A stretch of DNA of 64,000 nucleotides from an uncultured Acidobacteriia bacterium (GTDB lineage: Bacteria > Acidobacteriota > Terriglobia > Bryobacterales > Bryobacteraceae). The translations under genes and the position numbers were made by a program. Location: the NCBI GenBank assembly GCA_903925015.1, contig CAIYDY010000373.1, positions 1 through 64,000 of the forward strand, read 5' to 3'. Shown here one piece after another: positions 1 through 64,000 of this stretch. Every line of letters begins with the position of its first letter. Within the stretch, counting starts at the first letter, position 1. The notes under the pieces were generated by a model that searched no databases, was not told the origin of the DNA, and saw only the letters and a program-made list of their open reading frames with translations.

Positions 1-450
1 ATGCATTTGCAGGGATTGGGGGGGGGCGGGTGGTCACCGGCGGCGGCGTGACAGGTGCTTTGTTTACGTGGAGTATCTGGCGGTGTCGAGCGAGGGGACA
101 GTGCGGGTGTCCGGTAGCGTCGTGGGTTGCGGAGGTTGTCCGGCCCGATCCAAGCGATGCTGGCGGTTCGGCGCTGGGCTCGGGGGCGTCGGCACGGGGT
201 TGGGACGCGAGGGATTCTAGACGGATAACGGCTGGCGGGGCGCAGTTGCTGCGGGCAACCCATTTATCCGGCTTGGAGGCTCAGGTGCGTTGTGGGGGTC
301 TGGCGGCCTGGCTGGCGCGGAAAGCGATGGGCGGGTCGCATTTTTGAATGGTGGCCGTTTGTGTCTAGGTGTCTGATACTGGTTCGGACGTAAAAGCTGT
401 TAACAGTAGCGGAGACGATGACCAACGTCGCGACCCAGACTCTAAGGGGC
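1..450. other. Region without a convincing gene
   Basis: I see no reading frame here with a recognisable family, a plausible ribosome binding site or coding-like composition. The open frames on both strands are rich in Gly, Arg and Ser in the way typical of non-coding GC-rich DNA. No tRNA, tandem repeat or transposase remnant was identified. It lies downstream of the minus-strand gene pair that ends at 451. Confidence 0.5.
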
Positions 451-708
451 TCAGCCGCTCCGCTCGTCAGCGTTAATGGCGGCAATTACCGAAGCTATTC
501 CGGCACTGGAGATTCCAGTTGAAGCGTGCCGACGGCGATTTCTTTCTCGCCACGACAAAAAGACTGCTACGCAGAGCATGGCCAGTGGGCCCGCTGCGAC
601 CAGAAGGCCCCAACGCCAGCCAAACTTCATGCCAGCCCAACAAATACCGTACACCGTACTGGCAGCTCGGAGAAATCCACCGAAAGGGGTGTCTCTTCTA
701 TATGACAT
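451..708 (-). CDS. Small putative membrane protein coupled to the HEPN-like gene
   Basis: This encodes about 85 residues with no family I recognise. The middle (residues ~25-50) is hydrophobic, with a motif like 'GLLVAAGPLAMLCVAVFL' followed at once by a strongly basic stretch (WRERNRRRH), so one transmembrane helix with a cytoplasmic basic tail is likely. The chosen ATG lies inside the last codons of the upstream HEPN-like gene (11 bp overlap). An in-frame ATG farther upstream would overlap that gene by about 80 bp and is less likely. The overlap implies co-transcription and coupled translation, so the two products may work together. The function is unknown. Confidence 0.5.
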   Translation of the reverse strand: MSYRRDTPFGGFLRAASTVYGICWAGMKFGWRWGLLVAAGPLAMLCVAVFLSWRERNRRRHASTGISSAGIASVIAAINADERSG

Positions 709-1222
709 ATTGCTGCGCAAAGGTGAAGAATTGCCCGAAACGAGGCGCTGCGACCGCAAACTTTTCGGGGCAGGTTTCAAGCTCGGCCACGAAAGCCCAG
801 CTGCCTCTTCGAAATACTTCGATCAGCCCTGTGACGTCAAGCTTGAGGGCGGCCCTAGGCGTGTTCGCCCTCAGATTTATCATGCTAACTCCGTTAAAGC
901 TGTACCAGAGCTCGCAAGCAATGCCGTCGGCGCTTTTTTGGGACGCTGGGCTCGCGGTGTGGAGAATGCCACATCTTGCACCCCAGAGGTCCTGTTCACT
1001 CACACCGCTGATCTTCAAATACCGATTACACCAACGCCTGAACTCAATCCCGTCGGAATACCTCTTTTCGGTGGGAGCGTCTAAGAACGCTAGCGTGTCG
1101 ATTGCGGAGTACGCAAGTGCGAGCGCAGCTTCTGGAAGATCGGCGTCTAGACACAGGTCAATTGCTTTGAAGCGCCTATTTAACCATCCAGTCATGCTTG
1201 GAAAACCCGGTTGGCAGTGCAT
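698..1222 (-). CDS. HEPN-like protein (Rx4H motif)
   Basis: This encodes 174 residues, mostly alpha-helical. Residues 83-88 read R-C-G-I-L-H, an Rx4H motif of the kind that forms the catalytic centre of HEPN ribonucleases and related non-catalytic HEPN proteins. It follows a helix 'AALALAYSAIDTLAFLD' near residues 32-48, which resembles the first HEPN helix. The start at 1222 has an AGGA five bases upstream, better than the internal Met10. The next gene begins within its 3' end. HEPN proteins act as toxins, RNases in defence systems or nucleotide-binding scaffolds. Which applies here cannot be read from sequence. The HEPN assignment is a motif-level inference. Confidence 0.6.
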   Translation of the reverse strand: MHCQPGFPSMTGWLNRRFKAIDLCLDADLPEAALALAYSAIDTLAFLDAPTEKRYSDGIEFRRWCNRYLKISGVSEQDLWGARCGILHTASPASQKSADGIACELWYSFNGVSMINLRANTPRAALKLDVTGLIEVFRRGSWAFVAELETCPEKFAVAAPRFGQFFTFAQQYVI

Positions 1223-1404
1223 CTATTCCTGATTGAATCTTCCCATAACGACCGAGACCATACCATTTCGGGCATTGCCCGTTACCCCAAACGGCGCGCC
1301 CCGGAGCTACTCGGCCAGCTTCCGATATAGGGCGTTTACGTGAATTCTTCGGTAATCCCGCAGCCCTTGAGTGCCGAACGTCGGAGCCAGATTCCCTCGC
1401 GTGC

Positions 1405-1559
1405 TTAATCCCTGATCCCCATCCGGTCTTCAATCCGGATCAACCGGTTGTCGATCTCAATCACCTTGCTCATCAACATGTCGAAGCGCTCGTCGATGCG
1501 CTCGAACCGGGCCTCCACGCGCTCGACCGCGCTTCCATTCGTTCAAAACGTGCATTCAT
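1405..1559 (-). pseudogene. Frameshifted coiled-coil protein remnant
   Basis: In the minus direction an ATG at 1559 opens 'MNARFERMEAR'. After a one-base change of frame near 1527 the reading continues as heptad-like 'VERVEARFERIDERFD', then 'MLMSKVIEIDNRL', 'IRIEDRMGIRD' and a stop at 1405. The repeated [R/E]-x-x-[E]-R pattern is typical of short coiled-coil proteins often found next to toxin or membrane genes. Neither frame alone encodes the whole segment, so it is a broken gene or contains a sequence error. The remainder of 1223-1657 shows nothing I can identify. Confidence 0.45.
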
Positions 1560-1657
1560 CGTTGTGCTCAGATGAATGCACAAACCCGCATTGGCCAGAA
1601 TCCCACAAGTGGAATCCCGGCCAACACACAAAACCGCACGTCCGTCATTTCAGCCCC

Positions 1658-2623
1658 TTAATACCCAGCCCGCTTATCCACCACATTCTTCAACTCCTCG
1701 CCCCGCCGCCAGCGTCCCAGCTGCTCCTTGAAGAACACCACGGCATCGTTCAACCACGTAAAAGTATGGTCCGACGTATGGGCTGAGATAAACACGTTCT
1801 CCATCGCCCACAGCGGGCTCGATTCCGGCAGGGGCTCCACCTCGAACACGTCGAGCGCTGCGCCGCGCACAGTCCCGTCCGTCAGCGCGACCGCCAGTGC
1901 GGCTTCATCGACCACCGGTCCGCGGCCCACGTTGATCACCACGGCGGACCGCTTCATCTTCGCGAATTCCGGCGCGCCCAGCATGTGTTTCGTCTCCGGG
2001 GTCAGCGGGGCGGCGGCCACCACGTAATCGCATTCGGGCAGCATCTCGTGCAAATCGGCGGTGGCGTAGACCTTGTCCACATCCTCGTCGCCCGCGCGCC
2101 AAGCCGTGCTCCGGCGCAAGGCCAGCACGCGCATCCCGAACGCCTTCGCGCGCTTGGCCGCCGCACGTCCGATGTCGCCATGGCCCACGATTCCCATCGT
2201 CTGCGTGCTCAACTCCGCCAGTTCGAACACATCCCAGCGCCGCTCCGCCTTCGACTTCAACATCCGGGGCATATCCTTGGCGAAATACAGCGCACCGGCA
2301 ATCACGAATTCACCCAGCGACTGGCTGAACACACCGCTGCCATTGGTGAGCGGCAACGGGCTCTCCACCAATTCCGGGAACAGCATCGAATCGAGGCCGG
2401 CCGACCGCGAATGGATCCACTCCAGCTTCGGCGCACCCTCCAGAACCTTCTTCACTTCGGCCCTGCTGCCACCCCAACTGAACAGGACGCGGGCTCCCGC
2501 GAGGGCGTCGCCCAGGCCGTCCGCCGTCTTGGAAATCGCGATTGTCGCGCCTTCCAAATCATGCAATTGCGCCAGCACGAGTTCGGCCGGATCGCCCAGA
2601 ACAACGATGTTGATATTTTCCAT
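1658..2623 (-). CDS. D-isomer-specific 2-hydroxyacid dehydrogenase
   Basis: This 321-residue NAD(P)-dependent oxidoreductase of the D-2-hydroxyacid dehydrogenase family reduces 2-keto acids to D-2-hydroxy acids or the reverse. The nucleotide-binding motif GHGDIG is at residues 147-152. The family catalytic triad is visible as Arg234 (NVGRGP), Glu263 (in DVFEVEPLP) and His282 (SAHTS). Length is normal for the family. The N-terminal substrate-binding half is divergent, as in the glyoxylate/hydroxypyruvate reductase-like subgroup, so the exact substrate is not predictable. The ATG at 2623 is the natural start. The gene faces away from the adjacent plus-strand membrane gene and appears monocistronic. 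Confidence 0.85.
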   Translation of the reverse strand: MENINIVVLGDPAELVLAQLHDLEGATIAISKTADGLGDALAGARVLFSWGGSRAEVKKVLEGAPKLEWIHSRSAGLDSMLFPELVESPLPLTNGSGVFSQSLGEFVIAGALYFAKDMPRMLKSKAERRWDVFELAELSTQTMGIVGHGDIGRAAAKRAKAFGMRVLALRRSTAWRAGDEDVDKVYATADLHEMLPECDYVVAAAPLTPETKHMLGAPEFAKMKRSAVVINVGRGPVVDEAALAVALTDGTVRGAALDVFEVEPLPESSPLWAMENVFISAHTSDHTFTWLNDAVVFFKEQLGRWRRGEELKNVVDKRAGY

Positions 2624-2704
2624 CCTTTGAGCAAGCTACCATGTCAACATTGGGGCGAACAAGCAGGGCCCGCTATTCGTAGGGAAGGGAAGGAGAAAGT
2701 CATC

Positions 2705-3256
2705 ATGGAGTCATCCAATCAGCCACGTAACCCCCGTCGCGGGGGCATCCTCGGGACGCTGCTGGCGATTGTGGGGACCGTCGTAGTTCTCTGCGTCGTA
2801 GGTTCCGTCCTCACGGGCCTTTACATCGCACGGAACGTCCACGTATCCTCGACCGACCGGGAGAAGGGCGCGGACGTGAACATCCAGACGCCGGTGGGCT
2901 CGATGCATCTCCGCGCCCGCGAGGACGTGGATCCGGGCAAGCTGGGAGTGCCGGTGTACCCGGGCGCTCGCCGGGACAAGGATTCGGCCTCGGCTTCCTT
3001 TGAGTGGAATCCCAACGAGGGCGAGGGGAAGAATGTTTCAGTGGTCGGCGGGTCCTATTTCTCGGAAGACCGGCCTTCGAAAGTCCTCGAGTACTACAAG
3101 GGTCAGCTCCCCAGCTGGATTGTGGTGACGGAGAAACACGGCGAGACCCGTCTTGAACTCAAAGAAGGCGGCTACAAGCGAATCGTCGCCATTGCTGAAA
3201 AAGATGGAGGCTCCCGCATCGGGATTGCCGCCGTGGGCGAGCCTGGTTCAAACTAA
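2705..3256 (+). CDS. Single-pass membrane protein with periplasmic domain
   Basis: This 183-residue protein has a short basic cytoplasmic N-terminus, one transmembrane segment at residues ~14-40 (GTLLAIVGTVVVLCVVGSVL) and a soluble C-terminal domain. The domain contains a conserved-looking 'GVPVYPGA' motif and ends in a beta-rich segment, as in Acidobacteria proteins of unknown function that carry a YPGA segment. A strong GGGAAGGAGAAAG Shine-Dalgarno region precedes the ATG. The next gene starts five bases after the stop, so the two form an operon. No catalytic motif is visible and the function is unknown. Confidence 0.75.
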   Translation: MESSNQPRNPRRGGILGTLLAIVGTVVVLCVVGSVLTGLYIARNVHVSSTDREKGADVNIQTPVGSMHLRAREDVDPGKLGVPVYPGARRDKDSASASFEWNPNEGEGKNVSVVGGSYFSEDRPSKVLEYYKGQLPSWIVVTEKHGETRLELKEGGYKRIVAIAEKDGGSRIGIAAVGEPGSN

Positions 3257-3261
3257 GGATA

Positions 3262-3885
3262 GTGCCACAGGCTGAACTGAACGAACGTTGTACGTGCGGA
3301 ACCCTTCTGGTGGAGGGCGCGAGTTTCTGCCACCGGTGCGGGCGGCCCGTCGGGGGCGAGCCGGTATTCGACTTTACGGCCCCTGTGCCGCCGGTTGCTC
3401 CGCCTCAGCCCACGCTGCAGGAGGCGTTCGCCAAAATCCCGGTCGGGTTCTCGAATCCCATCGCGCTGCGGGTGGCGTTCCTGATGTCGCTGGGGATCAT
3501 GCTGATGCAGATGATCCCGGGCCTCAGTCTGCTGTTCGTGATCTGGTGGGTGGCGGCCGGCTGGGGCGGGGTATTGCTCTACCGGCGCATGACGGGGCTG
3601 ACGCTGAGTGTGTCCTCCGGCGCGAAGTTGGGATCGCTTACCGGCATCATCACCTTTGTGGGGATGGCAGTGGTTTTCTCCATGACGATGCTGTTTGCGG
3701 GTAAGCAGGTGCTGGAGGACATGGTCAAGCAGCAGCCCGAAATGTCACAGGTCGTGGGCGACCCGCCGATGCTGGCGGCCCTGTTCCTGATGGTGCTGGC
3801 GATTATCTTCCTACTGGTAGTGGGGCTCTGTGCCGCCGGTGGCGCGCTGGGGGCCCGGTTTACGACCCCGAAAGCCGGCGCCTGA
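3262..3885 (+). CDS. Zinc-ribbon integral membrane protein
   Basis: This encodes 207 residues. The N-terminus holds a zinc ribbon with Cys10, Cys12, Cys23 and Cys26 (CTCG...CHRCGRP), followed by a Pro-rich linker. Three hydrophobic blocks then span roughly residues 70-110, 128-150 and 170-197, giving three or four membrane passes. It starts with GTG, preceded by AAGGAT, five bases after the upstream membrane-protein gene. Its 3' end overlaps the convergent glycosyltransferase gene by 26 bp. The architecture (zinc ribbon plus membrane domain) is common for small uncharacterised envelope proteins. No specific function can be assigned. Confidence 0.75.
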   Translation: MPQAELNERCTCGTLLVEGASFCHRCGRPVGGEPVFDFTAPVPPVAPPQPTLQEAFAKIPVGFSNPIALRVAFLMSLGIMLMQMIPGLSLLFVIWWVAAGWGGVLLYRRMTGLTLSVSSGAKLGSLTGIITFVGMAVVFSMTMLFAGKQVLEDMVKQQPEMSQVVGDPPMLAALFLMVLAIIFLLVVGLCAAGGALGARFTTPKAGA

Positions 3886-6325
3886 TAGAGACCACCGCCG
3901 GGTTTGGTTCTTCGACCCTGCTGAAGTTCTTTCCGGTGAGTCGCGAATAGGCATCCAGTGCATCGTTCGCGATGGAATCCCAGCCGAGCCGCATTTCCGC
4001 AGTTACGCGGGCAGCGGCAGCGATCCGGGTGCGCAGCGCTTCATCCCCCAGAAGACTGGAGACGGCCTCGGCGAATCCCGGTCCGATTTCCCGGACGAGC
4101 AGATCCTCGCCGTCCCGCAATCCCAACCCTTGGCATCCGACGCCGGTGCTGACTACGGCGCGTCCGCAGGCCATCGCCTCCATCAATTTGATATTGGTGC
4201 CTGCCGAGACGGGCAGCGGGATGACGACGACGTCGCATTCACGGTATGCCGGGCGGACGTCCTCGACAAAGCCTTGGATGACGATTCGCGGGTCGGCGGC
4301 CAGGACCGCTTCCTTCTTCGCAGCCTTCACGGCCTTTTCGTGGTGGGGGCCGGCGATGACGTGCAGCTTGGTGTCCGGGAACTGCGCCCACACAGCAGGC
4401 ATGATTTCGTTGAGCAGGGATTCGAAGGCCAGCAGGTTGGGGAGGTGTCGGAAGGAGCCGACGAACAGGACGGCCTTCTCGCGGTACTGCCGACGAACCG
4501 GTTGGAACCGCGCAAGGTCAACGCCGTTGGGCACCACGGTGGTCTGCTTCCACGGGGAACCGCTGTCGAGTGCGAGGTCGCGGTCCTGGTCGGACATGGT
4601 CCAGACCGCGTCGACGGCACCCAGGGATTCGCGTTCGAAGCTGTCCCACAGCTTGAACTGGTAGGCGGCGCGAGGGTTGCCGGGAGTTTCCGAAAGCTGT
4701 TTGTAGAGCGTGAAGGTGATGTCGTGCTCCACCAGCAGAACCGGGACCGGACCCGCGTACTTGCGGTACTCGGCCATTTGCGTGTATTCGAGCTGCAGCA
4801 GGTCCACCTGCTGGTCCACGCAGAGGCGCTGCACGAGCTCGGCCATGGCGGAATTGCGGTACTCGGTTACTTGGTCGGGCAGGGTGGAGTAGGGATACTT
4901 TTCGTCGATATCGACTGTATAGACTTGCCGGAACACCTCGTGGAGTTCCTGGTAGCGCACGGTTTCATTGGCTTCGCGGAAGCAGGCGAGGATGAAATCG
5001 ACATCGCCGGACATCTCGCGGCAGAGGTTGTAGATCCGCACCGCACCGCCGTGCGAGAGCGGGAACGGCAGGTAGGGGGACACGACGAGCACACGGGGTT
5101 TGCCGTCGCGGAACGGTTTGGTGTTTGCAGGGGACCACGCGACGTTGCCGCGCTGGCGGTACGGGTGGGCGGGTGCCAGTTTTCGTAGGCTGGGGAAGAC
5201 GGCTAGGCGAGCGACGAACTCGGCGTCCTCCAGCTCCATGGCGGGCTCCTGGGTGATGGAATCGCCATGTCCCAGGATCAAGTTCTGCAGTCCGGCAGCT
5301 GCCGCCTTCCAGTAGAGAATGTTGAGGGCAGCGCCATACGTGACGGCATGAGGGACACCGAACTTCTGGAGGATGTCGCGGCGGATCACCAATACCGGCG
5401 ACCATGGTCCGAACACCTGTGCCACTTCGTTGGGTTGCAGCTGGCGGAACGGATGACGGTTGACGACCTGCTTGCGCCAGCCCGTATAGGCGGATTGCCA
5501 TGCCACCGTGAACGCGCCGGTTTCGCGGGCGAGGGCCAGCAGTGGCTCCAAGCGATGGACGGGATCGCGCCTGCGGAGCACGATGAATTCCGCCACGGAA
5601 TTCTGGGCCGCCTTGGCGATTTTCCTGCGAGGCCAGCCGCGGTTCGGGACCACGATCTCCAACACGCCGGAGCCATGTTCCAGTTGGTTCGCGAATGGCG
5701 ATGGGCGGCCTCCGGTGATTCCGCGCATGGCAGCGCGGGTGAGACCGGGCGTTGCGCGCGCCATCCAGCCCATAAGCGCGAGAAATAGGTTTCCAGCTAG
5801 GGCGAACACATCCCAGACCCGCCGCCCCGTATTGTAGGCGAATGAATAGAGGAGCGGTCCAACGGCCATCGCCCAGTCGCCAAGACGCCGCATGGCCGAT
5901 ACGAACGCGTTGCGGAAACGCCGGATTCCGTGGCTGGCGACCGACGCCGGTGTTGCCGCGAAATAGCCCGAGTCCTCATTGCAGACCACGACCCGGAATG
6001 GCAAGACCGTCAGCGGAACCAGTTTGAAGAGATTGGAGCCGTTGCCGTCGCCCGGCCAGTTGACCACCGTCAGTGCCGGCCAGACGGACGTCAAGCGCTT
6101 GCGCAGTTGCCAGGAGCCAACACCGCTTTCGAAATGGTCGCAGCCGGACCCGTCGCATCCAGAAAGGTGTTCGGAGGGCTCTTCGCAGAATCCCCAAATC
6201 GGGAGTCCGGTGCCGGAGGTGCGTGCGTGGGCCACACTGGCCTCCACCTGCTGGCGGGTGCGGCCGGTAACTGCGATAACTTTTGGCAAATCCGCGCCGA
6301 CGAGGCGCTTCAAGGTTGTCTTCAT
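3860..6325 (-). CDS. Multidomain glycosyltransferase (C-terminal GT4)
   Basis: This encodes 821 residues. The C-terminal ~400 residues form a GT-B, family 4-like glycosyltransferase: 'PRVLVVSPYLPFPLSHGGAV' opens the first Rossmann domain, 'VVPNGVDLARF' marks the inter-domain region, and a donor-binding motif 'SAGTNIKLMEAMACGRAVVS' sits near residues 707-726. The N-terminal half has a Rossmann-like start, one or two hydrophobic helices near residues 165-215, and a second module (about 235-400) that resembles part of a family-2 glycosyltransferase. The ATG overlaps the stop of the upstream TPR gene (ATGA). It probably builds a surface or exported glycan. Donor and acceptor are unknown. The fused N-terminus is unusual for GT4 enzymes, which are normally near 400 residues. 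Confidence 0.8.
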   Translation of the reverse strand: MKTTLKRLVGADLPKVIAVTGRTRQQVEASVAHARTSGTGLPIWGFCEEPSEHLSGCDGSGCDHFESGVGSWQLRKRLTSVWPALTVVNWPGDGNGSNLFKLVPLTVLPFRVVVCNEDSGYFAATPASVASHGIRRFRNAFVSAMRRLGDWAMAVGPLLYSFAYNTGRRVWDVFALAGNLFLALMGWMARATPGLTRAAMRGITGGRPSPFANQLEHGSGVLEIVVPNRGWPRRKIAKAAQNSVAEFIVLRRRDPVHRLEPLLALARETGAFTVAWQSAYTGWRKQVVNRHPFRQLQPNEVAQVFGPWSPVLVIRRDILQKFGVPHAVTYGAALNILYWKAAAAGLQNLILGHGDSITQEPAMELEDAEFVARLAVFPSLRKLAPAHPYRQRGNVAWSPANTKPFRDGKPRVLVVSPYLPFPLSHGGAVRIYNLCREMSGDVDFILACFREANETVRYQELHEVFRQVYTVDIDEKYPYSTLPDQVTEYRNSAMAELVQRLCVDQQVDLLQLEYTQMAEYRKYAGPVPVLLVEHDITFTLYKQLSETPGNPRAAYQFKLWDSFERESLGAVDAVWTMSDQDRDLALDSGSPWKQTTVVPNGVDLARFQPVRRQYREKAVLFVGSFRHLPNLLAFESLLNEIMPAVWAQFPDTKLHVIAGPHHEKAVKAAKKEAVLAADPRIVIQGFVEDVRPAYRECDVVVIPLPVSAGTNIKLMEAMACGRAVVSTGVGCQGLGLRDGEDLLVREIGPGFAEAVSSLLGDEALRTRIAAAARVTAEMRLGWDSIANDALDAYSRLTGKNFSRVEEPNPAVVSIRRRLSGS

Positions 6326-8052
6326 CTGAGAAGCTCGATTCCGGTCAATTCTTTGCCGTGCTGGAGGGTAATCCGCACAGGTCGTGGCTTTTGCGCGCCG
6401 CCACAGGGCAATGTGGCTTCGCCTTGGTACCCGGCTCCGGCCGTGATTGTGATCAGGGTCGGATTTGGAACAACATAGTTCTGAATTTTCCCAGCCGCAT
6501 CCTTCACCTGCAGCCGCAATTGCTTGCCTGTGCAATCCGAACGGATCAGCGTGGCGTCGGCGGTTACTTCCCCGCCATGGATTTCATCCCAATCGACGGC
6601 CTTGGCGATCTCTTCCTTGGACAGGGCCTTCCCGTTGGCACGGGCCTCGAGCTGTGCCAGTTCCAGCTTGGCCTGGGACTTCAGTCGGTCGATCTCGGCA
6701 GCCTTCATCAACGCCGCGCGGCGTCGGATTACATCCTCGTCCTCGACGCGGAGTTGGTCGATTTGTGCGCGTGCGGCGAGGTATTGGTCCCGCATGGCCG
6801 GGTTCGGCGCGGATTGGGCGGCGGCGAGCCAGGCGCGTCCGGCCTCGGCGTACTGCTTTTCGTCCTGGCAGAGCTTGGCGTACTGCGCCAGCCAGCCGAC
6901 GTTCCGGGGGGCCAGTTCGATGGCCTTTTTCCACTCGGCCAGGCGGCGCGGGACGTCGTCGATCCGTTCGCCCAGGGCCCAGTGGCCGGGGGCATATTTC
7001 TCGTCGATGCCGAGCGCGTATTTGAGGATTTCCTGCGCCTGTTCGGCGTTGCTCTCGATCCCGGCGTACATGGTCAGGGCGACCACGTTGCGTGTTCCGG
7101 CTTGGCGCGCCGATTCCATGTGGCTGCGGGCGGCATTGGCGTCCTTGGCGCGTATCGCCAGGATGCCGAGGCCCTCATGTGCCTCTGTCGAAAGTTTGGC
7201 CGATTGCAATAGACCCTGATATAACGCGGCCGAGTTTCGGTTCAGCAGATCGGCACGCGCGAGGCGGCCTTCGTCCGAAGTGAGGTTTGTTGTTGCAAAA
7301 TCGCGGTCGGGATTCAAGGGGCGGCTCGGACCGGGGCTACTTTCAAACTTTCCGGCGGCGAAATAGCGGTCGATCTCGGCATTGAATTTGGCGGGATCCT
7401 CGCTCAGGGAGCGGATTGCGCCGTTGGAATCCATGCCCTGGGCAAGGTTGTGGAGGTAGATGTGGGCTCGGCCGGAAAAATCCGGCTGGACGACCAACCG
7501 GTGTCGGAGCGCCCAGTCGCGGGGGCGCTCTGCGGGCGGGGGCGGGGGGCCCCACGTAACGTGGACTCCGGTGGATTGTACGGTTCCGAAGAAGTTTTCG
7601 AGGGCGGATTCAGTGGCGGGGGGCAGGCTGGCGAAGTTTTCCTCCAGCAGGCGGCGGGTGAGCTGGTGCACAAGCTCGGGTGCCAGTTGCCCTTCGGCGA
7701 CGGTACAAGCCATTTGGCGGTCGCGCCCGGGGCGGATGCCGGTGCATTCCTCCGCAGCCATTTCCTTGGCGTTTGCGAAGACGACAATTCGGAGTGGCGG
7801 GTCGAGCCGGAGGTCGGATTTCCCCATTGCCGTGCCCAATGCGAAGCGGAATTGTTCGAATTGCCCCAGCGCTTGGATGGCGGATTTCCTTCCGCCCGCC
7901 GAGACTGTTTCAAATGAGCCAAGGCGTGCGCGTACCCATTGCGTCTCGGCAATTGCCGAGACGGCGAATAAGAAAAGGATTGAAATTAGGGAGGACGCCC
8001 CTCTAAACCCCCTAGGCACGTTGTTTAGTATAGTCGGAACCGGGCACGACAA
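6322..8052 (-). CDS. Secreted TPR-repeat protein
   Basis: Up to 576 residues with a signal-peptide-like segment 'LISILFLFAVSAIAETQW' around residues 22-39. The first part contains a region reminiscent of inactive peptidase-like DUF1570 proteins ('PLRIVVFANAKEM', 'ELVHQLTRRLLEE'). The centre (about 265-420) has TPR-like helical repeats such as 'YAPGHWALGERIDDVPRRL' and 'AKLCQDEKQYAEAGRAWLAA'. The C-terminus is a small beta domain. The coordinates use a TTG start at 8052. A TATACT element at 8027-8032 suggests that transcription, and so translation, may start farther in. It is coupled by ATGA to the glycosyltransferase downstream, so it may scaffold or monitor the same envelope process. Confidence 0.7.
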   Translation of the reverse strand: MSCPVPTILNNVPRGFRGASSLISILFLFAVSAIAETQWVRARLGSFETVSAGGRKSAIQALGQFEQFRFALGTAMGKSDLRLDPPLRIVVFANAKEMAAEECTGIRPGRDRQMACTVAEGQLAPELVHQLTRRLLEENFASLPPATESALENFFGTVQSTGVHVTWGPPPPPAERPRDWALRHRLVVQPDFSGRAHIYLHNLAQGMDSNGAIRSLSEDPAKFNAEIDRYFAAGKFESSPGPSRPLNPDRDFATTNLTSDEGRLARADLLNRNSAALYQGLLQSAKLSTEAHEGLGILAIRAKDANAARSHMESARQAGTRNVVALTMYAGIESNAEQAQEILKYALGIDEKYAPGHWALGERIDDVPRRLAEWKKAIELAPRNVGWLAQYAKLCQDEKQYAEAGRAWLAAAQSAPNPAMRDQYLAARAQIDQLRVEDEDVIRRRAALMKAAEIDRLKSQAKLELAQLEARANGKALSKEEIAKAVDWDEIHGGEVTADATLIRSDCTGKQLRLQVKDAAGKIQNYVVPNPTLITITAGAGYQGEATLPCGGAQKPRPVRITLQHGKELTGIELLR

Positions 8053-8165
8053 TTCATATTCGCAATCGTTGCCGTTCCGAATTTACACAAGCTTTACAAA
8101 ATAGCCGAGTCGAGCTAGCCGAATCCGGGTTTCAGCTTGGTTGGAACCGTTACGAAGGGCGGGGC

Positions 8166-8378
8166 CTACGAAACGCGGGGCGGCAAATCGATTTGGACCA
8201 AGCGAGGACCCGGAGCTTCGCCATCCTCGTCGTCGTCCTCGTCGATTCCCTCCTGCTCCTCATAATCCGGGGCCAGGATCGAGTAGATCATGTCGAGTTT
8301 GTCCTGGAGGGCGCTGTTCATCGCCTCCAGTTCCCTGATTCGTTCGAGCAGTTGCTTTTCGCGGGACATCGCTACCAT
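8166..8378 (-). CDS. Small acidic coiled-coil protein
   Basis: This 70-residue hypothetical protein has a heptad-rich N-terminal helix ('QLLERIRELEAMNSALQDKL') and a highly acidic middle (EGIDEDDDEDGE), ending in a short hydrophobic tail. Two in-frame ATGs nine bases apart are possible. It sits 16 bases downstream of the sirtuin gene, on the same strand, so it is probably co-transcribed. No family is recognised. Coding status is supported by the sensible amphipathic composition and the operon position rather than by homology. Confidence 0.6.
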   Translation of the reverse strand: MVAMSREKQLLERIRELEAMNSALQDKLDMIYSILAPDYEEQEGIDEDDDEDGEAPGPRLVQIDLPPRVS

Positions 8379-8394
8379 TATCCCGCAAGACCGG

Positions 8395-9117
8395 CTACAG
8401 GAGTGCCGGGAGAATCTCTGCTGATGGGCCCTTCAGCATGAAGTCGACTTCGGACGAGAAGTCGGTGACCTCGGGATTGATTTCGATCACCTTCACCTTG
8501 GCGGCTATCGCTATTGGAATCAGGCCGGCGGCGGGGAACACGCGGGCGGAGGTTCCAACCACTAGAAACACGTCTGCACGGGCCACGGCTCCGGTGGCGC
8601 GTTCGATGGAACCCTCGGGCAGCATTTCGCCAAACCAGACGACGGCCGGACGCAGCATGCCTCCGCACTCGCACTTTGGGGGGAGTATTTCAAATTTGGT
8701 GCGGTCTTCGCGTTCCTTGCCGCAGTCCAGGCAGCGGACAATCCAGATGTCGCCGTGCAGTTTGTTCACGTTGCGGGAACCTGCGGCGTCGTGTAGGCCG
8801 TCGATGTTCTGCGTGACCAGCGTGAATGTTCGCACACGCTTTTCCAGTTCCACCAGGGCAAGGTGTCCGGCATTGGGCTTTGCGGCGGCCATGGCGCGGC
8901 GGCGTTCCTCGTAGAATTCCCAGACCAATTTGGGGTTCCGTGCGAAACCCTCGGGTGTGGCGAGGTCCTCAAAGCGATGGGTTTGCCAATAGCCCCCATT
9001 GGTGCGGAAGGTGGGAATGCCGCTCTCCGCGGAGACTCCCGCACCGGTAAGGACCGCGATGGACCGGGCGTGCAGCAAGACTTTCCGGGCCTGCTGGATC
9101 TGCGTCGTCACCAGCAT
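8395..9117 (-). CDS. cobB: NAD-dependent protein deacylase (sirtuin)
   Basis: This 240-residue Sir2-family enzyme removes acyl groups from lysine using NAD. Visible motifs are GAGVSAESGIPTFR (residues 25-38), TQNIDGLH (102-109), catalytic His121 in LHGD, a zinc site formed by Cys129, Cys132, Cys149 and Cys151, GTSARVFPA and the EINPE nucleotide-binding segment. Tyr69 and Arg72 occur in the spacing (YxxR) that in class III sirtuins such as E. coli CobB and SIRT5 binds succinyl or malonyl groups, so desuccinylase activity is a reasonable inference. The final zinc pair is CxC rather than CxxC, which is slightly unusual. It lies between the BNR-repeat gene and a small acidic gene on the same strand. 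Confidence 0.92.
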   Translation of the reverse strand: MLVTTQIQQARKVLLHARSIAVLTGAGVSAESGIPTFRTNGGYWQTHRFEDLATPEGFARNPKLVWEFYEERRRAMAAAKPNAGHLALVELEKRVRTFTLVTQNIDGLHDAAGSRNVNKLHGDIWIVRCLDCGKEREDRTKFEILPPKCECGGMLRPAVVWFGEMLPEGSIERATGAVARADVFLVVGTSARVFPAAGLIPIAIAAKVKVIEINPEVTDFSSEVDFMLKGPSAEILPALL

Positions 9118-9123
9118 AGGTCG

Positions 9124-10263
9124 TCAGTAGAGAACGACGAAGTCCCCGTTGGGGCGGGCGAAGGCGGCCACCAAGCCCCACACCGGGAAGTCTGGTGCGC
9201 TGCCGTTTTCCGGCGACATCACGCTGCCCGATTTGTCGAAGATGCGCCATGCCACGGTGCCGCCACGCTTCCATGCCGTGCCCTCGGTCCATGCCAGCAG
9301 TGTTGCGCCGTTGCGGTTCACGGCCAAGGCGGGATATTTGCGGTTGTTCGGAGTCCCCGGTGCGGCCATGGGCGCTGGCACGCCGCCGGTTTTCGGGTCC
9401 ACCTTGCCGAAAAATACTTGCTTTTCGCTTTCCCATGCCGCGAGTTGGCCGTCTTGGGTATCTGTGAACGCTTCGGAACTCATGACGCAAGCCCCGATCT
9501 TCCATGCGGAGATGTCGGCTGCGGTGAAAGTGTTGCCGTGGTCCTTCGATGTGAGCATCCAGATATCGCGGTTCACCACTTGATCGGCAGCACGGAACAT
9601 CACATGGATGGCGCCGGTCGAATCCACGGACGCCTTCAGGCCGCAACAACCGCAAGCTCCGATGGGACTGTCGAAGGCGATGCGCTCCTTTTCGAAGGTC
9701 GCGCCGTCGTCCGCCGATTTCGCCATCCAGACGCGCCGGTTTTCCTCGCCCTTCGTACCCGGTTTCGGAGCGTGCCAGAAGACGAATACGCTGCCGGACT
9801 CGTCGGTGGCCAGCGACCCACCGCCATCCACGCCATAGGCGTCGTGGATGAGGTTGCGCTCGGGCTCGAATGCGGTCGTGCCTGGTGCCAGGCGCGCGTA
9901 CTGCATGGGCGGCTGGCCAGCAGGACTTTTCGGCAAGGCCAGACTGGAGCCGTTCCAAGCCACGTGGACGCTGCCGTTGCGTCCCACGGCCAAGTGGGCA
10001 CCCCGGATGTTGCCGACGGCGATTGCCGATCCCGGCGTCGAATTGACGCGGAGCGCGGGGCTGAAGCTCTTGCCGTAGTCCGTCGACCGGACGTAAAACA
10101 GATCGCCCTTGTCGGATTCTCCCGCGTAGTAGACCAAGTGCAGAGTGCCGTCCTTCAGCACTGTTTGCGGCTGGATGCCACCGTTCGGGGTGCGCATCGC
10201 TTCGACGCGCGGGCCCGCTTGGAGCAGACCGCACGCAAGCAGGATACAGGCAGCACTGCGCAT
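9124..10263 (-). CDS. Secreted BNR/sialidase-like beta-propeller protein
   Basis: This encodes 379 residues with a signal peptide 'MRSAACILLACGLLQAG'. Several Asp-box-like repeats (for example 'RSTDYGKSF', 'KSADDGATF', 'TSKDHGNTF') mark a six-bladed propeller like those of sialidases and other exo-glycosidase-fold proteins. A CGCC pair near the centre may form a disulphide. Sialidase catalytic residues cannot be confirmed, so it may be a non-enzymatic propeller. The ATG overlaps the stop of the DinB-family gene by one base (TAATG), so they are co-expressed. Confidence 0.75.
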   Translation of the reverse strand: MRSAACILLACGLLQAGPRVEAMRTPNGGIQPQTVLKDGTLHLVYYAGESDKGDLFYVRSTDYGKSFSPALRVNSTPGSAIAVGNIRGAHLAVGRNGSVHVAWNGSSLALPKSPAGQPPMQYARLAPGTTAFEPERNLIHDAYGVDGGGSLATDESGSVFVFWHAPKPGTKGEENRRVWMAKSADDGATFEKERIAFDSPIGACGCCGLKASVDSTGAIHVMFRAADQVVNRDIWMLTSKDHGNTFTAADISAWKIGACVMSSEAFTDTQDGQLAAWESEKQVFFGKVDPKTGGVPAPMAAPGTPNNRKYPALAVNRNGATLLAWTEGTAWKRGGTVAWRIFDKSGSVMSPENGSAPDFPVWGLVAAFARPNGDFVVLY

Positions 10264-10730
10264 TAGAACAACCTTTCGCTTGGCGGTTTCAATCCCAAGA
10301 TCCGGAAGTAGACCGCAGTTTGGCCCCGGTGGTGGGCATGGTGCTCCAGTGCCTTTGAAAAGACCAAATGCCGGGGCATGGTCCATTTGAAAAACTGGAC
10401 TTGCTCGTCCAGCGCGGCGGCGTCGATATTGCGCAGCGCGCCGATGATGAAGTCGTACCCGGCGGTGGCGAAATCGAGCACAGCCTGTTTCGACTGGAGT
10501 TCCGGCTTTTCCTCGGATTTCTGGCCTTGATTCGGATTCGGAATCCCGCAGGCTGCGGACGCGAACATGTAGTTGGCGTCCGCAATGTGGAGGAACTGTC
10601 CCGCGAACGAGAGCACATTCGGAACGGGTCGGAATCCAAATTGTTCCTCGGGCAGAGCCTCGATGAACTCCCGTGCGCCGAGTTTGGCGCGCTCCCACTC
10701 TTCAATCATGATCTCGATGCCGGTTGCCAT
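10263..10730 (-). CDS. DinB-like four-helix metalloenzyme
   Basis: This 155-residue protein of the DinB/YfiT superfamily is a four-helix bundle that usually binds a divalent metal through three histidines. Candidate ligands are the His in 'GQFLHIADANYM' and those in 'ALEHHAHHRGQTAVYFR' near the C-terminus. Members include bacillithiol or mycothiol-dependent transferases and proteins of unknown role. Its length is typical. It heads a two-gene unit with the downstream propeller protein. No specific substrate can be assigned. Confidence 0.85.
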   Translation of the reverse strand: MATGIEIMIEEWERAKLGAREFIEALPEEQFGFRPVPNVLSFAGQFLHIADANYMFASAACGIPNPNQGQKSEEKPELQSKQAVLDFATAGYDFIIGALRNIDAAALDEQVQFFKWTMPRHLVFSKALEHHAHHRGQTAVYFRILGLKPPSERLF

Positions 10731-10766
10731 ACCTTCGATCCTACAGCAAGCGGCGTCTGCGATGGA

Positions 10767-11633
10767 TCAAAGGACCTCGCGTTCGGGCGAGGGCCGGCGG
10801 TCCTCGGCAACCTCCACGTTCAACGTCATTTCCTTGTGGTTGCGCATCACAGTGAAGGTCACGTTTTTGCGGGAGGCGCGCACCATGCCGGAAATTTCAC
10901 GGGTGTTGGACACCGGGGTCCCGTTGATTTTGAAGATGATGTCCCCAGCCTTCAGGCCGGCTTTGGAGGCCGGGGTCTTCTCATTGACAGTGCGGACGAG
11001 AACGCCTTCCTTTACGCCGAAGAATTCCGCCAGTTGCGGCGTTAGGGACTCGCCCTCGAAGCCGATCTTGGGCGCTTGGCCGGTAAGGGCCCCCCACATG
11101 TCATTGACACTGGGCGGGGCATTGGGAGGAGTCGGCGGCGAAATCAGCCAGCCCGAAGGGCTCCCGCCATTCATCGACATCACAACCGCCGGACGCGATT
11201 CCAGAGTGGCGGAGAGAACCTGCTTGCCGGCGTTGCGCCAAACGGCTAGGCTTACCTTTGCGCCAGGCCCGGATTCGGAGACGGAAGCGACGAAGGATTC
11301 CACGTCCTCCACCTTCTTCTCGTTCATTTCGACAATCACATCGCCTTCCTTGAGGCCTGCCTTGGAGGCTGGACTGTTTTCATCCACCCGTTTCACCTCG
11401 ACGCCGGAATCGTCGGCGAGTTTGAGAGCTTTGGCGCGCTCCGTCGAGAGATCCGCCACGCCGACCCCAAGATATCCGTGCCGGGTTAGCACCCGTGTTG
11501 TCGCGGAACGGCCGTGCAACACCTTTGGGGGAGCAGGCGGGGCGGGTGGCGCTGGGGGCGGCGTCTGCCCCGCGCACTCCAATGCCATGCCTACGGCGGC
11601 CACGGCAACCAATACAGCCTTGTTCGAGAACAT
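10767..11633 (-). CDS. Secreted two-PDZ-domain protein
   Basis: This encodes 288 residues. It has a signal peptide (MFSNKAVLVAVAAVGMALE), a Pro/Ala-rich linker, and two PDZ domains, each with a carboxylate-binding-type loop and a 'ASKAGLK.GD' motif (near residues 90-100 and 232-242). No protease domain is present, so it is not HtrA. It may act as a periplasmic adaptor or an inhibitor-like scaffold. AGAGGTG precedes the ATG at 11633. It follows the ECF sigma/anti-sigma pair on the same strand after a 101 bp gap, so it is a possible target or partner of that system. Confidence 0.8.
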   Translation of the reverse strand: MFSNKAVLVAVAAVGMALECAGQTPPPAPPAPPAPPKVLHGRSATTRVLTRHGYLGVGVADLSTERAKALKLADDSGVEVKRVDENSPASKAGLKEGDVIVEMNEKKVEDVESFVASVSESGPGAKVSLAVWRNAGKQVLSATLESRPAVVMSMNGGSPSGWLISPPTPPNAPPSVNDMWGALTGQAPKIGFEGESLTPQLAEFFGVKEGVLVRTVNEKTPASKAGLKAGDIIFKINGTPVSNTREISGMVRASRKNVTFTVMRNHKEMTLNVEVAEDRRPSPEREVL

Positions 11634-11734
11634 ACAAATCACCTCTTGAAGATTCCTTGTTGTGCGGCTTGGATAACTTCCGGCCACACTGTATACGACG
11701 TCCCGGTGCGACTTATGTCACCATTTCCAGTAAC

Positions 11735-12697
11735 TTAGTAAGTACCCACCGAGGCGCCCATTTCCTCCAGAAGCTTCGTGGTGCGCGTGCGGACATAGGC
11801 GTTGTCCTCGCGTTGCACCACATGCTGCAGTACTCCGACAATGGAGTCGTCCCGATGCGCGGTCAGGATGTCGATAGCTTGGATGCGGACATCGGGGTTG
11901 TCATCGCGCAGCAGGACATCGGCGAGGCTGCGGCGTACCGTCGGATTTCCGGCCCACGCCTTCAATCCCTCCAACGCTTTCAGCCGGACAGCCGGATTCG
12001 GGTCGTGGGTCAACGATCCCAGCAGCGCAGTGCGCACCGATTCGAGATCCGCGCCGTTCTTCAGGATCGTGATGGATTCCACACGGACGCCGGGATTGGA
12101 CTCCTCGCGAGCCGCCGATACCAGCAGTTCCTGGATCTGCGCATCGCGGGGGTTTCCCGTCACCACCCGCCGCCGGACCTCATCCACGGCGATCCGCACG
12201 CCGCCGCCGGAGGGGTCGGCCTCCACGGACCGCACGTTCGAAAACATCGCGTCACCCGCCACCCCAGCTTGGACGCCGCCGAATTTCGTTGGCGTAACGC
12301 GCGCGGCGAAGAATCCAAGCGCCACCAGCGCGACCGCTCCCACGGGCACTTGGAACGGGATCTGGAATCGCGAGAAGTTCCGCAGGGCATCGCCCCAATT
12401 GCCGGTCCATCCGCTGAACAGTCCGGACCGGGACGGCGTTTCGGCCTCCACGGCCATTGCGGCCCGCAGATTGTGCCTGCAAGCCGCCAACATGGCGTCC
12501 TCACCGGCCATGGCCGAAGGCAGCGCGCGCGTGTCCATCATCTCCAAAAATGCCTTGTGCCGGGCCAATTCCCCGCGGCATCCGGCGCAATCCGCCAAAT
12601 GCGACTCGATCCGCTCCTCGGTCTCCGACGAAACCTCGCCGTAGCAGTAGAACGGAATTTCGTCCACAATCTCTGTGCAACTCCCAACGCGACTCAT
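11735..12697 (-). CDS. Anti-sigma factor with C-terminal HEAT repeats
   Basis: This encodes 320 residues. The N-terminal zinc-finger anti-sigma (zf-HC2/ZAS) domain has His33, Cys37 and Cys40 (HLADCAGC) plus an upstream Cys18. A single transmembrane helix spans about residues 113-131 (VPVGAVALVALGFFA). The external part carries a short linker and HEAT-like repeats from ~175 to 315, with recurring 'DPNPAVRLKALEGL', 'DDNPDVRIQAIDIL' and 'EDNAYVRTRTTKLL' units. The gene starts by ATGA overlap with the sigma gene. The HEAT domain probably senses or docks an envelope partner. This fusion is less common than a plain ZAS anti-sigma factor. Confidence 0.85.
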   Translation of the reverse strand: MSRVGSCTEIVDEIPFYCYGEVSSETEERIESHLADCAGCRGELARHKAFLEMMDTRALPSAMAGEDAMLAACRHNLRAAMAVEAETPSRSGLFSGWTGNWGDALRNFSRFQIPFQVPVGAVALVALGFFAARVTPTKFGGVQAGVAGDAMFSNVRSVEADPSGGGVRIAVDEVRRRVVTGNPRDAQIQELLVSAAREESNPGVRVESITILKNGADLESVRTALLGSLTHDPNPAVRLKALEGLKAWAGNPTVRRSLADVLLRDDNPDVRIQAIDILTAHRDDSIVGVLQHVVQREDNAYVRTRTTKLLEEMGASVGTY

Positions 12698-13356
12698 GCG
12701 AACGACTCCAAACTTGCCCTCATCTTCTGTGTAGCGCGGAACAGGCAGTTCTTTGCGGCCTCCTCGGTGGTGCCGAGAATGTCGCCGATCGCCCGCAGCC
12801 GCAATCCCTCGTAATGCCGCAACTCGAATACTGTCCTCTCACGCGCCGTCAGTTCCTCCAGCGCGTGCGTGATCTTGTCCGAGAGCTGGCGGTTCCAGGT
12901 CTGGCGCTCCGGGTCGGAGTGTGGTGCCTTCTCCACGAATTGCGCCATCCGGTCCACGGTGCCCTCGGAAGTCTCGGCGATGGCCGGTTCCTCCCGACGC
13001 ACCTTGCGTCGCCGCAGGTGGTCGAGGCATATGTTGGTGGCGATCCGGTAGAGCCAAGTGTGGAAGGAACAATCGAACCGGAACGAATGCAGATTCCGAT
13101 AGACCTTGAGGAAGGTTTCCTGGTAGACATCCCTGGCCTCGTCCGGCGAGCGCAGCAAGTTCATTGCGATCCTGAGCACGCTCTGGTCATAGGAGCGCAG
13201 AAGGCGCTCGAAGGCGTCCTGATCGCCCTTTTGGGCCGCCCGGATCAGGCTGGCTTCATCCATGTTTGGCACAGTTGCCACGATTCTTGTGCTCAGCGCC
13301 TTTCCGATGGTTTGGCTTCCGTATGTTTGGTCCACGAAGATCTGGTCCGCGTACAT
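12694..13356 (-). CDS. ECF RNA polymerase sigma factor
   Basis: This 220-residue sigma-70 family, ECF-type factor has region 2 with 'RSPDEARDVYQETFLKVYRN' and 'FHTWLYRIATNICLDHLRRR', an acidic linker, and region 4 with 'LTARERTVFELRHYEGL' and an HTH 'AIGDILGTTEEAAKNCLFRA'. The start at 13356 gives an N-terminal extension. An internal Met at 13263 matches the usual family start, and neither has a strong ribosome binding site. The next gene, its membrane anti-sigma factor, is coupled by ATGA. It presumably directs an envelope-related regulon, possibly including the PDZ gene downstream. Confidence 0.9.
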   Translation of the reverse strand: MYADQIFVDQTYGSQTIGKALSTRIVATVPNMDEASLIRAAQKGDQDAFERLLRSYDQSVLRIAMNLLRSPDEARDVYQETFLKVYRNLHSFRFDCSFHTWLYRIATNICLDHLRRRKVRREEPAIAETSEGTVDRMAQFVEKAPHSDPERQTWNRQLSDKITHALEELTARERTVFELRHYEGLRLRAIGDILGTTEEAAKNCLFRATQKMRASLESFA

Positions 13357-13408
13357 CTTGATTCAGTCCGTTACTTCCGATGGACGCACCACCTCCAAAA
13401 ACGTCACA

Positions 13409-14824
13409 TCACCAACTGATGAGTTTCAGCTCCGTCATTTCCTCCACCGCGTACTTGGGGCCCTCGCGGCCGGTGCCGGAAAGTTTGACGCCGCCATAGG
13501 GCATCTGGTCCACCCGCCAAGCCGGAATCTCGTTGATGTGGAATCCACCGACGTGGACGGCGCGGGCCGCGCGGAACGCCTTTTCCAGATCCCGCGTGTA
13601 CATGCCGGCTTGGAGTCCGTAGTCGGAATCGTTTACCATTGCAATCGCGTCGTCCAAAGTGCGGTAGGAATTGACCGCCACCACGGGCCCGAAAGCTTCC
13701 TTTGCGCACAGATTGGCGCTGGGCGGAACATCCGTCAGGATCGCCGGATCGATGGTGGTGCCGCGCCTGCCGCCGCCAGTCATCAATCCGGCCCCGGCCT
13801 CGCGCGCCTCGCCGATCCAGCCTTCGATCCGTTTGGCCTCATCCTCGGAAATCAGGGAGCTGATTTCGGTCGCATCCTCCAGCGGGTGGCCGATCCGCAT
13901 CTTGGATGCAATTTCGCACATCCTTTCCACGACCTCGTCGCGCACCGACTCTTGCGCGAAGATCCGCTGCACCGAAATGCAGACCTGCCCCGAATGCGCG
14001 AAAGCCCCGGCCACGCACTTGGGCACGGCCTTGTCCAAATCCGCGTCCCCTTCGATGATTACCGCGGAGTTGGAGCCTAGTTCGAGAGTTACCCGCTTCA
14101 AGCCCGCCAGATTGCGGAGGCGGAGCCCGACTTCGGGGCTTCCGGTAAAGGTGACCATGGCGACGCGGGGATCGAGCGTCAGCATGTCGCCAACAATTCC
14201 ACCCGGTCCCGTGATGACGTTCAGCGCGCCATTCGGCAATCCGGCCTCGGCAAAGATCCGGGCCAGCAGGATGCCGCTGATCGGCGTGGCGGAGGCGGGT
14301 TTGTGGACCACTGTATTCCCAGCCGCAAGCGCCGGGCCGATCTTGTGCATGGCCAGATTCAACGGAAAGTTGAACGGCGTGATAGCGACGATGACACCCA
14401 GCGGTTCCCGCACCAGCAGACCGGTCTTGCCCTTGCCGCCGGGGTGTGCGTCGAGTGGCACTTCCTCGCCATGGAGCCGGTGCGCCTCCTCGGCGGAGAA
14501 CATCAGGGTCATGAGGCTGCGGTCGACCTCGACCCGTGCCTCGCGGATGGGTTTTCCCGATTCGCTCGAAATCGCCTGTGCCATTTCCTCCCGGCGTTGG
14601 CCGAGGAGTCCGTGAGCTTTCATGAGGATCGAATACCGTTCGTGGCGGCTCAATTCCCGCATTGCAGGTGCGGCCCGTTTGGCGGCGGCGATTGCGGCGT
14701 CGACGTGTTCGCGCCCTGCAAGGTAGATTTGGCCCGCGATTGCGCCGTCAAAGGGTACACGGACCGGTCGGGCGTCGTTCGTTCGGACTTCGCCCCCGTC
14801 GATCCACATCGGATATTCGGTCAT
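13409..14824 (-). CDS. NAD(P)-dependent aldehyde dehydrogenase
   Basis: This encodes 471 residues of the aldehyde dehydrogenase superfamily. It oxidises an aldehyde to a carboxylate using NAD(P). Key residues are visible: Asn152 in FNFP, Glu248 in LELG, and nucleophile Cys282 in SGQVCISVQ. The SGQVCISVQRI motif is typical of the lactaldehyde dehydrogenase / non-phosphorylating glyceraldehyde-3-phosphate dehydrogenase group, so small sugar-derived aldehydes are plausible substrates. The start at 14824 (MTEYPMWIDG) was chosen because it matches the usual family N-terminus. The frame is open farther upstream but without family-like sequence. It lies downstream of the TIR module on the same strand. 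Confidence 0.9.
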   Translation of the reverse strand: MTEYPMWIDGGEVRTNDARPVRVPFDGAIAGQIYLAGREHVDAAIAAAKRAAPAMRELSRHERYSILMKAHGLLGQRREEMAQAISSESGKPIREARVEVDRSLMTLMFSAEEAHRLHGEEVPLDAHPGGKGKTGLLVREPLGVIVAITPFNFPLNLAMHKIGPALAAGNTVVHKPASATPISGILLARIFAEAGLPNGALNVITGPGGIVGDMLTLDPRVAMVTFTGSPEVGLRLRNLAGLKRVTLELGSNSAVIIEGDADLDKAVPKCVAGAFAHSGQVCISVQRIFAQESVRDEVVERMCEIASKMRIGHPLEDATEISSLISEDEAKRIEGWIGEAREAGAGLMTGGGRRGTTIDPAILTDVPPSANLCAKEAFGPVVAVNSYRTLDDAIAMVNDSDYGLQAGMYTRDLEKAFRAARAVHVGGFHINEIPAWRVDQMPYGGVKLSGTGREGPKYAVEEMTELKLISW

Positions 14825-14834
14825 AGACCGTAGC

Positions 14835-15413
14835 TTATCGAATGGGACCGCTGGGCTCAACGCCAAGCGCTCCAATGTCCGGTTTAAATGGGAGGGCAGG
14901 GAAGACAAAACACAGGTGGTGGAACACAACGTGATCGAGTGCAGTGGTCAAGCCCGCAACCGATCTGCCCGTAGGTTTAACCGACAGAAGCTCCAAGTAG
15001 CGTTCAATTCGAAGTGTCTCTTCGTGGATTTCGGGCAGGTGCAGAGAGAGGCATTCTACAAAATCCTCAATCGAGGCCAACCCCGCCACCGAAGCCCAAC
15101 TGCGCTCGGCTACAAGGCTCTCCCAACACGTCCATGATCGAAGTCGGTCCCTAAGTCGCGTTCGCAACTCCGCTTCACGCTGAATGTCCGAACGCACGAA
15201 TTCGCCTTTTGCCCGTGCGTTTGGCACCTCATAGCGATACAGCATCTCCAAAACGTCCAAGGCGCTTGAATGGATCTTCGATAGATCCCGCAACAACTGG
15301 AAGCAGCAGTTTCTGCACTCGTCGGGGCTCGGTTGCGGGAGCGAGATTACCCAGTCCAAAGTTCGCCTGTAGTTTCCTAAGTCAGCATGCAGCCGTTTCA
15401 ACTGGTCCGTCAC
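14835..15413 (-). CDS. Helical hypothetical protein coupled to the TIR gene
   Basis: This 192-residue protein has no family I recognise. The first ~150 residues are predicted to be amphipathic helices ('DIQREAELRTRLRDRLRSW', 'HEETLRIERYLELL'), with a Cys pair near residues 33-37 (CRNCC). No transmembrane segment or signal peptide is visible, so it is probably cytoplasmic. Its ATG overlaps the stop of the TIR-transmembrane gene (ATGA), implying strict co-expression. It could be a partner, effector or regulator of that protein. The function is unknown. Confidence 0.65.
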   Translation of the reverse strand: MTDQLKRLHADLGNYRRTLDWVISLPQPSPDECRNCCFQLLRDLSKIHSSALDVLEMLYRYEVPNARAKGEFVRSDIQREAELRTRLRDRLRSWTCWESLVAERSWASVAGLASIEDFVECLSLHLPEIHEETLRIERYLELLSVKPTGRSVAGLTTALDHVVFHHLCFVFPALPFKPDIGALGVEPSGPIR

Positions 15414-17230
15414 TTCAGACCTCCATTTCCTTTTCCCAGTTCACCAGCCAACACTTCCGGGTCCGGTGGATTCCGTGCCGTCCAAGGCTCCGCCCGCCGC
15501 CAAACCACCACACCCTTTTCACCCTGCACGGCAACCACTGCCCCGTCGGCGGAAGGAACGATCCGTACCGTCTCCCCGGCTGTGTGTTGGTAAACGCTCC
15601 ATCGCTCCTGGTTCCGGTAAACGGCCAAGCTATCCGGGCTTCCGGCGAGCGACCACACGGCCTCTTCTCCACCACCCGGCCAGCCCGAAACACGCTCCAC
15701 ATCCGTGCCCAAGGTCCGGACCCGCGTTCCACGGACCACAACGGACGTCAAAACAAAGGCCCGGAATTCCTTGCTCTCCGTGCGGTAGTAGGCCTCGATC
15801 CCGCTCCGGTCCGTGCCGGGGACAACGTCCGTGACTTTGGCGTCGAAGGTGTCCACAGGATTTACGGCGCTCGGTCGGATGCGGACCGTTTCGAAGGTGC
15901 TCCGGGTCCCAACGGTGAACGGAGCGTAGTCGATAAAGAACCGTTCGCAATCGGGGGAGGGAACCACGCGCGCGATCCACGACAAGTTGGCGATCCCTTT
16001 TCCCGTCGGCTCCGGGATGGCGAAGGCCTGTATAGTCGGCTTTTCCGACGGCACGGTCCATCTGCGGTACACCGCTTTCCCTTCCTCCGCACGCCACGAC
16101 CACGCTTGGGAGGTGCCGGGGCAGAATCCGATCTCCCCTCCTTCGGTCGCCCCTGGCAGAAGATCAAGAGATTCCACGTGGAAGCTGGGTACCCGGAACA
16201 CGCCCACTTGCATCACGTTGCCGTCATGGAACAGGAGCGCCAGCGTCGTGTCCCAAAGTTGGATCCGCTCCGGCTTGTCGGGGAGCGGGAACACCCTGGG
16301 TTCGGGAGCGTTGGCCATGGCCGTCGCCAATTCCTTCCCGCAGACCCAGACCACCACTTGGCCCTGCGTCGCCACCCGTGGGAATTCGCACTTGGCGGCC
16401 AGTCCGGACCGCTTCCCGGCGCGGACGAGCGACAGATTCGGTTCAGCCTCGGAATGCAGAACCAAGTAGGGCTCGCCGCCTGCGATATCTGCCGCAACGA
16501 CGGCTTCCTTGGAATTTTGGGAGATTCGCATCGGGCGCTCCAGTGCCCGGTGTGCGCGGGCAGCCCGATATGCGTCGGCAGTTGCGGGTTTGGCGTCGAG
16601 TTTCCAAGCTTGCGCGAGCAAGGTTTCGGCCTCGTCGAATCGGAATGCCGCGCTGGCTGTCTCGGCCCGCTTCAAGAGGTCGGATGTCGCCGTGACCGTA
16701 CGAATGGTTCGGGCGAGCCACGCAACCACGAGGATCACCAGGATCGCGAGCCCGGCCGCAGTCCATCGGCGCAGAATCGTTTTGCGGATGGCGTCGAACT
16801 GCGACGTGAGAGTCCGCAAGAGCCGGGTTTCGTCGCTCGTATCCAGTTGTTGGGGCAGGACTCCCCGGAACTCACCAAGTACCGAGAACCCGTTGGGGAT
16901 TTCCTTTGGATATCGCGTGTGCAGGAAAACCGGTGCGATCCGCCACTTGGATTTTGGCCGCTCCAGGTAGGCGGCCAATTCGCTCTCCACCCAATCCGAT
17001 GCCATCGAGTTCGCGCTCACCAGAACCACCAGCATCGTGCTGCGGCGGACTTCGTCAAGTAAACGGTCGAGATGCTCTGCCGTTTTGAGTGCAGTCTCAT
17101 CGCGGTAGACGCGGTAGCCTCCGCCAATCAGTACCCTTTCAATCCGCTCCGCCTGCTCCCGGTCCTTGGAGGAGTAGGAGATGAAGATATCGTTGCCTCC
17201 AAGCAAGAGGCCTGCAAGCAAGGGCCGCAT
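15410..17230 (-). CDS. TIR domain - transmembrane - C-terminal sensor-like protein
   Basis: This encodes 606 residues. The TIR domain covers about residues 13-130 and opens with 'DIFISYSSKDREQAERIERV'. Trp80 and Glu84 form a WxxxE pattern (SDWVESEL), matching the position of the catalytic glutamate of NAD-cleaving bacterial TIR domains. A transmembrane helix follows at ~157-173 (AAGLAILVILVVAWLA), then a short helical region and a long beta-rich domain resembling a propeller (residues ~240-590). The orientation would put TIR in the cytoplasm and the beta domain outside. The start codon has GGAAGG directly adjacent, so the exact start is uncertain. It is followed by the coupled 192-residue gene. 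The likely role is signalling or stress/defence NAD hydrolysis, by inference. Confidence 0.8.
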   Translation of the reverse strand: MRPLLAGLLLGGNDIFISYSSKDREQAERIERVLIGGGYRVYRDETALKTAEHLDRLLDEVRRSTMLVVLVSANSMASDWVESELAAYLERPKSKWRIAPVFLHTRYPKEIPNGFSVLGEFRGVLPQQLDTSDETRLLRTLTSQFDAIRKTILRRWTAAGLAILVILVVAWLARTIRTVTATSDLLKRAETASAAFRFDEAETLLAQAWKLDAKPATADAYRAARAHRALERPMRISQNSKEAVVAADIAGGEPYLVLHSEAEPNLSLVRAGKRSGLAAKCEFPRVATQGQVVVWVCGKELATAMANAPEPRVFPLPDKPERIQLWDTTLALLFHDGNVMQVGVFRVPSFHVESLDLLPGATEGGEIGFCPGTSQAWSWRAEEGKAVYRRWTVPSEKPTIQAFAIPEPTGKGIANLSWIARVVPSPDCERFFIDYAPFTVGTRSTFETVRIRPSAVNPVDTFDAKVTDVVPGTDRSGIEAYYRTESKEFRAFVLTSVVVRGTRVRTLGTDVERVSGWPGGGEEAVWSLAGSPDSLAVYRNQERWSVYQHTAGETVRIVPSADGAVVAVQGEKGVVVWRRAEPWTARNPPDPEVLAGELGKGNGGLK

Positions 17231-17736
17231 CCTTCCGAATTATGTCATCCCGGGTAGTGCCGTAACTTTCGGTCACAACATTCCGTAATCAATTTTCTTT
17301 ATGGTTTCAACAACTTCCCGGTTGCCGACGCCGGAATCGCCGCAAGTGCATGGTAAATATGGCGTGGGAATCACTACCAGTGATTCATTCAATCGACATG
17401 GCCGTATGCGAAAATGGAATCAAGTCGGCGGAAGAGCCCGTTCCCTGCAAGGTCCTTACCAGTAGTTAGGACTGAACTTGAGCTCCCAGCACCTGCCGAA
17501 TTTCGTCGGAGTAATTCTCAAAAGCTTTGATTACCCGCGCGGACGGTACCGCGTTGTAATCTGGATTCCATCCAGCGTTTCCATCCAGCGTTTCCATCCA
17601 GCGTTTCCATCCAGCAATGTTGCTTGAATGACCTGCGGGCCCGCCGTTTGAGGGTCGCGGAAAACAACTAGCTTGGCCGGAGGTGTGTCCCATCCCTCCC
17701 GCCGGCAGACCAACACACAAGGAGGATTGAAACCCC
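17231..17736. other. Intergenic region between TIR and TPR genes
   Basis: These 506 bases separate the divergent TIR-transmembrane and TPR genes. No recognisable coding region is present. A minus-strand frame crossing it is low-complexity because of the 13-bp repeats at 17566-17616. The strong Shine-Dalgarno site AAGGAGG of the downstream TPR gene is near 17722. AT-rich stretches around 17280-17310 could hold the TIR promoter, but I could not define hexamers with confidence. Confidence 0.5.
17566..17616. repeat. 13-bp tandem repeat, about 3.9 copies
   Basis: The unit TTCCATCCAGCGT occurs at 17566-17578, 17579-17591 and 17592-17604 without mismatch. A fourth partial copy (TTCCATCCAGCA) starts at 17605. 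A unit length of 13 is not a multiple of three, so it is unlikely to be coding. It lies between divergent genes and could vary in copy number by slippage. There are no unique spacers, so it is not a CRISPR. Confidence 0.9.
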
Positions 17737-18996
17737 ATGCGCACTCTCGTGGCGCTAACGCTATACGTGTCCCTTTCCTCGGCTGCTACCTTGGGAGTCC
17801 AGCCGGATTGGAGGATCTTGCGCGAACAAGGACTCGCCCAGATCGACAACAAGGAATATGTTGCGGCCGAAAGCTCGCTGCGCGCAAGTCTCGCCGCTGC
17901 CCAAAGCCTCATCCAGACGGCGCTGAGTTCGAGTGATCTTGGCGTTGCATTGCACAATTTGGGCAAGGATCCGGCTGCGCGCATCCAGTTGGAGCGGGCG
18001 CTCAAGATTTGGCAGGAATCCGCCGGCCAGCAAGCGCGGCTGGGCCGTACGGCTGAGTCGCTGGGTGTGATCCTGAGGAACGCGGGTGATTACTCTGGTG
18101 CGGAAAACCTGCTGCGTCGAACACTGACTGTTGCGGGCATTACCGTCGAGTCGCGCGCCGAACTCTCGAATCTGCTCGGCGACCTATTCCGGGAGGAGGG
18201 GCGCATGGCCGAGGCTGGCGCAACATTCCGCTCGGTGCTGGATCTTCCCGGAATTCCCTGGCATGCCGAGGCCGATGCCCACATTGGCGTTGCGGACTTG
18301 GCCCGTGAGGCGCGCAACTGGGAGGTCAGCTTCGAGCACTGGAGCAAGGTCATCGAGATTGCCCACGACCACAATGACAGCAATGTTGAAGCGATCGGCC
18401 TACGCGGGCTCGGCCTCGCGTGGTCGCAGAATGGAAACAGGGCACGGGGTGAGCCACTACTGCGCAAATCGCTTGCACTTTTTGAGGCCTCGGTGCCCCA
18501 AAACCTGCACCAGACGGCGACAACGCTCGGGGGCATGGCCGAATTCTACATCGCGGATGGCAAGCTTGCCATGGCGGAGGAGGTTCTTCTGAAGGCGATC
18601 GGGCTGGATGAGCGCGGCTTGGGCGAAAACCATCCGCAGGTCGGAGCGCTGCTCCAGCTGTTGGCCGATGTGCAGGCCAGACACCACGATTTCGAGCATG
18701 CCCGCCGCTCCATGGACCGGGCCATGCTGATCATGTCGGCAAAGTTCGGGGAGGATTCCGTAGTCGCCGGATCGGTCTGGGCGGGTCGCGGACGTATCGA
18801 GCAGGCGGCTGGAAATGCGTCGGCGGCGGTGGACGATTACCGGAAAGCGCTGGTACTGCTTTCCACGGGAGGCCCTGACTTGGAGGGATTCCGTTCCAGC
18901 GTGATCCAAAGTTGTTCCGAGGTATTGAAGCAATTGCACCGCAAGGGTGAGGCCAAGGCGCTTCTTTCCCTGCTCCCGCGGCACGACCGTCCCTAG
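17737..18996 (+). CDS. Secreted TPR-repeat protein
   Basis: This encodes 419 residues with a signal peptide (MRTLVALTLYVSLSSA) and at least eight TPR-like repeats across the length. Examples are 'AGDYSGAENLLRRTL', 'EGRMAEAGATFRSVL', 'GKLAMAEEVLLKAIGLDE' and a Kinesin-light-chain-like 'GENHPQVGALLQLLADVQ'. A strong AAGGAGG site precedes the ATG. A classical terminator follows the stop. It is a stand-alone transcription unit. Such proteins scaffold protein-protein contacts in the periplasm. No enzyme domain is present. Confidence 0.85.
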   Translation: MRTLVALTLYVSLSSAATLGVQPDWRILREQGLAQIDNKEYVAAESSLRASLAAAQSLIQTALSSSDLGVALHNLGKDPAARIQLERALKIWQESAGQQARLGRTAESLGVILRNAGDYSGAENLLRRTLTVAGITVESRAELSNLLGDLFREEGRMAEAGATFRSVLDLPGIPWHAEADAHIGVADLAREARNWEVSFEHWSKVIEIAHDHNDSNVEAIGLRGLGLAWSQNGNRARGEPLLRKSLALFEASVPQNLHQTATTLGGMAEFYIADGKLAMAEEVLLKAIGLDERGLGENHPQVGALLQLLADVQARHHDFEHARRSMDRAMLIMSAKFGEDSVVAGSVWAGRGRIEQAAGNASAAVDDYRKALVLLSTGGPDLEGFRSSVIQSCSEVLKQLHRKGEAKALLSLLPRHDRP

Positions 18997-19013
18997 CTTC
19001 CGGACTCGCGATC

Positions 19014-19050
19014 ACGAAAAAGCCCGACCTTGGAGGTCGGGCTTTCTCGT
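19014..19050. terminator. Bidirectional Rho-independent terminator
   Basis: A 12-bp perfect stem AAAGCCCGACCT (19019-19030) pairs with AGGTCGGGCTTT (19034-19045) around a 3-base loop, flanked by A-rich sequence on the left and CTCGTTTT on the right. It lies between the convergent TPR gene (plus) and DUF4097 gene (minus) and can serve both. Confidence 0.93.
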
Positions 19051-19064
19051 TTTGCACCTGTCGG

Positions 19065-20402
19065 CTAGTTTTTCTTGATCGTCAAACTACCCCGGTCCGA
19101 GTTCATGGTGATCTGCGGCCCGCTTCCGGACCTCCCCTTGAGCTTGCCCGAGCGGCCTTCGCTGTTTGCGTCGATGCCACTGCCGAAATCATTCGTGACA
19201 TCGCCTTGGCCGGTCCGCCCGTCCAGTACGAATCCCGCACCTGCCGGAACCGCGACGGTGATATCCCCATTTCGCACGTGCAGGTCCATCTTCGCCACCG
19301 GGGTTTTGGTCTCGGTCACTTGGATGTCGCCCCGGTCCACCGTCAATTCCACTGAATTGGTCACATCGGTAATCTGGATGTCCCGGCTGCCGGATTGGAA
19401 CCGCACCGGGCCCACCACGTTGGTCATCTTCAACTCGCTCAGGTCGAGGTTGATGTTGCCCGGGACCGCTTCGGCCCGGAAGTCCGAACGCTGCGATGTG
19501 AATCGGAAGGGCTTTGCCAATGCGCGGAATTCCAAGTTACCTGAGAATTCGCCGTTCACCGTGACCTGGCCCGCGACATTCTCGATTTGCACATCGCCGC
19601 CGCGCCCCTGTAGTTCTACCTTTCCCTTCACATCAATGGCCCGGATCAGGCCGCCGCGGCTGGAATCAACCTTTACATCCTTGGCGATGCGGTTCAGCCG
19701 CACGTCGCCTCGTCCGTTCAGGATTTCCACGGAGCCGCCAATGTCGTCCATGGTGAGGTCCCCGTTGCGACCCCGGGTTTCCACGTCGATACCAGCCGGA
19801 ATCACAATGTCCAAATCCGTAGAAATACTGAGCATGCGGGACGAGCGGGGCTCGTCGGCGTGCACCATGATGATGTCGCCCTGGCGCTCCACCCGCAGAT
19901 TGCTCTGCTGGTCGCCACGGTCGGCATCGGCCCGATTGAAAGCCCGAACGTTCTTGTGGCCGGTGATTTTGATGTCGCCGGTCTGCCCCCCTTTGACTGC
20001 AAGATTGCCCTTGACGTTGTCGAGGACGATCCGCGTCACACCCTGCGACGGGGTGGAGGAATTCACGTCGTACTCGAAATCCTGCCCCAGCAAATTCACG
20101 CCGCCGGAGCTGAACGGCCCAATGTGAATACCACCCTTGTTGCCGCCCCAAGCCACGAAACCGATCAGGACGAAGAGCCAGAACCAGCCACCGCCGGACA
20201 ACGGACGAGGCGGAACCGCAGTTCCCCTGCTGGCGTAAAACAGCACTTCCACCAACCCGATCACACCCAGGACAATAAGCAAAACCGGCCAGTAGTCGGC
20301 CAGCAACTGCCACACGCCGATGTCGCGGCCCAAATTGTTCAAGAGGAAGACCAGACCGATCGAAATCAGGATCAACGGGCCCGTAATGGAGCGCGGCCTC
20401 AT
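19065..20402 (-). CDS. Membrane-anchored DUF4097 beta-helix-like protein
   Basis: This encodes 445 residues. The N-terminus has two or three transmembrane segments of the LiaF/DUF5668 type ('ITGPLILISIGLVFLLNNLG', 'DYWPVLLIVLGVIGLVEVLF', 'FWLFVLIGFVAW'). The rest (about 115-445) is a repetitive beta domain with the short alternating G-D-[IV] pattern typical of DUF4097 putative adhesins ('GRNGDLTMDDIGG', 'GRGDVRLNRIAKD', 'GRGGDVQIENVAG'). The start overlaps the stop of the upstream small gene (ATGA). It is the last gene of a five-gene ECF sigma operon. In Firmicutes, LiaF-like/DUF4097 proteins work in envelope-stress sensing. A similar role is inferred here. Confidence 0.82.
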   Translation of the reverse strand: MRPRSITGPLILISIGLVFLLNNLGRDIGVWQLLADYWPVLLIVLGVIGLVEVLFYASRGTAVPPRPLSGGGWFWLFVLIGFVAWGGNKGGIHIGPFSSGGVNLLGQDFEYDVNSSTPSQGVTRIVLDNVKGNLAVKGGQTGDIKITGHKNVRAFNRADADRGDQQSNLRVERQGDIIMVHADEPRSSRMLSISTDLDIVIPAGIDVETRGRNGDLTMDDIGGSVEILNGRGDVRLNRIAKDVKVDSSRGGLIRAIDVKGKVELQGRGGDVQIENVAGQVTVNGEFSGNLEFRALAKPFRFTSQRSDFRAEAVPGNINLDLSELKMTNVVGPVRFQSGSRDIQITDVTNSVELTVDRGDIQVTETKTPVAKMDLHVRNGDITVAVPAGAGFVLDGRTGQGDVTNDFGSGIDANSEGRSGKLKGRSGSGPQITMNSDRGSLTIKKN

Positions 20403-20617
20403 CGCGCACCTCCGGGGGGGGGCGGGGGATCAATATAGTCGCGTTTGCGGCGGCCACCGCCCAGCAAGCGCAAGGAGCCGATCACGATCAGCAATACCGG
20501 CCAGGTCTGGCCGAAGGAGAAGCCCGTGAACCGGTCCACCAGGAACAGTACGCCCACTGTGATCAGAATGATGGGGCCGGTAATGGCCCGGGTCAAATTT
20601 TGTGCCTGCTCGTTCAT
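20399..20617 (-). CDS. Small LiaF-TM-like membrane protein
   Basis: This 72-residue protein has two hydrophobic helices: 'AITGPIILITVGVLFLVDRF' and 'TWPVLLIVIGSLRLLGG'. The same I-T-G-P-I...W-P-[VL]-L-[IL]-[IV]-G pattern is found at the N-terminus of the next gene, so the two look like duplicated DUF5668/LiaF-type membrane modules. GGAGGTGGGACG precedes the ATG. It overlaps both neighbours by ATGA. It is probably a component of the same membrane complex. Confidence 0.8.
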   Translation of the reverse strand: MNEQAQNLTRAITGPIILITVGVLFLVDRFTGFSFGQTWPVLLIVIGSLRLLGGGRRKRDYIDPPPPPGGAR

Positions 20618-21327
20618 CGTCCCACCTCCACATTGGAGTCTTTCGCGGTCCCCGGATTCAACCGCGCATACAGCATGTAAACACCCACACCGATCAAAAG
20701 GGCTGGCCAGAATCGCACAAACCGCTCCAGGCTGATCACGTCCGTGGAGTCCAGCAGCAGAACCGTACCCGCGCCGATCAGCAGGATCGCCCCCATCGGG
20801 AACTTTGAATTCGTCTGGACGTCGAACAGGCTGGAAAATTCCTCCACCGCAATTCCCATCTGACGACGCCGTGCCGTATGGAAGGCCTCGAACGCGTTGT
20901 AGAACACCCAAACGGCGATCATGATACCGGCAAATGCCGACAAGCTCCCGCTGTGCGAGTTGTTCGCGATCGTGATCAGCAGCCCGAATACCACGGCGTG
21001 GATCAAGCCCTTGGCGTACTGGCCGTTGCAGATGGCTCCGACGCCGGGAATGAATCCGAGGATGAAGGCCAGTGCGGGCGGCGTGCCCGGATTGCCCGGG
21101 TTGGGGCTCGTTGCGGGAAGACGCCTATGGAGTTCTGTGACCGGCACATCAGGCATGGAATAGGGAGAATCCACGAAACGGTCGCGCGCCGGCGGGGCTT
21201 GGGCTGGAACGTGGTCGGAGCAAAACACCGACCCTTGCGCCGGGCATTCACACTCTTTGCACATCGGTTTCCCGCACTCGCGGCAGAACGCCGCGGCTTC
21301 TGTTTCGGGATGGTTGGCGCAATTCAT
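20614..21327 (-). CDS. B-box zinc-finger membrane protein
   Basis: About 237 residues. The N-terminal B-box-type zinc finger has Cys3, His6, Cys15, Cys18, Cys23, Cys26 and Cys36/His39. Then come a Pro-rich linker, a hydrophobic region with a TM2-like hairpin ('ALAFILGFIPGVGAICNGQY', 'GLIHAVVFGLLITIANN'), further helices, and a C-terminal pair of LiaF-like segments ('GAILLIGAGTVLLLDS', 'FWPALLIGVGVYML'). AGGAGG sits nine bases before the second ATG (21327), preferred over an ATG directly next to it. The protein probably links a cytoplasmic zinc domain to the membrane complex of this operon. Confidence 0.78.
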   Translation of the reverse strand: MNCANHPETEAAAFCRECGKPMCKECECPAQGSVFCSDHVPAQAPPARDRFVDSPYSMPDVPVTELHRRLPATSPNPGNPGTPPALAFILGFIPGVGAICNGQYAKGLIHAVVFGLLITIANNSHSGSLSAFAGIMIAVWVFYNAFEAFHTARRRQMGIAVEEFSSLFDVQTNSKFPMGAILLIGAGTVLLLDSTDVISLERFVRFWPALLIGVGVYMLYARLNPGTAKDSNVEVGR

Positions 21328-21345
21328 AACTGACATCCTCCTGTA

Positions 21346-21963
21346 TTACTTCCTGCCGTCCTGCTGTGGAACGGTCTCCAGCTTGCGGTCGTTGGCTTGG
21401 GCCTCGGCCGCAGCAGCTTCCTCGTCCGCCTGTTTCTGTTTCCAGTCGTCGATCTGACCCCGGATCTCATAGACAAGCTTCATGCTTTCGTAGCTCTTCA
21501 CAGCCCGGTCCCACATCTTGTGGGATCGGTCGTCCAGCGACGACCAGATCCGGATCGGATCCACATCCGCCGCACTCAAGATCTTCTTCGGTGCCCCCGC
21601 GCAACGGGTCAGCATTGTCAGCGACATTAGCGTCATCATCGCGCCCATCACCAGCCTGGGTTGCAGGATGGGGGCGAAAGTCCGGTTGATCCAGCCCCGG
21701 ATACCGCCCGCCCGCAGGTTGAACTCCCTGCCTTCCTGCGTCGCATGCAGAATTTTGGCAACCAGCACCGGCGGCGGTTCCACATCGGCCGCGATGCCGA
21801 TGAAGGACACCGCGCCCATCACGTCGGCCGCCATCTCGGCACAGGCCGCGCAGCTTGCCTTGTGTTGTTCAAACGCAGCCCTGTCCTCCGCCCTTGCCGG
21901 GGCGTTCAACTCGCCGTCGACTGCATCGGCGAGGAGGATCTCGAACTGTTCACAACTCAACAT
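21346..21963 (-). CDS. Zinc-finger anti-sigma factor
   Basis: This 205-residue membrane protein has a zf-HC2-like N-terminus with His34, Cys38 and Cys41 (HKASCAAC). One transmembrane helix lies at about residues 104-121 (LVMGAMMTLMSLTMLTR), followed by a Lys/Glu/Ala-rich periplasmic tail. It lies 19 bases downstream of an ECF sigma gene and is almost surely its cognate anti-sigma factor. Release of the sigma factor after an envelope signal is the expected mechanism. The charged coiled-coil-like tail ('QIDDWKQKQADEEAAAAEAQ') is the probable sensing part. Confidence 0.82.
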   Translation of the reverse strand: MLSCEQFEILLADAVDGELNAPARAEDRAAFEQHKASCAACAEMAADVMGAVSFIGIAADVEPPPVLVAKILHATQEGREFNLRAGGIRGWINRTFAPILQPRLVMGAMMTLMSLTMLTRCAGAPKKILSAADVDPIRIWSSLDDRSHKMWDRAVKSYESMKLVYEIRGQIDDWKQKQADEEAAAAEAQANDRKLETVPQQDGRK

Positions 21964-21982
21964 CTATGTAATTCCTGATTCC

Positions 21983-22636
21983 TTAGGCACCTGGACGGTG
22001 CTTTTTCAACAATCGGGCCAGTTCCGCCCGGCCCCGGTTGAGCCGCGACTTCACCGTGCCTTCGGGGATCGATAGTACCACCGCAATCTCCCGGTACTCC
22101 ATCTCCTGCAAATCCCTTAGGATAATGGTTTCCCGCAGTTCAGGCGACAATTTGGCCAGTGCGCCCTGCAGCAACTCGCTTGCCTCCCGGCCGGCGAGCG
22201 CGGCATCGGGACGGTTTACCGATACAAACCCTTCCTCGACGCGCGGCAACTGCTCCTCGATCGAATCCGTCACACGCTCGTTCCGCGTGCGGCGGTAGTG
22301 GTCGATCAACAGGTTGCGGGTCAGGCGGGTGAGCCATGTCGCAAATGAACCTTCGGTGGACCGGAAGCCACCCAGCGCCCGGTAGACGCGGAGGAAGACA
22401 TCCTGGGTCAAATCCTGCGCATCGCTATCCCGGCCGGTGAACCGGTAGCAGATGCTATAGACGCGCCGGGTATGCAAGCGCACCAAACCTTCCCAAGCGG
22501 CGGCTTCACCGCTCAGGCAACGTTCCACAAGTGTGCTGTCTTGATCCAAGCCGCTCTTCGCTATTGTCTGCCATCCGGTCGCCTCCGTGGGGTGGAAGCC
22601 CCAATTTGACACCGCGATTTGTCCTGCCGCCTGCAT
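21983..22636 (-). CDS. ECF RNA polymerase sigma factor
   Basis: This 217-residue ECF sigma factor has region 2 'GRDSDAQDLTQDVFLRVYRA' and 'FATWLTRLTRNLLIDHYRR', and region 4 'LSPELRETIILRDLQEMEYR' with HTH 'EIAVVLSIPEGTVKSRLNRG'. The SIPEGTVKSRL wording is typical of RpoE/SigW-like factors. The N-terminal 30 residues before 'LDQDSTLVERC' may not be translated, because the usual family start would be near 22549. It is the first gene of the five-gene operon that ends at 19065. Confidence 0.9.
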   Translation of the reverse strand: MQAAGQIAVSNWGFHPTEATGWQTIAKSGLDQDSTLVERCLSGEAAAWEGLVRLHTRRVYSICYRFTGRDSDAQDLTQDVFLRVYRALGGFRSTEGSFATWLTRLTRNLLIDHYRRTRNERVTDSIEEQLPRVEEGFVSVNRPDAALAGREASELLQGALAKLSPELRETIILRDLQEMEYREIAVVLSIPEGTVKSRLNRGRAELARLLKKHRPGA

Positions 22637-22710
22637 GATCTTTCAGCAAACCTTTCAGTTCAAGGAACGATGCACGGCCCCCGGAGGTTCAATTTTTCCA
22701 CAGGAACAAT

Positions 22711-23457
22711 TCAGTCCCGGTCTGCGACGGGCTTTTCGGCGTGGTCCACCACCAAGTATTCAACCGGGCCCTTCTGTGGCACTAGTTTCAATCCCACTTT
22801 CGAAAGTGCCGTAAATATGGATCCGTTGTCCCCCGTGCCATCCGTCCGCGGCGCGGAGGGCGACCAGTCGAGGCTGAAATCGTAAAATCCCGGAAGCCCG
22901 GTCTTGTCCAGAACCGGTCGGTCCGTGGGCCCGTTCAGGCCACTGGGTGACAGGTAGTGGGTAAAATCCTCCATGGATAAGTGTCGGAACTCAACGCGCC
23001 CGTTTGCGAAGCTGATGCCGGGCTGCCCGGGTTCCGATGGCTTTAGCCTGTTGCCGCCCGAGGCCACCAACGTATAGACCGGTTGCTCCTTCGTCTCCCA
23101 GTTAACCTTCAAATGGAATCGTTCCGCGAGGAATATTTGCAGCATCGCCTCGGTCCTGCGGTAGAGCTTCTCCTCGTCGGCTGGCATTCCGGACGGAAGC
23201 TTTGCTGCGAAATCCCACTTTTCCTGATGGATCCAATCCGGCCCCTTCAGTTGCGGTGCCCGCAAGTTCGGAAACGCGCTCTCGATCAGCATGGCCAGCG
23301 TGTGGGCCGTGCCTGTGAATTGAGCCCGGTCGAGTTTTGAGGTGATTCTGGTGCCCGCGGCCGATGGCTTCAATGACACAACCTCGAATGCCTCGGGTTG
23401 CTCAGCCTGGACCGTCACTCCGGCCCATATCAAAATCAGCGCAGCGAGTCTTCGCAT
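22711..23457 (-). CDS. TIGR03435 family soil-associated protein
   Basis: This 248-residue secreted protein has a short signal peptide (MRRLAALILIWAGVTVQA). Family hallmarks are 'FEVVSLKPSA' near residue 25, 'MLQIFLAERFHLKVNWETKEQPVYTL' (in two parts) near 105-130, and 'PVLDKTGLPGFYDFSLDW' near 180. TIGR03435 proteins are strongly expanded in Solibacter-type Acidobacteria and their function is unknown. The gene faces away from nrdR. It is the best single taxonomic marker in the window. Confidence 0.9.
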   Translation of the reverse strand: MRRLAALILIWAGVTVQAEQPEAFEVVSLKPSAAGTRITSKLDRAQFTGTAHTLAMLIESAFPNLRAPQLKGPDWIHQEKWDFAAKLPSGMPADEEKLYRRTEAMLQIFLAERFHLKVNWETKEQPVYTLVASGGNRLKPSEPGQPGISFANGRVEFRHLSMEDFTHYLSPSGLNGPTDRPVLDKTGLPGFYDFSLDWSPSAPRTDGTGDNGSIFTALSKVGLKLVPQKGPVEYLVVDHAEKPVADRD

Positions 23458-23554
23458 TTTTCCGTCCAGCCGGATTATACCTGTTCAAAACGAACTTTAT
23501 GTGCTCCAGCGCATGCCAGCCAATAGAATTGAATGGAAGGAGCGGCGGACTCAC

Positions 23555-24058
23555 ATGACCTGTCCTTACTGCGGACATGCGGAAGACCGCGTAATCGATT
23601 CGCGCGAAAGCAAGGAAGGCAATTCCATCCGGCGTCGGCGCGAATGCGCGGCGTGCGAGAAGCGATTTACCACCTACGAGCGGATTGACGAAGTTCCCTA
23701 CATGGTCGTCAAGAAGGACGGGCGGCGGGAGAAATTTGATAGGGAGAAGGTCCTGAAGGGCCTCATTAAATCCTGCGAAAAGCGACCCATCGGGATGCAG
23801 AAGCACTCCGAATTGGTGGATGCCGTGGAGGCTCTGGTCACCGATTCGCCGGACCGTGAAATCAGCACCACCGAAATTGGCGAATTCCTGATGGAGCGTC
23901 TCAAGGAGTTGGACAAGATAGCGTACGTGCGTTTTGCCTCCGTGTACCGCGATTTCCAGGACGAGCAGGCGTTCATGGACGAACTGCGTGCGCTCACGGG
24001 GCAGACAGGCACGTGGCCGGGCCGCGAACGGGTGAAGCGCAAGCCCGCAAATTCCTGA
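23555..24058 (+). CDS. nrdR: Transcriptional repressor NrdR
   Basis: This 167-residue zinc/ATP-cone repressor acts on ribonucleotide reductase genes. The N-terminal zinc ribbon uses Cys3, Cys6, Cys31 and Cys34 (CPYC...CAAC). The ATP-cone follows from ~49 (VVKKDGRREKFDREKVLKG) to about 139. NrdR represses nrd operons at high (d)ATP. Length is typical with a short extra C-terminal tail. GGAAGGAG lies upstream of the ATG. No ribonucleotide reductase gene is present in the window. Confidence 0.96.
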   Translation: MTCPYCGHAEDRVIDSRESKEGNSIRRRRECAACEKRFTTYERIDEVPYMVVKKDGRREKFDREKVLKGLIKSCEKRPIGMQKHSELVDAVEALVTDSPDREISTTEIGEFLMERLKELDKIAYVRFASVYRDFQDEQAFMDELRALTGQTGTWPGRERVKRKPANS

Positions 24059-24070
24059 TATTCTGGGTCA

Positions 24071-25336
24071 GTGAAAAAGCGGGAAGGGTTTGTGGGCAGT
24101 GACGTCTTTGTGGCCGGGAACGGCCTGATGGATCGACGCCTTCTCTTGGGTGGCGGCGTTGCTGCCGGGATCGCCGCCGGAGCCGCGGGCTTGGCATTGG
24201 GCCAGTCGCCCGATTGGATGAAAACACCGGGCCGTGGTTTTTCAGGCTACGGGATGCCCTCCAAATGGCAGGAAAAGGTGCAGCGTCCGTTCAGTCCCGC
24301 TCCGGGTCGACCGGGTACCGGGTCGTCACGGACGCCCCTGCATCTGCTGGAAGGCACGATCACCCCCAACGGACTGCATTTCGAGCGCCACCACAACGGA
24401 ATTCCAGACATTGATCCGGCCCGGCACGAACTTGCCATCCACGGCATGGTGAAGCGCCCCTTGGCCTTTTCGATGGAAAACCTGATGCGGTATCCCATGG
24501 AGACGCACATCCGGTTCATCGAGTGCCCGGGCAATTCCGGCGGCTATGCATCCGTTCAGCCCGCGCAAACCACTGCAGGCGGTATCAACGGCCTCCTGTC
24601 CTGTTCCGAATGGACCGGTGTAAGGCTCTCGACGTTGTTGGATGAGGCGGGTGTGCAGCCCGGCGCGAAATGGGTGGTGGCGGAGGGTGCCGACGCGGCC
24701 GCCATGAGCCGCAGCGTTCCGCTGGAAAAATGCCTCGACGACGCCGTGATCGCCCTGTACCAGAATGGCGAGGCGATCCGACCCGAACAAGGGTATCCGA
24801 TGCGGCTCCTGCTGCCCGGCTTCGAGGGGAACATGTGCGTCAAATGGCTGCGCCGCCTGAAGGTTACGGACGCTCCGGTCGATGCGCGCGACGAAACCTC
24901 GCACTACACCGAGTTGATGCCCGGAGGCAAGGCCCGCCAATACATGTTTCTGCAGGCGGTGAAATCGGCAATCGTGAAGCCCTCCTTCGGCATGGCGATG
25001 CGGGGGCCGGGTCTGTATGAGATTTCGGGACTGGCGTGGACCGGGGCGGGCAAGGTGTCGAAGGTGGAAATCACCGCCGATGGCGGCAGGACGTGGGCTC
25101 CGGCGGCGCTTGGCGAGCCTGTCCTCTCCAAGGCCTTGACCCGGTTCCGGCTCGCATGGAAGTGGGACGGTCGTCCCTCCGTCCTCGCCAGCCGCGCCAC
25201 TGACGAGACTGGCGAAACACAGCCGACCCGTGCCGCATGGGTGGCCCAATACGCCACGGGCCAGTTCTATCACTTCAATGGAATCCAGAGTTGGGCGGTT
25301 GCCGCCGACGGGACGGTGTCGAATGTATATCTGTAG
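24071..25336 (+). CDS. soxC: SoxC-like molybdopterin sulfite dehydrogenase
   Basis: This 421-residue sulfite-oxidase-family protein has a Tat-type leader ('LMDRRLLLGGGVAAG', residues 19-33) and a conserved N-terminal 'VAGNGLMDRR' element that supports the GTG start at 24071. The molybdenum-ligand Cys is Cys152 in 'FIECPGNSGG'. The C-terminal dimerisation domain contains 'KVEITADGGRTW'. With SoxD it forms the sulfane dehydrogenase Sox(CD)2 that oxidises carrier-bound sulfane sulfur in the periplasm. The cytochrome gene that follows overlaps by 14 bp. SoxXA, SoxYZ and SoxB are absent here, so the pair may instead oxidise sulfite or another S/N compound. Confidence 0.88.
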   Translation: MKKREGFVGSDVFVAGNGLMDRRLLLGGGVAAGIAAGAAGLALGQSPDWMKTPGRGFSGYGMPSKWQEKVQRPFSPAPGRPGTGSSRTPLHLLEGTITPNGLHFERHHNGIPDIDPARHELAIHGMVKRPLAFSMENLMRYPMETHIRFIECPGNSGGYASVQPAQTTAGGINGLLSCSEWTGVRLSTLLDEAGVQPGAKWVVAEGADAAAMSRSVPLEKCLDDAVIALYQNGEAIRPEQGYPMRLLLPGFEGNMCVKWLRRLKVTDAPVDARDETSHYTELMPGGKARQYMFLQAVKSAIVKPSFGMAMRGPGLYEISGLAWTGAGKVSKVEITADGGRTWAPAALGEPVLSKALTRFRLAWKWDGRPSVLASRATDETGETQPTRAAWVAQYATGQFYHFNGIQSWAVAADGTVSNVYL

Positions 25337-25835
25337 GATTTTGCTCCTTTGCCTTGCTCTGAACGTTTCGGCTGCGGCCCAAAATCTGGGACGTGCGCTC
25401 GCCCCCGATGAAATCGCAAAGCTGGACCTGACCATCTCCCCGGACGGCACCGGTTTGCCGCCCGGCAGCGGGTCTGTGGCCGCCGGGGCCGAAGTTTACT
25501 CGAAAAAATGCCAAGGCTGCCACGGTGCGGACGGGGCGGGGAAGCCCCAGGACCGCCTCACTGGTGGTATCGGCACCCTGGCCTCCGACAAGCCCATCAA
25601 GACCGCCGTCAGCTTCTGGCCCCGAGCCACCACCGTGTTCGATTACATCCGCCGCGCCATGCCGCTGCAAGCTCCGCAGTCGCTCAAGGACGACGATGTC
25701 TACGCCGTTACTGCCTACCTGCTCTCAATTGACGGAGTGGTTCCCAAGGACGCAGTGCTCGATGCCAAGTCCCTGCCCAAAGTGAAAATGCCGAACCGCG
25801 ACGGTTTCGTCAACTACTGGAAGCCGAAGAAATAG
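25323..25835 (+). CDS. SoxD-like cytochrome c
   Basis: This 170-residue secreted monohaem cytochrome c has a signal peptide (MYICRILLLCLALNVSAAA), haem-binding CQGCH near residue 60, and a Met in 'RRAMPLQAPQSLKDDDVYAV' as probable distal ligand. The 'LSPDEIAK..DLTISPDGTGLPPGSGS' style of N-terminus, with variations, is typical of SoxD-type partners of SoxC. It accepts electrons from the upstream molybdoenzyme. Its ATG lies inside the 3' end of that gene, so they are translationally coupled. It is smaller than classical dihaem SoxD and resembles the one-haem version. Confidence 0.87.
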   Translation: MYICRILLLCLALNVSAAAQNLGRALAPDEIAKLDLTISPDGTGLPPGSGSVAAGAEVYSKKCQGCHGADGAGKPQDRLTGGIGTLASDKPIKTAVSFWPRATTVFDYIRRAMPLQAPQSLKDDDVYAVTAYLLSIDGVVPKDAVLDAKSLPKVKMPNRDGFVNYWKPKK

Positions 25836-25859
25836 GCGTTCGCGGTCCGGCTGCAACCC

Positions 25860-26222
25860 CTACTTTGCAGGGGCCGCGGTAGCCGCCGCCGACGCCATCG
25901 CAGCCTGCGCTTTGACGGCGGGTATGATTGCCTTGATGTCTGCGATGAATGCCTCGTCGAGGGCCAGATTGATCCCGCCGGCATTTCCCGCCGCATCTGC
26001 GTCCTGCACGGCCTTGATGACCAGGCCGAGCAGGCCGAAACCGATCCGTTCAATATTGGCCGCCTGCGGGCTGACCAATCCAGTAATCGACTCGATGGTG
26101 GCCGCGCTCGCGCTCGCCTTTTGCAGTTCCGGCAGCACCTTGCTTTCGACGAACCTCGCAACCTTCACAACGTCGTTCGCCGCCGTGGCGAACGCGTGTC
26201 CCAGTGAACTCAATAGAAACAT
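25860..26222 (-). CDS. Ala-rich helical hypothetical protein
   Basis: This 120-residue protein has no recognised family. It is largely helical, with 'SLGHAFATAANDVVKVARFV' at the start, a 'GLLGLVIKAVQDADAAGNAGG' centre and an Ala-rich tail. AAAGGACA lies just upstream of the ATG at 26222, which I prefer over an upstream ATG without a ribosome binding site. It is a single gene convergent with the soxCD pair. The function is unknown. A phage-derived structural or holin-associated role is possible but unsupported. Confidence 0.6.
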   Translation of the reverse strand: MFLLSSLGHAFATAANDVVKVARFVESKVLPELQKASASAATIESITGLVSPQAANIERIGFGLLGLVIKAVQDADAAGNAGGINLALDEAFIADIKAIIPAVKAQAAMASAAATAAPAK

Positions 26223-26394
26223 GGAATGTCCTTTCTGAAAATGGATGCGGATCTCTCCGCGGTCCCGATAGTAAGGCCCCGCCGGTCCGAATTCCACGCC
26301 GATTTTTCGCATGTCGTTGAAGCCAAAGGGAAGATCGCTGCAAGAAACTTGTGAACGCCTTGGACACCTTCGCCCGTTTGCGACAATCTGGGCA

Positions 26395-26982
26395 GTGATC
26401 CAGTATCGAAGAATCGCCGCGCTCCTGCTCGGCGCATGGTTGGGCGCGGGCGTCTTTGTCGATGTCGCCGTTACCCAGAACTTTCAAACCGTCGACAGAT
26501 TCCTAGCCAAGCCGGGGGCAATCCAAACCTCGATCGACCTCAACGAGGCCGGCCGCAAGCGGGTGCGCGAGATTCTACGCCGCAACGCGGGCGAAGAGAA
26601 CAATTTTCTGTTCGACGCTTGGGAGTCCGCCGAGCTCTTGATCATTCCAGGCCTGTTCTGCCTGCTGTTCTTCGGCGGTCGCCCGCAGAAGATTTTGCTG
26701 GCGGGCACCGGTGTCCTGATGCTCGTGGTTTGCGTGCAGCATTTCTGGCTTTCCCCCACCATTGCGGAGATGGGCCGGAAGCTTGCTGACCTTGGCCCCA
26801 AGGATCCCCTCAACGCCACATTCTGGCAGTTCCACGGTGCATATTCCGGCATTGAGATCGCCAAGCTGCTGGTCGGTTTGGCCATCGCCGTCCGGCTCGC
26901 CGTGAAACGCTCAGCGGATCCCGACCATTTTGCCCGTGAATTTGAAAAGAAGGCCGCTGCGGCGACCGCCAGGAAGGCCTAG
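26395..26982 (+). CDS. DUF4149-like integral membrane protein
   Basis: About 195 residues with four hydrophobic helices: 'IAALLLGAWLGAGVFVDVAV', 'LLIIPGLFCLLFFGG', 'ILLAGTGVLMLVVCVQHFW' and 'AKLLVGLAIAVRLAV'. 'FWQFHGAYSGIEIAKLL' and the G-A-W-L-G-A-G-V-F opening resemble DUF4149/TMEM205-like proteins. I chose GTG at 26395, because the ATG at 26311 lacks a ribosome binding site. Its stop overlaps the GTG of the rhomboid gene by one base. The function is unknown. Confidence 0.7.
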   Translation: MIQYRRIAALLLGAWLGAGVFVDVAVTQNFQTVDRFLAKPGAIQTSIDLNEAGRKRVREILRRNAGEENNFLFDAWESAELLIIPGLFCLLFFGGRPQKILLAGTGVLMLVVCVQHFWLSPTIAEMGRKLADLGPKDPLNATFWQFHGAYSGIEIAKLLVGLAIAVRLAVKRSADPDHFAREFEKKAAAATARKA

Positions 26983-27803
26983 TGGACAACCGTAGAATGT
27001 GCCCGAGCTGCCGGGCTTTCATCACCGCCAATGACCGCATCTGTCCCTATTGCAGCGAGCCCGTGGGCCCGCGCTATGTGGAGCGCACCGAGGGTGCAAC
27101 CGTACTTGGCGGGCTGATTCCCCAAGCCCACTACACCACCATCCTGATCCTGTTGATCAACGTGGGCCTCTACATCGCCACCTACCTGCTGGAGCAGAAA
27201 TGGGGCAACCAAGGCGAGGTTCTCTGGGCATTCGGTGCCAAATTCGGGCCCAGCCTGTTCCGCAACCACGAGTGGTGGCGCCTGGTGACCGCAGGCTTCC
27301 TCCACGGAGGTCTTTTGCATATCGCCATGAACAGCTGGGTGTTGTACGACTTGGGCGCGCAGGTGGAGCAGATTTACGGCACCCCGCGCTATTTGTCGGT
27401 TTACCTGTTTGCCACTGTTGGCGGCTTCGGCATGAGCGCCTATATGAACCCCGGCCTGTCCATAGGGTCGTCGGCCGGTATCACGGGCCTCCTCGGCGCT
27501 ATGATCGCCTTCGGGGTGATGAACAGAACCTCGGTGGGTAGGGAAATTCGAAACTTTTATCTGCGCTGGGTCGTCCAGATTTTGGCGCTTGGATTATTTC
27601 CGGGCTTCCGCATCGACAACTGGGCGCACTTGGGTGGACTGGCCACGGGTTTCGTGGTGGCGTACCTTGCAGGAACGCCCAGCCGGTCCACAAGGACGCA
27701 GGATGCGATCTGGCGTGCCGTTGCAACCGGATGCGTCTTGGCGACCGTAGGATGTTTTTTGCAAGTGTACTTGCACTTTCCTACTCCGGATCAGTTAAGA
27801 TAG
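26982..27803 (+). CDS. Rhomboid-family intramembrane serine protease
   Basis: This encodes 273 residues. The N-terminal zinc ribbon (Cys7, Cys10, Cys21, Cys24) precedes a rhomboid core with six or seven helices. Catalytic Ser164 lies in GSSAG and catalytic His216 in 'WAHLGGL'. Asn117 in 'HIAMNSW' is the expected oxyanion-helper residue. Rhomboids cut transmembrane substrates within the bilayer. A GTG start overlaps the upstream stop (TAGTG). The N-terminal zinc finger fused to rhomboid is a known bacterial arrangement. The substrate is unknown. Confidence 0.92.
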   Translation: MDNRRMCPSCRAFITANDRICPYCSEPVGPRYVERTEGATVLGGLIPQAHYTTILILLINVGLYIATYLLEQKWGNQGEVLWAFGAKFGPSLFRNHEWWRLVTAGFLHGGLLHIAMNSWVLYDLGAQVEQIYGTPRYLSVYLFATVGGFGMSAYMNPGLSIGSSAGITGLLGAMIAFGVMNRTSVGREIRNFYLRWVVQILALGLFPGFRIDNWAHLGGLATGFVVAYLAGTPSRSTRTQDAIWRAVATGCVLATVGCFLQVYLHFPTPDQLR

Positions 27804-27810
27804 GGGCAAC

Positions 27811-28017
27811 ATGCGTATCGCTCTCACAATTGCGTTGGCCCTCGGTCTAGCGCTGGTTCCCTCGGCAGCCGAGGCAAAGGTCAAAACCAAGGCCCCGAAG
27901 GCCGCCAAAATCCACGCGTCACAGGGCGGTTTTGCCCAGGACAAGTCGTGGAAAGCTGCCGCGAAGAAGCGCAAGGCCCCGAAGAGGAAGCCCACCAAGC
28001 GCAAGGGAGCGAACTAG
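27811..28017 (+). CDS. Small secreted Lys-rich protein
   Basis: This 68-residue protein has a clear signal peptide (MRIALTIALALGLALVPSAAEA) and a mature region almost entirely of Lys, Ala, Pro and Arg, ending in 'KRKAPKRKPTKRKGAN'. It starts seven bases after the rhomboid stop behind GGGGC, so it is in the same operon. A charged secreted peptide of this type might bind nucleic acids, LPS or anionic glycans. That is speculation. Confidence 0.7.
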   Translation: MRIALTIALALGLALVPSAAEAKVKTKAPKAAKIHASQGGFAQDKSWKAAAKKRKAPKRKPTKRKGAN

Positions 28018-28271
28018 TCCGTCTGGTGGCGGAGGTTTTCGAGGTATTCGGTCGCCGCGTCGATTCCGTGCATTTTCTTGATTTCGTGGAATTTGTCCAG
28101 CGCGTTGTCGGCACCCTTGGCACGTAGCGCAACGCCTCCCGCCGGAGCCCTCTTTTTCGCCTTTTCAGCCGGAGGCGGCGTGTTCTTAACGCGTTCGTCG
28201 ATCTCGCGGTTCTTGGCGATCCGAGCCGCGAGTCGTTCCGCTTGGTTCATCTCGTGGTATGGTTTTGACAT
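28014..28271 (-). CDS. Small charged hypothetical protein
   Basis: This 85-residue soluble protein is rich in Lys, Glu and Ala, with a helical N-terminus ('MNQAERLAARIAKNREIDER') and a C-terminus 'IKKMHGIDAATEYLENLRHQ'. AAGGAG lies seven bases before the ATG at 28271, better than an upstream ATG. It is convergent with the small Lys-rich gene and overlaps it by four bases. No family is recognised. Confidence 0.65.
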   Translation of the reverse strand: MSKPYHEMNQAERLAARIAKNREIDERVKNTPPPAEKAKKRAPAGGVALRAKGADNALDKFHEIKKMHGIDAATEYLENLRHQTD

Positions 28272-28344
28272 TTGCGGCTCCTTGGGCTGTGTATTCACGG
28301 CCCTGTTATTTAGTTTAGCTGGCTGGACATGCTAGACTCCGGCC

Positions 28345-28881
28345 ATGATCCGTTCCACGCTTGTTTTCTTTGCGATGGGCCTTGCGGCAGCCGTCCAGCT
28401 CCCGGCAGCGTCCAGTATTTTCGATTTCACAATGGACTCGATTGATGGCAAACCTTTGCCCTTGGCGACGTTCAAGGGCAAGGTGACCCTGGTGGTCAAC
28501 GTTGCCAGCCGCTGCGGGTTCACGCCCCAGTACGAGGGTCTCGAGGCCGTCTACGAAAAATTCCGCGACAAGGGTTTCGTGATCGCCGGCTTCCCCGCCA
28601 ACAATTTCGGCTTCCAGGAGCCGGGCACCAACGACGAGATCAAGCAGTTCTGCAGTTCCAAATACAGCGTCAAGTTCCCCATGTTCGCCAAGGTTTCGGT
28701 GAAGGGCACCGACATGGTGCCGCTATACCAGTTCCTGACGAAATCCATGGGCGGCGATATAGAATGGAACTTCACTAAGTTCCTGATCGGGAAGGATGGC
28801 AAGGTCATCGCCCGCTTCGCCTCCGACGTGGAGCCCCAATCGCCGCAATTGCTGGCGGCGATTGAGAAGGCCCTGAAGTAG
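28345..28881 (+). CDS. Periplasmic glutathione-peroxidase-like thiol peroxidase
   Basis: This 178-residue protein has a signal peptide (about residues 1-22). Active-site Cys57 is in 'NVASRCGFTPQY', Gln91 in 'FPANNFGFQEPG', and Trp141-Asn142 in 'WNFTKFLI'. These are the family tetrad, with Cys instead of selenocysteine. Cys103 in 'QFCSSKY' is the likely resolving cysteine, so the enzyme probably uses thioredoxin-type reductants. It reduces peroxides outside the cytoplasm. It appears monocistronic. Confidence 0.93.
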   Translation: MIRSTLVFFAMGLAAAVQLPAASSIFDFTMDSIDGKPLPLATFKGKVTLVVNVASRCGFTPQYEGLEAVYEKFRDKGFVIAGFPANNFGFQEPGTNDEIKQFCSSKYSVKFPMFAKVSVKGTDMVPLYQFLTKSMGGDIEWNFTKFLIGKDGKVIARFASDVEPQSPQLLAAIEKALK

Positions 28882-28892
28882 GCAGGCCGAGG

Positions 28893-30149
28893 CTACGCCC
28901 GCAGCAGGCCCCGGAACTTCTCGGGGCCACCCTTGTAGTTGGGGAATACGGACTGGATGGTCTTTTTCCCCAAGTGGCTGTGTACGGCTTCGCCGAGCAC
29001 GGCGCGGAAGTCCGTGGTCAGAGCCAAGTCGCGTTTTTCGTATAGCTGTTCGGGTGCGAGTCCGGGCCAATCGCCATAGACCTTTCCGCCTTTCACCGGT
29101 CCGCCCATCACGAACATGGCGTTGGCGTGGCCGTGGTCGGTGCCGCGGTTGCCGTTTTCACGCGCGGTCCGGCCGAATTCGGACATTGTGACGACGACAA
29201 CATCCTCCATGCGGTCTCCCATATCCTGGTAGAACGCCCCCAGTGACGCACCGAATTCGTCCAGCCGGTTGGCCAACTGCCCAACCGACGCCTTCTGGCC
29301 GATCTCGTTCACATGGTGGTCCCAGCCGCCGAGGTCCGCGAATGCCACTTCCAACCCCGCATCGGCCTTGATCAGCTGAGCGATTTGCTTCAGGCTCTCG
29401 CCAAACCTCCCGCCGGGGTAGTTCGCGCCCGCCGCAGGCTGGTAGGGTGTCTGCTGGATACCCTTCAGCATCGCCACGGCCTCGAAAGTTTCGCGGCCCG
29501 TGTTGCCCAGCAACTGGTCCTTCGACCCGCCGTACATCGATTTCAGCACTAGCGCGGCTGCCTCGTCGCGGACGCCAAACGTCGAGATGCTGTCCATGGC
29601 CACCACACTGTTGCCACCCCGGAGCGTTCTGGGGGTGGCAGGTCCCAGGCTGACGGCGCGGATCGGCGACGGCTTGCCAACCGCCGGGGGCAGGGCCCGG
29701 TTTAGCCAGCCGTCGGATGTGGCCTTCAAGCCCGGCGTACCGGATTCCATATAATCTTGCGCATCAAAATGCGAGCGCGTGGGGTCCGGCGAGCCCGCCG
29801 CGTGGACAATGGCCAGCTGGTTCCGGTCCCAGATGGGTTTGAGTGGAGAGAGCGACGGATGCAGGCCGAAGAATCCATCGAGGTCGATGGCGGTGTCCGC
29901 CTGTTTGGCCGCATTGGGGCGGGGAACCGCGATGGCCGGACGCAGGGCGTAGTAGTTCGGGTCGCCGTGCGGAACCACGATATTCAGTCCATCGGCTGCG
30001 CCGCGCTGGAAGATCGCGACCAGGACTTTCTTGCGTTTGCCGGTGCTTTCCGCCGCACATGCCGCTCGTTCCAGCCAGAGTGGGGCGGTCCCGGAACCGA
30101 TCATCGAAATTGCCGAACCGCGGAGGAAAATTCTTCTTGAAAGTGCCAT
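28893..30149 (-). CDS. DUF1501 family protein (Tat-exported)
   Basis: This 418-residue protein has a twin-arginine leader 'MALSRRIFLRGSAISM'. The body shows DUF1501 features: 'LVAIFQRGAADGLNIVVPHG', 'FFGLHPSLSPL', 'FADLGGWDHHVN', 'VVTMSEFGRTARENGNRGTDHGHAN' (in parts) and 'VYGDWPGL'. DUF1501 proteins share the alkaline-phosphatase/sulfatase-like fold and are nearly always encoded next to DUF1800, as here (20 bp downstream of it). The role is unknown, and the pair is abundant in Acidobacteria and Planctomycetes. Confidence 0.92.
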   Translation of the reverse strand: MALSRRIFLRGSAISMIGSGTAPLWLERAACAAESTGKRKKVLVAIFQRGAADGLNIVVPHGDPNYYALRPAIAVPRPNAAKQADTAIDLDGFFGLHPSLSPLKPIWDRNQLAIVHAAGSPDPTRSHFDAQDYMESGTPGLKATSDGWLNRALPPAVGKPSPIRAVSLGPATPRTLRGGNSVVAMDSISTFGVRDEAAALVLKSMYGGSKDQLLGNTGRETFEAVAMLKGIQQTPYQPAAGANYPGGRFGESLKQIAQLIKADAGLEVAFADLGGWDHHVNEIGQKASVGQLANRLDEFGASLGAFYQDMGDRMEDVVVVTMSEFGRTARENGNRGTDHGHANAMFVMGGPVKGGKVYGDWPGLAPEQLYEKRDLALTTDFRAVLGEAVHSHLGKKTIQSVFPNYKGGPEKFRGLLRA

Positions 30150-30169
30150 GTGGTTGCTCCTGAATGTGG

Positions 30170-32029
30170 TTACCGGCGTTGGAAATCGGGTGATCCGAGG
30201 GTGAGCCCTGCTATCGCTGCACCGACTCGGTCGGGACGCATCTGCTTTTGCGCGTCGAAACCGGCTTGGATGGCCCGTTTGGCGTCCTCGGTCGGCTCCG
30301 TGAGCAGGATGGAGCGTTCGATCTGGTCTGCAGCACCGTTGAAGCGGGCCGGGTCCACCTTGATGCCGTTGAGTCGGCCCTGAGCCAAGCCCGAGGCGAA
30401 ATTCATGCGCGCAACCAGTGACGCCGAGTTCATCCAGTCGGCACCGGTGTTTGAATAACCCGTGGGCTCCGGCTTGCGGTAGAGCGGCTCTCCCAGGGTG
30501 TTCATTAGACCGGCGATCTGCTGGGCGCTGTCCATGTCGGCGTCCACGGCGCGCAGTGCGCTGACCACCATTTCGAGGGGAGACTTCACCTTGGAACGGA
30601 AATTGTCGGCGGCCCAGAATTCCCCCGATCCCAGCATCGTCTTGAGAACCTCGCGGATGTCACCGTCGGTCGCTGTGAAAGTTTTGGCCATCTTGGCGAC
30701 CAGGACTTCGGACGGGTTGTCCGACACGAAGCGCGTTGCCAGCTTCTTGGATATGAAGTGGGCGGTGGATGGGTGCTGTACCAGGATGTCGAGGACCTTC
30801 ATCGCGTCCTCCTTGCCCCCACCTGCCGGAATCGTCACGCCGAGCACGTGTTTCTCGCCCGGATCGTGCATCCGGGCCGCAAATTCAAAGCCACCTCCGC
30901 GCTGGGGCTGGACGATGGTCCAGCCTGTGAAGCAGCGGGCTACCTCCGTTACGTCCGCCTGGGTGTAGCCGCCATCCACGCCGAGCGTGTGCAATTCCAT
31001 TAGTTCGCGACCGTAGTTCTCGTTCAGTCCCTGCTTTTTGCCACCGCGCTTGTTGGCGGGCGATTCCACGCCCATTGATTGCCAGTTGTCCAGATAGAAC
31101 AGCATGGCCGGACTCTGGGCGGTGGCTAGGAGCAAGTCCTTGAACTTGCCCAGTACATGCGGGCGGATCACGTCACGCTCGTAGGCGGTTGCCTGGAAGC
31201 GGTCGGCACCCTTGTCGAGGAAGATGTTGAAGTGGTTGAACCAGAAGTCGGTCAGGACCTCCTCCAGCTGCCGGTTGCTGTAGACGGCGCGGTAGAGCTT
31301 GCCTTCGATCAGATCCTGGTTGACCACTTGTTGCGGACTACGGAGGATTTGGAGCTTTCGCCGCACCTCGGGCGAGGCTTGTCCCGCGAGGCGGCCCTTC
31401 ATGGCGTCCGGAAGGGCGTCGATCACGTCCATAAGCTGGTCGGCGGGCAGGGATGACAGTAAGGCTGCGCGTTCGTCCTTGGACCCGGTGCGCAGGGTCT
31501 GTTTTTGCGCGTCGGTGAGCGGGAGCTTCGCGATAAGGGCCTTTTCGTCCTTTGGGGCGCTCGGCTTGGCCTCGTCGCCTAGAATGTTCGCTTTCTGGCT
31601 CTTGGCAAAACGGGCCATGGCGAATTTGGCCGCGGCCCTCGCTTGGGGATCTTCGGGGAGCGGGATGCGGCCATCCACCATCCCCTTCAGCATTTGCTGG
31701 CTGGGATACCGCTTCAGCATGTCGGCGGTGGACATGCGCAGGGTTTCCAGGGGGGCCAGCTTGGCCTCAAGGGCGGGGTTTTGGGGAATCGATTCCGGAT
31801 GCAGTTGGCTTTCGATCCAAGCGTCCAAGCCGGATTTTCCGACCGCGTCCACGTCGCCGGGGCGGGCACCAAAGGCGAGTCGATCCAATGCGTGGATGAC
31901 TCTTTGCTCCGGCGTCATTTCGGCCACCGTCGCCGCCGTCGGCGCGGTGGCGATCTTCTTCTTTGCCGCCCAGCCCGTTGCGGCCAGAAGTACGGTCACG
32001 GCGAGGATTGCTGGAAACTTCCGCATCAT
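30170..32029 (-). CDS. DUF1800 family secreted protein
   Basis: About 619 residues with a signal peptide (MRKFPAILAVTVLLAATGWA). DUF1800 motifs include 'ALDRLAFGARPGDVDAV' near the N-terminus, 'VLTDFWFNHFNIFLDKG', 'NENYGRELMELHTLGVDGGY', 'CFTGWTI' and a C-terminal 'FDAQKQMRPDRVGAAIAGL...LGSPDFQRR' region. Two adjacent ATGs could start the gene and the ribosome binding site is weak. It is the first gene of the DUF1800-DUF1501 unit. The biochemical role is unknown. Confidence 0.92.
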   Translation of the reverse strand: MMRKFPAILAVTVLLAATGWAAKKKIATAPTAATVAEMTPEQRVIHALDRLAFGARPGDVDAVGKSGLDAWIESQLHPESIPQNPALEAKLAPLETLRMSTADMLKRYPSQQMLKGMVDGRIPLPEDPQARAAAKFAMARFAKSQKANILGDEAKPSAPKDEKALIAKLPLTDAQKQTLRTGSKDERAALLSSLPADQLMDVIDALPDAMKGRLAGQASPEVRRKLQILRSPQQVVNQDLIEGKLYRAVYSNRQLEEVLTDFWFNHFNIFLDKGADRFQATAYERDVIRPHVLGKFKDLLLATAQSPAMLFYLDNWQSMGVESPANKRGGKKQGLNENYGRELMELHTLGVDGGYTQADVTEVARCFTGWTIVQPQRGGGFEFAARMHDPGEKHVLGVTIPAGGGKEDAMKVLDILVQHPSTAHFISKKLATRFVSDNPSEVLVAKMAKTFTATDGDIREVLKTMLGSGEFWAADNFRSKVKSPLEMVVSALRAVDADMDSAQQIAGLMNTLGEPLYRKPEPTGYSNTGADWMNSASLVARMNFASGLAQGRLNGIKVDPARFNGAADQIERSILLTEPTEDAKRAIQAGFDAQKQMRPDRVGAAIAGLTLGSPDFQRR

Positions 32030-32104
32030 GATTGTCCGAACACGATTGTACGCCGAAAGTCTCGCTTCCATCGCAATCCGACAGGACAGTGCTATAAGAC
32101 AGGG

Positions 32105-33172
32105 ATGCCATTGCGACGTCCGCCCTTTTTCGCCGCCGCTTTCTCCCTAGCCTTCGGGTGGGCCTGCCTCGCGCAGCAGCCGCCCGCCGAGACGACCGCC
32201 CCATCCCGGACCACCCCTGCTGCCGTGGCCGCAGCACCCGGCCCCCAGAACAACACCAACGACCAAGTTCTGAAGGCGCTCGAAATCGACAAGTGGTATC
32301 GGATGCTAGGCGATATCGCGGAAATCGACGAGATCCGCTACACCAGCCTCCCGCCGCACAAACCGGCCAACCCCACGGCGCCGGGCGCGAGGAATCCGTT
32401 GATCATCCGGGCCATGACGTTCATCCCGAAGTTCATCGACCGTTCGAAAAAGCAGCCGTTCCTCGTTTTCGCCCACCAGGGAATCCACAGCGATTTCGGA
32501 CGCGACTACGAGTACCACCAGGTCCGCGAGCTGGTGCAGCAGGGCTATTCGGTAATCGCACCCGATTACCGTGGCAGCACCGGTTACGGGCAGGGGTTCC
32601 AAAATGAGATCGACTATGGCGGCTCGGAGGTGGAGGATGTTTTCCGTGCACGGGCCTGGATGCTGGAAACCTACGATTTTCTCGATCCCCAGCGCGCGGG
32701 CATGATCGGCTGGAGCCACGGCGGCATGATCACGCTGATGAACATCCTGCTGCACCCCGAAGCCTATGCGGCGGCCTACGCGGGAGTGCCCGTGACCGAT
32801 CTGATCCTCCGCTTGGGCTACCAGGAGCAGGGTTACATCGCGAATTTCACCGCGCCCACGCACATCGGCAAGACCGTCCACGCCGACATCCAGGAGTACG
32901 TCAAGCGCTCGCCGATCACCTACGCGGACAAACTTGCGACGCCCCTGCTGATCCACGCCAACACCAACGACGAGGACGTGAACATCATCGAGGCCGAGCG
33001 CTTCATCGCGGCGCTGAAGGCTGCGGGGAAGAAGTTCGAATCCAAGATCTACAAGGACGCCCCCGGCGGCCACGAGTTCGACCGGCTCGACACCAAGCTG
33101 GCCCGCGAGGCGCGCCGCGAGATCTACTTGTTTCTGGCAACGTACCTGAAGCCGGAAAAACCGGCGAAGTGA
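32105..33172 (+). CDS. Secreted S9-family prolyl-oligopeptidase-like hydrolase
   Basis: This encodes 355 residues with a signal peptide and an alpha/beta-hydrolase domain. The nucleophile Ser204 is in 'GWSHGG', the acid is Asp289 or Asp291 in 'NTNDEDV', and His323 is in 'GGHEFD'. 'VIAPDYRGSTGYGQGF' is the typical S9 segment. There is no N-terminal propeller, so it may be a smaller acyl-peptidase or carboxylesterase. It is divergent from the DUF1800 gene. The serine-hydrolase gene 25 bp downstream may be co-transcribed. Confidence 0.87.
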   Translation: MPLRRPPFFAAAFSLAFGWACLAQQPPAETTAPSRTTPAAVAAAPGPQNNTNDQVLKALEIDKWYRMLGDIAEIDEIRYTSLPPHKPANPTAPGARNPLIIRAMTFIPKFIDRSKKQPFLVFAHQGIHSDFGRDYEYHQVRELVQQGYSVIAPDYRGSTGYGQGFQNEIDYGGSEVEDVFRARAWMLETYDFLDPQRAGMIGWSHGGMITLMNILLHPEAYAAAYAGVPVTDLILRLGYQEQGYIANFTAPTHIGKTVHADIQEYVKRSPITYADKLATPLLIHANTNDEDVNIIEAERFIAALKAAGKKFESKIYKDAPGGHEFDRLDTKLAREARREIYLFLATYLKPEKPAK

Positions 33173-33196
33173 TCCTTCGCGAAGTACACTATTGCC

Positions 33197-34324
33197 ATGA
33201 ACCGGGTCCGCAACCTCACTGCCGTCGCATTTGCCGTCGCCGCCACTGCGCAGGCTGCCTCCTTCTACCCGCCCGCAGGAAAATGGCCCGCAAAGGCACC
33301 GAAGGAACTCGGCTTCGACACCGTCAAGCTCCAGGCGGCAGTCGAGTTCGCCCAATTCCATGACAGCGGCTGGGATTTCGCCAAGGACCAAGTCCGGTCG
33401 TTCGGCACTCCCCTCGGCCCGGTTCCCGAAAAGCGCGCTCCGACCAACGGCCTCATCATCCGCCATGGCTACATCGTTGCCGAGTTCGGCGATACCTCCG
33501 CTGTAGACCCGATGTACAGTGCAGCCAAGAGCTTTCTTTCCACCATCGCGGGCTTGGCCGTCTCCCGTGGGCTGATCAAGAACGTGGACGATTCGGTCGC
33601 CAACTACATCCACGACGGCGGTTACGATTCCCCGCACAACGCTAGGATCACTTGGAAAAACCACCTCCGCCAGGAAAGTGAGTGGGAAGGCGAAATGTGG
33701 TCCAAGAACGCCAATTTCATCGGCCACGACGCCTACGGCGCGGGTGAAATGAAACCACGCGCCATCCTCGACCCCGGCACGCACTACGAATACAACGACG
33801 TCCGCATCAACCGCTTCTCGCTATCCCTGCTGAAACTGTTCGGACGCGGTCTGCCGGACGTGCTGAAGGACAACATCATGGAGCCGATGGGCGCTTCCAA
33901 TACTTGGCGCTGGGTGCCGTACAGCAATTCCACCATCGACCTGAACGGCAAGAAGGTTCCGTCTGTGAGCGGCGGCACCCGATGGGGTGGGGGATTGTGG
34001 ATGAACTCCCTCGACATGGCCCGTTTTGGCCTGCTGGCGCTCAACCAGGGCAAATGGGGCGACCGCCAGCTGATCCCGGCCTTGTGGTTCCGCGATGCGG
34101 TGGTGGCCAGTGAACACGGTCCCGACTACGGCTATCTCTGGTGGCTCAACACCAAGCACCAGAAGTGGCCCAGCGCGCCCACCACCAGCTTTGCAGCGAT
34201 CGGAAACGGCTCCAACACGATCTGGATCGATCCCGAGCACGACATCGTCATCGTCTGGCGGTGGCACCAGAACAGCGGCATGGACGGCCTGATCCAGCGT
34301 GTTCTTGCCGCGGTCACGAATTAA
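33197..34324 (+). CDS. Secreted serine hydrolase (class C beta-lactamase fold)
   Basis: This 375-residue penicillin-binding-protein-like hydrolase has a signal peptide (first ~21 residues). The SxxK motif is Ser108-Ala-Ala-Lys111 ('MYSAAKSF'), and a YxN-like element is present in 'HYEYNDVRI'. It has a 'GGGLWMNSLDMARFGLLAL' region common to esterase EstB/beta-lactamase-family proteins. Such proteins act as esterases, D-amino-peptidases or peptidoglycan enzymes. True beta-lactamase activity should not be assumed. It is in tandem with the S9 hydrolase. Confidence 0.85.
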   Translation: MNRVRNLTAVAFAVAATAQAASFYPPAGKWPAKAPKELGFDTVKLQAAVEFAQFHDSGWDFAKDQVRSFGTPLGPVPEKRAPTNGLIIRHGYIVAEFGDTSAVDPMYSAAKSFLSTIAGLAVSRGLIKNVDDSVANYIHDGGYDSPHNARITWKNHLRQESEWEGEMWSKNANFIGHDAYGAGEMKPRAILDPGTHYEYNDVRINRFSLSLLKLFGRGLPDVLKDNIMEPMGASNTWRWVPYSNSTIDLNGKKVPSVSGGTRWGGGLWMNSLDMARFGLLALNQGKWGDRQLIPALWFRDAVVASEHGPDYGYLWWLNTKHQKWPSAPTTSFAAIGNGSNTIWIDPEHDIVIVWRWHQNSGMDGLIQRVLAAVTN

Positions 34325-34405
34325 AAGGCATTCACAAGAGGTTCCATGAACCCGATTTAATGGGATCATGGGCAACGGAGGGGCGCGAACTGCGTCGTAT
34401 TGGAC

Positions 34406-35122
34406 ATGAGGACCGGCACACAAATTTTCACCATCTTGCTGACGGCAGCGCTGGGGAGCCAGCTCTCCGCCCAGCCCCGTTTCAACCAGGAGGTCCGCGA
34501 TATTCGAGCCAACATAACGGGCGGCCCGGCCAACGAGGGCCGGTGCAACATCGAGGTCAATGTGGACGACGTCGCCGTGGTTGAGGTTTCCGGCGACCGT
34601 GGCCGTATCGTGACCCTTTCCGGCCAGCCCTCCGAATGGCGACGCATGGTCTGCAGCGCCCCGATTCCAGCGGATCCCATCGACTTCCGCTTCCGGGGCA
34701 TCGACGGACGGGGCCGCATCTTCCTGCAAAGCGACCCGCGCAGCAACCGGGGCGTGGCCGTGGTCCGGATTGAAGACACCAAGGGCGGGCGCGAGGGCTA
34801 CACCTTCGAACTGCTCTGGAGGGGTGCCGCCTTCGTGCAGCCTCCGCCCCCTCCGCCCATCTATTCGGAGCGCGAACGCGATCGCGACGACCGCTATCGG
34901 GAAGGCGAGCGGCGTCCGGAAGTCCGTCGCGACGTAGTGGTGTTGAGCTGCAGTTCCTTCGAAGGCCGCCGCACATTCTGCGAAGCCAACACCCGCAACG
35001 GCGTCGTGCTGCTGCGCCAGCGCGGTGAGCGCGAATGTCGGCAAGGTGAAAGCTGGGGCTACGACCGACGCGGCATATGGGTCGACCGTGGCTGCCGCGC
35101 CGATTTTGAGGTGGCACGTTAG
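34406..35122 (+). CDS. Secreted DUF3011 protein
   Basis: This 238-residue protein has a signal peptide (ATG at 34406, preferred over a TTG two codons upstream). An N-terminal beta domain of ~100 residues is followed by a Pro-rich, Arg/Asp-rich linker ('RERDRDDRYREGERRPE'). The C-terminal DUF3011 domain has four Cys, 'LSCSSFEGRRTFCEAN' and 'WGYDRRGIWVDRGCRADF'. DUF3011 is lectin-like in appearance, but its ligand is unknown. It is an isolated gene in a run of secreted proteins. Confidence 0.82.
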   Translation: MRTGTQIFTILLTAALGSQLSAQPRFNQEVRDIRANITGGPANEGRCNIEVNVDDVAVVEVSGDRGRIVTLSGQPSEWRRMVCSAPIPADPIDFRFRGIDGRGRIFLQSDPRSNRGVAVVRIEDTKGGREGYTFELLWRGAAFVQPPPPPPIYSERERDRDDRYREGERRPEVRRDVVVLSCSSFEGRRTFCEANTRNGVVLLRQRGERECRQGESWGYDRRGIWVDRGCRADFEVAR

Positions 35123-35164
35123 CTCTTGGGGTAGACTGATCAGGTCCCCACCGAAAGGCCGACC

Positions 35165-35704
35165 ATGATCAAAAAAGTTCTCCTTGCATTCGTTCTCGCA
35201 CTGATCGTGGTGGCGGCGTACGTGCAAACACGACCCGCCACCTACCTCGTCACCCGCACAACCAGCATTGCCATGCCTCCGGCAACGGTGTTTGGTTTTG
35301 TGAACGATTTCCACAACTGGACTCAATGGTCGCCTTGGGCCAAGCTCGATCCCCAAATGAAGGAAACCTACGAGGGGCCGTCGTCGGGAGTGGGCGCTGT
35401 TTACAAGTGGACCGGCAATGACAAAGCCGGTGCCGGCGTGATGACAATCGTGGAAAGCAAGCCGGGCCAAAGCGTTTCCATCAATCTGGCGTTCACCAAG
35501 CCGTATGAATCATCGAGTGTCGTCAAGCTGGAAATGTCGCCCGAGGGTGCTGGAAGCGCTGTCACTTGGACGATGACGGGCGAAAACAACTTCCTGCTCA
35601 AAGCGATGTCCACCTTCGTCAGCATGGACCAAATGGTTGGCAAGGACTTCGAGAAGGGCTTGGCCCAGCTGAAATCCGCCGCAGAGGCCGCAGCCAAGAG
35701 GTAA
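35165..35704 (+). CDS. SRPBCC (START-like) family protein with membrane anchor
   Basis: This encodes 179 residues. An N-terminal hydrophobic helix (LLAFVLALIVVAAYV) anchors or exports a polyketide-cyclase/START-like domain. 'FGFVNDFHNWTQWSPWAKLD' is the hallmark segment of SRPBCC proteins, and 'VTWTMTGENNFLLKAM' is near the C-terminus. The domain forms a hydrophobic ligand pocket. GAAAGG precedes the ATG. The ligand is unknown. Confidence 0.85.
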   Translation: MIKKVLLAFVLALIVVAAYVQTRPATYLVTRTTSIAMPPATVFGFVNDFHNWTQWSPWAKLDPQMKETYEGPSSGVGAVYKWTGNDKAGAGVMTIVESKPGQSVSINLAFTKPYESSSVVKLEMSPEGAGSAVTWTMTGENNFLLKAMSTFVSMDQMVGKDFEKGLAQLKSAAEAAAKR

Positions 35705-35749
35705 CGGTTCTTGTACACTGGAAGTTCTATCGAGCTTCTAGGAGAATAC

Positions 35750-36655
35750 TTGCCGAATCCATTGCGCGTTGCTGCTGCGGCGTTCATATTGCCGATTACC
35801 GCTGCCGCATCCGCGGTTACGTTTGCGACATCGTTGCCAGTTGGCCAAGACCAAGTAATCATCCGGTTCAACCTGCAGCCCTCGTTTTCGACCCACCAGT
35901 TGAACAATTTTCAGTTTCCGGTGAGTGTCGGATACGGCGTGACAACTAAGTTTGCGTTGTTCGCAGGGTTCAGCCAAGGCTTCACATCGTTGAATTCAGG
36001 TGCGTACCGCCCTCTCAACGGGGGCGCCGGGGATACGAATCTCTACGCACGCTACACTCTCTACAAAATCGACAAGCCGGGCGTGACCTTTCGCATCGCC
36101 CCTTTGGCCGGGGCCTTCCTGCCCACCGGCGACAACCGGTTCACCTTTCAAGGCAAGTTGCAATCGAAGTCCCTGCAAACGGGCTCGGGGACGCTCGACC
36201 CCTATGTTGGCGTGGCGCTAGGGCTTCAATACCACCGGGTAAGCGCCAACGCAGATGCCACCTACCGCTACAATCCGGTTTCCGCCACCAACTTCAGCTT
36301 GGGCAGCGAAATGCGCTTCGACGGGCATTTCGAGTACAAGTTTTGGCCGTTCCACATGCCTGCCGAAGGGCTCCCGCACGTTGCCAACATCTCGCTTGAG
36401 AGCAACTATTTTCGCGACAGCCGGGACCACCTAAGCGGCATCGTCTCGGCAAACTCCGGTGGCCGTATCTTCCGCGAAAGCGCCACACTGCAGCTTTCCA
36501 GTCTCCGGTGGCAGGTAGGCGGCGGCGTGGTGCTGCCGTTGATGCAGGATTTGAACGGGACAGGCCGAACGACCCAGAAGATCGGCTACATGATGTTTTT
36601 CGAGTACTACCTCGCCATGCCGGTCTGGAGGAAGTCCGCCCGGAGGCATGCATGA
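35750..36655 (+). CDS. Outer-membrane beta-barrel protein
   Basis: This 301-residue protein starts at a TTG five bases after AGGAGA, which gives a proper signal peptide (PNPLRVAAAAFILPITAAASA). The mature part alternates hydrophobic and polar residues in short strands ('VTFRIAPLAGAFLPTG', 'GVALGLQYHRVSANADATYRY') and ends with an aromatic-rich strand, as in MetA-like/transporter barrels. A longer frame upstream lacks a signal peptide. The following small gene overlaps by ATGA, so the two act together. Confidence 0.77.
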   Translation: MPNPLRVAAAAFILPITAAASAVTFATSLPVGQDQVIIRFNLQPSFSTHQLNNFQFPVSVGYGVTTKFALFAGFSQGFTSLNSGAYRPLNGGAGDTNLYARYTLYKIDKPGVTFRIAPLAGAFLPTGDNRFTFQGKLQSKSLQTGSGTLDPYVGVALGLQYHRVSANADATYRYNPVSATNFSLGSEMRFDGHFEYKFWPFHMPAEGLPHVANISLESNYFRDSRDHLSGIVSANSGGRIFRESATLQLSSLRWQVGGGVVLPLMQDLNGTGRTTQKIGYMMFFEYYLAMPVWRKSARRHA

Positions 36656-37044
36656 TGCGCCTTCTGGCGTTTTTGATTGCAGCAGCGTCCTTGAATGCCG
36701 AAGTGATCACTCGCGCGACGGCCGGGGTGAACGGGATCACCTCGCCGCGCGGTTTTTTCAACATCTCGGTGAATATCTACCGGGTACCCGACGTGGAGTG
36801 GGTGAAGTTCGACTTGGAGGCCAACAGGCTGACCCTCGACTGCAAGCCCGGCAGCTCGATTACCGGGGATGAACTGCGCGCTGCGATCCGTGATGCGATG
36901 ACGCTTGGGGGATTCAAGCCCGGTGAGGTCAAAGTGGACAAAGTTGAACAGCCGTCGACCCATCCGCCCAAGCTCGGGTGGCGCAAGGTGAAGCGTCCCA
37001 CAGCGAAATCAGCGTTCACGCGCTGGTTCCAGATCAATTTCTAG
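36652..37044 (+). CDS. Secreted HMA-like small protein
   Basis: This 130-residue protein has a signal peptide (MMRLLAFLIAAASLNA). A beta-alpha-beta domain resembles heavy-metal-associated folds ('NISVNIYRVPDVEWVKFDLE', 'AIRDAMTLGGFKPGEVKV') but has no CxxC metal-binding motif, only a lone Cys in 'LTLDCKPG'. It is coupled by ATGA to the upstream beta-barrel gene. Its role in the barrel system is unknown. Its 3' end overlaps the convergent cyclodeaminase-family gene by a few bases. Confidence 0.7.
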   Translation: MMRLLAFLIAAASLNAEVITRATAGVNGITSPRGFFNISVNIYRVPDVEWVKFDLEANRLTLDCKPGSSITGDELRAAIRDAMTLGGFKPGEVKVDKVEQPSTHPPKLGWRKVKRPTAKSAFTRWFQINF

Positions 37045-37955
37045 GCCTGCTGGAATTTGTTCAGGACCATCCAGGCCGCAGCAATGTCCGTCGCGGCGAT
37101 TCCCAGCGACTTGAATACGAATCGCGGTCCGTGCTCCACCAATTCGGGCCGGGCAAGAATTTGCCCGAGTTCCGCGTAGACGCCGGTTCCCGCCAGCAGC
37201 ACATCTCCCGATTCCTGCATCGCAGCTGCCCGCGATTCCACCACCACCCGCCCCTGCATGGCGGCGGTATCCAATTCGCGGCGCTTGGGGCCCACCGCTC
37301 CCACGGCGCAAACAAAGGTGGCGGGTTCCAGCCATTCCCCGCGGAGCACGGGCTCTCCCGAACTGGTCACTGTTACGACGACCGATGCTCCCTCAACAGC
37401 GCTCCGCGCAGAGTCGCAGACCTTGGCCCCGCTTTCCACGCCAAACGCTTCGGCGTTCTTGCGGGTTGGGCTCCAGACCCGGATTTCGTCAAAGCTCCGC
37501 ACCAAGCGCAGCGCTTCCAGATGCGACCGTGCCTGCACACCGGAACCCAAAAACGCCAGCACCGGCGTTTTCTTTGGTGCCAGAACGTCCATCGCCACGG
37601 CGGATACCGCGGCCGTCCGCATTTCGGTGATCAGCCGTCCGTCCATGACGGCCAGCGGTTCTCCCGTTTCCTTGCGGAAAAGCTGGATCATCGCCATGTG
37701 CGTCGGCAGTTTTCCAGTGTTGCCAGGGAAGAATGTGACCAGCTTGGCTCCGAAAACTTCGGGTGCGACCGCCGGCATCACCCCGAACCAGCCATCGTGC
37801 TCCTCCACCCTGAGGACACTCCGCACGGGCTGCTGGATATTCCCGGCAGAAAAATCAATCAGCGCCTGTCGGACGGCGGGAAGTAAATCCGCAAACGCCA
37901 AGTGCTTCCGGACTTCCTCTTCACCGAGGTAAAAGGGGGTTGTCAACGGAATCAA
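37041..37955 (-). CDS. Ornithine cyclodeaminase/mu-crystallin family dehydrogenase
   Basis: This 304-residue NAD(P)-binding protein has the Rossmann motif 'FLGSGVQARSHL' (about residues 135-146), with likely substrate residues Arg45, Lys71 and Arg113. The family includes ornithine cyclodeaminase, alanine dehydrogenase, ketimine reductase and other imine reductases, which cannot be told apart by sequence alone. A TTG start overlaps the stop of the aminotransferase gene (TTGA), giving a two-gene operon. That context favours an amino-acid/2-oxo-acid interconversion step. Confidence 0.85.
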   Translation of the reverse strand: MIPLTTPFYLGEEEVRKHLAFADLLPAVRQALIDFSAGNIQQPVRSVLRVEEHDGWFGVMPAVAPEVFGAKLVTFFPGNTGKLPTHMAMIQLFRKETGEPLAVMDGRLITEMRTAAVSAVAMDVLAPKKTPVLAFLGSGVQARSHLEALRLVRSFDEIRVWSPTRKNAEAFGVESGAKVCDSARSAVEGASVVVTVTSSGEPVLRGEWLEPATFVCAVGAVGPKRRELDTAAMQGRVVVESRAAAMQESGDVLLAGTGVYAELGQILARPELVEHGPRFVFKSLGIAATDIAAAWMVLNKFQQA

Positions 37956-39100
37956 GCCTTGCGCGCAGCCTCGTAGGCCCGCTGCACGGCGGCGACGCCC
38001 TTGCCCAGTTCCACTTGGTGCCCATTTGCGCGCAGCACGATTTCCAGCGCGGCAACCATGCCGAACATGTCGATGATGTCGAAGTATCCGATGTGCGCCA
38101 ACCGGAAAATCTGCCCTTTCATGCTGCCCTGGCCGTTGGTGATCACGGAGCCGAATTGCTTCAGGCCTTTGACGATCAACCCGGAATCCATTCCGGCGGG
38201 CGCTTTCACGGCCGTCACGGAACTGCCGGGCCGCGTCGCGAATAGATCGAGGTCCAGTTCCTTGCAAGCATCGCGTGTCGCCGACGCCAGAAGCTGCGCG
38301 TTTGCAATCACGTTTGCCATCCCGACCCGCTTCACGTACTTCAACGACTCGGCGAGTGCGAGAATCAGCGAGGTCGCCGGGGTCCAGGTGGATTCGCCCG
38401 CGTCGCCGCTCTTCTTTTCCTTCTTGAAGTCGAAATAAAAATGTGGAAGGTCGGCCTTGGCCGCGTGCGCCCAAGCCTTCGGGCTCACGGACACGAAAGC
38501 CAGTCCTGGCGGGATCATGAACGCCTTCTGCGAACCGCCCACCAGCACGTCGATGCCCCAGCCGTCGACGTCCAGCTCCATGGTGCCCATGCCTGTGATG
38601 CCGTCCACGACGAAGATCGCGTCGGTCGGCTTCACCAAAGCTGCCATCGCGCGGATGTCATGTTCGGCCCCGGTGGACGTGTCCGACGCCTGTACGAAGA
38701 CCCCCTTGACGCCCGGCTCGGCCTGCAGTGCTGCTTCCAGCCGTTCGGGAGTCACCACGTCGCCGTAGGCTGCATCCAAAACGGTCGCATTCAGGCCGTA
38801 GGCCTTGGCGATTGAAACCCATCGTTCGCCGAACTTGCCCGCAGCACAGACAATCACCTTGTCGCCGCGCGAGAAAAGGTTCGAAACGGACGCGTCCATG
38901 GCACCCGTACCGGACGCCGCGAAGCACAAAACATCGTTCGAAGTGCCGTAAACTTCCTTCAGGTCCGCCAGTGCGGACTTGTAGATGCTGCGGAATTCCT
39001 CGGTCCTGTGGTGGATGTCCGAGGCCATCATGGCGTGCAGGGCGGGCGGGTAAAGGGGGGTCGGACCAGGCGTCAAAAGACGCTGCTTGCGGATGTGCAT
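37952..39100 (-). CDS. Class V aminotransferase (alanine-glyoxylate/serine-pyruvate type)
   Basis: This 382-residue PLP enzyme has the PLP-binding Lys192 in 'GGSQKAFMIPPG', 'SGTGAMDA' at residues 63-70 for phosphate binding, and 'VVDGITGMGTMELDVDGWG' around 165-180. It fits the alanine-glyoxylate/serine-pyruvate/hydrogenase-SSU aminotransferase group. The N-terminal 'LLTPGPTPLYPPAL' is typical. It is the first gene of a coupled pair with the cyclodeaminase-family protein. The upstream region has a palindrome that could be an operator. Confidence 0.9.
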   Translation of the reverse strand: MHIRKQRLLTPGPTPLYPPALHAMMASDIHHRTEEFRSIYKSALADLKEVYGTSNDVLCFAASGTGAMDASVSNLFSRGDKVIVCAAGKFGERWVSIAKAYGLNATVLDAAYGDVVTPERLEAALQAEPGVKGVFVQASDTSTGAEHDIRAMAALVKPTDAIFVVDGITGMGTMELDVDGWGIDVLVGGSQKAFMIPPGLAFVSVSPKAWAHAAKADLPHFYFDFKKEKKSGDAGESTWTPATSLILALAESLKYVKRVGMANVIANAQLLASATRDACKELDLDLFATRPGSSVTAVKAPAGMDSGLIVKGLKQFGSVITNGQGSMKGQIFRLAHIGYFDIIDMFGMVAALEIVLRANGHQVELGKGVAAVQRAYEAARKA

Positions 39101-39108
39101 GGAAACCG

Positions 39109-39140
39109 GTTAGAGTCTAACGAAGTAGAGTCTTTAGAAT
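39109..39140. promoter_or_regulatory. Palindrome and direct repeat in divergent promoter region
   Basis: GTTAGA-G-TCTAAC (39109-39121) is a perfect inverted repeat. The octamer TAGAGTCT recurs at 39111-39118 and 39126-39133, a 15-bp spacing. A TAGAAT at 39135-39140 could be a -10 element for the yqeY gene. It lies between the divergent aminotransferase and yqeY genes. An operator role is inferred from position and symmetry only. Confidence 0.45.
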
Positions 39141-39149
39141 AACAAGCTT

Positions 39150-39599
39150 ATGCCCCTTTTAGACCAGTTGCAGAAGGACCTCGTTACGGCCATGAAGGCC
39201 AAGGAGGAGATGCGCCTCTCCACGATCCGCATGATCAAGACCGCAATCCAGAAGGCGGCGGTTGTGGATCCGTCAAAACCGCTCACCGAGGCCGACGAGC
39301 AGCAGATCCTCAAATCCCTGGTCAAACAGCGCATCGATTCCGCCGACATGTTCCGCAAGGGTGGTCGCGAGGACGCGGCGCTGAAGGAGGAGGCGGAGAA
39401 GTTGATGATCGAGGCCTACTTGCCCGCGGCCGCGTCCGAGGCCGACATTGATGCGGCGATTGCGGCTGCTATCGCCGAAACCGGTGCTACCACCGCGAAA
39501 CAAATGGGCCTGGTGATGAAGTCGGTCCAAGCCAAGCTGGCCGGAAAGACCGTGGATGGCCGTTCGTTGAGCGAAAAGATCAAGGCAAAACTCGCATGA
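39150..39599 (+). CDS. GatB/YqeY domain protein
   Basis: This 149-residue protein of the YqeY family resembles the tail domain of the GatB amidotransferase subunit and is helical throughout. Key segments are 'DLVTAMKAKEEMRLSTIRMI', 'SFRKGGREDAALKEEAEKLM'-like spacing (here with DMFRKGGRED), and 'QMGLVMKSVQAKLAGKTVDG' at the C-terminus. It is thought to contact tRNA or act with amidotransferase, but its cellular role is not established. The OPT transporter ORF overlaps its stop by ATGA. Confidence 0.92.
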   Translation: MPLLDQLQKDLVTAMKAKEEMRLSTIRMIKTAIQKAAVVDPSKPLTEADEQQILKSLVKQRIDSADMFRKGGREDAALKEEAEKLMIEAYLPAAASEADIDAAIAAAIAETGATTAKQMGLVMKSVQAKLAGKTVDGRSLSEKIKAKLA

Positions 39600-41668
39600 C
39601 CCCGAAAACTCCTCCCAAGCACCAACCGTTTGTCCCGCCCGGGGTCCAAATGAAGGAGTTCACGCTCCGCGCGGTGCTCCTCGGACTCGTCCTGTGCGTT
39701 GTGCTGGGGGCCGCGAATGCCTACCTCGGCCTGCGCGCTGGACAGACCATCGCCGCAACATATCCCGCAGCTGTGATCTCCATGGCGATCCTGCGTATCT
39801 GGAAGGGCAGCATCCTGGAGGAGAATATCGCCCGGACAGCCGGATCCATCGGCGAATCCGTCGCGGCCGGCGCCGTGTTCACCATTCCGGCGTTTGTCCT
39901 GTCGCATTCTTGGCTCGATTTCAGCCCGGGTACCGCCTATTGGAAATCGACGGCGCTGATGATGATCGGCAGCGTGCTCGGCGTGCTGTTCGTGTCGCTG
40001 GTCCGGCGGACTCTTGTCGAGGATCCCGACTTGCCGTTCCCCGAGTCGGTAGCCGCGGCCCAAATCCACAAGGCTGGCCAAGTGGGCGCCGACGCAGCCC
40101 GATACCTGCTCTACAACATGGCGTTGGGTGCGGGTGTGTTCCTCGCCGGTGCATTCAATTTCTTCGCCACCGACATGGACTGGTTCTTCAACGTGGGCAC
40201 GCTTGGCCGCTCGGCCTTGCGCTTGGGTGCGCCGGGCTCCAAGAACTTCCTGCAGACCGGCGGTGTGACCATTTTTTCTGGTCCAACGATCAGCCCGGCC
40301 TACGTCGGCGTCGGGTATGTCATCGGCCCGATGCTCGCCTCGTTGAACTTTTCGGGCAGCATCATCGCTTGGGGCCTGTTGATTCCGCTGCTAATGTATT
40401 TCCTCGGACCGCAGTTGCACGCCTTCCTGCCGGCAAATGCCACCGGCGATGAATCGTGGCTGGGAATTGCGAATGCCGTCTGGCGGTTTATCGTTCGCCC
40501 GATTGCGGTGGGCGGCATGCTGATGGGCGCATCCTATACGCTGTTCAAGATGCGGAAGTCGCTTTTTGGCGGCTTGGCAAGGGCCTTTGCCGAGATGAAG
40601 GCTGGTTCCGCACCTGCGGAATTGACCGCGCGGACGGAGCGCTACATGAGCTCCCGTATCGTCCTGGCTGGAATTTTCGTGGTGTTCGGGTTGATGATCG
40701 TGCTCTACACCTACCTCTCCGGTGGCTTGGTGGCCGGGCTTGTAGCCGCCATTGTGATGCTGGTTGTCGGGTTCTGCTTTGCAACCGTTTCCGGGTATCT
40801 GGTGGGCGTGATTGGCTCGTCAAATAACCCGATCTCGGGCTTGACCCTTTCCACCGTGATTATTGCGGCGCTCTTGATGGTCGCACTGGGCGTCAAGGGC
40901 CAGGGCGGGGTCATCGCGGTGCTGGGCGTGGCTGCTGTGGTCTGCGTATCCAGCGCGGTTGCGGGCGAACTCCTCCAGGACTTCAAGGTTGGCTACATCA
41001 TTGGCGGCACGCCGCGCAGCATCCAAATTGTGGAACTGATCGCCGTGGTGCTCGCCAGCGCGGTGATGTATTTCCCGCTGTTGCTGCTCCATGAGGGCAA
41101 CATGAAGATGGGCGGTATTGGATTCGGCGATGCGAAGCTCCCCGCGCCCCAGGCGGGCTTGATGGCATCGCTTTCGCAAGGAATCGTCGGCGGTGATATG
41201 GCGTGGCCACTGATCATTGCGGGCATCCTGATGGGCGTCGCGTTCATCATGATCGGGGTGAAGAGCCCAATGCTGGTGGCGATCGGCATGTATTTGCCGC
41301 TCGGGACCACGTTCGCAATTTTTGCTGGCGGCGTGGTGCGCTGGCTGAGCGACATGATCGCAACCCGGCGGGGCATGAACGAGTCACAGAAGATTCGGAT
41401 TGAGAGCGTGGGGGTGCTGGCTGCGTCCGGCATGATTGCGGGCGAGGCGCTGATGGGATTGGTCACGGCTGGTTTTGCCGTTGCCGATATCAAGATTCCC
41501 GATGACGTGTTCAAGATGCTCGGCATGCCGATGCCGGAAATGTTCAAACACCCGTCGTACACCGCCGGATTGGTTGTGCTGGCGCTGTTGGCCCTGGTGC
41601 TGATCAATATGCCGCTGGCCAACGCCGGCCGCCCGGAGGATCCGCCCCCGCCAGCGGCAATTGTGTAG
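39596..41668 (+). CDS. OPT-family oligopeptide transporter
   Basis: This encodes 690 residues with about 14-16 membrane helices. 'GVQMKEFTLRAVLLGLVLCV' begins the first helix, and 'NAYLGLRAGQTIAATYPAAV' is a conserved OPT signature. 'VIGSSNNPISGLTLSTV' is the other family motif. OPT proteins import peptides or metal-chelate complexes with protons. Length is typical for bacterial OPT proteins. It starts by ATGA overlap with yqeY. The substrate is not determinable. Confidence 0.94.
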   Translation: MTPKTPPKHQPFVPPGVQMKEFTLRAVLLGLVLCVVLGAANAYLGLRAGQTIAATYPAAVISMAILRIWKGSILEENIARTAGSIGESVAAGAVFTIPAFVLSHSWLDFSPGTAYWKSTALMMIGSVLGVLFVSLVRRTLVEDPDLPFPESVAAAQIHKAGQVGADAARYLLYNMALGAGVFLAGAFNFFATDMDWFFNVGTLGRSALRLGAPGSKNFLQTGGVTIFSGPTISPAYVGVGYVIGPMLASLNFSGSIIAWGLLIPLLMYFLGPQLHAFLPANATGDESWLGIANAVWRFIVRPIAVGGMLMGASYTLFKMRKSLFGGLARAFAEMKAGSAPAELTARTERYMSSRIVLAGIFVVFGLMIVLYTYLSGGLVAGLVAAIVMLVVGFCFATVSGYLVGVIGSSNNPISGLTLSTVIIAALLMVALGVKGQGGVIAVLGVAAVVCVSSAVAGELLQDFKVGYIIGGTPRSIQIVELIAVVLASAVMYFPLLLLHEGNMKMGGIGFGDAKLPAPQAGLMASLSQGIVGGDMAWPLIIAGILMGVAFIMIGVKSPMLVAIGMYLPLGTTFAIFAGGVVRWLSDMIATRRGMNESQKIRIESVGVLAASGMIAGEALMGLVTAGFAVADIKIPDDVFKMLGMPMPEMFKHPSYTAGLVVLALLALVLINMPLANAGRPEDPPPPAAIV

Positions 41669-41706
41669 TGAAATTCGGGTATTCTGGAGGGGAGGACGGC
41701 TACCGG

Positions 41707-41970
41707 ATGACACTGACAATAGAGCTGCCAGCGGACAAGGCCGCCATTTTGCTTGATGGCGCGAGTCAGCGGGGCCTAACGCCCGAGCGGTGGTTGGAGG
41801 AATTGGTGATTCCACAGATTCAGCCTCCGATTGAAGATCCCAACGATCTCCCCTTTGAGGAATGGAAGGCTCGCTTTGATCACTTTCTGGCAGGCCTTGA
41901 CCGGAACACGCCCGTACTTTCGGACTACGACATGAGTCGGGAAAGCATATACGCAGACCGGGGCTTATAG
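41707..41970 (+). CDS. VapB-like antitoxin
   Basis: This 87-residue protein is located immediately before a PIN-domain toxin. It opens with 'MTLTIELPADKAAILLDGAS', a beta-strand plus helix that resembles ribbon-helix-helix-type antitoxins. The rest is acidic and probably wraps the toxin. The ATG at 41707 was chosen over an upstream in-frame ATG at 41668, because the RHH-like start is there and GGAGG lies upstream. The stop is directly followed by the toxin start. It is expected to repress its own operon. Confidence 0.72.
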   Translation: MTLTIELPADKAAILLDGASQRGLTPERWLEELVIPQIQPPIEDPNDLPFEEWKARFDHFLAGLDRNTPVLSDYDMSRESIYADRGL

Positions 41971-42438
41971 TTGCTGCTCGATACCAACATCCTGCTGCGG
42001 ACGATTCAACCCGCCCATCCACACCACGTTCTGGCAACGGACGCCGCCGCCAAGTTGCGTTGGCTCGGCATTGTGGCTCAAGTCCGACCCCAGAACATTG
42101 TTGAACTTTGGGCGGTAGCTACACGGCCAGCCGCCCAGAATGGCTTGGGTTTGTCTCCGGAACGAGCGGCTACCGAGGTTGGCAAACTCCTCTATTTTTG
42201 CAAACTGCTTCCCGACAATCCACGCATCCACCCCATCTGGGAATCCCTAGTCGTCGAACACCGCGTCTCCGGCAAACCCACCCACGACGCCAGAATCGTC
42301 GCCGCCATGAAATCCCATGGCCTCACCAACATCCTCACCTTCAACGGTGCCGATTTCACCCGCTTCCCCGGCATCACCGTCGTCCACCCGTCCGACCTCG
42401 TCCGCAAATCCCTTGGCTACGATATTCTCGGGAAATGA
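41971..42438 (+). CDS. VapC-like PIN-domain ribonuclease toxin
   Basis: This 155-residue PIN-domain protein has acidic active-site residues Asp4 (LLDTNILLR), Glu45 (NIVELWAVA), Asp106 (THDARIVA) and Asp128 (NGADFTRF). It starts with TTG directly after the antitoxin stop. VapC proteins cleave tRNA or rRNA. The next gene (rhodanese) overlaps its stop by ATGA. That is unusual, since toxin operons are normally self-contained. Confidence 0.85.
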   Translation: MLLDTNILLRTIQPAHPHHVLATDAAAKLRWLGIVAQVRPQNIVELWAVATRPAAQNGLGLSPERAATEVGKLLYFCKLLPDNPRIHPIWESLVVEHRVSGKPTHDARIVAAMKSHGLTNILTFNGADFTRFPGITVVHPSDLVRKSLGYDILGK

Positions 42439-43280
42439 ACTGGCCTCTCGTCGAAGCAATCTGGCTCTTGGAACATTGCGCCGACGACAATCTCCGCATC
42501 GTTGACACGCGATTCGCTCTTGGGAAGCCCGACCAAGGTCGCACGGCGTACCTCGAAGGGCATATCCCCGGCGCTGTTTTCGTAGACCTCGAACGCGATC
42601 TTTGCGCCCCGGTAAGGGCCGACCGGGTAGGCGGTCGTCACCCGATTCCGCCAGTCGCAGCGCTGGAGGCCGTCCTCGGCCGACTCGGCATTTCGAATCA
42701 GCATTTGGTGGTGGCCTATGACGACCCCTCTACGGGAACGGGATTCTACGCGGCCCATCTTTGGTGGCTCCTCCGCTACCTGGGCCACGACAACGTGGTT
42801 GTCCTCAACGGCGGCTTGCCCGCGTGGGTTGATGCCGGAGGCACCATCGAGACTCAGGAACCCGTCCTTCCGACCGCCAATTTTCGGGCGCAACCCCGCC
42901 CCGACATGATCGTGGATGCATCTACCGTGCAATCCCGCCCCGAAAGCACCATTCTGCTCGACTCCCGTGCCCCGGAACGCTTCCGGGGCGAAATAGAACC
43001 GCTCGATTGGAAAGCGGGCCACATCTCCGGAGCCTTGAATGCCAATTGGGCGGACGGTCTTCGGGATGGCCGCTGGAAGTCACCCGCCGAGCAGCGCGAA
43101 CGGCTGCCCGATGCGCAGGATCTCATCGTATATTGCGGCAGTGGAGTCAGCGCAGCCGGCAACCTCCTTGCTCTGGAACTGGCGGGCATCACACACGCGA
43201 AGCTCTACGCCGGCAGTTGGTCGGACTGGATCAGCGACGATTCGCGCCCGATTGCAACCGGACCTCTGCCCCGCGGTTGA
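42435..43280 (+). CDS. Two-domain sulfurtransferase (rhodanese)
   Basis: This encodes 281 residues with tandem rhodanese domains. The inactive N-terminal domain has 'RIVDTRFALG' and 'YLEGHIPGAVFVDLE'. The active C-terminal domain has Cys234 in the loop CGSGVSA, which is typical of 3-mercaptopyruvate or thiosulfate sulfurtransferases (SseA-like). It transfers sulfane sulfur to cyanide or other thiols. The start is fixed by ATGA overlap with the upstream PIN toxin gene. Confidence 0.9.
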   Translation: MNWPLVEAIWLLEHCADDNLRIVDTRFALGKPDQGRTAYLEGHIPGAVFVDLERDLCAPVRADRVGGRHPIPPVAALEAVLGRLGISNQHLVVAYDDPSTGTGFYAAHLWWLLRYLGHDNVVVLNGGLPAWVDAGGTIETQEPVLPTANFRAQPRPDMIVDASTVQSRPESTILLDSRAPERFRGEIEPLDWKAGHISGALNANWADGLRDGRWKSPAEQRERLPDAQDLIVYCGSGVSAAGNLLALELAGITHAKLYAGSWSDWISDDSRPIATGPLPRG

Positions 43281-43288
43281 TTTAGCAT

Positions 43289-43765
43289 TCAGTCTTTCAG
43301 GGCTGGACGCCGGGGACGCTGTTTCGCCGACACCGATTGGATCACCAGTTCCCCTTGGGCGTTGGGATCAATCGGGATCTCCACCGCCCGCATCGCCCGA
43401 TGCATCAGGTCCAAGACCTCCGGCTTGTCCAAGTCATCGGCACTTGCCAGAACAATGTGTTTTGCCACGCTCCCGGAACCCTTCAGTAACTCCGCCGGAT
43501 CCGCCAGCCGCGCTCCCTGCAGAAAGAACAAACTAACCCATCGAGGGTACACGGCAATGGAGAACACCGCCTCCGACGCCCGCCTCGACGGCCCGAAGCC
43601 AATTGCCAGAGCGTTGTAGTTGTCGTAGACCAGCTGAACCGCCCCTGGCAGCCGGGCCCGCATCGCCGCGAGAATTGACTTGGCTGATGCCGCGATCTCC
43701 GGTGTGAACTTGTCCAAGAATCCGGTCAGTTGCATTTCCGCCGACTTCGAGTCCAACGCTGCCAT
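43289..43765 (-). CDS. DUF1801 family protein
   Basis: About 158 residues. The fold-defining region reads 'MRARLPGAVQLVYDNYNALA', 'VFSIAVYPRWVSLFFLQGAR' and 'KHIVLASADDLDKPEVLDLM', as in DUF1801/YdhG-like proteins. The Met at 43765 gives the usual N-terminus. A longer frame to 43804 would overlap the fumarase region. The function is unknown, and some relatives are linked to intracellular iron handling. It is divergent from the fumarase gene. Confidence 0.75.
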   Translation of the reverse strand: MAALDSKSAEMQLTGFLDKFTPEIAASAKSILAAMRARLPGAVQLVYDNYNALAIGFGPSRRASEAVFSIAVYPRWVSLFFLQGARLADPAELLKGSGSVAKHIVLASADDLDKPEVLDLMHRAMRAVEIPIDPNAQGELVIQSVSAKQRPRRPALKD

Positions 43766-43815
43766 GCGCTCAATTGTAACGGCCCCGCCGTCCGATGTCA
43801 TCATGGGGCAATGTC

Positions 43816-45357
43816 ATGATAGAAGCGATGCACTTCCTCCAGAGCAGCCTCGTCCAACTCATCACCCAGACCGCGACCAACCTTCCCCCCGATGTCCGTG
43901 CCGCCATGGCTGCGGCAGGTCTCGGCGAGAAACCCGGCACCCAGGCTTCGCAAGCCTTGAACATCATCTATTCCAATGTCGACATGGCTGCCGAGGACGA
44001 AGGGCCCATCTGCCAGGACACCGGCATGCCGACGTTTTATGTGCACACCCCAGTGGGCGTCAACCAGCTGGAGATCAAAAAGGCGATCAAGGCTGCCGTT
44101 GCGGAGGCCACAAAGCTCGGCAAGCTCCGTCCCAACTCCGTCGACTCTCTGACCGGTACCAACAGCGGCGACAACCTCGGCCCGGGAACCCCCGTCATCC
44201 ACTTCGAGCAGTGGGAGGAGAGTGATATCGAGGTCAAGCTCGTCCTCAAGGGCGGAGGCTGCGAAAACAAAAACATCCAGTACTCGCTCCCTATGAATCT
44301 GGAGCACCTTGGCCGGGCTGACCGCAATATCGAGGGCGTCCGCAAGTGCCTTCTCCATGCCGTGTGGCAGGCACAGGGCCAAGGTTGTGCGCCAGGCGCG
44401 CTCGGCGTCTGCATCGGCAGCGACCGAGGCCACGGCTACGATGTCGCCAAACAGCAGCTGTTCCGAACTCTGGACGACACCAATCCCGATCCCGTCCTTG
44501 CGGAACTGGAAGCTCGCGTGATGCGCGAGGCAAATACCTTGGGCGTTGGTGCAATGGGTTTCGGCGGCCAGGTTTCGCTGATCGGCTGTAAAGTAGCAGC
44601 TGCGAACCGTCTCCCGGCCAGTTTTTTCGTTTCAGTTGCCTATGAATGCTGGGCCTTCCGCCGTCTGGGAGTTCGCCTCGACCCTGTCGACGGTGCGATT
44701 TCACAGTGGCTCTACCGGGATCCGTCCCGCCCTGTTGAGAAGATGGCGCACACGGCCGGCTTCCCGCTCTCCGGTCGCGAAGTTGTCCTGACGGCACCGT
44801 TGACAGAGGAAGTTGTGCGCTCCCTGAAGGTCGGCGACGTGGTGGTGATCCGCGGCGAGATGTACACCGGCCGCGACGCGGTCCACGCGTACTTGATGAA
44901 AAATCCACCGCCGGTGGATCTTAATGGTGCCATTCTCTACCATTGCGGACCCGTCATGATGAAGGAGTCGACTCCTGACGGCGACAAGTGGACCGTGAAA
45001 GCCGCCGGTCCGACCACCAGCATCCGTGAGGAGCCCTACCAAGCCGACGTGATCGGTCGCTACGGCGTAAGGGCTGTGATCGGCAAGGGCGGGATGGGTC
45101 CGAAGACTTTGGCTGCACTCAAGGAGCACGGTGCCGTCTACCTGAACGGCATCGGAGGTGCGGCACAGTTCTACGCCCGCACGGTGAAGGAAGTCTTGGA
45201 CGTCAATTTGGTGGAATTCGGCATTCCCGAGGCCATGTGGCATCTGCGGGTATACGATTTTCCGGCGATCGTTACGATGGATTCCCACGGAAACAGTCTC
45301 CACGCGGATGTCCTCGCGGATACGGGCGAGGCATTGAAAGCCCTGCTGCCTGCCTAG
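43816..45357 (+). CDS. Fumarate hydratase class I (iron-sulfur)
   Basis: This 513-residue enzyme converts fumarate and malate with a [4Fe-4S] cluster. The alpha and beta parts are fused into one chain, as in class I fumarases. Candidate cluster cysteines are Cys66 ('PICQDTGMPTF'), Cys191/Cys199 ('GCAPGALGVCIGSDRGHG') and a later Cys near 'YECWAF'. 'GRYGVRAVIGKGGMGPKTL' marks the beta portion. The start at 43816 (MIEAMHFLQ) was chosen over an ATG 21 bases earlier. It is a central TCA-cycle enzyme. Confidence 0.93.
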   Translation: MIEAMHFLQSSLVQLITQTATNLPPDVRAAMAAAGLGEKPGTQASQALNIIYSNVDMAAEDEGPICQDTGMPTFYVHTPVGVNQLEIKKAIKAAVAEATKLGKLRPNSVDSLTGTNSGDNLGPGTPVIHFEQWEESDIEVKLVLKGGGCENKNIQYSLPMNLEHLGRADRNIEGVRKCLLHAVWQAQGQGCAPGALGVCIGSDRGHGYDVAKQQLFRTLDDTNPDPVLAELEARVMREANTLGVGAMGFGGQVSLIGCKVAAANRLPASFFVSVAYECWAFRRLGVRLDPVDGAISQWLYRDPSRPVEKMAHTAGFPLSGREVVLTAPLTEEVVRSLKVGDVVVIRGEMYTGRDAVHAYLMKNPPPVDLNGAILYHCGPVMMKESTPDGDKWTVKAAGPTTSIREEPYQADVIGRYGVRAVIGKGGMGPKTLAALKEHGAVYLNGIGGAAQFYARTVKEVLDVNLVEFGIPEAMWHLRVYDFPAIVTMDSHGNSLHADVLADTGEALKALLPA

Positions 45358-45381
45358 CATTTCGAAGTCGTCACTTTGCTG

Positions 45382-45411
45382 GTGACGCCAGCGCATGTGC
45401 CAGGGTATACT
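45382..45411 (+). promoter_or_regulatory. Candidate promoter for tRNA-Phe
   Basis: GTGACG at 45382-45387 and TATACT at 45406-45411 form a sigma-70-like pair with an 18-base spacer, about 60 bp upstream of the tRNA. The -10 is good and the -35 is a 4/6 match. Confidence 0.4.
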
Positions 45412-45473
45412 GGAATTTCTGTCGGCGGCAAGCCTTCTTGGCCTTGCGGACGGACAGAAATTCCACCCGGAAT

Positions 45474-45549
<76 letters not shown>

Positions 45550-45552
45550 CCA

Positions 45553-46815
45553 TTACAATTTTGCGGCAAACCCCTCAAGACTCAAGACAGAGTTCCCCTT
45601 GACGGTGACCCGGAAGTAGCCATCCTCAGACTTTCCTTGGATCTTCCCGGCATCCTCCTCCGAAACCTCGACAGACTTCCACTTGCCGCGAACGACACGT
45701 GTGTATGCCCGGAAATATTCAGCAGCAGCCTCGGGCGACTCCCATTCGGAAACGTAAATCAACGTCATCCTTCCGGTCTTCTTGACTTCATCGACCCGGT
45801 ACGCTGCCCCGCGCAGTTTCGGTCCCAGAACCGCAGCCGTCCCTGAGTCCACGTATTGCCGCAACAGCACCCGGTGGTCAAGCTCGCCCAGTGTGCCCCC
45901 GATCAGCGTCTTTGCGCCCCGTTCCGGTTTCGGCAAGGTCGGAGTGGTCGATTCAACATTGGCGAAGTAGCGCTCGGGGTGTAGGATTTGGGCCGTCGAT
46001 GTGGGGGGATGTTCGAAAACCTGACGGAATGCGCCCGAACCCTGCTTCAAGAAAACCGCCTGCTGAAATTTCTCCCCCTGCTCGTAGGGAAACATCAAGG
46101 TCGCCCGAATGTAGAGCGGGGCGCCACTGAAGACCGGATAGTTGGAGTCGGGCGTGTCCGTCTGGTCGCGCAGGAATTCCGCGGCCGTCTCGGGATCCTT
46201 CAGGCTTCGTCCATCCCGGCGCGCGGCCAACTCCAGCATCAGCCAAGATGCCTGCCCCTCCACGACGGTCTCCCGTGCGATGGACGTCTCGCTGTCATCT
46301 CCGCCCTTGGCAAGAAATTTTCCGATGGACACGTTCTGGTCGGCAAGCGCGTGCGCCAACTCGTGGGACAACGCCTCGTCGCGCATACTGCGGTTGGCCC
46401 AGTCGGAGATGAAGAGCTTGCGTCGATGAAAGTCGTAAAAGGCGGCAGCCTGTTCGGTTAGAAGGTCGATGGTGGTCTTCCTGAGGTCGAAGTCGCTGGG
46501 TACAAATCCGAACTTCCGCAGCGTGATCTCCTCCGCCCGGATCTCGGAAGGTCGCACCGACCGCCGGATCTGCTTGCTGAGGAAGGCGTTGACTTCCTGC
46601 TTGGTGACCATTTGGAACGGCAGTCTCTTGACGACCCGGAAACCCGTGATGTCGCCGAGCTCCCGCATGACCGAGTCAATCTCCGCAGGGGTTGGCAATC
46701 CTGCCTGCGGCGAGGCTGGCTCTGCCGCGCGCAGAACTGGAGGGTTGACCAAGAACCCAGCCGCGAGAATCCATCCCCATATACCCCAAACGCAGGTTGA
46801 CAGCACTAGCTCCAT
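45553..46815 (-). CDS. Secreted zinc-metalloprotease-like protein (HELAH)
   Basis: This encodes 420 residues with a signal-peptide-like N-terminus (about residues 1-30). The zinc-binding motif His151-Glu152-Leu-Ala-His155 (HELAHALADQ) is present, with an 'ETVVEGQASWLMLEL' helix 30 residues later that could provide the third ligand (Glu). The C-terminal half has a beta domain. It is like acidobacterial HExxH proteins of unknown substrate. It runs convergent to the tRNA, three bases from it. Confidence 0.78.
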   Translation of the reverse strand: MELVLSTCVWGIWGWILAAGFLVNPPVLRAAEPASPQAGLPTPAEIDSVMRELGDITGFRVVKRLPFQMVTKQEVNAFLSKQIRRSVRPSEIRAEEITLRKFGFVPSDFDLRKTTIDLLTEQAAAFYDFHRRKLFISDWANRSMRDEALSHELAHALADQNVSIGKFLAKGGDDSETSIARETVVEGQASWLMLELAARRDGRSLKDPETAAEFLRDQTDTPDSNYPVFSGAPLYIRATLMFPYEQGEKFQQAVFLKQGSGAFRQVFEHPPTSTAQILHPERYFANVESTTPTLPKPERGAKTLIGGTLGELDHRVLLRQYVDSGTAAVLGPKLRGAAYRVDEVKKTGRMTLIYVSEWESPEAAAEYFRAYTRVVRGKWKSVEVSEEDAGKIQGKSEDGYFRVTVKGNSVLSLEGFAAKL

Positions 46816-46873
46816 GGTGTCACGTGCTTCGCGCTACAATGAAAATTCGATTTAAGAAATAACGGAGTTCATC

Positions 46874-47023
46874 GTGTCAGAGACAACAGCACCCGCAGAA
46901 GACAAACTTTACAAGTCGCAATACATCGGTAGCGGCACTTTCATCATCAGCAAGCCGAAGCGCAACAAGACCAAAATGCGCCAAACGCGCCTGAAGAACC
47001 CGCGCGGCGGCTCCCGCAAGTAG
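46874..47023 (+). CDS. Conserved-looking small basic protein (49 aa)
   Basis: This 49-residue protein starts at GTG, with GGAG eight to ten bases upstream. Sequence features are an acidic N-terminus (SETTAPAEDKLYKSQ), a Gly-rich centre (YIGSGTFIISKPK) and an Arg/Lys-rich tail (TRLKNPRGGSRK). Its well-formed ribosome binding site and position at a gene junction make it likely real. No family is recognised. It is convergent with nothing and may be co-transcribed with the NTF2-like gene 36 bases downstream. Confidence 0.6.
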   Translation: MSETTAPAEDKLYKSQYIGSGTFIISKPKRNKTKMRQTRLKNPRGGSRK

Positions 47024-47059
47024 TTCACGCGTCACTCCAAGTTCGAGGACACAGCTTTC

Positions 47060-47473
47060 ATGAAGACCGTACTGGCTCTTTTCCTTTTGGTTTCTCCCGC
47101 GTTTGCGTCGGTGGCGGATCAGGAAATCACTGCCGCGACGGAGGCCTACCGGGTCGCCATGCTGAAGGGCGATGCGGCGGCCCTTGGCAAGCTCTACCAC
47201 CCGGATTTGACGTACGAGCATTCGAGCGGTAAGACCGAGACCAAGGCCGAGGCGATCGCGGCGGCATCCAAGCCGGGATCGATTGCCAAAAATATCGTCT
47301 TCAAGGACCCGACTGTCCGTGTCTATGGAAACACCGGGATCTTCAAGGCAAAGGGCGATTTTACCAACGCTGCGGGCGAAACGTCTCATCTCGACGTTCT
47401 CATGGTCTTCGTCAAGGTCTCCGGAAAATGGCAGTTGGTCGCCCGCCAGTCCACAAAGTTTCCCGCCCAATAG
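47060..47473 (+). CDS. Secreted NTF2-like (DUF4440/SnoaL) protein
   Basis: This 137-residue protein has a signal peptide (MKTVLALFLLVSPAFA) and an NTF2-like cone fold. Typical motifs are 'AYRVAMLKGDAAALGKLYHP' and 'DVLMVFVKVSGKWQLVARQ'. NTF2-like proteins include isomerases and ligand carriers. No catalytic Asp/His set is evident. It is encoded just before the PepSY membrane pair. Confidence 0.85.
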   Translation: MKTVLALFLLVSPAFASVADQEITAATEAYRVAMLKGDAAALGKLYHPDLTYEHSSGKTETKAEAIAAASKPGSIAKNIVFKDPTVRVYGNTGIFKAKGDFTNAAGETSHLDVLMVFVKVSGKWQLVARQSTKFPAQ

Positions 47474-47493
47474 GTCCCGGCGAGGGGTAGCAC

Positions 47494-48087
47494 ATGCAGT
47501 GGCTTGACCGCTTTGCACGCAAAGTCCATATTTACGCGGGCCTGTTGAATTTTACCAGCGTAATTGTCTTTGGTGTGGCGGGCTTGGTTGTGACCTTGGA
47601 TGCGCCTGATATCTTCCACAACGGCGGCAGCAGTGTTGTCGAAATTCGCTCGTTCTCGGCTCCCGACATCGCAGCCGACAAGGATGTCGCGCTGGCTGTC
47701 GAGGCCGCCCTTCAGCCGGAGAATTCCGCTGTCCCCTTCACAACGCGAAATGCCGACCACCAGTTGGTGGTCAATTTTTACAGCGTCAACGGGCTGAAGC
47801 GCGTCACCGTGCTGGAGGATCGCCACCAGATTCGGATCGAGACCTTGCGGAACAGCGTCTGGCGATTCGTTGACAACCTGCACGCAACCACCATTGCCGA
47901 ACGCACCTCTGGCTGGGCGATCCGAGCTTGGGCTTGGTACATCGAATTCTCCATCTGGTGCCTGCTCGCCATGGTCCTGACCGGACTGTGGATGGGACTG
48001 CGCGCCCGCTTTCCCTATCGGCTTGGGCAAGCGGCATTCCTCGTCGGACTGGGCGCCGCTGCGGCTTTGTTCATTCTTGTGAGGTAG
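47494..48087 (+). CDS. PepSY-associated transmembrane protein
   Basis: This encodes 197 residues. The N-terminal helix 'VHIYAGLLNFTSVIVFGVAG' has the conserved His, and the periplasmic stretch carries a PepSY-like segment. Two C-terminal helices are 'WYIEFSIWCLLAMVLTGLWM' and 'AFLVGLGAAAALFILV'. 'FVDNLHATT' contains a His that, with the N-terminal His, could bind haem or metal, as in PepSY_TM proteins near siderophore receptors. The next gene starts two bases after its stop. Confidence 0.82.
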   Translation: MQWLDRFARKVHIYAGLLNFTSVIVFGVAGLVVTLDAPDIFHNGGSSVVEIRSFSAPDIAADKDVALAVEAALQPENSAVPFTTRNADHQLVVNFYSVNGLKRVTVLEDRHQIRIETLRNSVWRFVDNLHATTIAERTSGWAIRAWAWYIEFSIWCLLAMVLTGLWMGLRARFPYRLGQAAFLVGLGAAAALFILVR

Positions 48088-48089
48088 AC

Positions 48090-48650
48090 ATGTACGGGAA
48101 GCTGCGAAATACCCACCTGATCCTTGGCCTGCTGTCCATCCCGTTCCTCTTGATCTACGGGATCAGTGCCGTCCAGATGGCCCACAAGCTGGATGTGGGC
48201 CGTCAGCTGGCAGCTGCGGAATTCTCTGTTCCGCCTGGTCTCCAACCCCGACCCGTTGCCAAGTTGGTGATGGACAAGCAGAATTACAACGGCGAGTTCG
48301 GGGGCTTGGAGAACACGCCGGGCGGGTTTCGCTTCACCATCACCTCGGCTGGAGCCCAATACCAAGTCTTCTACATCTCGAAATTAGGGCGCGTGCGGGT
48401 CCGCAGTACATCTGTGGGGGTGTTGGGGGTTCTGAACCGCCTGCACCACTTCCATGGCCTCAAGAACGAAACCTGGCCCCGGAACGCGTGGGGCGTTGTC
48501 TTGGCCTGCGTCTCGGTAATTCTGCTGTTTCTGGGGATAAGCGGGATCTATCTTTGGTTCAATCTCCACACCGAGCGGTCACGCGGGCTGTGGCTGCTAA
48601 CGGCTAACCTGTGCGTGGCCGGCACTCTGATCGCGGCATTGCGCTGGTGA
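48090..48650 (+). CDS. PepSY-associated transmembrane protein
   Basis: This 186-residue partner of the previous gene has the same layout: an N-terminal helix 'HLILGLLSIPFLLIYGISAV' with a preceding His, a PepSY-like external segment, 'LNRLHHFHGLKNETW' with a His cluster, and C-terminal helices. Together with its neighbour it resembles a split PepSY_TM reductase-like unit. GAGGTAG precedes the ATG. Involvement in metal or iron reduction is possible but not shown by sequence. Confidence 0.82.
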   Translation: MYGKLRNTHLILGLLSIPFLLIYGISAVQMAHKLDVGRQLAAAEFSVPPGLQPRPVAKLVMDKQNYNGEFGGLENTPGGFRFTITSAGAQYQVFYISKLGRVRVRSTSVGVLGVLNRLHHFHGLKNETWPRNAWGVVLACVSVILLFLGISGIYLWFNLHTERSRGLWLLTANLCVAGTLIAALRW

Positions 48651-48653
48651 CAG

Positions 48654-49136
48654 TCACTTTGGACGAGCAGATTCAGGGTTAGAAGGGTTTCCTTCTTCGT
48701 TCATGTTGGATCTAAGAGACCAAGCCAGCATCAACGCGCACAACGGCAAGAAAACGTAGTTCCCGATCTGACCGGGCGGGGTGTGAGCGAATTTGACAGG
48801 TTTCATGTGTCCAACCAGCATCCTTAGGAGGACCTCCAAGATCTGGATGACGTACATGAGCGGGACCAGTGACCGGTACCGGAAAGCCACCACCAGCTGG
48901 ATAAGCGCATAAAGCAGCTGCGAACTCCCCCATAATGCGAAGGCGAAAATGATTCCCCCGGCCCCGGCGACCGAAAGATCCATCCCGGCGATGCTCCCAG
49001 CCCCGCCGTCGGGTGCCAACAAATGGATGCAACTGCGCACCGTGCCGATCGCAGCGATCGCGCAAAATACGTAAAACGGGATTTTGGAGCCTCGAATGGT
49101 GTTGTCCGCGACCAGGGGAAGCAGCATGCTCCCCAT
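48654..49136 (-). CDS. Integral membrane protein at the end of the glycan operon
   Basis: This encodes 160 residues with four hydrophobic segments ('IPFYVFCAIAAIGTVRSCIH', 'LSVAGAGGIIFAFALWG', 'LLYALIQLVVAF', 'IGNYVFLPLCALMLAWSL'). The ATG lies one base after the stop of the metallo-hydrolase gene, so it is the last gene of a seven-gene minus-strand operon. No family is recognised, and the transported or sensed molecule is unknown. Confidence 0.7.
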   Translation of the reverse strand: MGSMLLPLVADNTIRGSKIPFYVFCAIAAIGTVRSCIHLLAPDGGAGSIAGMDLSVAGAGGIIFAFALWGSSQLLYALIQLVVAFRYRSLVPLMYVIQILEVLLRMLVGHMKPVKFAHTPPGQIGNYVFLPLCALMLAWSLRSNMNEEGNPSNPESARPK

Positions 49137-49137
49137 C

Positions 49138-50358
49138 TTACTGCACCGCAATGTCAAACGCGGACGACGCTACCCCGCAGGCATTTCTGGCGGTCACAGT
49201 CCATTGCCCAGCCGCGATGCTCGCCGGAAGCGCCGCATTCATCTGGGTTGCCGACAAGTCCCAGAAGTACCCGCCGCTGGTCTCGCCCACCGTGATGGCG
49301 GGACCCTGCGTCGTCGCCGTCAATCCACCCTTTCTGAACTGCAGATCGTTCCCACCGCCCGCCGAGAATCCCGACCCCCACACAACAAGCGTTCCCCCTG
49401 CGGCCAGCGTCTGCCCGTAGGATGCGTTGGTCACCGCGCTGATCGCGGGCGTTACGGAGGCGTCGCAGCTTGCCACCGACACCTTGCCGCCAATCGAGAT
49501 CGTCGTGAGATCGGATGCCACCAGCAGCGCGCCGTTGTATCCGGCTGCCCGCGTGCGGGCCGTGGGATCGAATGCGGCAGGGGCCAGGTGCGAATACACG
49601 GCCAGCTTCGGGGCCACCCGCGTAAAGATTCCGGCGGCCTGTTCGGGCACCGAGTGGTAGGCGGCAGTTGCACTCGTACTGCCAACCGCCGCGTTGAACA
49701 CCTCGTGCACCAGCACTTCCACGCCTTGGGAGAACTTCACGAGGTTGTCCGAAGGCCGGGTGTCGCCCGAGATCGCCACCGAATGCCCGGCATAGTCGAT
49801 TCGGTAGCCAAACGCCGGTGCGACGGGATCATGCGCCACCAGAAAAGCCGTCACGGTGACGCCGTTGCTCTGGTAGACCACGCCCTCGGAAACCACATGC
49901 GCCTCGAAGACGATGGCGGCGGCATTCCATTTTTCCACCAAGTCGCGGCGGATATGCGTATTGGTGGCGTAGGCAGCCGACAGCATGGATCCGAGTTCGG
50001 CCACGCCCGCAGGCTGGTCCGGCCCCGTTCCGGGACCCCAAACCGAAAATGGGTTCGAGCCCCTGCCGTTCCACTGTCCCATCCAGAGAATCGGCAGCCC
50101 CTGCGTGTGGTCGGAGTGCAAATGGGTGAGGAAGATTTTGCTCACCGCCCCCGCCCCGATCTGGTTCAACCGTTCCGGGACCCCGCGCCCGCAGTCAAAC
50201 AGCAGCGTTTCACCCCCAGCCTGGACAAGCGTACCGGCCTCCGCACGGTCGAACGCCAAGGAGGGGCCCGCAGTCCCAAGAAGCGTCACCTTCAGAGTCT
50301 GGGTCTGGGAGAGCAGTAGTGCTGGAAAGAAGAACAAGGCCAAACGGGTGGACATCAT
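49138..50358 (-). CDS. Secreted MBL-fold metallo-hydrolase with C-terminal IPT-like domain
   Basis: This encodes 406 residues. It has a signal peptide (MSTRLALFFFPALLL), then a metallo-beta-lactamase-fold domain with 'HLHSDHTQG' (HxHxDH metal motif), 'VAISGDTRPSDNL' and 'KLAVYSHLAP', as in arylsulfatase/RNase Z-like secreted members. The C-terminal ~110 residues have the NASYG...GSGF pattern of Solibacter-type IPT/TIG-like domains. The ATG overlaps the stop of the restored GH2 frame by four bases (ATGA), which supports both the start and the coupling. It is the sixth gene of the glycan operon. Confidence 0.83.
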   Translation of the reverse strand: MMSTRLALFFFPALLLSQTQTLKVTLLGTAGPSLAFDRAEAGTLVQAGGETLLFDCGRGVPERLNQIGAGAVSKIFLTHLHSDHTQGLPILWMGQWNGRGSNPFSVWGPGTGPDQPAGVAELGSMLSAAYATNTHIRRDLVEKWNAAAIVFEAHVVSEGVVYQSNGVTVTAFLVAHDPVAPAFGYRIDYAGHSVAISGDTRPSDNLVKFSQGVEVLVHEVFNAAVGSTSATAAYHSVPEQAAGIFTRVAPKLAVYSHLAPAAFDPTARTRAAGYNGALLVASDLTTISIGGKVSVASCDASVTPAISAVTNASYGQTLAAGGTLVVWGSGFSAGGGNDLQFRKGGLTATTQGPAITVGETSGGYFWDLSATQMNAALPASIAAGQWTVTARNACGVASSAFDIAVQ

Positions 50359-52825
50359 GAGACCTTGACGAACGCCGTGGCCGCACCCTTGCTGGACACA
50401 CTTACCTCGGACGCCCCGCCGTTGGTCCTCAGCGAAATCATCGCGCGTCCGTTGTACAGCTCCACCTCGCGCGAACCGGTCGACGTTCCCAAATTGTCCA
50501 ATAGCGCCCGTCGCCTGCCAGCCCGAAGCGCACCCGCTGCCGCGAATCCAAACACTGGACCCCCTTGCCGTCGAACAACCGAGCCTCCACCGTGACGGTG
50601 TCGCCCTTCCGCGAGACCTCGCGGATATCCAACTTCGCCGGAGTACCCCACTTCGCCGTCTGGTACAGGAACGAAATCTCGTCCGAGACCTCCACGGCGC
50701 CTTTCCGTGCAACCACGCGGACCTTATTTTCGCCCTCAACGAACTGGACCGTCCAGCGCAGCCCCGCCGCCGGGAAATCTTGGCTCTTGCGGTTTTTCAC
50801 CCCGACGCTCTTCCCATTCAGGAACAACTCCGCCGTGGGGCAGTTCGAGTACACCTTCACCATCTTGGTCTCGTTCGCCGCGCCCCAGCGGATCGGCCAC
50901 GTGTGCCCGTAAATCCTGGCCATCGGTTTCTCCGTCCAATACGATTGGAAGACGTAGAAACCTTCCTTGGGCGTCAAGTCGCGCTCCACCACGCCCTTCT
51001 GATTCATGCGCGGCACCGGATTTTCCGGACGCAGTGGCGTCGAGAAATCCTTGAAGATCCACTGCGCAGCCCCGGTCAGGTACGGCATCGCCTCCTGCTC
51101 CTTCAAGTGCCAGTCGAACAGGTTGCAGATATAGGTTTCCGACCAGTCCCCGTCCTTCGATGCCCGCGCCTGCCCGCCGGTCAGAAGATAGTCCAAGCCG
51201 CGTTCGTCGGTGCCCTGGCCGATCGCAATCTTCGTCAGTCCCGCGTCCGGGTTCTCCGAATGCCGCCGGGCGTGGCTGTCCCCGCCCCATTCCGCGTGGA
51301 AGAAGAACTTTGCGCTCTTCATCTCCTCCTCCACAGTCTTCCTGTACTCGGTGTAGACGCCCCTGTACCATCCAGCCCAGATCGAGGGCGAATAGATGTC
51401 CGGAATGTTCTTGGCGAAATCGCAGCGGCGGATCACCGTCTTGCGCGATGGATCCAGCTCATGCGCCAAGTGGTTCAGCTCCGACATGTAGGTCTTCACG
51501 CCCTCCGTGTCGAACACCGGGAAATCGCCGGGCCAATCGTTTTCGTTGCCCAGTCCCCACAGGATGATCGACGGGTGGTTGTAGTGCTGGTCGATAAGGT
51601 TCCGCAGCATCCTGCGCCCCTGCTCCTGGTAAATGGGACCACCCACACCACCACGGCACCATGGAATCTCCTCCCACACCAGCAATCCCAGTTCGTCGCA
51701 CAGTTGCAACACCAGCGGCGATTGCTGGATATGCGCCAAGCGGATGAAATTCGCCCCCATGTCCTTGATCATGAGCATCTCTTTGCGGATCAGCTCCTCG
51801 GTCATGGCTCCGGCCAGCCCGGCGTGGTCTTCGTGGCGGTGCGTGCCGCGCAGCAGCAGCCGTTCGCCGTTCAGCTTGAATGGACCATGCTCCACCCACT
51901 CGAAGTACCGCAAGCCGAAGTTTTCCGTCGCCCCAGTCTCCCCGTGGGTCGATTTCAAGGTAATATTGCACCTGTAGAGCGCAGGCGTTTTCGGCGACCA
52001 CAGCGAGGGCTTGTCGATGGCGAACGCCGCCAATTGCATGTCGCCCTTCCATGCCGCTGCGCGCTTGGTCGACGTATGGACCGAGCGACCCTGCGGATCG
52101 AGGACTTCTATGCTCACCTCGACATCGTCAGCCAGCACCGCTGGGTTGTAAAGCCGTGCCCGGACCATGGCCGAGGCCGTGCCAGCCGCATCCACCTTGG
52201 GTTCGATGTGCACCCGCTCCAGCGAAATCGCCGGCACGTACACCAAGTTCACGTACCGGTACAGCCCCCCGTAGAGGTTGAAATCACTCAGGCTCGACGG
52301 GATCATCTCGGGATCGCGCGAATTGTCGGACCACACCGCCAACCGCACGCTGCCCTTGTTCGCCTTGGCCTCGGCTGCCGCGGAATCGGTAATGTCCACC
52401 GACCACTCGTCGTACCCGCCCACATGCTCGGCCACCTGCTTCAAGTAGACGAAAACCTTGCTCTTCTGGCCCGCGCCCTCAAAATGCAGCAGCGTTCTGC
52501 CGTTCGGGAACGGATTCGCGGGTTTCAGCGTCGTGCGGTACCAGCCCGGACCCTCGTAGTAGCCTCGGTCTGGATCAACCGCGTCCTGCGCGTTGAAGCT
52601 GTGCGGCATCGACGCGACCTTGTCCCACTCGACGTTGTCGCTTGCCGCTTTGCCACGGAAGACTTCCCAGACGCCGCCCAGCGCGCCTTTGTAGGATTCC
52701 CAGCCTTTCAGCAATCGCTGCGGAGGCACTGCGGCAACGGTGGTCGCCGCAGTTGCAAACGATGCCAAGCGACCGGAGAATGTCGCGGCCGAAAAAGTCT
52801 TCAGGATGGTACGTCTGGTGATCAC
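50355..52825 (-). CDS. Glycoside hydrolase family 2 protein with apparent C-terminal frameshift
   Basis: This GH2 enzyme (beta-galactosidase/beta-glucuronidase superfamily) has a Tat-like leader (MITRRTILKTFSAATFSG). The acid/base Glu428 is in 'LWGLGNENDW' and the nucleophile Glu512 in 'FFHAEWGGDSH'. Its sugar-binding and immunoglobulin-like domains span residues 35-300. The frame reads normally to 'RVRFGLAGDGR', then runs into a nonsense tail ending at 50438. In the alternative frame, 'LDNLGTSTGSREVELYNGRA' continues the normal GH2 C-terminus to a stop at 50355. The break is near 50503-50506. The restored end overlaps the next gene by ATGA. Substrate likely includes a beta-linked sugar or uronate. 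Confidence 0.87.
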
Positions 52826-52831
52826 GGGAAA

Positions 52832-54214
52832 CTAGGCTCCGGGTAATACGAATTTGTCGCCGGTCTTTTTGCACCACTCTGCCAGCAGCGCTCGGTGCTC
52901 GGCCAGGATCTTGGCGAACTTCGGGTCGACCGCCAAATTCGTCATCTCCCCGGGATCCTTGTCCAGATCCACCAGCGATTCCCGCAGCTTGCCCTCGCTG
53001 AAGGCCGTGTACTTGTACTTCTGGCCCCGCAGCATCCTGCCGTCGGGCGTGGGCAACTTGCCGTTGACCTCGGCCCCCTGTACCAGCCGGTCGGAAACAA
53101 CCACATACGGACGCACGTCCTTACCCGCCTTTCCTTCCGCCGCAGCGCGCATGCTGAGGCCGGGCAGCTTGGTCGGCGGTGTGATCTCGGCATAGTCCGC
53201 AATGGTCGGAATCAGGTCGATCCCCGTATTCACCAAGTGGTTGCTGGTGCCCGGTTTGATCACGCCCGGCAGGCTCATGATGAACTGGGTCCTCGCTGCT
53301 TCCTCGTAAAGAATGGTTTTCTGGTTCCAGCCGTGCGATCCCATGCACTCGCCATGGTCGGCCGATAGGACCACCAGTGTCGATTTGTCGAGGCCCGTTT
53401 CCCGCAGCGCCTGCAGCACCACGCCGATTTCTTTATCCACCTTCTCGATCAGCCGGTAATAGGCCCAGATGTACTCCCGCCACTTCTTTTCGTCGAACTG
53501 GCCCACCGGGAACATCGGTGCCGCCTGGTAGGACTTGCGGATCGTGTCCACAATATCCGGCTCGTTGGCTTGCGGTGCCGAGTTGGGGCGCAGTGGCGGC
53601 AGCTCCGAAATCGGCGGCGGCGTGCCGACCTCTCCCAACGGCAGCTTCTGCCCGCGCGACCACTCCGCGATGTTGTGCGGATTCAGGAACGAGGCCATCA
53701 TGAGGAACGGCGCATCGTGTTTCCCCCGCAGGAATGCCGCCACATTTAGGGCTGTCTGCGGATCCTCCATCTTGGTGTCCAGCTTGGCAAACCCGTGGAT
53801 TTCCGGCTGCTTCTCCGGCACGGTCAAATGCCACTTGCCGTAGTACGCCGTTTCATACCCGGAGTCGCGGAAGATCTTGCCCATCATCGGGAACTTCACC
53901 GGATCCAGATGCACCCTCGTCCGGTCGTCGTTGTCCATGATTCCGGTCTCAGTGGGATACCGTCCCGTGAACATGGCCCCGCGCGACGGCACGCAAAGCG
54001 GATTGGCACAGTAGGCGCGCGTGAAAACCATCCCGGCCGCAGCAAGGGAATCCATGTTCGGCGTGTGGATGTACTTCCTGCCGATCCGGTAGCTGGCGGA
54101 TTCCGCGAACTGCTGGTCCGTGGTGATAATCAGAATGTTCGGTTTGGCAGCTGATGCGGCCCCAAGCTCTGATGCGCCAAAGGCGCTTGTGGCAAGAAAC
54201 TGGCGACGGTTCAT
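52832..54214 (-). CDS. Sulfatase (formylglycine-dependent)
   Basis: This 460-residue S1-type sulfatase has a Tat-like start (MNRRQFLATSAFGASE). Cys74 lies in 'NPLCVPSRGAMFTGRYP' and matches the CxPSR consensus whose Cys becomes formylglycine. Metal-ligand Asp33 is in 'IITTDQQ', and 'VVLSADHGECMGSHGW' holds the second metal motif. It removes a sulfate ester from a glycan in the periplasm. It starts four bases downstream of the alginate-lyase-family gene. The substrate cannot be read from sequence. Confidence 0.9.
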   Translation of the reverse strand: MNRRQFLATSAFGASELGAASAAKPNILIITTDQQFAESASYRIGRKYIHTPNMDSLAAAGMVFTRAYCANPLCVPSRGAMFTGRYPTETGIMDNDDRTRVHLDPVKFPMMGKIFRDSGYETAYYGKWHLTVPEKQPEIHGFAKLDTKMEDPQTALNVAAFLRGKHDAPFLMMASFLNPHNIAEWSRGQKLPLGEVGTPPPISELPPLRPNSAPQANEPDIVDTIRKSYQAAPMFPVGQFDEKKWREYIWAYYRLIEKVDKEIGVVLQALRETGLDKSTLVVLSADHGECMGSHGWNQKTILYEEAARTQFIMSLPGVIKPGTSNHLVNTGIDLIPTIADYAEITPPTKLPGLSMRAAAEGKAGKDVRPYVVVSDRLVQGAEVNGKLPTPDGRMLRGQKYKYTAFSEGKLRESLVDLDKDPGEMTNLAVDPKFAKILAEHRALLAEWCKKTGDKFVLPGA

Positions 54215-54218
54215 TTGT

Positions 54219-55388
54219 TTAAGCGACCCACAGGACCGGTTGGCGGATGAAGAAGTTCCGGATGATTTCGTCCACATCGGAATCGGCCGGCAGCGTCTTC
54301 CAGAGTTCCAAATAGCTGGCCTGCTGGTAGGCGAGTCCTCCAAAAAGCAGTGCCTCCTGCCGCATAGGCCAATATTCGTAATACATCACGTCCGGCGGCT
54401 TGATCCAGGTCTTCTTGTCTTTCAGGAACGGGTACATGTACTCGATGGCCTTCTTGACACCCCGACCGTCCGCTGTTTGGAACGCCCAGAGGTTTTCCCC
54501 GCCTTCGGACAGGATCTGGCACACCGTTGCCAGGGCTTCCAGGTTGAACAGGCAGTAACCGTAAGGCTTGGTCCGGCGCAGTTCCTGCTGTTGGCTTCCG
54601 TCGGGCTCGATTTGTCCCGGAACAATCACGTTCTTGAAACGGTCGATGCAGTACGCGGTCAGCTTTTTGTCGCCGGTAAGGCGCGCGAATTCCGCCACCT
54701 GCATCAACCAGCAGGTGCCGTGGTTGTTCTTCGCCGCACCTTCCTCCATGCCGTTCTTGCTTGTGGTCATCCAGACGTTGTACTCACCGAACCACTTCTT
54801 CGTAGCCTCGAAGTCGGCGGCGGACAACGCCTTCGCCTGTGCCAGCAGCGGAATCGCACGGGCGACTTCCTCCAAGTGGATGGTATCTATCACCCCGGTC
54901 CCCCGACCCGTAAACCGACCATGGATCGCCTGGGCGAACTGTAGATTCGGGTTCATCCGGGTCTTCTCGTCCACAAACCAAGCCCGGATGTGCGCCGCCG
55001 CATGCTCGGCGTACTTCTTATCCTTCGTCAACTTCCACGCCGCAGCCAACGCGGGAACCTGCACGCTCAACTTCATCAGGAACTTGCGATGCTCCACGAA
55101 GTTGTCGGGGTTGGTCATCCCGTCCTTCTGGATATACGGACCATCCGGATTTTTCGGATCCGGCCACCAGTAGTCGCCCTCGGAGAAGAAATCGTGCACT
55201 CCACCGGTGCTGCGTTTGCTCGACGCGGAGGTGACAGTCGCGGGCTTGTCGCCCAGATACTTCGCCGCGTTGCGCAGAACCCGGACGCGGTCGAACTGTG
55301 CGACATCGAATGTCGCCTCGCCAAAAGCCGGGGTGGCGGATGCAGCCGCACACCCCGCAAGAAATGTTCTTCTATCCAAACTACGCAA
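54219..55388 (-). CDS. Alginate-lyase-family polysaccharide lyase
   Basis: This 389-residue secreted protein has a signal peptide (MRSLDRRTFLAGCAAAS) and the alginate_lyase (PF05426-like) domain. Motifs are 'DYWWPDPKNPDGPYIQKDG', 'RMNPNLQFAQAIHGRFTGRG', 'NNHGTCWLMQVAEF' (Asn-His-Gly, candidate catalytic region) and 'PPDVMYYEYWPMRQEALLFG'. The family cleaves uronate chains such as alginate or glucuronan, by beta-elimination. It has a clear paralogue at 63367. It overlaps the upstream sulfatase by eight bases and sits between two sulfatase genes. Confidence 0.85.
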   Translation of the reverse strand: MRSLDRRTFLAGCAAASATPAFGEATFDVAQFDRVRVLRNAAKYLGDKPATVTSASSKRSTGGVHDFFSEGDYWWPDPKNPDGPYIQKDGMTNPDNFVEHRKFLMKLSVQVPALAAAWKLTKDKKYAEHAAAHIRAWFVDEKTRMNPNLQFAQAIHGRFTGRGTGVIDTIHLEEVARAIPLLAQAKALSAADFEATKKWFGEYNVWMTTSKNGMEEGAAKNNHGTCWLMQVAEFARLTGDKKLTAYCIDRFKNVIVPGQIEPDGSQQQELRRTKPYGYCLFNLEALATVCQILSEGGENLWAFQTADGRGVKKAIEYMYPFLKDKKTWIKPPDVMYYEYWPMRQEALLFGGLAYQQASYLELWKTLPADSDVDEIIRNFFIRQPVLWVA

Positions 55389-56826
55389 CTCCTTTGGGTT
55401 TCGCGGCCTTCCAGCCTGCCTTCCACTGCTCCATCAACTGCTTGACCAACTCCGCATTCGCGGGCCGTTTCGCGATATTGGTGTTCTCCTGCGGATCCAC
55501 CTGATGGTCGTACAACTCCACCGCGTCGATCCTCGAATGGTCCTGGCGACCGACCCAAACCGTGAACCGGTACCGGTCCGTCCGCATGGAATACCCCATC
55601 CGCTCCTTGCCGCGTGGGTATTGGCTGAACGCCGCCGGTTTCCACGGCATGTCCGGCTTGTCCAGCAGCGGCTTGAAGCTGACCCCTTCCAAATGGGTCG
55701 GCAGCGGCAGTCCCGCCAGTTCCGAAAGCGTCGGGAAGATGTCGACGAACTCCACCAGCGCCTTCGAATGCTTGTTCGACGCCTTCATTCCGGGCGCGTA
55801 CATCAACAACGGCGCATTCGTATCGTTCTCGAAATTGCTGTGCTTGGCCCATTCCCCGTGCTCGCCGAGCTTCCAGCCATGGTCGCCCCAGAGAACGATG
55901 ACGGTATTCTTTGTCAGGCCCTGCCGGTCGAGTTCGTCCAGCACCTTGCCGATCTGCGCGTCCGTGTAGCTCACCGAAGCATAGTAGCCGTGCTTCAACT
56001 GGCGCGCCAGCACATCCCCCATCGGACCTTTGGCGGGGGTTCCCGTATAATTCCGCAGTTCGCCGCTGGTTGTAAGCGCCCAATCCGGCGCGTCCTCCGG
56101 ATGGTAAGGATTCGGTGCCAGCTGGATCTTCGCCGGATCGTACAAATCCCAGTACTTCTTGGGTGAAACAAACGGCAGGTGCGGCTTGGCGAAGCCGACC
56201 GCGAGGAAGAACGGTTCCGGCTTCTTGGCCAGCGTCTTCAGCGTTGCCACCGCCAGCTCCGCCACCATTCCATCCTTGTAGAAGTTGTCCGCCACTTCAC
56301 CGGCTTCGAATGGCGGCCCGCCCTTGCTCTTCTGTGCGTCCTCGTCCGGCACATCCTCGGTTTTCAGCTTCGCGTACGTCGGAGCCTTCGGTGTCTGCCA
56401 CTCCACGGACCACGATTGGGGATCGTCATATCCCGGATGGAAGATCTTGCCCATCCCCTGGACGAAATACCCGTTCTTCTTGAAGTGCTCGGGGATCGTC
56501 ACGATGTTCGGCTCGGCAACCCGGAAATGCGTCACCAGATCCCACACTTTGGTCGAATCCGGCCGGGTTCCCGTCATCAAACTGGACCGCGATGGCGAAC
56601 AAACGGCCTGCTGCACATACGCCCGGTCGAACGCCATGCCCATCTTCGCCAGCCGGTCGATATTCGGACTTTTGATGTAGTCCCTGCCGTAGCAGTTCAA
56701 CTCGGGACGCAGATCATCGACTGCGATGAAAAGAATGTTCGGCTTCGGGCCGGTTGCCGCTGCCATGGGCTTTACGGCCAACGGGGCGGCGGCGCAGGTT
56801 GCAAGAAATGCTCGGCGGTTGATCAT
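55381..56826 (-). CDS. Sulfatase, iduronate-2-sulfatase-like
   Basis: This 481-residue S1-type sulfatase has a signal peptide. Cys76 in 'VCSPSRSSLMTGTRP' (CxPSR) is the formylglycine site. 'FIAVDDLRPELNCYG' is typical of iduronate-2-sulfatases, and 'VILWGDHGWKLGEHGEWAKH' is the second metal motif of that group. AAGGATAAAG precedes the ATG at 56826. It is the second gene of the glycan operon, 14 bases after the TonB-dependent receptor. Activity on 2-sulfo-uronates is plausible but inferred. Confidence 0.9.
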   Translation of the reverse strand: MINRRAFLATCAAAPLAVKPMAAATGPKPNILFIAVDDLRPELNCYGRDYIKSPNIDRLAKMGMAFDRAYVQQAVCSPSRSSLMTGTRPDSTKVWDLVTHFRVAEPNIVTIPEHFKKNGYFVQGMGKIFHPGYDDPQSWSVEWQTPKAPTYAKLKTEDVPDEDAQKSKGGPPFEAGEVADNFYKDGMVAELAVATLKTLAKKPEPFFLAVGFAKPHLPFVSPKKYWDLYDPAKIQLAPNPYHPEDAPDWALTTSGELRNYTGTPAKGPMGDVLARQLKHGYYASVSYTDAQIGKVLDELDRQGLTKNTVIVLWGDHGWKLGEHGEWAKHSNFENDTNAPLLMYAPGMKASNKHSKALVEFVDIFPTLSELAGLPLPTHLEGVSFKPLLDKPDMPWKPAAFSQYPRGKERMGYSMRTDRYRFTVWVGRQDHSRIDAVELYDHQVDPQENTNIAKRPANAELVKQLMEQWKAGWKAAKPKGVA

Positions 56827-56840
56827 CTTTATCCTTGATG

Positions 56841-59800
56841 TTAAAACTTCAGTTTGAGCGCCAACTGCCAGTTCCGCGGCTCCGAAACCACCGCCGTCGG
56901 CAGACCGAACGACGAACTGGTCGGCGTCGTGTTCGGCACATCGAAGCTCGGGTGGTTCATCACGTTGTAGCACTCGGCCCGGAACTGCGCCGTCACTTTT
57001 TCCCGAATCGTGTAGTTCCGGAACAGCGAGAAGCTCCATGTTGCCTGGCCGTCCGCGCGCACACCGCTGAACCGGATCGGGAACGTCTGCAGGTTGTTGG
57101 CCAGCTGGTTCGCGGTTGTCTTCACGAATCCGGCGTTGGTGTTGAACCACTGGTCCGGGCTGCGCTTGTCACCAGGAAGCGCGATGTCCTTGATGTTGCC
57201 GACGAAAAGCGCATTGCCGAAACCCAGCGGCGCGCCGGCTTGGCGAACCACCGTCCCGTTCAACTGCCATCCGCCGAGCGCGGCCTTCACGATCGCCGGA
57301 GCGTTGCCGCCGAAGCTCTTGCCGGGGCCGTACGGAATTTCCCACACGCCGCTCATCGTCAGAATGCGCGGACGGTCCAAATCCGAAACCGTCCGGTACG
57401 GCATGGGATCGGATTGGTTCTGGAATTCCGTAGCCTGCATGAACTTGGAGTACGTATAACCCAGCTGTGTCGTCAAGCCCTTGCTGAAGCGGCGTTCGAG
57501 GCGCACCTGCAGCGAGTGGTACCACGAATAGCCCTGCGACTCCAACGCCGTAATCGCGCCAAACTGCGGATACGGTGCCAGCAGACCGGCCCGCGAGATC
57601 GTGGACGTATACACCGAATTCAACCCTGAAAACGGGTTCGGATAGGAGGCCGTCAGGAAGTTGATCGTGTTCTGGTCACGGGTGGTTGCCGTGCTCAGAT
57701 ATTGCGCCGGGGTGCTGTTCAGATTCTTGGTCACCGCCAGATGCGTCGTCCGGTTGCCCACATAGCTCAAATCCAACACAAACTGGCCCGGCAATTGGCG
57801 CTGCACACCTAGGGACCACCGCTGCGAATACGGTGCTTTCATGGCCGGGTCGAAGAACTGGATCGCCTGGCCCAGATTCGTCGCCAGCCCCCCCGCAGCC
57901 CCCGAAGCCGGAATCAGCCCGTTCGGCAGCGGATTGGCCAACGTAGAGGTATACGTCACGCCGTTGTTCAGGGAAGCTTGGATCGGGGTAACCTGGGAGA
58001 ACCCGCTCTGCACCGGCTGGAACGTGTCCACGCCGATTGTGCCGAAGTAGATCCCGTAACCGCTCCGAATCACCGTCATGCTGTTCAGCTGGTACGCCAA
58101 GCCGATGCGCGGCAACAGATTATGGCTGTTCCCGTAAGGGCTGCGGCTCTTGCCGTTCTGGCCAACGAAAGTCAATCCGCCCTTGGCCGAAAACGCCGCA
58201 ACCGGCAGCTCCGGGATGGGATTCTTGGCATACGCCGCCGCTGCCGCCGCCGCAACAGGGCTGTTCACGGACGCGTCAAACGTCCCCAGCAGCCGGTCAT
58301 AGCGTTCCGTCACCGGAGCCTCCATCTCATAGCGGAGGCCCATGTTCACGGTCAATTTCGGCGTCAGCTTGAAATCATCCTGCACGAAAAGGCCGTAGTA
58401 CTTGTTTTGCAGCGCGTAATTCTGCGTCGAGCCCGTGGTCATGCTGCCGCCCGGGATGCCCAGCAGCATGGCCGCCAGTTCCTGTCCGAGCGCGGCAGCC
58501 GTCGAGTTGTCCAGCGGTCCCTTGGTATAGGTATTGGCGAAGCTGAAATCGGGCGAAATCGACCCCGGATACCGGTTGCCGAAGGTCCGGAACAGCCGGA
58601 CGTCGCCGCCGAAATGCAGTGTCTGCCGTCCCATCTCCTTGGTCAGGTCCGCCACCAAATTGTGCGTGATCGCCGATGCGAAACCGTCGCCGTCGGCCCA
58701 GTTCGAAAGTGTGGCAAAGCCCGTGGTCACGGCGCGCGGGACGGTCACGTTGGTGGGATTCACCAGCTTCACCAACGATGGCGAAAAGCCCATCGCTGCC
58801 AAATCCGCCCCCTTGGTCGAGCGCTCCTCCGGGAAAATCGCCGCAATCAGTCCGTAGCGCACGTTCAACACAAAGGACGGGCTGAGAATGCTCACATAGT
58901 CCAGCGCAATGCCCTTGTTGAACTGGTGGAACAACTCCTTCGTCGCCGGCACGCCCAGCAGATCCTTGGGGATCGTGTACCCGAAGTGGTTGATCCTCGC
59001 AAAGACGCGGTTGTTCTGGTTGAAGGCATGGTCGAACCGGGCGAGGTGCGAATCGTACCGCTGTACACGCACGTCGGGGAAATAGTAGTTGTTCTGTCCG
59101 TTGACGGTGCCCTGCTGGCTGGGCAGCGGATAAAGTGCCGCCAAGTTCAGCCCGACCGTGCTCAACAGGCTCTTCGGCAGGATGTTCCCCGCAAACGGAG
59201 TCCGCTGGTACCTGCCGCCCGCTATCGCCACGGTCGAAAACGGGTTGTAAATCTGGTAGCTCGTCCCCAGCGCCAGCAGCGCCGAGAAATCCCCCGTCCT
59301 CTCCCCCGCTGTCGGAACCGTGCTCGTCTGGTTCGAGGTCGACGGCTGGCCGAACCGGTTCTCCTCCCACGAATAGAAGAAGAAGGTCTTGTTCCGACCG
59401 TCGTAAAAATGGGGAATGAATACCGGACCGCCTATGTTGGCGCCAAACCGGTGGTCCTGATACACCGATTTCTTCAGCCCCGCCTTGTTGTCGAAGAAGT
59501 TGGAGGAGTCAAACGCGCTGTTCCGACCCCAGTAGTAAGTCTCCCCATGCACGGCATTTCCGCCGCTCTTGGTCCCAACATTGATCACCGGTCCCAGTAC
59601 GTGGCCCACGCTGGCGTCATAGGGGTTGGCCTGCAGTTTGAAATCCTGAATCGACCCCGACGGTGGAATGAACGCGACCCGCGCGTACCCCTTGCCGCGG
59701 TCGTTGGTCGTATCGCTCACACCGTCGATGTTGTACTGCGTCTGGTCATTGCCGCTGCCGTTCACCGTGTTGCTCGAAGTCGCGTCGGGAGACGACAGCT

Positions 59801-60320
59801 TCATGATCCGCAGCGTAGTCGTATTCGCCACGCCCGGACTCAGCCGTTCCAGTTCCAGCGGATTGCCACCGCGCTGCGGCAGTTCCGACAGCCTACGGAC
59901 ATCGATTACATCGCCGACCGAGCTGCCCGCCGTGTCCAGCAACGGCGTCGCGCCCTTCACATCAATGGTTTCGGAGACGTTGCCCACTTCCAGCCGAATC
60001 CGCAAGTCCAAATTATCGGCCACCCGCAGCTCAATCTGGTTCTGGACATAAGTCTTGAACCCTGGCATCTCCGCCGTCACCTTGTACGTGCCCGGCAGCA
60101 GGAACGGCAGGCGGAACGTACCGGACTCATTGGTCGAACTGGTGGCGACGACACCCGTTTCCTGGTTCGTCGCCGTGACCTTGGCGGACGCGACCGCTGC
60201 GTCCTGGGCATCCGCAACCCGCCCTCCAATGGTGCCGCGCGCGTCCTGCGCCTGCAGAACGGAAGAGAAGGAAATCAATACAAGAACCTGTACGACTGGG
60301 ATAAGTTTTGGGGCGAACAT
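56841..60320 (-). CDS. Oar-type TonB-dependent outer-membrane receptor
   Basis: This encodes 1159 residues. It has a signal peptide (MFAPKLIPVVQVLVLISFSS), then a carboxypeptidase-regulatory-like domain (about residues 27-110, 'GTIGGRVADAQDAAVASAKV'), a plug region ('GSVIDVRRLSELPQRGGN'-like, here GDVIDVRRL), and a long beta-barrel of the Oar/CirA type with C-terminal 'NWQLALKLKF' ending in aromatic/hydrophobic residues. AGGAGGTCCGGCA precedes the ATG. No SusD-like gene follows. It heads the operon and presumably imports the glycan fragments. Divergent from the AraC regulator. Confidence 0.93.
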   Translation of the reverse strand: MFAPKLIPVVQVLVLISFSSVLQAQDARGTIGGRVADAQDAAVASAKVTATNQETGVVATSSTNESGTFRLPFLLPGTYKVTAEMPGFKTYVQNQIELRVADNLDLRIRLEVGNVSETIDVKGATPLLDTAGSSVGDVIDVRRLSELPQRGGNPLELERLSPGVANTTTLRIMKLSSPDATSSNTVNGSGNDQTQYNIDGVSDTTNDRGKGYARVAFIPPSGSIQDFKLQANPYDASVGHVLGPVINVGTKSGGNAVHGETYYWGRNSAFDSSNFFDNKAGLKKSVYQDHRFGANIGGPVFIPHFYDGRNKTFFFYSWEENRFGQPSTSNQTSTVPTAGERTGDFSALLALGTSYQIYNPFSTVAIAGGRYQRTPFAGNILPKSLLSTVGLNLAALYPLPSQQGTVNGQNNYYFPDVRVQRYDSHLARFDHAFNQNNRVFARINHFGYTIPKDLLGVPATKELFHQFNKGIALDYVSILSPSFVLNVRYGLIAAIFPEERSTKGADLAAMGFSPSLVKLVNPTNVTVPRAVTTGFATLSNWADGDGFASAITHNLVADLTKEMGRQTLHFGGDVRLFRTFGNRYPGSISPDFSFANTYTKGPLDNSTAAALGQELAAMLLGIPGGSMTTGSTQNYALQNKYYGLFVQDDFKLTPKLTVNMGLRYEMEAPVTERYDRLLGTFDASVNSPVAAAAAAAYAKNPIPELPVAAFSAKGGLTFVGQNGKSRSPYGNSHNLLPRIGLAYQLNSMTVIRSGYGIYFGTIGVDTFQPVQSGFSQVTPIQASLNNGVTYTSTLANPLPNGLIPASGAAGGLATNLGQAIQFFDPAMKAPYSQRWSLGVQRQLPGQFVLDLSYVGNRTTHLAVTKNLNSTPAQYLSTATTRDQNTINFLTASYPNPFSGLNSVYTSTISRAGLLAPYPQFGAITALESQGYSWYHSLQVRLERRFSKGLTTQLGYTYSKFMQATEFQNQSDPMPYRTVSDLDRPRILTMSGVWEIPYGPGKSFGGNAPAIVKAALGGWQLNGTVVRQAGAPLGFGNALFVGNIKDIALPGDKRSPDQWFNTNAGFVKTTANQLANNLQTFPIRFSGVRADGQATWSFSLFRNYTIREKVTAQFRAECYNVMNHPSFDVPNTTPTSSSFGLPTAVVSEPRNWQLALKLKF

Positions 60321-60354
60321 TGCCGGACCTCCTGAGCGAGAAACTACTGGTATC

Positions 60355-60383
60355 AGCGTAGACCCTGGCGACGCCGGTGTCGA
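60355..60383 (-). promoter_or_regulatory. Candidate promoter of the glycan operon
   Basis: On the minus strand TCGACA (60378-60383) and TACGCT (60355-60360) are separated by 17 bases, 35-63 bases upstream of the receptor start. The -35 is a 5/6 match and the -10 is weak (3/6), as expected for a promoter that needs an activator such as the facing AraC protein. Confidence 0.33.
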
Positions 60384-60420
60384 GCCCCAAGGCGGCAAGC
60401 CTTTTGTCCCAAACGGAAAT

Positions 60421-61305
60421 ATGTACAATTGGTTCATGCCGATCCTGCCCGTCGACGTTCTCTGGATCGCCCGCTATGACTACCGTCCAGGCTGGAGTCT
60501 TCCGCTCCACAGCCACGACTATATCCAGATGATTCTCTTTCTGGACGGGACCGGCACCTTCACCATCGGCGAGCAAGCGTTCCCCATCCGCGGCGGCGAG
60601 CTTTTCCTGATCCGATCCGGTGAAACCCACGGTCTGCGGGCCGCCTCCCTGGTCCGCACCCTCGACGTGAAGTTTCGCGTTGAACCCGGCGAATTGTCCC
60701 AATTGCTTGGCAGTGCCGCCCGAATGCTGGAGTGGCACGAACCCTCCCTGGCAGCACGCCTCGAACGCATCCGCACGGAGGGCGAACAAAAACCGCCCCA
60801 TTACCGCGAACTTTGCAGTATCCTCCTCACGGAAATCCTCTACCTCTATATACGGCAGGATCTGCGCACCGAACTCTCCGATGAAGCATCCCTCGACGCC
60901 GTGCTCCCAAGGGACCAGCTGCTGGAGCGCGCCGTGGCCTGCGTCCGGTCGAAATATCAAACCCAATTGACGGTGCGCGACATCGCCAGTGCTGCTGGAT
61001 GCACCGACCGCACCTTGCGCCTGCACTTCCAAAATGTGATCCAAATGCGCCCCCTAGCCTACCTCCAGCGCCATCGGATCACCCAGGCCAAGCTCCTGAT
61101 CCAGCATTCCGACTATTCGCTCAAGGAGATTGCCGAGCAGGTCGGATTCCAGACCGTCCACCATTTCACACGCCTGTTCACGGCCATGGAAGGCCGCAGC
61201 CCAGCCGTCTGGAGGCGCGAATATCTGGAAGGAATCCGCAAGGACGTCTACATCAACCCCACCTTCGAAAACCGGATCTTCACCGTCGGCGACGGTCGCG
61301 AATGA
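60421..61305 (+). CDS. AraC-family regulator with N-terminal cupin
   Basis: This encodes 294 residues. The N-terminal cupin has 'WSLPLHSHDYIQMILFLDG' and 'GGELFLIRSGETHGLRA', the usual sugar-binding fold. The C-terminal two HTH motifs are 'LTVRDIASAAGCTDRTLRLH' and 'YSLKEIAEQVGFQTVHHFTR'. ATG codons at 60421 and 60436 are both possible starts. It is divergent from the TonB receptor by 100 bp and probably activates the minus-strand operon, the plus-strand sulfatase and lyase genes, or both, in response to a sugar. Confidence 0.93.
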   Translation: MYNWFMPILPVDVLWIARYDYRPGWSLPLHSHDYIQMILFLDGTGTFTIGEQAFPIRGGELFLIRSGETHGLRAASLVRTLDVKFRVEPGELSQLLGSAARMLEWHEPSLAARLERIRTEGEQKPPHYRELCSILLTEILYLYIRQDLRTELSDEASLDAVLPRDQLLERAVACVRSKYQTQLTVRDIASAAGCTDRTLRLHFQNVIQMRPLAYLQRHRITQAKLLIQHSDYSLKEIAEQVGFQTVHHFTRLFTAMEGRSPAVWRREYLEGIRKDVYINPTFENRIFTVGDGRE

Positions 61306-61320
61306 GGCTAAAATAAGGGC

Positions 61321-61587
61321 ATGCCGACCTTGACTGTGGAACTGACCGATGAACTCTACGGCTTCGTGATGGGCCGCGAGGGTACCACCCCGGATGAGAC
61401 GATTGGCGCGGCCCTGCGCTACATGGAGTTCGAGGAACGATTCACTTGTCGAACTGAACCCGAAACTGAGGAAGAGATTGCACTGCTTCGCGCGTTGATC
61501 GACGAGGGCGACGCTAGCGGGACTGTGGAAGGAAATGTATTCGAGCAAATTAGTGCCGAACTGGGCCTCCCGTACAGGCGGCTGTAA
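61321..61587 (+). CDS. ParD-like antitoxin
   Basis: This 88-residue protein precedes a ParE-like toxin frame and has the usual size and context. 'MPTLTVELTDELYGFVMGR' opens like a ribbon-helix-helix protein. A Glu-rich centre ('TEPETEEEIALLRALID') and 'NVFEQISAELGLPYRRL' form the toxin-wrapping tail. It lies 16 bp after the AraC gene on the same strand. The classification is by context plus RHH-like start. Confidence 0.7.
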   Translation: MPTLTVELTDELYGFVMGREGTTPDETIGAALRYMEFEERFTCRTEPETEEEIALLRALIDEGDASGTVEGNVFEQISAELGLPYRRL

Positions 61588-61589
61588 CG

Positions 61590-61888
61590 GTGCGGCTCGC
61601 GCGGTTTTCGCCCACCGCGAAGGATGACCTTCGTGGCATCGTTTCCTACTCCGTGTGGATGTGGGGGGTGGACCAAGCTGCCCGATACGGGACGACTTGG
61701 AAAGATTTTGCGATCTTGTCGCTACCCAGCCGACGATGGGACGGTTGCGTGCGCAGTTGGGCCTTGGTGTCCACCGGATCGAGTGGAACCGCCACGTGAT
61801 CTATTACCGCCCACTGCGAAAGGGCATTCGAGTCCTGCGCATCCTCCATGACAGAATGTTGCCGAGTCGCCGAGACTTGAAAGGTTAG
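61590..61888 (+). pseudogene. ParE/RelE-like toxin, frameshifted
   Basis: The frame from GTG at 61590 reads 'VRLARFSPTAKDDLRGIVSY' and 'SVWMWGVDQAARY', the normal N-terminus of a ParE toxin. Near 61683-61690 (run GGG) the frame changes, and the rest is 'DDLERFCDLVATQPTMGRLR' and 'IYYRPLRKGIRVLRILHDR', the typical ParE C-terminus, ending at 61888. Restoring one base rejoins them. As written the toxin is inactive. It is either a real disruption or a sequencing error. Start is two bases after the antitoxin stop. Confidence 0.72.
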
Positions 61889-61900
61889 GAAGGTACTCAG

Positions 61901-63370
61901 ATGGATCTCGTTAGTCGTCGCCAATTCTGCACCGCCACCGCCGCCGCAACCATCGCCGCCACAACCACTGCAACCGCACAGCAGCCCCGGTCCCGCCCCA
62001 ACATCGTCTTCGTCCTCACGGATGACCAAGGCTATGGCGACATCGCCATCCTCGGCAACCCCGTCATCAAGACGCCGAATCTGGACCACCTCCACTCCCA
62101 AAGCGTCCGTTTCAGCGATTTCCACGTAAGCCCCACCTGCGCGCCCACCCGCACCTCCCTGATGACCGGCCGCCACGAATTCAAATCCGGCGTCACCCAC
62201 ACCATCTTCGAGCGGGAGCGCATGAGCCTGAAATCCACCACCATCGCCGAAACCCTCAAAAACGCCGGCTACACCACCGGCATCTTCGGCAAATGGCACT
62301 TGGGCGACGACGAGTCGCACCAGCCCGGCAACCGCGGTTTCAACGAGGTCTTCATCCACGGCTGCGGGGGCATCGGGCAGGACTACCCCGGCACCTGCTC
62401 CGATGCCCCCGGCAATACCTACTTCGACCCCACCATCCGCCACAACGGCAAGTTCGTCCGCACCCGCGGCTACTGCACCGACGTCTTTTTCGGCCAGGCG
62501 CTTGCCTGGATCGAGCAATGCAAGGACGCAGCCAAGCCCTTCTTCGCCTACATCACCCCCAACGCCCCCCACGCCCCGCTGCAATGCCCCGACGAGTACC
62601 AACGCATGTACAAGGGCCTCGGTCTCGATGAAAACACCCAGAAGTACTTCGGCATGTGCACCAACATTGACGACAATGTCGGCAAGCTCATGAGCCGCCT
62701 TACGGATTGGGGGATCGAGAAAAACACGTTGCTCGTCTTCATGACCGACAACGGCGGCACCGGCGGCGTCCGCGTCTTCAACGCCGGCATGCACGGTGCA
62801 AAAGGAACCCCGTACATGGGAGGCACGCGCGTTCCGGCGTTTTTCCGCTGGCCCGGCACCCTGCAGCCCGGCGACCGCCCCAACCTTGCAGCCCACATCG
62901 ACATCTTCCCCACATTTGCGGAGATCGCCGGCACCCCCATCCCCACCAATGTCAAACTCGACGGGCGCAGCTTGGTCCCGCTCCTCAAAGATCCCGCTGC
63001 CACCTGGCCCGACCGATTTCTTTTCACCCACGTCGGCCGCTGGGATACCGGGAAGGCCGCGGAGGCCAAGTACGACAAGTGCCGCGTCCGCAGCGCCCAA
63101 TATTCGCTCGTCAACAGCAAGCCCGCAAAGTCTTGGGAACTCTACGATCTGAAGTCCGATCCTGGCGAAAAGCAGAACATCGCCGCGCAGCATCCCGATG
63201 TGGTTGCCCGCATGGAAACCGCCTACGACCAATGGTGGGCCGAAATCCTGCCGCTTCTCGAAAACGAAAATGCAGTGCCGCCCGCCCTCGCTCCCTACAA
63301 GAAGCTATACTTCGACCAGTACGGCGGCGGTCCCGGAATCATGCCCGGCGCCCCGGTAAGGCCAAAATGA
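61901..63370 (+). CDS. Sulfatase, arylsulfatase-A-like
   Basis: This 489-residue S1-type sulfatase has a signal peptide (MDLVSRRQFCTATAAATIAA). Cys80 is in 'SPTCAPTRTSLMTGRH': the motif reads CxPTR rather than the classical CxPSR, a variant common in this sulfatase subgroup. Metal motif Asp41/Asp42 is in 'VLTDDQGYGD' and 'VFMTDNGGTGG' is the second. It probably desulfates the same glycan as the other two sulfatases. Its stop overlaps the next gene by ATGA. Confidence 0.9.
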   Translation: MDLVSRRQFCTATAAATIAATTTATAQQPRSRPNIVFVLTDDQGYGDIAILGNPVIKTPNLDHLHSQSVRFSDFHVSPTCAPTRTSLMTGRHEFKSGVTHTIFERERMSLKSTTIAETLKNAGYTTGIFGKWHLGDDESHQPGNRGFNEVFIHGCGGIGQDYPGTCSDAPGNTYFDPTIRHNGKFVRTRGYCTDVFFGQALAWIEQCKDAAKPFFAYITPNAPHAPLQCPDEYQRMYKGLGLDENTQKYFGMCTNIDDNVGKLMSRLTDWGIEKNTLLVFMTDNGGTGGVRVFNAGMHGAKGTPYMGGTRVPAFFRWPGTLQPGDRPNLAAHIDIFPTFAEIAGTPIPTNVKLDGRSLVPLLKDPAATWPDRFLFTHVGRWDTGKAAEAKYDKCRVRSAQYSLVNSKPAKSWELYDLKSDPGEKQNIAAQHPDVVARMETAYDQWWAEILPLLENENAVPPALAPYKKLYFDQYGGGPGIMPGAPVRPK

Positions 63371-64000
63371 CACCCACCCGACGCCAATTCCTCGCCACGC
63401 CCCTCGCCCTCGCAGCAGCTGGTTCCGGTCGGGCTGCCCCCGGCTCGATGTTCTTCTTCACCTCTTCGGAACTCTTGCGGATGAGCGCTTTCGCCCGTAG
63501 GGATCGCGCCGATTTCATCAACAAGCGTGTCAAGTCCGCACTATCCGCCGGTCCCTGGAGCGTCACCTACAAGCGGCCCGAAGGACTCGGAATCGACGCC
63601 GGTCCCCATGACTACGTCTCCGAGGGCCCCTACTGGTTCCCCGATCCCGACAATCCCGGCGGCCCCTATATCCGACACGACGGTGTCCGGAACACCAAGC
63701 GCTTCCTCGGCAATGCCAACGACATGCGCGCCATGACCGACGCTGTCGTGTCGCTCGGCATGGGCCATAGCCTCCTCGGCCTTGCCGGTTGCGCCGGCCG
63801 CGCAGCCAAAATTCTCTCCGTCTACTTCCTCGACGCCGAAACCCGAATGACTCCCGACCTTCGCTACGGCCAGATGGTGCGCGGACGCAATACGGGACGC
63901 GGAACCGGCATTATTGATACCGCCTGCCTGATCCAGCTCGTCCACGGAATCGCGCTTCTCGAGTCCTCTCCCGGCTTCCCCCGTGAAGTCTCGGACGGAA
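63367..64000 (+). CDS. Alginate-lyase-family protein, truncated by window end
   Basis: This covers at least 211 residues and continues past 64000. Signal peptide MTPTRRQFLATPLALAAAG. The alginate_lyase-like domain has 'EGPYWFPDPDNPGGPYIRHD' and 'RMTPDLRYGQMVRGRNTGRG', closely matching the paralogue at 54219-55388 (EGDYWWPDPKNPDGPYIQ; RMNPNLQFAQ). Starts by ATGA overlap with the sulfatase. It is presumably a second uronate-polysaccharide lyase. Confidence 0.85.
   Translation, partial: MTPTRRQFLATPLALAAAGSGRAAPGSMFFFTSSELLRMSAFARRDRADFINKRVKSALSAGPWSVTYKRPEGLGIDAGPHDYVSEGPYWFPDPDNPGGPYIRHDGVRNTKRFLGNANDMRAMTDAVVSLGMGHSLLGLAGCAGRAAKILSVYFLDAETRMTPDLRYGQMVRGRNTGRGTGIIDTACLIQLVHGIALLESSPGFPREVSDG

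Follow-up and report, generated by a model that had tools for sequence, protein, structure and literature searches.

A recent one-base frameshift, in the organism or in the record alone, close to the 3' end of a GH2 gene in a draft Bryobacteraceae genome

The GH2 gene and its neighbours

The window, the whole stretch of 64,000 nucleotides analysed here, spans positions 1-64000 of contig C373 (73,930 bases) in a draft metagenome-assembled genome (MAG) of an uncultured Bryobacteraceae bacterium, which consists of 459 contigs and 6.33 Mb. Between 49138 and 61305 it carries a run of minus-strand genes: a TonB/Oar-like and a sulfatase-like gene (both recognized by eye), the counterpart of an alginate-lyase-family gene, a sulfatase gene, a GH2 gene and a metallo-beta-lactamase-fold (MBL) gene. 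An AraC-like regulator gene (by eye) lies beside the run on the plus strand, at 60055-61305. As a whole, the region resembles a locus for a sulfated polysaccharide that contains uronate. The features relevant to this work are listed below; G002 denotes the MAG of a relative of the same genus.

54219-55388, minus strand: upstream counterpart of the G002 alginate-lyase-family gene (71% DNA identity over 54226-55214)
52832-54214, minus strand: sulfatase gene, upstream, ending 6 bases before the GH2 gene (Pfam Sulfatase and SGSH_C)
50438-52825, minus strand: GH2 gene in frame one, from a GTG at 52825 to the TGA at 50440-50438, 795 aa, open otherwise
50504-50509, minus strand: where one base is missing compared with G002; the alignment puts the gap between 50508 and 50507, with the exact base ambiguous
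50438-50503, minus strand: out-of-frame tail, 21 residues followed by a stop, YWTIWERRPVRARWSCTTDAR
50438-50441, minus strand: ATGA in which the stop of frame one overlaps an ATG, the first of the 28 codons that are left in frame two
50355-50501, minus strand: remainder of the ancestral C-terminus in frame two, LDNLGTSTGSREVELYNGRA...FVKVS plus stop, with matches in homologues and third-position-biased substitutions relative to G002
50355-50358, minus strand: ATGA in which the ancestral-frame stop overlaps the ATG of the MBL gene (50358-50356)
49138-50358, minus strand: MBL gene, downstream, 406 aa (Pfam Lactamase_B_2 and Lactamase_B)

The first of these genes was assigned through its G002 counterpart, which matches Pfam Alginate_lyase. 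The Pfam scan of the sulfatase used a longer open reading frame reaching 54343, and that of the MBL gene a stretch begun at 50355, one codon late. The genes are tightly packed, with gaps of 4 bases before the sulfatase gene, 6 before the GH2 gene and 1 after the MBL gene; in the longer frame the GH2 and MBL genes would be spaced by -4, and the ATGA overlap at 50355-50358 is in keeping with the tight spacing of the adjoining junctions. A scan for promoters and terminators returned counts at chance level (2 versus 2.1 and 11 versus 10.2).

The break in the reading frame

Frame one of the GH2 gene leaves the conserved frame after GLAGDGR and ends with YWTIWERRPVRARWSCTTDAR and a stop codon. The other frame (frame two) reads LLDNLGTSTGSREVELYNGRAMISLRTNGGASEVSVSSKGAATAFVKVS up to the TGA at 50357-50355, and past the break it continues as LLDNLGTSTGSREVELYNGRA... 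In the DNA alignment with the G002 gene there is a single internal indel over about 2.47 kb, one base absent from the window. An earlier note on this DNA had proposed a single-base frameshift in the GH2 C-terminus, with frame one failing after GLAGDGR and frame two remaining coherent up to an ATGA overlap with the next gene; both frames read as described, and the lone indel relative to a 77%-identical intact homologue supports the proposed frameshift. The GH2 gene is almost certainly one base short relative to its ancestral frame. About 50 C-terminal residues that relatives keep give way to a short unrelated end.

Codon usage in 50441-50503 pointed weakly the same way, with scores of -4.4 for frame one (21 codons) and +3.8 for frame two (20 codons). 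An ab initio frame scan of the whole window by codon usage did not flag the site at the penalty used. No homopolymer of four or more bases lies at the break; within 50355-50700 such runs begin at 50649, 50564 and 50417. No second copy of the gene was detected in the MAG, where the protein matched only itself at E <= 0.001.

The longer form in homologues

The G002 gene (contig CAIKMJ010000080.1, isolate VK_bin-0219) is the sole full-length homologue found in the same genus. It has an intact frame of 822 aa, shares 77% amino acid identity with the window protein over residues 2-773, has the same domains and, like the window gene with its counterpart, neighbours an alginate-lyase-family gene. A relative closer than this was found neither in the MAG itself nor in 19 genomes of the genus or in viral contigs, and a 27-base pattern spanning the break site had no match in the viral contigs.

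For a wider comparison, the best 80 of 160 relatives from a scan of genome contigs were used; the G002 gene, which is present as L002, L031 and L112 and inside L116, was counted once, as L031. The frame-two tail was matched by 77 of these 80 homologues (best 80 of 160) at E <= 0.01, and the 21-residue frame-one tail by none of them. As for the remaining three, two (L093 and L103) have a tail that is, by eye, homologous and diverged, and one (L074) is cut by the end of its contig. Thus, in 79 of the best 80 of 160 loci (77 found by search and a further 2 by eye) a homologous longer tail is encoded in a single frame. Since the frame-two tail is shared so widely, the frame-one tail by no homologue, and the three exceptions are either diverged or cut, the longer form of the GH2 protein is the ancestral one. 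Comparison with orthologues had been proposed in the earlier note as a check on the frameshift, and among the best 80 of 160 not one showed the shorter C-terminus.

Domains, active site and predicted structure

In the window protein four Pfam families scored above their curated cut-offs (PF02837, PF00703, PF02836 and PF16355). Its domains are the GH2 sugar-binding domain, the GH2 sandwich, the TIM barrel, DUF4982 and part of Glyco_hydro2_C5. The match to the last family reaches position 50 of the 103 profile positions in the window protein, below the cut-off, and position 100 of 103 in the G002 protein, above it, a soft criterion because the full-frame protein of locus L100 reaches position 100 below the cut-off and that of L033 gives no hit. 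The NCBIfam equivalog model for beta-glucuronidase LacZ4, with a cut-off of 950 bits, was missed by the window protein (296) and by the intact G002 protein as well (272). In an alignment of 27 sequences E428 (in GNEN) and E512 (in HAEWGG) occupy invariant columns; from GH2 enzymes in general we take them to be the catalytic acid/base and nucleophile glutamates, and both are located upstream of the break. The window gene is predicted to encode a GH2 beta-glucuronidase-type enzyme.

The best match by sequence among solved structures was the GH2 beta-glucuronidase of Parabacteroides merdae (PDB 6D7J and 6DXU; query residues 29-774, E 5.8e-294), whose 830-residue chain has 52 residues more, past the point where the match of the window protein ends. 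An AlphaFold model built for the intact G002 homologue matched chain 6dxu_B over its length (TM 0.92/0.94, 55% identity). The G002 model (mean pLDDT 81.0) ends in a beta-sandwich, to which the part beyond the break contributes strands at 786-788, 793-799, 805-811 and 817-821. The model of the window protein has a mean pLDDT of 76.8, with values below 50 at 769-771 and 773-785. By these models the break cuts the last beta-sandwich; it would probably impair folding of the last domain.

Age of the break

Substitutions between the window and G002 genes were counted by codon position. Upstream of the break there were 140/775, 107/774 and 382/773 changes at first, second and third positions, respectively, and beyond the break, in the G002 frame, 11/48, 7/49 and 23/49. 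For a test of neutrality, third positions were taken as the neutral standard, and the window branch was given one half of the divergence. The 18 changes seen at first and second positions beyond the break compare with 31.7 expected if the sequence had been neutral over the whole window branch (P = 0.0015), 27.6 for three quarters of it (P = 0.017), 23.6 for half (P = 0.11) and 19.5 for a quarter (P = 0.41), a rough estimate of age that is based on 97 sites, with third positions partly saturated. Since frame-two substitutions past the break still fall mostly in third positions, the break is either recent, measured on this scale, or not real.

The ATGA coupling

The earlier note had seen in the ATGA overlap with the next gene a strong sign that the intact form is ancestral. 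That conclusion holds by virtue of the single indel and the 79 of 80 loci (best 80 of 160) with the tail in one frame, but the overlap offered as its reason carries little weight, because the truncated frame likewise stops in an ATGA and the MBL gene was not detected in the homologous loci searched. In tblastn searches (E <= 1e-3) the MBL gene was detected in none of the best 80 of 160 homologous loci, with a search reach of at most about 2.9 kb downstream per locus and less than 500 bases in three loci; the GH2 control was detected in all 80. In G002 the TAG of the GH2 gene is directly followed by the ATG of a GH88-family gene, whereas in the window it is the MBL gene that follows.

Background of indels in the genome

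Apparent frameshifts were screened between 272 kb of this MAG and 1.13 Mb of G002, which yielded 39.3 kb of usable homology in 33 merged segments, a small sample that bounds the error rate poorly. The limits of the screen were loosened after the GH2 pieces had been seen, as with the initial limits the GH2 case went undetected in one of the two directions. There were four candidates in the MAG and three in G002, the latter consisting of an antisense echo of the GH2 case, L165 and L154. Among the four MAG candidates only the GH2 gene was judged, by eye, to be a true frameshift in the 39.3 kb compared. The other three were dismissed by eye: window positions 3358-4295, which are overlapped by a plus-strand open reading frame with a zinc-ribbon-like product; window positions 62247-63997, where identity is 27% and a sulfatase-like gene is followed by another gene; and L136, which lies at a contig edge and has stops interrupting its second frame.

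Origin of the break

Taken together, the GH2 gene carries an ordinary recent one-base frameshift, in the organism or in the record alone, and a recent mutation or an assembly error is its most likely source. If the loss is real, a GH2 beta-glucuronidase-type gene would recently have lost a single base close to its 3' end. Ribosomes would then follow the conserved frame through the TIM barrel into the last beta-sandwich, add 21 unrelated residues and stop at 50438. The product would keep its catalytic residues and would probably be impaired or unstable, its last domain being misfolded; the MBL gene might still be reached if ribosomes restarted at the ATGA at 50441-50438. We propose no regulatory role for the break.

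We lean slightly towards a real loss. In our judgement it is favoured by the lack of a homopolymer of at least four bases at the site and by the finding that no other frameshift was judged real in the 39.3 kb compared. The main rival is an error of the consensus or assembly, by which the organism would have the full-length gene and only the record would lack one base; we regard this as a serious possibility, though somewhat below an even chance, and the choice between the two is a judgement that draws partly on the general error habits of short-read data. The persisting constraint on the lost frame fits such an error, as does a GH2 gene that is otherwise open and stands in a tight gene run, as expected for a functional gene into which assembly had introduced an error, and the genome is a draft in 459 contigs. 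Against it speak the sequence of the site, free of homopolymers of four or more bases, the single frameshift judged real in 39.3 kb, and the sizes of the contigs, which appear to resemble those of a short-read assembly. Indel errors are rare outside homopolymers in short-read assemblies. The window gene is similar to the unclustered ('singleton') frameshifted genes of the GeneTack catalogue in being one-off, bridged by homologues, close to the 3' end and without a recoding motif, although that catalogue was built on complete genomes and the window belongs to a draft MAG (PMC3711429). In favour of an error, that paper expects unclustered frameshifts bridged by homologues to be sequencing errors and not true indels; in favour of a real loss, it speculates that unclustered frameshifts near the 3' end are indel mutations with higher likelihood than those elsewhere in a gene (PMC3711429).

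Readings in which the present arrangement is functional fare much worse. A shorter C-terminus that is established and functional in this lineage would be compatible with the position of both predicted catalytic glutamates, in invariant columns upstream of the break, but the frame-one tail was matched by none of the 80 homologues (best 80 of 160), the lost frame is still constrained, and the break falls inside what is modelled as the last beta-sandwich, with G002 strands beyond it and low-confidence residues (pLDDT below 50) in the window model. We consider this very improbable. Still harder to credit is programmed -1 ribosomal frameshifting that would restore the ancestral frame and yield two products. 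A -1 step at this site would indeed restore the ancestral length of the product, and constraint on frame two persists; however, 79 of 80 loci (best 80 of 160) encode the protein in a single frame, the remaining one being cut by a contig end, and no slippery heptamer was found at the site. Within 50438-50825 there were two heptamers of the form XXXYYYZ: one at 50777, which is in register and lies some 270 bases upstream, and one at 50493, downstream and out of register. RNA starting at the site (96 bases) folded no better than shuffled sequences (z +1.73; 194 of 200 shuffles folded as well or better), a calculation whose scope is structures other than pseudoknots. Programmed frameshifting was rejected because of these three observations. 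A variant with two GH2 products, mostly truncated and in part full-length owing to slippage, ribosomal or in the transcript, at some unrecognised position, and with the MBL protein made by restart at the ATGA at 50441-50438, seems equally far-fetched.

The main consequence is for annotation: a frameshift flag should be set on the GH2 gene, and the C-terminus of its product should not be treated as a genuine variant. Were the loss real, a degradation locus of the sulfatase/uronate type would be very recently losing a glucuronidase-type enzyme.

Distribution of the gene and fusions with alginate lyase

The GH2 gene is patchy in the genus. A DNA search of 19 genus genomes gave matches in five, full-length ones only in G000 and G002, and many of the best 80 of 160 homologues are labelled Verrucomicrobia or Bacteroidetes. 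Horizontal transfer of the gene is possible.

The GH2 frame exceeds 950 residues, with counting begun where the match starts, in 21 of the best 80 of 160 homologues. The two extensions that were scanned (L033 and L100) contain a Pfam Alginate_lyase domain. As a separate gene with this domain neighbours the GH2 gene in G002 and has a counterpart in the window, the fusion suggests that the two activities belong to a shared pathway. Locus L100, whose record is titled Candidatus Kuenenia stuttgartiensis, carries the GH2-alginate-lyase fusion in the same way as loci with Verrucomicrobia in their titles, and its organism label or binning may be wrong.
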